A stretch of 17,161 bases of DNA, taken from positions 1-17,161 of the forward strand of contig CALWEE010000012.1 of NCBI GenBank assembly GCA_944376975.1, in the 5' to 3' direction. Within the stretch, counting starts at the first letter, position 1. Every line of letters starts with the position of its first letter. This stretch comes from an uncultured Lachnospiraceae bacterium (GTDB lineage Bacteria > Bacillota > Clostridia > Lachnospirales > Lachnospiraceae). Below, piece by piece: positions 1-17,161 of this stretch. The position numbers were made by a program, and so were the translations under genes. Under the pieces are notes generated by a model. It saw nothing but the letters and a program-made list of their open reading frames with translations. It was not told the origin of the DNA and ran no database searches.

Positions 1-316
1 CGTTGATCGCCACGCCCACGGGTAGCTCCTCATCTGATTTCATCTCGTAAACGGCAAGCCGGATGATGGTCAGGTCCACTTTGGTCATACGCCCCGTGCT
101 CCAGCCTTCCACCGCGCCGTCGATCATGACGTCGATGTCGGAAAGTTTTTCCCGGATCTTGTCCACCCGTTCCGTGATATATGCCCGTTCTTCTTCGCCG
201 GCTGTCTGGAGATGCTCCATATAAAGCGTCTCCTGTTCGCCCATGTCGCCGTCCGGATGAAATTCCACCCGGAACAGCAGGCGGAATATATGTTCCCGTA
301 GTTCTCTTCTGCCCAT
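1..316 (-). CDS. nusB: Transcription antitermination factor NusB (3' end cut off)
   Basis: The visible 105 codons begin MGRRELREHIFRLLFRVEF and run through TKVDLTIIRLAVYEM to PVGVAIN, the conserved framework of NusB. NusB is the small all-helical RNA-binding protein that pairs with ribosomal protein S10 (NusE) on boxA to promote antitermination of rRNA operons. No stop codon is reached, so about 25-30 C-terminal residues lie outside the window. I chose the ATG at 316 because GGAGGA sits just upstream; an in-frame ATG at 331 lies upstream of that ribosome binding site and is unlikely. The gene follows asp23 with a 91-nt gap that contains a hairpin. The spoIIIAH-asp23-nusB order is usual downstream of spoIIIA in Clostridia. 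Confidence 0.93.
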   Translation of the reverse strand, partial: MGRRELREHIFRLLFRVEFHPDGDMGEQETLYMEHLQTAGEEERAYITERVDKIREKLSDIDVMIDGAVEGWSTGRMTKVDLTIIRLAVYEMKSDEELPVGVAIN

Positions 317-345
317 AGTTTCCTCCAACATTTTATCTCACTTTA

Positions 346-380
346 AAGGTGACGCAAGTCGGCAAAACCCGCGTCACCTT
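346..380 (-). repeat. 10-bp perfect inverted repeat between asp23 and nusB (possible attenuator)
   Basis: AAGGTGACGC (346-355) and GCGTCACCTT (371-380) are perfect reverse complements around a 15-nt loop. On the minus strand the hairpin is followed by TTTAAAG rather than a long T run, so it is at best a weak terminator. It could partly attenuate reading from asp23 into nusB, or stabilise an mRNA end. Function is inferred from position only. Confidence 0.55.
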
Positions 381-407
381 AAACTTTCCATAAACACAGA
401 CGCCCGA

Positions 408-794
408 TCAGTCTTCTTCCAGATCGACGCCCGCTATCCTTATATTGACATCGGATACTTCCAGTCCCGTCATGTTCTCGATCGCGCTCTTGACCCGTTC
501 CTGGACCGCGGACGCCACTTCCGGAATGGCATACCCGTATTCCAGGTTGATGGCCAGATCGACGGAAACACTTTCCCCGTCCACGCTGATCTTAACGCCC
601 TTGGAAAGGTTTTTCATGCCAAGCTTGGCAACCAGTTCGTTGGTGATATTCCCGTACATGGAAGCAACCCCTTTGACTTCTGTCGCCGCCAGTCCGGCAA
701 TGATCGCCACCACTTCATCAGCGATCTGCACTTCGCCGATCGTATGCTCATCGTGTATCGCGTAACTCATTGTATCTTCATGTTCTTTAGCCAT
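408..794 (-). CDS. Asp23/Gls24 family envelope-stress-response protein (YqhY-like)
   Basis: This 128-residue protein has the Asp23/Gls24 fold signature: an IADEVVAIIAGLAATEVKGV stretch (about residues 24-43), a basic and glycine-rich middle (GNITNELVAKLGMKNLSKGVK), and a C-terminal VQERVKSAIENMTGLEVSDV helix followed by VNIRIAGV. Members are soluble proteins linked to envelope homeostasis; the paralogue YqhY lies just upstream of nusB in Bacillus and is linked to control of acetyl-CoA carboxylase. The ATG at 794 is preceded by GGAGGT at suitable spacing, which supports it over the ATG nine codons in. A vegetative-type promoter lies directly upstream, so the gene need not depend on sporulation control of spoIIIAH. 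The exact function here is not visible from sequence. Confidence 0.92.
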   Translation of the reverse strand: MAKEHEDTMSYAIHDEHTIGEVQIADEVVAIIAGLAATEVKGVASMYGNITNELVAKLGMKNLSKGVKISVDGESVSVDLAINLEYGYAIPEVASAVQERVKSAIENMTGLEVSDVNIRIAGVDLEED

Positions 795-833
795 CGGTCT
801 CTACCTCCATCTGTTAAAACCTTCTTACAGGGT

Positions 834-862
834 ATTATAACAAAATTATATGCTTTTGAAAA
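834..862 (-). promoter_or_regulatory. Vegetative (sigma-A type) promoter for asp23-nusB
   Basis: On the minus strand TTTTCA (857-862) is separated by 17 nt from TATAAT (834-839). The -10 box is preceded by TG plus one base, giving an extended -10. It overlaps the stop region of spoIIIAH and lies about 40 nt upstream of the asp23 start. This would give asp23 and nusB housekeeping expression independent of the sporulation gene before them. Confidence 0.72.
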
Positions 863-870
863 GAAAATTA

Positions 871-1542
871 TCAATTTAATGTGGTGATCACAATGCTCTC
901 CGCTCCCATATCCGTTTTTCTCCGCACGATATCTTCGATCTGCGCTTTTTCTTCCTCCGTCAGGCTTTCCCGGCAGACGACCACGTCGCAGGACGTTTCC
1001 GTCAGGCTGACCACCGCGTTCTGGAAGCCTTTCGCGGCCAGCAATGTTTCCGCCGCCGCCTCCATCTCCGACCGGTCGGTCATGGCGATCAGGTCTTCCA
1101 TGGCGGTCTGCTTTAATTCTTCCGTGACATTTTCATTGTCGATCACGTCCAGCAGCGCTTCTTTATTCTTGGACCGCATCTGTTCCCGGTTCAGTTTGGC
1201 GGACGCGCTGAAATTCTGCCCCGCCGCGGTGCTGGTCAATACGGCCTCCCCCACATTTTCAATGGGCTGCGCCTCCGCGTCCGGATCTTGCGTCCCCTCT
1301 TCCAAAGACGGATCTTCGCTTTCCTCCCCCGCATCGGCGACAGCCTGTTCATCATCCGCCGCCACGTAAATATCCGCGTTCGCGTCGGTCAGATCGTACA
1401 CCTCATCTTCCGGAGCCACATAGGTCGCGGCCGCGCTGTCCGCCTCCATGCCTCCTGTCCTGAAATTCAGATACCCGGCAACGATGATCATGACCGCCAG
1501 GGCCGCGATGACGATCTGATTTTTCCTGACACCCTTTTTCAA
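871..1542 (-). CDS. spoIIIAH: Stage III sporulation protein AH (SpoIIIAH)
   Basis: The 223-residue protein has a basic N-terminus (MKKGVRKNQ), one transmembrane helix (about residues 9-26), an acidic linker (about 30-95), and a C-terminal YscJ/FliF-like ring-building domain. Recognisable segments are SAKLNREQMRSKNKEALLD, the TDRSEMEAAAETLLAAKGF helix, and the ending RRKTDMGAESIVITTLN. In sporulating cells SpoIIIAH is anchored in the mother-cell membrane and binds SpoIIQ from the forespore to form a channel across the intermembrane space. The start codon is TTG at 1542, fixed by AAGGAGGG six bases upstream. Unusually, the gene is not next to spoIIIAG: about 3.7 kb, including a divergent operon, separates them. 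It has its own sigma-E-like promoter. Confidence 0.93.
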   Translation of the reverse strand: MKKGVRKNQIVIAALAVMIIVAGYLNFRTGGMEADSAAATYVAPEDEVYDLTDANADIYVAADDEQAVADAGEESEDPSLEEGTQDPDAEAQPIENVGEAVLTSTAAGQNFSASAKLNREQMRSKNKEALLDVIDNENVTEELKQTAMEDLIAMTDRSEMEAAAETLLAAKGFQNAVVSLTETSCDVVVCRESLTEEEKAQIEDIVRRKTDMGAESIVITTLN

Positions 1543-1584
1543 CCTGAACCCTCCTTAAACCATCTGTCACTGTTTGCTACTTCC

Positions 1585-1613
1585 ATTCTATGAAAAGGGC
1601 CCGCCGTATATGC
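1585..1613 (-). promoter_or_regulatory. Sigma-E-like sporulation promoter for spoIIIAH
   Basis: Reading the minus strand, GCATATA (1607-1613) is followed after exactly 14 nt by CATAGAAT (1585-1592). The sigma-E consensus known from Bacillus is roughly GMATATT, 14 nt, CATACAnT, so the match is 6 of 7 and 7 of 8. The predicted transcript start lies some 30-40 nt before the TTG start codon. This explains how a gene detached from the spoIIIA operon can still be expressed in the mother cell. It is read by eye and not tested. Confidence 0.72.
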
Positions 1614-1623
1614 CGGAGTAAAA

Positions 1624-1717
1624 TTGAACTTTTTGTCACAACTTCCCCCTGTTCCGCATTTTTTATATTGAACTTCTCTTTATGCTATGTTAAAATAGTT
1701 TCCATGAAATTGAACTT
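1624..1717 (+). repeat. Three TTGAACTT direct repeats at 42-44 bp spacing (candidate XRE operators)
   Basis: TTGAACTT occurs at 1624-1631, 1668-1675 and 1710-1717, all on the same strand, with starts 44 and 42 bp apart, or about four helical turns. Two copies have mirrored flanks: AAAA/TTTT around the core TTGAAC in the first, and TGAAA/TTTCA in the third. The second copy overlaps the predicted -35 box of the XRE-alaA operon, and the third overlaps its transcript start and abuts the ribosome binding site. The first copy lies about 10 bp upstream of the spoIIIAH -35 box. Such placement fits autoregulation by the XRE domain encoded just downstream; this is an inference. Confidence 0.65.
1668..1696 (+). 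promoter_or_regulatory. Promoter of the XRE-alaA / FAD-dehydrogenase operon
   Basis: TTGAAC (1668-1673) is followed after 17 nt by TAAAAT (1691-1696), giving 4 of 6 and 5 of 6 matches to the sigma-A consensus. The transcript would start near 1703, about 30 nt before the ATG at 1733. The -35 box coincides with the second TTGAACTT repeat. Confidence 0.65.
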
Positions 1718-1732
1718 TCAGGAGAGATGCGC

Positions 1733-3241
1733 ATGAACGAAACTTTCGCGGACCGTCTAAGATCGGCAATGGCCCGACAGGACAAAAAACAGGTGGACCT
1801 GATCCGGGCCGCCGCCGAGCAGGGCCTGAAACTGGGAAAAAGCCATATGAGCCAGTATGTCAGCGGGAAGACCATCCCCCGCGCCGGCATCCTCCATTTT
1901 CTCGCCCAGACCCTGGACGTGGATGAAGACTGGCTGAAAGACGGTAAAAACACAGGAACATCCCGGTCCTGCCGCCGGGAAGACAACGGCACGGACAACG
2001 ATCATATTTCAGGAGGAATCACGATGCGGTATTTTAAAAAATCTTCAAAACTGAACAATGTTTTATACGATGTGAGAGGTCCTGTAGTGGACGAAGCGAC
2101 AAAAATGGAGGAGGACGGAACGCAGATCCTGAAATTGAACATCGGCAATCCGGCTCCTTTCGGTTTCCGCACGCCGGACGAAGTCATCTATGACATGCGC
2201 CGTCAGCTCACCGAATGTGAAGGCTACTCTTCCGCCAACGGGCTTTTTTCCGCCCGGAAAGCGATCATGCAGTACGCCCAGTTAAAAAAGATCCCCAACG
2301 TGACCATGGATGATATCTATACCGGAAACGGCGTCAGCGAACTGATCAACCTGTGCATGTCCGCCCTGTTGGACGACGGGGACGAGATCCTCATCCCTTC
2401 GCCGGACTATCCGCTGTGGACGGCCTGCGCCACCCTGGCCGGCGGCAAACCGGTCCACTATATATGCGACGAACAGGCGGACTGGTATCCGGACATGGAA
2501 GATATGAAAAAGAAGATCACCGACCGGACAAAGGCCATCGTCATCATCAATCCCAACAACCCAACCGGCGCCCTCTACCCGAAGGAAGTCCTTCAGCAGA
2601 TCGTTGATATCGCCAGACAGCATCAGCTGATCATCTTTTCCGACGAGATCTACGACCGTCTGGTCATGGACGGCGAGGAACACATCTCCATCGCGTCTCT
2701 CGCCCCGGATCTGTTCTGCGTCACCTTCAGCGGGCTGTCCAAATCTCATATGATCGCCGGGTTCCGGATCGGCTGGATGATCTTAAGCGGCAATAAACGC
2801 ATGGCCACAGACTATATCGAAGGGCTGAAAATGCTTTCCAACATGCGGCTGTGCTCCAATGTGCCGGCCCAGTCCATTGTCCAGACTGCCCTTGGCGGCA
2901 ACCAGAGCGTGAAAAGCTACATCGTTCCCGGCGGCCGTATATACGAACAAAGGGAATTCATCTATAACGCGCTGACCGATATCCCCGGCATCAGCTGCGT
3001 CAAACCGAAAGCGGCTTTTTACATCTTCCCCAAGATCGACGTGAAAAAGTTCAATATCACCAATGATGAACAGTTCGCGCTGGATCTGCTCCGGGAGAAA
3101 AAGATCCTGCTGATCCACGGCGGCGGCTTCAACTGGCATCAGCCGGACCATTTCCGCATTGTCTATCTGCCCCGGATCGAAGTGCTGAAAGAGGCCATGG
3201 ACAAGATCAAAGATTTCTTCAGCTACTATAAACAGGCCTGA
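1733..3241 (+). CDS. XRE helix-turn-helix fused to AlaA-type alanine aminotransferase
   Basis: One uninterrupted 502-codon frame encodes two domains. Residues about 3-68 form an XRE HTH domain (TFADRLRSAM, the recognition-helix region KSHMSQYVSGKTIPR, then ILHFLAQTLDVDEDWL). A charged linker runs to about 97. Residues 98-502 form a fold-type I PLP aminotransferase that closely matches E. coli AlaA: KSSKLNNVLYDVRGPV, LNIGNPAPFGF, NPNNPTGA, SDEIYDRL and GLSKSHMIAGFR. The lysine in GLSK is the Schiff-base residue; counted from the internal Met it is residue 240, as in AlaA. The C-terminal DHFRIVYLPR supplies the substrate-carboxylate arginine. The AlaA reaction is pyruvate plus glutamate to alanine plus 2-oxoglutarate. 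I chose ATG 1733 over ATG 1727 because AGGAGAG ends at 1726, too close to the latter. The FAD dehydrogenase follows after 24 nt. An internal start could also yield free AlaA. Confidence 0.9.
   Translation: MNETFADRLRSAMARQDKKQVDLIRAAAEQGLKLGKSHMSQYVSGKTIPRAGILHFLAQTLDVDEDWLKDGKNTGTSRSCRREDNGTDNDHISGGITMRYFKKSSKLNNVLYDVRGPVVDEATKMEEDGTQILKLNIGNPAPFGFRTPDEVIYDMRRQLTECEGYSSANGLFSARKAIMQYAQLKKIPNVTMDDIYTGNGVSELINLCMSALLDDGDEILIPSPDYPLWTACATLAGGKPVHYICDEQADWYPDMEDMKKKITDRTKAIVIINPNNPTGALYPKEVLQQIVDIARQHQLIIFSDEIYDRLVMDGEEHISIASLAPDLFCVTFSGLSKSHMIAGFRIGWMILSGNKRMATDYIEGLKMLSNMRLCSNVPAQSIVQTALGGNQSVKSYIVPGGRIYEQREFIYNALTDIPGISCVKPKAAFYIFPKIDVKKFNITNDEQFALDLLREKKILLIHGGGFNWHQPDHFRIVYLPRIEVLKEAMDKIKDFFSYYKQA
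2011..2026 (+). promoter_or_regulatory. Internal ribosome binding site and ATG at the HTH/AlaA junction
   Basis: AGGAGG (2011-2016) stands 7 nt before an in-frame ATG (2024-2026) inside the fusion gene. Translation from here would give a 405-residue protein starting MRYFKKSSKLNNVLYDVRGP, the same length as E. coli AlaA and starting at the equivalent place. The site is stronger than the one used for the full-length protein. It may be a relic of a once separate aminotransferase gene or a working second start. Which of these holds cannot be told from sequence. Confidence 0.7.
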
Positions 3242-3265
3242 TCATCAAAGGAGGCGATCTCACCT

Positions 3266-4645
3266 ATGGATTACGACGTGATCATCATCGGCGCGGGCCC
3301 CGGCGGCATCTTCGCGGCCTATGAACTGATAAAAGAACGGCCCTCCTGCAAAGTGGCCGTATTTGAAGCGGGCCACGCCCTGGAAAAAAGAAAGTGTCCC
3401 ATTGACGGCGTACACGTTAAAAGCTGCGTCAACTGCAGCCGCTGCTCCATCATGTGCGGCTTTGGCGGCGCCGGCGCTTTTTCCGATGGGAAATACAATA
3501 TCACCAACGATTTCGGCGGTACCCTTTATGAGCATATCGGGAAAAAGCAGGCTCTGGACCTGATGAAGTACGTGGACAGCATCAATATGGCTTATGGCGG
3601 CGAGGGGACCCGGCTCTACTCCACCGCGGGCACCCAGTTCAAAAAGCTTTGCCTCCAGAACAAACTGAATCTTCTGGACGCTTCTGTCCGCCACCTGGGG
3701 ACCAATATCAATTATGTGGTCCTTGGAAACCTTTACGCCCATCTGAAAGACAAAGTCGACTTCTATTTTGACAGTCCGGTCAAAACCATCCAGAAAACGG
3801 AAAAGGGTTACCGGATCATCTGGGAAACGGGCAGCTGTGAATGCGCGAAATGTATCGTTTCTGTCGGCCGGAGCGGAAGCAAATGGATGGAACAGGTCTG
3901 CCGGGAAATGGATATCCCTACCAAATCCAACCGGGTGGACATCGGCGTGCGGGTGGAACTTCCCGCCGTCATCTTTTCCCATCTCACCGACGAATTATAC
4001 GAAAGCAAGATCGTCTACCGCACGGAAAAATTTGAAGACAAGGTACGTACATTCTGTATGAACCCCAACGGGATCGTGGTCAACGAAAACACCAACGGCA
4101 TCATCACGGTCAACGGCCACAGCTATGAGGGCAGCGATAAAAAAACAGAAAACACCAACTTCGCCCTTCTTGTGGCCAAACATTTTTCCGAGCCGTTCAA
4201 AGACAGCAACGGCTACGGGGAAAGCATCGCCAGACTGTCCAATATGCTGGGCGGCGGCGTGATCGTCCAGCGGTTCGGCGATCTGATCCGCGGGCGCAGG
4301 AGCACGGTCAAACGGGTGGAGGAAGGGCTGGTGCGTCCCACCCTTCAGGCCACGCCCGGCGATCTGAGCCTCGTCCTTCCCAAACGGATACTGGACGGCA
4401 TCATCGAGATGATCTACGCGCTTGACAAAGTGGCGCCCGGGACCGCCAACGACGATACGCTCCTGTACGGCGTGGAAGTCAAATTCTACAACATGGAAGT
4501 GGCCATTGACGAACATCTGGAAAGCCGCTATAAGGGGCTGTATATCATCGGAGACGGAAGCGGCGTGACCCATTCCCTCTCCCACGCGTCCGCCAGCGGC
4601 GTGTACGTGGCCCGGCATATCCTGTCGGAAAACAGATCTGACTGA
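3266..4645 (+). CDS. FAD-dependent dehydrogenase (COG2509-like) with Cys cluster
   Basis: This 459-residue flavoprotein begins MDYDVIIIGAGPGGIFAAYE, a Rossmann dinucleotide fold with GxGxxG at residues 9-14, followed by the acidic VFEAG strand end. The C-terminal segment YIIGDGSGVTHSLSHASASG (about 426-445) is the second FAD contact. After the first fold come C44, then C54, C57, C60 and C64 in CVNCSRCSIMCGFGGAGAF, just before SDGKYNIT. That spacing (CX2CX2CX3C) equals a ferredoxin [4Fe-4S] motif, though the usual following proline is glycine. The family is predicted NAD(P)/FAD oxidoreductases without a settled substrate. AAAGGAGGCGATC precedes the ATG, and the gene lies 24 nt behind the XRE-AlaA fusion, so the two are probably cotranscribed. 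Its substrate and any link to alanine metabolism are unknown. Confidence 0.85.
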   Translation: MDYDVIIIGAGPGGIFAAYELIKERPSCKVAVFEAGHALEKRKCPIDGVHVKSCVNCSRCSIMCGFGGAGAFSDGKYNITNDFGGTLYEHIGKKQALDLMKYVDSINMAYGGEGTRLYSTAGTQFKKLCLQNKLNLLDASVRHLGTNINYVVLGNLYAHLKDKVDFYFDSPVKTIQKTEKGYRIIWETGSCECAKCIVSVGRSGSKWMEQVCREMDIPTKSNRVDIGVRVELPAVIFSHLTDELYESKIVYRTEKFEDKVRTFCMNPNGIVVNENTNGIITVNGHSYEGSDKKTENTNFALLVAKHFSEPFKDSNGYGESIARLSNMLGGGVIVQRFGDLIRGRRSTVKRVEEGLVRPTLQATPGDLSLVLPKRILDGIIEMIYALDKVAPGTANDDTLLYGVEVKFYNMEVAIDEHLESRYKGLYIIGDGSGVTHSLSHASASGVYVARHILSENRSD

Positions 4646-4654
4646 AAAGACAAA

Positions 4655-4682
4655 CGAGCCAGGACGTAAATGTCCTGGCTCG
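4655..4682. terminator. Bidirectional hairpin terminator between convergent genes
   Basis: CGAGCCAGGAC (4655-4665) and GTCCTGGCTCG (4672-4682) form a perfect 11-bp stem with a 6-nt loop. On the minus strand the stem is followed by TTTGTCTTTTC, a fair T-rich tail. On the plus strand the tail is poor. It lies 9 nt after the FAD-dehydrogenase stop and 25 nt after the stop of the converging membrane-protein gene. Confidence 0.82.
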
Positions 4683-4707
4683 ATCACGTTCCTCCCATGC
4701 CGCCCGG

Positions 4708-5169
4708 TCACTTTCTCTTATAGATAAAGTAGCCCGCCGCGTACCACAAAGTACGCAGGATATAAACTACCGCTCCGGATATGAGCACCGTCCATACCGG
4801 ATAAAAGTAATTTCCTGTCCCGTTCCTGTCAAGCAGCGAAAAAAGCCCCGCCATCAAAACAGAGCTGACCGACACCGCGACAACATACAGGATGATCTTT
4901 GTATAAGGCAGTTTCTCCACATGATCCTTCCCAAAAAAGATGAGCATGGTCACGCTGCCGAACAGATACAGATTCTGGCACAACAACTGGATGACTCCCA
5001 CCACCGTATGGCTCCAGAAGCGTATACCGAACATCTGATCTGTTATGCCGCCTCTCCAGGGCATCCATATATCGATGATAAAATAAACAAGCTGATAGAT
5101 CAGCAGGCCTGCCAGCATGATCGCCGTCAGCGTCCAGTTGATCTTATTTAATTTCTTTTCCGTAAGCAT
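4708..5169 (-). CDS. Small membrane protein of unknown function, four helices
   Basis: I do not recognise this 153-residue protein. It has a short basic start (MLTEKKLNKINW), then four hydrophobic segments at about residues 13-33, 51-78, 90-112 and 124-146, and a basic end (YKRK). The loops are short; FFGKDHVEKLPYTK lies between helices 2 and 3. The ATG at 5169 has GGAGGAGGG a few bases upstream. It has its own extended -10 promoter at the end of spoIIIAG, and a hairpin terminator follows it, so it is probably a single-gene unit. Reading through from the spoIIIA operon is also possible, because no terminator is visible between. It occupies the place where spoIIIAH is normally found, but it shows no ring-building domain and is not an SpoIIIAH variant. 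A sporulation role is not shown by the sequence. Confidence 0.8.
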   Translation of the reverse strand: MLTEKKLNKINWTLTAIMLAGLLIYQLVYFIIDIWMPWRGGITDQMFGIRFWSHTVVGVIQLLCQNLYLFGSVTMLIFFGKDHVEKLPYTKIILYVVAVSVSSVLMAGLFSLLDRNGTGNYFYPVWTVLISGAVVYILRTLWYAAGYFIYKRK

Positions 5170-5194
5170 CGTAACCCTCCTCCCGTATGTAATT

Positions 5195-5224
5195 ATTATA
5201 CCATACCGGAAGCGGGGCTGTCAT
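5195..5224 (-). promoter_or_regulatory. Promoter of the four-helix membrane protein gene
   Basis: On the minus strand ATGACA (5219-5224) is followed after 18 nt by TATAAT (5195-5200), and the -10 is extended by TGG. The predicted transcript starts around 5188, leaving a leader of about 20 nt with the ribosome binding site. The -35 box lies just past the spoIIIAG stop codon. It is of vegetative type rather than sigma-E type. Confidence 0.68.
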
Positions 5225-5226
5225 CT

Positions 5227-5835
5227 TCATTGTCCATTATCCTGTTCCATCTTCACCACTTTGATCTTGTGCGCCGGCACATCATACAACGCCTGGACCG
5301 CTTCGGATATTTCATCCGCGACCCGTTCCTCGCCGCCGCCTTCGCAGCACACGACGACGCCTTCGATCTCCGGTTCGGTCTTTCGGATCACATACGGGAC
5401 ATCCTGGCCGTTTTCGTCTTGGGCGTATACGGTGCTTTCCGAATGACTGCCTTCCGAACTTCTTCTGCTGCCGCCCTGGGAATCGGTCTCCTCCACGGAA
5501 CTGTTCTGGGACGTGACGTCTTTTTCGATCACATACTCGCCTGTGGCCGCCGCGCGGATCATGACCCGGACTTCTCCCGCGCCTTCAATGGCCGACAGAA
5601 GCTTCGCGAGCCGTTCTTCCTGATTTTTCACATACGCTTCCAGATCTTTTGTTTCCCCGGCCGCTTGCCCTTCTGGCACCGTCTTTGTCCCGTCGGCAGA
5701 GCCATCGGGTTCATCTGAAGATCTTCCCGGTACAGGCCAGACGATAAGCAGGCATAAAACGCCGGCCAAAATAACGATCAGAGCCTGTTCCTTCCTGTTT
5801 TTCCCTGTAAGCATACGACATAACTTCTCTCCCAC
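5227..5835 (-). CDS. spoIIIAG: Stage III sporulation protein AG (SpoIIIAG)
   Basis: The 202-residue protein has a basic N-terminus, one transmembrane helix (about residues 17-34, ALIVILAGVLCLLIVWPV), a polar linker, then the SpoIIIAG ring-building domain: AYVKNQEERLAKLLSAIEGA, EVRVMIRAAATGEYVIEKDV, a Ser/Gly-rich insertion (about 108-135), and PEIEGVVVCCEGGGEERVAD with a final helix. In Bacillus SpoIIIAG forms a 30-fold ring in the mother-cell membrane as part of the SpoIIIA-SpoIIQ complex. The start is GTG at 5835, preceded by AGGAGGTGACAGC. It lies 12 nt after spoIIIAF. SpoIIIAH, which should follow directly, does not; a separate small gene comes next. Confidence 0.94.
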   Translation of the reverse strand: MGEKLCRMLTGKNRKEQALIVILAGVLCLLIVWPVPGRSSDEPDGSADGTKTVPEGQAAGETKDLEAYVKNQEERLAKLLSAIEGAGEVRVMIRAAATGEYVIEKDVTSQNSSVEETDSQGGSRRSSEGSHSESTVYAQDENGQDVPYVIRKTEPEIEGVVVCCEGGGEERVADEISEAVQALYDVPAHKIKVVKMEQDNGQ

Positions 5836-5847
5836 GCTGTCACCTCC

Positions 5848-6459
5848 TCATCGGACCGTCAACGTGACACGCGCCGGATCCACGCCATACTGAGAAGATA
5901 TATCGGATTTCCACTGATCGATCTCCCCCTGGGGCACCCGGTCGGCCGCCTGGCTTTCCTCCGTCTCCGGCGTGACGCGCACCGGCTCCACCGGACGGAT
6001 CCCGGATGTCTCGCCGTCCGCGTCCCGCGCGCCATCGGGCAGGAGCAGTTCCGCCGACACCGCCTGTATCTGTCCATAACCTTCCCCGGACGCGTCTGTT
6101 TCCATGGTCAACGTACAGGAAACCACGGTCAAAGACTGGGATTCAAAATAGGCCACGATCTGCCGTCTTACCGTTTCTTCATAAGCGTCCGAAAAAAGAC
6201 TGTCTTCATCAAAAAGCTCACGGGACGCTTCCGCCTCCATGGACGAAAGTTTCAGATTTTCCTGAACGAAATTCCGGAATACCTTTTCATCCACACCCAA
6301 AAGCGAAAGGATGGGCGTACTGATCATGAGGATCAGTATAAGTCCCATAGCCAGACGGACATATTTTCTGTATTTATCCCGCGGGATCATCTGTTCCACC
6401 AATGTCATCACCAGCAAAAACGTGACGATCCCCATGATCCAGGACTTGAGCGCCTCCAT
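5848..6459 (-). CDS. spoIIIAF: Stage III sporulation protein AF (SpoIIIAF)
   Basis: The 203-residue protein starts MEALKSWIMGIVTFLLVMTL, with two transmembrane helices (about residues 8-25 and 37-54), the first followed by the family motif EQMIPRDKYRKYVRLAMGL. A soluble C-terminal domain follows, ending SSQYGVDPARVTLTVR. Its fold in Bacillus resembles ring-building domains of secretion systems. I chose ATG 6459 because it follows a purine-rich GGGGGGAAGAAG and aligns with family starts. A TTG nine codons earlier lies inside the end of spoIIIAE and lacks a ribosome binding site. A proline- and glutamate-rich stretch (about 145-180) separates the core from the C-terminal strand. Confidence 0.93.
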   Translation of the reverse strand: MEALKSWIMGIVTFLLVMTLVEQMIPRDKYRKYVRLAMGLILILMISTPILSLLGVDEKVFRNFVQENLKLSSMEAEASRELFDEDSLFSDAYEETVRRQIVAYFESQSLTVVSCTLTMETDASGEGYGQIQAVSAELLLPDGARDADGETSGIRPVEPVRVTPETEESQAADRVPQGEIDQWKSDISSQYGVDPARVTLTVR

Positions 6460-6475
6460 CTTCTTCCCCCCTGTC

Positions 6476-7603
6476 TCAGCTTCCAAGAAGCAGCCCCGAA
6501 GACGCGGTGATCATAGCCAGGGAAACGACGAAAAGGACAAAAACCGTCCCCAACATCCGCATGAGCAGGCAGATCCCCGCGGACACGCCGTGAAGGCAGC
6601 AGACCATCCGCTTATCTGCCGCCGGCTGCACCAACGCCTGCGCAAGCTGGTACATAAGCGCCATGCACCCGAGTTTGACCGCCGGAATGAGGAACATGAG
6701 CGCCAGGATAACGATCCCCGCCGCCCCGACGCTGTTTTTAATGACCGCCGCCCCTCCGGCCACGGTCTTTACCGCCGATTCCATGGCGTCACCCACGCCC
6801 GGGACCGCGAAAAGGATCCGGGCCGCCATGCCGTTTTTTACCGTGTCGAAAGCCGGAAGGACCATATTCTGGACCAGATTAAGTCCGAGGACAAGTCCAA
6901 GAATGGTCTTCAGCGTCCACCGGATCACCGTATGGAAAAAATCCGCTAGTTTGGACAGATGTTCTTCCCGGGACAACTGATCGATCAGGCTGACCAGCAC
7001 ATAAACGTGGATCAGTTTCAATACGCCCCGGGTGATGATCCATTCCAGAGCCGTCAGCAGAACGAGCATGAACTGCTGATAGAGAGCCGCCGTGGTCAGA
7101 TGCCCCGCCAGCGTCAGGGAAAGGCAAAATGTGGGGACCAGCGCGGACATGAATTTCAGCATATTTCCCATCAGATTTTCCGCCAGCGAAACAGCCGTAT
7201 GAAAGGAAGCTAAAAGCAGGGCGAACATGACCATATACGTCAGGTAAAATCCCGTTTCCGCTATGGAACCTCTGGAAAACGCCATGGAAAAACTGGTAAA
7301 GACCGAACTGATCAGGACGATGCCGATCATCTGTCCCATGGCTTTCCGGTTGAAGGTCAGTTCATAAAACAGCCGGTCCGCCACATAATCTTTCACCCCG
7401 GAAAAAATATCCCGGACCGATCCGGAGGAAAACGACATCACCAGATCCGCGAACGTTATCCTGTCGTCTTCCGGCAGCATGTCCGCCACGGCTTCTTCCA
7501 CCTGGGAATAATCCAGGGCATCCGCCCCGTCCCCTGTTTCCGCGCGCGCCAAAATACCTGGGCTAAACAGGAGGAAGCACAGGATAAAGAGAAGCGGCCG
7601 CAT
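6476..7603 (-). CDS. spoIIIAE: Stage III sporulation protein AE (SpoIIIAE)
   Basis: This 375-residue polytopic membrane protein has a likely signal peptide (MRPLLFILCFLLFSPGILARA, cut near residue 21). A short extracytoplasmic region containing DYSQVEEAVADMLPEDDRITF follows, then about seven to eight hydrophobic segments. Conserved SpoIIIAE stretches include GMAARILFAVPGVGDAMESA and the loop VKTVAGGAAVIKNSVGAAGI. It is the large membrane component of the SpoIIIA complex, possibly its core export subunit by analogy with secretion systems. The ATG at 7603 lies 4 nt after the spoIIIAD stop. Its ribosome binding site, GGAG, lies within the last codons of spoIIIAD, which suggests coupled translation. 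Confidence 0.94.
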   Translation of the reverse strand: MRPLLFILCFLLFSPGILARAETGDGADALDYSQVEEAVADMLPEDDRITFADLVMSFSSGSVRDIFSGVKDYVADRLFYELTFNRKAMGQMIGIVLISSVFTSFSMAFSRGSIAETGFYLTYMVMFALLLASFHTAVSLAENLMGNMLKFMSALVPTFCLSLTLAGHLTTAALYQQFMLVLLTALEWIITRGVLKLIHVYVLVSLIDQLSREEHLSKLADFFHTVIRWTLKTILGLVLGLNLVQNMVLPAFDTVKNGMAARILFAVPGVGDAMESAVKTVAGGAAVIKNSVGAAGIVILALMFLIPAVKLGCMALMYQLAQALVQPAADKRMVCCLHGVSAGICLLMRMLGTVFVLFVVSLAMITASSGLLLGS

Positions 7604-7607
7604 CCGT

Positions 7608-7988
7608 TCACTCCATAAACTGCCGGACCGTATCCAAAAGGGCTGTCAGGACCGGCAGACTCATGACCAGTATGGACAGTTTCCCGAACATCTCGATCTG
7701 GGAGGCGATGCCGCGGTATCCGGCGTCCCGGCAAAGATCCGACGAAAACTCACTGATGTAGGCGATGCCCACCACTTTGACCACCACCGACACGTACGAA
7801 AGATTGACCGACAGGTACTGGCTTATCTTTTCGATCTCCGATAAGATGACTTGCAGACGGGTCACGGAAAAGCCGAATATGAGCACGCCCGCGGCAACCC
7901 CGATGAAAACCGCGTACTCCGGCTGGACGCTTTTTAATTTTATGGCGATGAGCACCGCAGCGATGCCCAGCAAAGCGATTTTTGCCAT
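7608..7988 (-). CDS. spoIIIAD: Stage III sporulation protein AD (SpoIIIAD)
   Basis: The 126-residue membrane protein has hydrophobic helices at about residues 2-16, 25-45 and 102-118. The conserved family core is KVVGIAYISEFSSDLCRDAG (about 71-90), followed by GIASQIEMFGKLSILVMSLP. With SpoIIIAC it forms small inner-membrane subunits of the SpoIIIA complex. The ATG at 7988 has GGGAGA upstream. The gene lies 17 nt after spoIIIAC and 4 nt before spoIIIAE. Confidence 0.95.
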   Translation of the reverse strand: MAKIALLGIAAVLIAIKLKSVQPEYAVFIGVAAGVLIFGFSVTRLQVILSEIEKISQYLSVNLSYVSVVVKVVGIAYISEFSSDLCRDAGYRGIASQIEMFGKLSILVMSLPVLTALLDTVRQFME

Positions 7989-8005
7989 AGACTCTCCCTT
8001 TCTTC

Positions 8006-8200
8006 CTAAAGGGCAAACATCTGCTCGATGGTCTGGAATAATTCATAAATATACGGCACGATCCACAAAAGGACGAGGATCAGGCCGGCAAGGCTGATGA
8101 GAAAGGCCTGTTCCTCCCGCCCCGAATGTTTCAGCACCTGATTCAGGATGGAGACGAGTATGCCTACCGCGGCGATCCGGAATATGATCTGTATGGACAC
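8006..8200 (-). CDS. spoIIIAC: Stage III sporulation protein AC (SpoIIIAC)
   Basis: The 64-residue protein consists of two transmembrane helices (about residues 5-22 and 33-53) around the conserved charged turn LNQVLKHSGREEQAFLISLA. The length and the paired-helix design are typical of SpoIIIAC, a small membrane subunit of the mother-cell channel complex. The start is GTG at 8200, six bases after AGGAGGTG. It lies between spoIIIAB and spoIIIAD in the standard order. Confidence 0.95.
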   Translation of the reverse strand: MSIQIIFRIAAVGILVSILNQVLKHSGREEQAFLISLAGLILVLLWIVPYIYELFQTIEQMFAL

Positions 8201-8224
8201 CTGGCACCTCCTCTTTCCATCCCT

Positions 8225-8734
8225 TTACAACAACACGATGACTAGAAAAACGCCGGCCGAAAATCCCAGGGTCTGGTACAGCCGGACGCGCTCCGGCGCC
8301 GTCTGTTTCAGGTAGCGGACCCTTTCTTCCAGTTCCCGGATACATCCGTCCAGAGCCCGGACACGCACCTGATCGTCCATTACGCCGATAAAGGCTCCCA
8401 GTTCACGGATGATGGCCGCGTCTTCGCCGCGCAGCGTCCGTTCCGCCGACGCCCGCCACACGCTTTCACCGCTTTCGGCATTGCCGTCTTTAAGTCCGGC
8501 CGCCAGTTCCCGGTAAAAATCGGCGACCTCCCTCCGGCAGACCCGGTAGCTGATCTCCTCCGCCGCCTCCGGTATCGTCAGTCGGTAACTGACGATCTGG
8601 TTTTTAAAAAGCATCAGGCTTTGGCTAAAAACCTGGAGAAGAACGATCCTTTCTTTCAGGACGAACGCCCGCGAAAATCCCCAGCAGCCGCAGCCCGCGA
8701 TGACCAGGCACATGCCCGCGATCTTCAGCCACAC
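8225..8734 (-). CDS. spoIIIAB: Stage III sporulation protein AB (SpoIIIAB)
   Basis: The 169-residue protein has an N-terminal transmembrane helix (about residues 3-20), a charged alpha-helical cytoplasmic part, and a C-terminal hydrophobic helix (about 152-169, LGFSAGVFLVIVLL). Family motifs include LLQVFSQSLMLFKNQIVSYR, RTLRGEDAAIIRELGAFIG and the RVRLYQTLGF run before the last helix. SpoIIIAB resembles GspF-type platform proteins of type II secretion and is thought to partner the ATPase SpoIIIAA. The start is GTG at 8734, with GGGAGG five bases upstream. It overlaps the end of spoIIIAA by 10 bp, so the two are probably translationally coupled. Confidence 0.94.
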   Translation of the reverse strand: MWLKIAGMCLVIAGCGCWGFSRAFVLKERIVLLQVFSQSLMLFKNQIVSYRLTIPEAAEEISYRVCRREVADFYRELAAGLKDGNAESGESVWRASAERTLRGEDAAIIRELGAFIGVMDDQVRVRALDGCIRELEERVRYLKQTAPERVRLYQTLGFSAGVFLVIVLL

Positions 8735-9684
8735 ATATACCTCCCGGAGCTTCGCTCCATACCGTTTTCCCCGATCACGTCCGGGATCCGGTCAAACGTT
8801 TTTTTATCGGACAACACAACATATTTTTCAAACGGCGGCTTCCCGCGCCCGGCGGCAAAAAAACGCCGGTCGGCGTCTTCCCTGCCCTGTCCGTGCATGG
8901 TTGCGATCACCCGACAGCCGCAGGCCGCCGCTTCCAGGACCGCCTCCATGTCCCGGTCGCCGCCCAGCTCATCCACCGCGATCACCTGAGGCGACATGGT
9001 CCGGATCAGCCGGGTCACGCCCATCGCTTTCGGGCAGTTATCCATCACGTCGGTCCTTATGCCCAGGTCGTTTTGCGCGACGCCCTGGTAACAGGCTCCG
9101 ATCTCGGACCGTTCATCGGCCACGCCCACCGTCATGCCTTCCACATAGCCCAACCCGTCCAAAAATCCTCCGTTGGACAGCAGGCGGACAATGTCTCTTA
9201 ACAAGGTAGTCTTCCCGCAGCCGGGCGGCGCGACGATCAATGTATGGCACAGGCTGTTTTCGCAAAACAGCCGGGGAAGGACTTTCGCGCCGCAGCCGGG
9301 GACTTGATGGGCGATACGGATATTCAGCGAAGAAATATGACGTATGCCGTCCACCTGGCCGTCTTTTACGACCATCTGGCCGCACAGGCCGACCCGATGT
9401 CCGCCTTTGATCGTCAGGAATCCCTGACGCATTTCATCCGCGTACGCGTAGAGGGAATACTGGCACAGCCGGTCCAGGGTTTCTTTCACATCCGGCGCGT
9501 TCACCCGAAGGCCCGCCTCCAAAGTTTTGGTCATCCTCCCCTGCTCATCCACGCCATATTCCCGGTTTTTAAACCGGATGAGCAAAGGCCTGCCGGCCCT
9601 CAGACGTATCTCCTGAAGATCGGGCAGCGCTTTCAGGACCGGCGCCAGTGCCCGGCCAAGTCTTTGGGAAAACATGCGCTCCAT
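8725..9684 (-). CDS. spoIIIAA: Stage III sporulation protein AA, secretion-type ATPase (SpoIIIAA)
   Basis: The 319-residue protein carries a Walker A motif (APPGCGKTTLLRDIVR, about residues 159-174), a Walker B motif (VIAVDELGGDRDMEAV), the arginine-rich GVADERSEIGACYQG segment between them, and ATMHGQGREDADRR after. These mark the type II/IV secretion-like ATPase SpoIIIAA, which works in the mother cell with the SpoIIIA membrane subunits and is needed for sigma-G activity in the forespore. I chose ATG 9684, seven bases after AGGTGG, which gives a family-typical length. The reading frame stays open further upstream only by running through the pspC terminator and pspC itself. It is the first gene of a seven-gene operon. 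Confidence 0.94.
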   Translation of the reverse strand: MERMFSQRLGRALAPVLKALPDLQEIRLRAGRPLLIRFKNREYGVDEQGRMTKTLEAGLRVNAPDVKETLDRLCQYSLYAYADEMRQGFLTIKGGHRVGLCGQMVVKDGQVDGIRHISSLNIRIAHQVPGCGAKVLPRLFCENSLCHTLIVAPPGCGKTTLLRDIVRLLSNGGFLDGLGYVEGMTVGVADERSEIGACYQGVAQNDLGIRTDVMDNCPKAMGVTRLIRTMSPQVIAVDELGGDRDMEAVLEAAACGCRVIATMHGQGREDADRRFFAAGRGKPPFEKYVVLSDKKTFDRIPDVIGENGMERSSGRYMCG

Positions 9685-9703
9685 ACCATCACCACCTGTG
9701 ATT

Positions 9704-9730
9704 AATATATGTGGACAAACCAGATTTAGA
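9704..9730 (-). promoter_or_regulatory. Possible sigma-E promoter of the spoIIIA operon
   Basis: On the minus strand CATATATT (9704-9711) matches the sigma-E -10 consensus CATACAnT at 7 of 8 positions and lies about 20 nt before the spoIIIAA start. The best upstream element, TCTAAAT (9724-9730), is a poor -35 match and the spacer is only 12 nt. Position and -10 support the call, but the -35 is weak. Confidence 0.35.
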
Positions 9731-9748
9731 ACCGGGACGAAAACGCGA

Positions 9749-9792
9749 AAAACGGAAGCCTTTCCATATGCCCGATGGAATGCTTCCGTTTT
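9749..9792 (-). terminator. Terminator of the padR-pspC operon
   Basis: AAAACGGAAGC (9749-9759) pairs with GCTTCCGTTTT (9782-9792). Inside, TTCCAT (9762-9767) pairs with ATGGAA (9775-9780) around a 7-nt loop, leaving a small bulge. On the minus strand the stem runs into TTTTTCGCGTTTTC, a good termination tail. It lies 26 nt after the pspC stop and isolates spoIIIAA from the upstream operon. The plus-strand tail is TTTTCATT, so it may work both ways. Confidence 0.85.
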
Positions 9793-9818
9793 CATTCGGT
9801 TAAAATACGTTTTCCTGA

Positions 9819-10013
9819 CTATCGCCAGGGTTCCGGCGGCATGATCAGAGCCGCGATGATATAAACCGGTATGCCTGACCCGCCGGCGAACACAAGGATG
9901 ACCGCCAGCAGGCGGATGAGCGTCGGGTCCACGTTCAGGTATTCGCCGATGCCCCCGCAGACGCCCCATATCATCTTGTTCTCACGGGAACGATATAACT
10001 TTTTTGATGACAC
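9819..10013 (-). CDS. PspC domain protein
   Basis: The 64-residue protein is a single PspC domain: a basic start (KKLYRSRENKMIWGVCGG), then IGEYLNVDPTLIRLLAVIL leading into the transmembrane helix (about residues 34-58), and a short tail (MPPEPWR). PspC proteins sense or signal membrane and envelope stress; stand-alone domains of this size are common in Firmicutes. The start is GTG at 10013 with a purine-rich GAGGGGGAG upstream. It lies 15 nt after the DUF4097 gene and is the last gene of the padR operon, before a strong terminator. This pairing suggests a membrane-linked role for the whole operon. Confidence 0.93.
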   Translation of the reverse strand: MSSKKLYRSRENKMIWGVCGGIGEYLNVDPTLIRLLAVILVFAGGSGIPVYIIAALIMPPEPWR

Positions 10014-10028
10014 GTCATCTCCCCCTCT

Positions 10029-10877
10029 TTATCTGAAGCTCAGAGCCACGTAACCCACGTCGCAACGCAGTTCCCAGTCTTTGTCCGCGCCGTTGTCCAG
10101 CCGTTCATCCACGGACAGGCCGTCGTAATTTTTATCGCCGACAAAAACCCGGCCCACATCGTTTTCTATAGAATAATTATAATCGGATTCCTGTCCTTCT
10201 GTCAATCCGATCTCGATCTTCCCGATATCCACGTCGGCGTATCCGTGCCGGTCCACGCTTCCTTCAAACCGGATAGCGCCCACATCACATTCCATGGAAA
10301 CATCCCTGGCCTTTACGCGGGAAACATCGATCTTTCCCGCGTCCACGTCCAACGTAAGGCTATCGCAGGAAAAAGGAACGTCTGACGTCAGCGCGCCCGC
10401 GTCCGTCTGAAGGTCCGCGGCTGTCAGATGGATATCTTTCGGCAGATAAAGCGTGGCTTTCCTGCCGCTTTTCGTCCAGTCGCCTTCTTCGTATATCACG
10501 AGACGGCCCTCTTTATAGTCCCACAAAAAATCATCGCCGTCGACGCTGCCCAGTTCCAGGGATACCTGCCCGTCGTCCGGGTTTTCCTTTATATCCAGGC
10601 TGGCGGATTCCAGGTCCACCACCACGTGGGTCAGACTGTCCGCCGACAGATCGAAAGAACCTTTATTATAAGCGCCATGATCGTTCGCGTCCACTTCAAA
10701 CGAAGCCGCGTCGTCATCGCCCCAGTGGAACGGATAAATGGTGAATTCCCCCTCGAAAACCATCCGGCGAAGATCGGCGAAGGTCATGCCCATACATACG
10801 CTGATGACGCACAGGCAGATACCCAAAGCCGCCAGTATGCCGGAAAGGATCAGCAGGATCTTCGTTGACTTTCTCAT
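10029..10877 (-). CDS. DUF4097-type membrane-anchored beta-strand repeat protein
   Basis: The 282-residue protein has a basic start (MRKSTK), one transmembrane helix (about residues 7-30), and a large extracytoplasmic domain rich in short beta strands. Strand-turn repeats of the form D-V/A-G-x-I/V recur: DVDAGKIDVS, CDVGAIRFEG, DVDIGKIEIG, NDVGRVFVG and CDVGYVALSF at the very C-terminus. This is the DUF4097 pattern, probably a right-handed parallel beta fold. The start at 10877 overlaps the stop of the previous gene as ATGA, so translation is coupled. An in-frame extension 19 codons upstream would sit inside that gene and is rejected. Biochemical function is unknown; genomic company (PadR, DUF1700, PspC) points to the cell envelope. 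Confidence 0.85.
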   Translation of the reverse strand: MRKSTKILLILSGILAALGICLCVISVCMGMTFADLRRMVFEGEFTIYPFHWGDDDAASFEVDANDHGAYNKGSFDLSADSLTHVVVDLESASLDIKENPDDGQVSLELGSVDGDDFLWDYKEGRLVIYEEGDWTKSGRKATLYLPKDIHLTAADLQTDAGALTSDVPFSCDSLTLDVDAGKIDVSRVKARDVSMECDVGAIRFEGSVDRHGYADVDIGKIEIGLTEGQESDYNYSIENDVGRVFVGDKNYDGLSVDERLDNGADKDWELRCDVGYVALSFR

Positions 10878-11560
10878 GCCATCTCGCCTCCTCTCCGGAA
10901 CAGCCTGCGCGTCAGTCGGGCAATACCTCTGCACATCCAGGGTATGAGCCTGAACAGCCAGATCGTAAAGATCAGGGCCAGGATACCCAGCGCGACGATC
11001 AAAAGCCCGACGCCCAGCAGCAATACGCCCGCGGGCATGAATACAGTCATTTTAAAGATGCCGTAGACAAAGATGGCGATGCCGGACAAGAACACGGCCA
11101 CTGCCGCCGCGCCGATGCCGATGAACAGGCCGGCTATCCCAAGCAGAAGGCCCAGAACGGCCGCGCCGGCGGCTAAGATCATGGAACCCGCCACCGGAAG
11201 GCCGAGAATGCACAGGCCGATGATCAGTATGATCTTGCCCACCGAGGCCGGATCTTTTTCTTCTTTCCGGTCGGTCTGCCGCCTGTCGCTTCCCTCTTCC
11301 TCCCCAAAGGGGTGTCGGCTGTCGGTCTCCTCCCTGAAGGTCTGCCGCCTGTCGGCCCCATCTTCCTCTCCGTTCAGCGACCGCCGTATGGACGCCGCGA
11401 CCACCTCCGGCGACTCCAGGATGCCGTCCACATCATCGGAAGGCAGAAGCCCGGCGTCGTCCATATACGCCTGATAGTAATCCAGGGCGTCCTGCCGCTC
11501 CTGTTCGCTTATATCCCGCAGCAGATATTCCAGCTTCTCCAAAAACTCTTTCCGCGTCAT
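10874..11560 (-). CDS. DUF1700 family membrane protein
   Basis: The 228-residue protein opens with the DUF1700 helical domain (MTRKEFLEKLEYLLRDISEQ, DALDYYQAYMDDAG, and ILESPEVVAASIRRSL, residues 1-62). A charged, repetitive linker (about 66-103) follows, then a glycine- and alanine-rich membrane part with several helices (about 109-205), and a basic tail (GIARLTRRLFRRGGEMA). DUF1700 proteins usually stand between a padR gene and a DUF4097 gene, as here. Its ATG at 11560 overlaps the padR stop and its stop overlaps the next ATG, both as ATGA, which implies tight translational coupling and fixed stoichiometry. Molecular function is unknown. DRRQT is repeated in the linker 22 residues apart. 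Confidence 0.87.
   Translation of the reverse strand: MTRKEFLEKLEYLLRDISEQERQDALDYYQAYMDDAGLLPSDDVDGILESPEVVAASIRRSLNGEEDGADRRQTFREETDSRHPFGEEEGSDRRQTDRKEEKDPASVGKIILIIGLCILGLPVAGSMILAAGAAVLGLLLGIAGLFIGIGAAAVAVFLSGIAIFVYGIFKMTVFMPAGVLLLGVGLLIVALGILALIFTIWLFRLIPWMCRGIARLTRRLFRRGGEMA
11273..11354. repeat. In-frame degenerate repeat in the DUF1700 linker
   Basis: GGTCTGCCGCCTGTCG occurs exactly at 11273-11288 and 11339-11354, 66 bp (22 codons) apart, encoding DRRQT both times. A degenerate third copy between them encodes DSRHP, with acidic FREE and FGEEE runs following. This is a low-complexity charged linker that probably grew by slippage or duplication. Confidence 0.75.
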
Positions 11561-11886
11561 GGCCTCACCGCCTCCTTTCCCTCAAACAACCGGGTGATCT
11601 TTTCCGAATAGCGTTTCCACTCGCTCCTCAAAAGGTCCAGATGGGCAAGCCCGGACGGAGTTACCCGATAATAACGCCGGTTTCGACCGCCGAACTGGAT
11701 ATCATAAACTTCCAGGCAGCCGTCCTTTTGCAGTCTTCTCAGTACCGGATACAATGTGGATTCTGAAATGTCGATGATCTGACGCACATCCTGAGTGATC
11801 TTATAGCCGTATGTCCCGTCTTTTTCCCGGGACACGACAGAAAGTACGATGGCATCAAGCAAAGCCGCGCCTGTATTAAAAACCAT
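11557..11886 (-). CDS. PadR family transcriptional regulator
   Basis: The 109-residue protein is a single winged-helix PadR domain: ALLDAIVLSVVSREKDGTYGY, then KITQDVRQIIDISESTLYPVLRRL with the recognition helix, then the wing (GCLEVYDIQFGGRNRRYYRV) and a C-terminal dimerisation helix (TPSGLAHLDLLRSEWKRYSE). Small PadR regulators of this kind usually repress their own operon and respond to small molecules or membrane stress. I chose ATG 11886, preceded by GAGGAG; the open frame upstream overlaps the promoter. It is the first gene of the padR-DUF1700-DUF4097-pspC operon, and an AT-rich palindrome lies over its promoter. Confidence 0.93.
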   Translation of the reverse strand: MVFNTGAALLDAIVLSVVSREKDGTYGYKITQDVRQIIDISESTLYPVLRRLQKDGCLEVYDIQFGGRNRRYYRVTPSGLAHLDLLRSEWKRYSEKITRLFEGKEAVRP

Positions 11887-11935
11887 TCCGCCAACTCCTC
11901 TCTTTTCCGGATCTTCATATTGTTTTCTTCGCCAT

Positions 11936-11964
11936 ATTATACATAATATAATATTACCTGTCAA
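11936..11964 (-). promoter_or_regulatory. Perfect-consensus promoter of the padR operon
   Basis: On the minus strand TTGACA (11959-11964) and TATAAT (11936-11941) are separated by exactly 17 nt, so all 12 consensus bases match. So strong a core promoter in front of a repressor gene suggests that it is normally held down, here probably by PadR itself at the overlapping palindrome. Confidence 0.88.
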
Positions 11965-11977
11965 CACATATTATATT
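11945..11977. promoter_or_regulatory. Candidate PadR operator: 10-bp inverted repeat over the -35 box
   Basis: AATATAATAT (11945-11954) and ATATTATATT (11968-11977) are perfect reverse complements around a 13-bp centre that contains the -35 box TTGACA. A further TATAAT-type half-site covers the -10. PadR proteins bind AT-rich dyads at their own promoters, so this is the natural operator. AT-rich palindromes also arise by chance, so the assignment is not certain. Confidence 0.65.
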
Positions 11978-12020
11978 AAAAAAATCTTACAAAGACCTTC
12001 CTGTCCAGAGCCAGCTCGAG

Positions 12021-12026
12021 TATAAT
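12021..12026 (+). promoter_or_regulatory. Possible -10 box for the GH2-transporter operon
   Basis: A perfect TATAAT lies 58 nt before the chosen GH2 start. No good -35 box is seen at 15-19 nt upstream (TTCCTG at 17 nt is poor). If used, the promoter probably needs an activator, or escapes repression in the region shared with the divergent padR operon. Confidence 0.4.
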
Positions 12027-12084
12027 AAAAAATATGACAGTACCTTTCAACACGACCGATCTTTTACATAATGAGGTATGCTCC

Positions 12085-13968
12085 ATGAATATAAAAGAAA
12101 TGCTCGGCACATTGCCGAAAAAAGAAAAACGACAGCCCCTCGCTGAACTGTCTACGTCCTGGGGACAGGCCCTCGATCCAAAACATGTGCTGGAAGCCTA
12201 TCCCCGGCCCCGGATGCGCCGTCCGGAATATGAAATACTCAACGGTTACTGGCAATACGCCATCACCGGTTCCGGAAAATATCCCGGATCGTTTGAGGGC
12301 CGCATCCTGGTGCCGTTTTCTCCGGAAAGCCAGCTGTCCGGCGTCAAAAGACAGCTGCGTCCGGACGCTTTTCTATGGTATGAACGCGCGATCCATATCC
12401 CTGACCATACAGCCGGTTTTCGCCGTCTCCTCCATTTCGAGGCCGTAGATCAATGCGCCTGTATTTATATCAACGGCCATTTTGTCCGAAAGCACGTGGG
12501 CGGCTATCTGCCTTTTTCCGTCGATCTGACGCCGTTTCTCCAACCGGGAGCCAACACCCTCCGTCTGACGGTGCGTGTCCAGGATTTTTCAGACGCCTCT
12601 TATCACAGCCGGGGCAAACAGAAGCTTTCCCCCGGCGGCATGTACTATACCGCCCAAAGCGGTATATGGCAGACCGTCTGGATGGAGACCGTCCCCGACC
12701 ATTACATGACTGACCTTGACCTGACGGCAGATCCGAAAAAAGGTCAGGTCCGCGTTACGATCGAGGAAAATCTGGGTAAATCTTTCCCGGATACACGCGT
12801 AAAAATATGGGACGCCGTCATCCTTGCCGACGACGAAAAAGACCTTTTCCCGTGCGCGGGCGAGCCCATGGCGCGCAAGATCGCCGACGCCCTCACATTC
12901 ACGTTGGATCTTCCTTCACCCAAAAAATGGACGCCCGAAACGCCTTATCTTTACCCGGTGGAGATCACAGTCGGCAAAGACACGGTCCGCTCCTATTTCG
13001 CCATGCGGGATTTCCAGGTGGAAACCGACGCCGAAGGCTTTCCCCGTATCTGTCTGGATCACAAGGCCATCTTTCTCAACGGCGTCCTGGATCAGGGCTA
13101 TTGGCCGGACGGTCTGTATACGGCCCCGTCGGACGAAGCGCTGATCTACGATATACGCATGGCCAAAGAACTGGGCTTCAATATGATCCGAAAGCACGCC
13201 AAGATCGAATGCCGCCGGTGGTATTATCACTGCGACCGGCTAGGCATGATCGTATGGCAGGACATGGTCAACGGCGGAAGCGCGTACTCGCCCCTTCTCC
13301 TGACTTATCTGCCCACTTTGCTGTGCGTGCCCGGCCCCACGGCCAAAACGGCCCGTTCTTCCCGTGTCCGCCCCACCCTGTCGGAAAAACTGGAATACCG
13401 GCTGACGGGACGGTCCGATCCCAGAGGCCGGCTGGAATTCTCAAAGGAAGTCCTGGCCACCGTAAAACTGCTGAAAGGCTTTCCATCCATTATGGCGTGG
13501 GTCCTCTTTAATGAGGGATGGGGACAGTTTGATACCCGCCGGCTCACCCGGCTGCTCCGTCATGCCGATCCGTCCCGGCTCATCGACTCGGCCAGCGGAT
13601 GGTTCGACCACCGGGAAGGCGATATAAAAAGTGTCCATAACTATTTTTACAAACTGGCGCCGGTAAAAGACGCCCGCCCTTACGTTCTTTCCGAATACGG
13701 CGGCTATGTCTGCCACATAAAAGAGCACAGCGCCACCGACACAACTTACGGCTACCGGGACTGCCGGTCGTCTTTAGAACTGGAAGACGCCTTTTGCCGG
13801 CTCATCCTTGAAGACCTCCCGCCGCTGATCCGCAAAGGCCTTTGCGGAGCGGTCTATACCCAGCTGACTGATATCGAAGAAGAGGCCAACGGTCTTTTGA
13901 CCTACGACCGGCGTGTCTGCAAGATATCCCCCTCTGCCGCGACGCGGCTGCGAAAGGAGCGGTCATGA
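12085..13968 (+). CDS. Glycoside hydrolase family 2 enzyme, cytoplasmic
   Basis: This 627-residue protein has the GH2 plan. The N-terminal sugar-binding jelly-roll (about 50-205) contains ILNGYWQYAI, WYERAIHIP, CIYINGHFVRKHVGGYLPF and SGIWQTVWME. An immunoglobulin-like middle domain runs to about 315, ending YFAMRDFQVE. A TIM barrel follows, with IFLNGVLDQGYWPDGLY, MAKELGFNMIRKHAK and RLGMIVWQDMVNGG. The acid/base glutamate is E477 in LFNEGWGQF and the nucleophile is E537 in VLSEYGGY. The family includes beta-galactosidases, beta-glucuronidases and beta-mannosidases; the substrate cannot be fixed here. No signal peptide is present, so it should act on imported oligosaccharide or glycoside. 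I chose ATG 12085 (GAGG upstream) over 12034, which lies at the predicted transcript start. The transporter gene overlaps its stop by 4 bp. Confidence 0.9.
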   Translation: MNIKEMLGTLPKKEKRQPLAELSTSWGQALDPKHVLEAYPRPRMRRPEYEILNGYWQYAITGSGKYPGSFEGRILVPFSPESQLSGVKRQLRPDAFLWYERAIHIPDHTAGFRRLLHFEAVDQCACIYINGHFVRKHVGGYLPFSVDLTPFLQPGANTLRLTVRVQDFSDASYHSRGKQKLSPGGMYYTAQSGIWQTVWMETVPDHYMTDLDLTADPKKGQVRVTIEENLGKSFPDTRVKIWDAVILADDEKDLFPCAGEPMARKIADALTFTLDLPSPKKWTPETPYLYPVEITVGKDTVRSYFAMRDFQVETDAEGFPRICLDHKAIFLNGVLDQGYWPDGLYTAPSDEALIYDIRMAKELGFNMIRKHAKIECRRWYYHCDRLGMIVWQDMVNGGSAYSPLLLTYLPTLLCVPGPTAKTARSSRVRPTLSEKLEYRLTGRSDPRGRLEFSKEVLATVKLLKGFPSIMAWVLFNEGWGQFDTRRLTRLLRHADPSRLIDSASGWFDHREGDIKSVHNYFYKLAPVKDARPYVLSEYGGYVCHIKEHSATDTTYGYRDCRSSLELEDAFCRLILEDLPPLIRKGLCGAVYTQLTDIEEEANGLLTYDRRVCKISPSAATRLRKERS

Positions 13969-15248
13969 AACTGAATTATAAACGTACCTTTTTTATCGGC
14001 CTGGCCTTTTTATCCATCAGCGCCTTCTGGCAGATGTATGACAATATCATCCCGCTGATCCTGCAAAACTCGTTTCATTTAAACCCGACCCTGATCGGCG
14101 CCATCATGGCTTTAGACAACGTGCTGGCCGTATTCCTGCTCCCGTTTTTCGGCATCCTTTCGGACCGGTGCAAAAGCCCTCTTGGGAAACGGACACCGTT
14201 CATCATCGGAGGGACCGTGGCCGCCGTCGTCTTTATGCTCCTTTTGCCGGTGGCCGACGGCATGGACAGTCTGGTCCTGTTCACCGTCGCCCTCGGTTTT
14301 ACCCTGCTGTCCATGGCCTTTTACCGCTCTCCCGCGGTGGCCCTTATGCCGGATCTGACGCCCAAGCCCCTTCGGAGCAAGGCAAACGCGGTGATCAACT
14401 TGATGGGCGCCATAGGCGCGGTCTATTCCCTTATCATGATCTCCCTTCTCGTGGGCAATGAAACCCGGCCGGATTATCTGCCCTTATTCATGTCCGTCGC
14501 CGCGCTCATGGCCCTCGCGGTGATCCTGCTCATCGTCACCATACACGAGAACGCCATCGCCCGAAAGCTTTCGGAAGAATTTCCCGAAGAAATGGCGTCT
14601 GTTGTCCAAGACGGGAACAAAGACACACAGCCGCTGGCTCCGGAGGTGAAGCGCAGCCTGGTCTTCATCCTCCTGTCCATCTTTTTGTGGTTCACCGCCT
14701 ACAACGCGGTGACCACCGCCTTTTCCCGCTACGCCCAGACCGTATGGGGCGTACAGGGCGGCGGCTTCGCCAACTGCCTTATGGTCGCCACTGTGGCGGC
14801 GATCTTAAGCTACATCCCCATCGGCGTCATTTCCAGCCGCTTTGGCAGGAAAAAGACGATCTGCGGCGGCGTGATCTTGATGACGCTGTGCTATCTGGCC
14901 GCGTTTTTCTTCACCAGCTACCACCCGGCCATCAATGTGGGATTCGCCTGCATCGGCGTCGGCTGGGCCGCCATCAGCGTCAATTCCCTGCCCATGGTCG
15001 TGGAGATGTGCAAAGGCGGCGACGTGGGCAAATATACGGGTATCTACTATACGTTCTCCATGGCTGCCCAGATCTTCACGCCGGTCTTTTCCGGCTTCCT
15101 GCTGGGCGCCGTCTCCTACAGGATCCTGTTCCCTTATGCCGTCATCTTTTCGGCTCTGGCTTTTGTGACCATGTGCTTCGTCAGACACGGGGATTCCCGT
15201 CCGGAAAAGAAAGCCGCGGTCATTGAACATTTTGACGTGGAAGACTGA
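13965..15248 (+). CDS. SLC45-like major facilitator (sugar/glycoside) transporter
   Basis: The 427-residue membrane protein has about 12 hydrophobic segments in two halves, with a charged central loop (about 195-230). The loop between helices 2 and 3 carries the MFS motif SDRCKSPLGKRTPFI (about residues 66-80), and the motif YRSPAVALMPDLTPKPLRSK (about 120-139) is typical of the sucrose-transporter/SLC45-like branch. These carriers bring disaccharides or glycosides in by ion symport. The ATG overlaps the GH2 stop as ATGA, so uptake and hydrolysis are translationally coupled: imported glycoside would be cut inside by the GH2 enzyme. The substrate is not visible from sequence. A long bidirectional terminator follows. 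Confidence 0.88.
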   Translation: MKLNYKRTFFIGLAFLSISAFWQMYDNIIPLILQNSFHLNPTLIGAIMALDNVLAVFLLPFFGILSDRCKSPLGKRTPFIIGGTVAAVVFMLLLPVADGMDSLVLFTVALGFTLLSMAFYRSPAVALMPDLTPKPLRSKANAVINLMGAIGAVYSLIMISLLVGNETRPDYLPLFMSVAALMALAVILLIVTIHENAIARKLSEEFPEEMASVVQDGNKDTQPLAPEVKRSLVFILLSIFLWFTAYNAVTTAFSRYAQTVWGVQGGGFANCLMVATVAAILSYIPIGVISSRFGRKKTICGGVILMTLCYLAAFFFTSYHPAINVGFACIGVGWAAISVNSLPMVVEMCKGGDVGKYTGIYYTFSMAAQIFTPVFSGFLLGAVSYRILFPYAVIFSALAFVTMCFVRHGDSRPEKKAAVIEHFDVED

Positions 15249-15261
15249 AACGCTCCGATGA

Positions 15262-15336
15262 AAAAATTCCCGGAATGCCCTCCGGCGCCATCGCCCGATC
15301 AACAGGATGGAGCCGGAGAACACTCCGGGAATTTTT
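15262..15336. terminator. Long, three-segment bidirectional terminator
   Basis: AAAAATTCCCGGA (15262-15274) pairs with TCCGGGAATTTTT (15324-15336). Inside, CTCCGGC (15280-15286) pairs with GCCGGAG (15312-15318), and further in CCATC pairs with GATGG. The outer arms give T tracts on both strands, ending the transporter gene on the plus strand and fprA on the minus strand. Confidence 0.88.
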
Positions 15337-15357
15337 AAATTTCAGATCGCCGATCCC

Positions 15358-16560
15358 TTACATGGAAGCGGCAATGGCCTGGCAAAGCGCGTCCAGATCC
15401 GCTTCTTTATCCTGTTTCAGATCGGATTTCACCGTTACTTTTGTATCCAGTACCGAACAGCCTTTAAGCGTCTCCAGGACAGCCGTCATCAGCCTGCCGG
15501 AAGCCGGAGCCCATGTGCCGTTCTCAATGACGCCGAATACTTTATTGCTCATGTTAAGGGCTTTCATATCGTGGAGCAGGGCGTCCATGGGCGGATAGAT
15601 GCCCCCGTTATATGTCGGGCAGGCCAGCACGATATGGCTGTAGCGGAACGCTTCCGCGATCAGCTGGGACATATGGGTATTGGACACGTCATAGACCGCC
15701 ATCTCTTTCACGCCCGCTTCCGCCAGTTTCACGCTGAGCGCCTGGGCGACGCCTTCCGTATGGCCGTACATGGAACCATAGATGATGAGCACGCCCTTTT
15801 CTTCCGCTTCATAACGGCTCCACTTGTCATACTTCTCAAGGAGCACGTTCAAGCTACTCCTCCAGATGGGTCCGTGGAGCGGGCAGATCATGCGGATGTC
15901 CAGACCGGCGGCTTTTTTGAGCAGGGCCTGTACCTGCATGCCATATTTGCCCACGATGTTGGTATAGTACCGTCTGGCGTCGTCCATCCAGTCCCGTTCA
16001 AAATGGAGCTCATCGTCAAAGATCCGGCCGTCCAGAGCGCCGAAAGAACCGAAAGCGTCCGCCGAAAACAGGATCTTTTCCGTTGACTCATAAGATACCA
16101 TGGCTTCCGGCCAGTGGACCATGGGCGCCATGACGAACGTCAGAGTATGTCTGCCCAGTTCCAGCGTATCGTTTTCCTTGACAACAACCTTATCTTCATC
16201 GGCCAGATCCAGGGTAAAGAACTGATCGATCATCTGGAACGTCTTTGCGTTGCCCACGATCTTCATATCCGGATAGCATGTCTTCAGTTCCTTTATCCAT
16301 GCGCAGTGGTCCGGTTCCATATGGTCCACCACCAGATAATCCAGTGTCCTTCCGTTCAGCGCGCCGGCCACATTCTCCATGAACTGACGGCCTACCGAAT
16401 AGTCGGCCGTATCCATGAGCGCCGTCTTGTCATCCAGGACGACATAAGCGTTATAGGATACGCCTCTTGAGATCGGGAATATATTCTCGAACAGGGCCAG
16501 CCTTCTGTCGCTTCCCCCTACCCAGTAAATGGAATCTGTCACTTTTCTTATACACTGCAT
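15358..16560 (-). CDS. fprA: Flavodiiron protein (A-type flavoprotein, FprA)
   Basis: The 400-residue protein has an N-terminal metallo-beta-lactamase-like diiron domain (about 1-248) and a C-terminal flavodoxin domain (about 255-398). The iron ligands are all present: H80, E82, D84 and H85 in DHMEPDHCAW, H149 in MVHWPE, D168 in SADAFGSFG and H229 in CPLHGPIW. The FMN-binding loop is YGSMYGHTEG, followed by PTYNGGIYPP. Such enzymes reduce O2 to water (or NO to N2O) with electrons from rubredoxin or another carrier, and protect anaerobes from oxygen. No rubredoxin domain is fused. I chose ATG 16560 because GGGAG lies upstream; a longer open frame has no good ribosome binding site. It appears monocistronic, with a TATAAT upstream and a strong shared terminator after. 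Confidence 0.95.
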   Translation of the reverse strand: MQCIRKVTDSIYWVGGSDRRLALFENIFPISRGVSYNAYVVLDDKTALMDTADYSVGRQFMENVAGALNGRTLDYLVVDHMEPDHCAWIKELKTCYPDMKIVGNAKTFQMIDQFFTLDLADEDKVVVKENDTLELGRHTLTFVMAPMVHWPEAMVSYESTEKILFSADAFGSFGALDGRIFDDELHFERDWMDDARRYYTNIVGKYGMQVQALLKKAAGLDIRMICPLHGPIWRSSLNVLLEKYDKWSRYEAEEKGVLIIYGSMYGHTEGVAQALSVKLAEAGVKEMAVYDVSNTHMSQLIAEAFRYSHIVLACPTYNGGIYPPMDALLHDMKALNMSNKVFGVIENGTWAPASGRLMTAVLETLKGCSVLDTKVTVKSDLKQDKEADLDALCQAIAASM

Positions 16561-16611
16561 AATGCGTCTCTCCCTTCTGTGATCGATCGACATATTTTTC
16601 TCTTCTCGTGT

Positions 16612-16617
16612 ATTATA
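16612..16617 (-). promoter_or_regulatory. Probable -10 box of the fprA promoter
   Basis: TATAAT on the minus strand lies about 52 nt before the fprA ATG, downstream of the mgsA-like terminator. No convincing -35 is seen (TTCAAG at 15 nt is the best). Position supports separate transcription of fprA. Confidence 0.5.
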
Positions 16618-16695
16618 ATAATCGAATCGGACCTTGAATGCAATCCTAAAACGGTCAAAACCGCTCCTGCTCCCGATAAAGTACAATTATCGAAA

Positions 16696-16727
16696 AACGG
16701 CACCATCCGCGAGCAGATCGTGCCGTT
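16696..16727 (-). terminator. Terminator of the methylglyoxal synthase-like gene
   Basis: AACGGCAC (16696-16703) pairs with GTGCCGTT (16720-16727) around a 16-nt loop. On the minus strand the stem ends in GTGCCGTTTTTCG, giving a T tract. It lies 46 nt after the gene's stop and separates it from fprA. Confidence 0.75.
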
Positions 16728-16773
16728 GTCGTATATCGCTTTTCATTATGTTCCCCCTGCTGCTTTCCCACTG

Positions 16774-17161
16774 TCATCTCTGGCGCCACTCAAGATCGCC
16801 GTGATCCAGGCCCATGATCAGCGCTTCCGCCGTGGCGATGTTGGTCGCCATAGGTATACAGTACGCGTCGCACTTGTTCATGACCTGATAGATGTCCGGC
16901 CGGGCGTCGCCCTCTCCCATGGGATTATAGAAGAAAATGACCATGTCCATGGTGTTGGCTTCGATCATCTCCAGAAACTGTTTGTCTCCGCCCACGTTGC
17001 CTGAAAGGAACTTGTTCACCTTCAGGTTCGCGGCGCTCTCGATCCTTCTCCCCGTAACTTCCGTCGCATACAGCGCATGCCTGCTCAGGATCTTTTTGTA
17101 GGCAATGCAGAAATTCTCCATAAGTTCCTTTCTGCTGTTATGCGCGATCATACCAATATTC
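16774..17161 (-). CDS. mgsA: Methylglyoxal synthase-like protein, divergent (5' end cut off)
   Basis: The frame runs into the window edge. The residues before the first internal Met read NIG, as in family starts of the type MNIGxIAH, so only a few codons are missing. Recognisable MgsA segments are KKILSRHALYATEVTG, KFLSGNVGGDKQFLEMI with the catalytic-type GGD aspartate, MDMVIFFYNPM, and CIPMATNIATAEALI. MgsA turns dihydroxyacetone phosphate into methylglyoxal and phosphate, a glycolytic bypass that relieves sugar-phosphate stress. Several positions conserved in E. coli MgsA differ: the Asp after the AH motif is Asn, Asp before the PL/PM pair is Asn, and the His in the PHDPD stretch is replaced (ARPD). 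Family membership is firm, but activity is less so. A terminator follows. Confidence 0.82.
   Translation of the reverse strand, partial: NIGMIAHNSRKELMENFCIAYKKILSRHALYATEVTGRRIESAANLKVNKFLSGNVGGDKQFLEMIEANTMDMVIFFYNPMGEGDARPDIYQVMNKCDAYCIPMATNIATAEALIMGLDHGDLEWRQR

Follow-up and report, generated by a model that had tools for sequence, protein, structure and literature searches.

The gene at positions 1733 to 3241 of the window, i.e. of the whole 17,161-nucleotide stretch of DNA analysed here, joins a DNA-binding head to a complete alanine aminotransferase (AlaA). We consider it probable that the product is an autorepressing ("trigger") alanine aminotransferase whose head, of the phage TP901-1 CI type, acts on TGAACT repeats in the promoter of its own gene, and this is the best explanation of the sequences compared here. 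The initial annotation had offered, as one of its readings, an enzyme that controls its own synthesis; the promoter repeats provide strong indirect evidence for it. The features concerned are:

1624..1631, + strand: operator-like repeat 1, TTGAACTT.
1668..1675, + strand: operator-like repeat 2, TTGAACTT, in which TTGAAC (1668-1673) makes up the predicted -35 box, with a 17-nt spacer to TAAAAT.
1691..1696, + strand: predicted -10 box, TAAAAT.
1710..1717, + strand: operator-like repeat 3, TTGAACTT, 42 bp after repeat 2 and just past the transcription start, which is predicted near 1703.
1720..1724, + strand: AGGAG, the ribosome-binding site serving the fusion gene, 8 nt 5' of ATG 1733.
1733..3241, + strand: fusion gene, HTH-linker-AlaA, 502 codons and a stop.
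1745..1942, + strand: phage TP901-1 CI-type helix-turn-helix (HTH) domain spanning roughly residues 5-70, with its recognition helix at 36-44.
1943..2023, + strand: linker, residues 71-97, differing between loci in both length and sequence (dN/dS about 0.87).
2011..2016, + strand: internal Shine-Dalgarno AGGAGG, 7 nt 5' of ATG 2024 (conserved internal ribosome site 2011-2026).
2024..3241, + strand: AlaA domain from M98, the predicted second start of a 405-aa AlaA lacking the HTH.
2741..2743, + strand: codon of K337, presumably the PLP lysine.
3266-4645, + strand: open frame of an FAD-dependent oxidoreductase, 24 nt 3' of the fusion gene.

A single open frame on the + strand, from ATG 1733 to the stop ending at 3241, encodes the XRE-type HTH and the complete AlaA, as the initial annotation had described. 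ATG 1733 is preferred over ATG 1727 since AGGAG sits 8 nt upstream of it, and the starts of most relatives fall at most 1-2 residues away. A stop or frameshift between the domains of close relatives had been named as evidence against the fusion. We looked for such interruptions and found no stop anywhere in the frame of 99 distinct fused loci (0/99), all preselected for a match across both domains; L034 (standalone), L117 and L152 were left out of this set, and ten loci with identical AlaA were merged (110 to 100). The dN/dS values are 0.125 for the HTH and 0.043 for AlaA (81 close pairs), and 0.87 for the linker (9 equal-length pairs). Judged by these ratios, the head is maintained by selection, and the linker is nearly free to change except at its end. 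Because 99 loci are free of stops and dN/dS is low in both HTH and AlaA, the fusion is not due to chance; the open frame and the selection on the HTH also rule out an annotation artefact. Three database proteins (P0122, P0139, P0152) have an apparent frameshift in or just after the linker, where the internal start described below would still permit synthesis of AlaA. Of 56 short HTH proteins listed, 18 were read, and each appears to be a copy of the fusion that is either cut off at a contig end or frameshifted.

The enzyme part matches E. coli AlaA (4cvq), its best solved relative, over the full length of that protein (574 bits; residues 90-503, numbered in the 504-aa frame that begins at 1727). 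K337 is present and NPNNPTG lies at 273-279; K337, D304, Y307, R345 and R475, the catalytic residues expected of class I aminotransferases, are invariant across 41 fused proteins, in agreement with the earlier description of the catalytic residues as intact. The NCBIfam model NF006230 (alanine aminotransferase) scores 384.5, below its cut-off of 534, yet is the best of 73 families. The fusion protein is presumably an active alanine aminotransferase. An AlphaFold model of the whole protein has a mean pLDDT of 56.6 and is confident only in the HTH and a few AlaA stretches.

An AlaA relative was found at E <= 1e-60 in 81 of 299 Lachnospiraceae genomes (298 genera). When their loci were read, 30 of these genomes carried the fusion, one another XRE head (L152) and 50 standalone genes only; one fused genome (G028) has an additional standalone alaA. 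At the level of the order, 47 of 392 genomes matched, and the match started in the HTH in ten, all of them Lachnospiraceae. At the level of the phylum, 30 of 398 matched and only the window's genome gave an HTH-starting match, in a search to which a fusion with an unrelated head would stay invisible. A search for related loci kept 80 of 509 confirmed stretches, all 80 fused. A tree built on the AlaA part has 151 tips, after 7 sequences were skipped, 14 duplicates removed and others thinned at >93% identity; in it the fusion forms one clade of 69 tips with a support of 0.995. The four standalone members within it are best read as HTH losses, some inner nodes being weak. The domain combination, which the initial annotation had proposed to look for in protein databases, is present there and, by this tree, is one old clade in Lachnospiraceae. 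Record titles place it in gut bacteria including Blautia, Mediterraneibacter and Eisenbergiella; G289, a near relative in the window's genus, lacks any AlaA match at E <= 1e-60, and not every member of that genus therefore carries the gene.

L152 (G247, 1219-2724) is an independent fusion of AlaA with a different XRE-type HTH, and lacks both TGAACT repeats and the internal Met. It is nested among standalone genes (support 0.983) and is given little weight because it belongs to a single protein cluster (P0121). L313/H1 (MT839381.1, "UNVERIFIED: Bacteriophage sp.") was rejected as a phage repressor; it carries a complete fusion gene at 128-1699 and is apparently a piece of bacterial DNA submitted under a phage label. 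Database names do not seem to take account of the head: among 120 database proteins listed, the four showing a source name are called only aminotransferase or transaminase. NCBI uses the product name "bifunctional HTH-domain containing protein/aminotransferase".

The head itself falls under the Pfam cut-offs in the window (HTH_19 22.6/30.2, HTH_31 22.3/27, HTH_3 21.3/23); HTH_3 is carried by L030 and many database relatives. Modelled alone, it gives five helices at a mean pLDDT of 91.8. Among solved structures, the closest to it in sequence is CI, the repressor of lactococcal phage TP901-1 (profile E 8.5e-15). The head matches the N-terminal domain of this repressor in sequence and in fold; by fold alone ImmR and P22 c2 equal TP901-1 CI. 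In the profile ranking, the TP901-1 CI chains are followed by BurrH (1.6e-4, with no passing stretch) and 3bs3 (0.032, a putative DNA-binding protein), ahead of the 434 repressor. The published CI half-operator is AGTTCAYR (reverse complement YRTGAACT). Its TGAACT core is present at the fusion promoters, in TTGAACTT and, in the group with Q38 and A/S47, in ATGAACTT; the base before TGAACT is T in the main repeat vs R in the phage consensus. The enrichment of TTGAACTT had been found before the phage half-operator was known to us.

Upstream of the fused genes (151-260 nt), TTGAACTT occurs in 96 of 99 regions; 274 copies run one way and 22 the other, against about 1 expected. Three loci have no copy, 15 have one, 20 two, 29 three, 28 four and four five. 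Adjacent copies cluster near 20, 30 and 42 bp, and the strongest periodicity among the periods tried is near 10.5 bp (vector length 0.555, the related loci not being independent). TTGAAC lies 16-18 nt (17 in 83) 5' of a TAnnnT -10 box in 86/99 loci, vs 26 for random positions in the same numbers; since TTGAAC resembles the -35 consensus, the -35 copy alone proves little. In 69 of these 86 loci a second copy follows 38-46 bp downstream of the -35 copy, and many loci have further copies near 20, 30, 40 and 50 bp upstream of it. Departures from the pattern were also seen: L117 is fused and has neither this repeat nor its A-type variant (below). L087 and L098 (Blautia wexlerae type) keep the fused HTH, retain one TTGAACTT and have lost the internal start.

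It is because of these repeat positions that we favor repression rather than activation. The fusion protein might bind the same repeats and activate its own promoter, like the activating MocR proteins, and the copies near 20, 30, 40 and 50 bp upstream of the -35 copy are places that an activator might occupy as well. However, one copy constitutes the -35 box and another lies just past the predicted start in 69/86 loci, both positions typical of repressors, and we regard activation as unlikely.

The repeats are tied to the fused gene. Among standalone alaA genes of Lachnospiraceae, TTGAACTT was found upstream of 1/51 (12 loci placed by the start of the open frame instead of the AlaA core, and two upstream windows only 98 and 43 nt long). 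A second standalone set gave 0/49, sharing at least six genes with the first; its windows were measured from the AlaA core, so that the repeats of its nine fused loci were not fairly counted. Within one genus, in which 25 of 26 genomes had an AlaA match, TTGAACT/ATGAACT is present 3-5 times at each of 11 fused genes, and once at one of 14 standalone genes. As for the loci read as HTH losses, L118 keeps one TTGAACTT, L168 keeps one ATAAACTT, and L116 and L211 keep none. In L118 a different small open frame lies between the TTGAACTT-bearing promoter region and alaA.

The type of repeat also varies with the residues of the head. Outside the -35 copy, the 83 loci with H38/T47 have 231 TTGAAC vs 8 ATGAAC/ATAAAC, the 14 loci with Q38 and A/S47 have 2 vs 28, and the nine with Q38/T47 have 19 vs 4; the remaining four of 110 loci keep TTGAAC. 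L152 was left out of this count, and the patterns are slightly asymmetrical (TTGAAC followed by T or C, the A-type by T). The switch corresponds to one or two events in the tree, and the counts are not independent. H38Q alone was rejected as its cause, as 7/9 Q38/T47 loci retain TTGAAC. Besides these and L117, the exceptions to the co-variation are L026, with one ATGAACA and neither ATGAACT nor ATAAACT, and L021, with only one copy. L018 and L107 are examples of natural Q38/A47 heads. In the Q38 and A/S47 loci the -35 copy remains TTGAAC, which is what one would expect of a copy that RNA polymerase must recognise too.

Both results bear on the possibility that another protein, e.g. a prophage CI acting in trans, reads the repeats while the fused HTH does something else. 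The repeat is after all a phage half-site, and G232 encodes a related HTH in an open frame of its own, 133 aa long (G232:C1:1809508-1809732, E 4e-18), perhaps a prophage repressor. On the other hand, the HTH profile matches (E <= 0.01) in 11 of 12 genomes, and in 10 of these 11, the window's included, only in the fusion. Moreover, standalone alaA genes lack the array, even those of the same genus, and the repeat type follows the fused HTH residues. A reader in trans is thus quite improbable.

It seems very improbable as well that the protein is a dedicated sensor of MocR type, governing a wider regulon and with enzyme activity as a secondary trait. Such a sensor would account for an aminotransferase with a DNA-binding head, and PMC5320631 describes MocR proteins binding direct repeats two or three turns apart. 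In a search for repeat pairs, however, the only TTGAACTT pairs in the window's genome were the two at the fusion promoter. Across 42 relatives, fused and unfused, 30 pairs lay at the fusion gene and 13 elsewhere, vs 8 for a control with the backward pattern, and a wider regulon was rejected on these pair counts. The invariant catalytic residues and the low dN/dS of AlaA also argue against a secondary role of the enzyme.

The neighbours of the fusion gene in the window are common to just one of 77 loci (L036), and therefore promoter and gene travel together. The FAD-dependent oxidoreductase may perhaps be co-transcribed with the fusion gene in the window; as an operon partner it was rejected, having no match in 77 fused loci of at least 6 kb (some with less than 5 kb per side). 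The fusion gene is divergent to the - strand genes of 1-9969, which by resemblance we take to be nusB, an Asp23-type gene and the spoIIIA operon, and interrupts the run of that strand.

The frame probably has a second start. A Met codon stands just before AlaA in 96/99 fused loci (L087, L098 and L108 being without it). At 94 of these 96 the pairing with the anti-Shine-Dalgarno is <= -5 kcal/mol (mean -9.4), vs 20% of 1132 other AlaA Met codons. Synonymous recodings of the same peptides pair more weakly (mean -6.5); about a tenth are equally strong, so the peptide explains part of the signal. GGAGG, AGGAG or GAGGA stands at the right distance in 70/99 loci, vs 2.7% of 1167 other Met codons, and in seven of those 70 loci the word falls in a different reading frame, which points to conservation of the nucleotide word rather than of the peptide. 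A second, HTH-less AlaA of 405 aa is predicted from this site. A reading in which translation in practice begins solely at the internal start, the HTH being a passenger and the fusion a relic, would fit the strong internal site in most loci and the almost free evolution of the linker, but is barely credible given the dN/dS of the HTH, its conserved recognition helix, the absence of stops in 99 loci and a long-start ribosome site that is strong too (85/86 loci scored).

For the autorepressing enzyme, we propose the following mechanism. The TGAACT half-operator would be presented as mostly same-strand repeats about two, three or four helical turns apart, one forming the -35 box, one just past the transcription start and others upstream. 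The AlaA dimer would replace the dimerising tail of the phage repressor and bring two heads to two repeats, so that RNA polymerase would be blocked at the protein's own gene given enough protein or a particular ligand state. From the same mRNA, the ribosome site in the linker would start the HTH-less AlaA, whose subunits could dilute the repressor in mixed dimers. The ligand control, including the sensing of alanine, glutamate or PLP state proposed in the initial annotation, and the mixed dimers are guesses. The initial annotation was right about the fusion and the catalytic residues, and its MocR-like working and probable self-control are supported; it missed the TP901-1 CI type of the HTH, the phage-like promoter layout and the conserved internal start, and the internal ribosome site and the promoter repeats are absent from it.

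The likeness to phage extends to the promoter. The palindrome GTTCA-N5-10-TGAAC occurs in 12/110 fused promoters vs 0.05 expected, one gene (L025, L210) being counted twice; in the early-branching L028, L030 and L032 it has six-base spacing, as in phage O1205. In the upstream regions of eight phage cI genes, some of them close kin, the palindrome is present in 8/8, and a TTGAAC -35 box with a TAnnnT -10 box in 6/8. This suggests that promoter and head may have been captured together, with a later shift to same-strand repeats, though convergence is possible. More broadly, and tentatively, a whole phage lysogeny module (cI promoter, operators and head) might have been captured by a housekeeping gene. 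In this case the aminotransferase dimer would have replaced the tail, the palindromes would have been largely rebuilt as helically phased same-strand repeats, alanine/PLP metabolism would set the switch, and the HTH-less AlaA would be a built-in antagonist. We regard this wider scenario as a real possibility, short of a probable one.

Compared with phage TP901-1 CI and its relatives (phi13, O1205), the fusion has the HTH sequence and fold, the TGAACT half-site and the TTGAAC -35 box in common. Phage CI, however, has its own helical dimerising C-terminal domain and palindromes, whereas in the fusion an aminotransferase follows the HTH and the repeats are mostly on the same strand. With E. coli AlaA it shares the whole enzyme part, the PLP lysine and the C-terminal arginine; the chain in 4cvq lacks the DNA-binding head. 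PutA is a trigger enzyme, a single chain that catalyses a reaction and also represses its own gene, with a ribbon-helix-helix head and proline oxidation in place of the CI-type head on AlaA. Enzyme-repressor fusions are thus known, and the domain combination is already in protein databases; the phage-type head is unusual. No paper on an XRE-AlaA fusion was found among the matches listed from the open-licence literature. If the proposed autorepression is true, gut bacteria have domesticated the head of a virus repressor and use it to control a central enzyme of amino-acid metabolism. The short known operator and the natural variants of HTH and operator would make its specificity directly testable.

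The initial annotation had compared the protein with MocR/GabR regulators. The comparison holds for behaviour, an aminotransferase fold coupled to a DNA-binding head, and fails for origin. As in MocR, GabR and PdxR, a DNA-binding head is joined to a class I aminotransferase fold, and direct repeats in helical phase would lie on one face of the DNA. Membership of MocR/GabR was rejected because the head is an XRE/CI-type helical HTH, not a GntR-type winged helix; in addition, the enzyme part here is a close AlaA with its catalytic residues, and repeat pairs in the window's genome are confined to its own gene. The likeness to MocR is, by this analogy, one of working and not of descent. The fusion would represent a separate route to a DNA-binding aminotransferase, and makes it possible to ask which MocR properties reflect shared logic and which ancestry.
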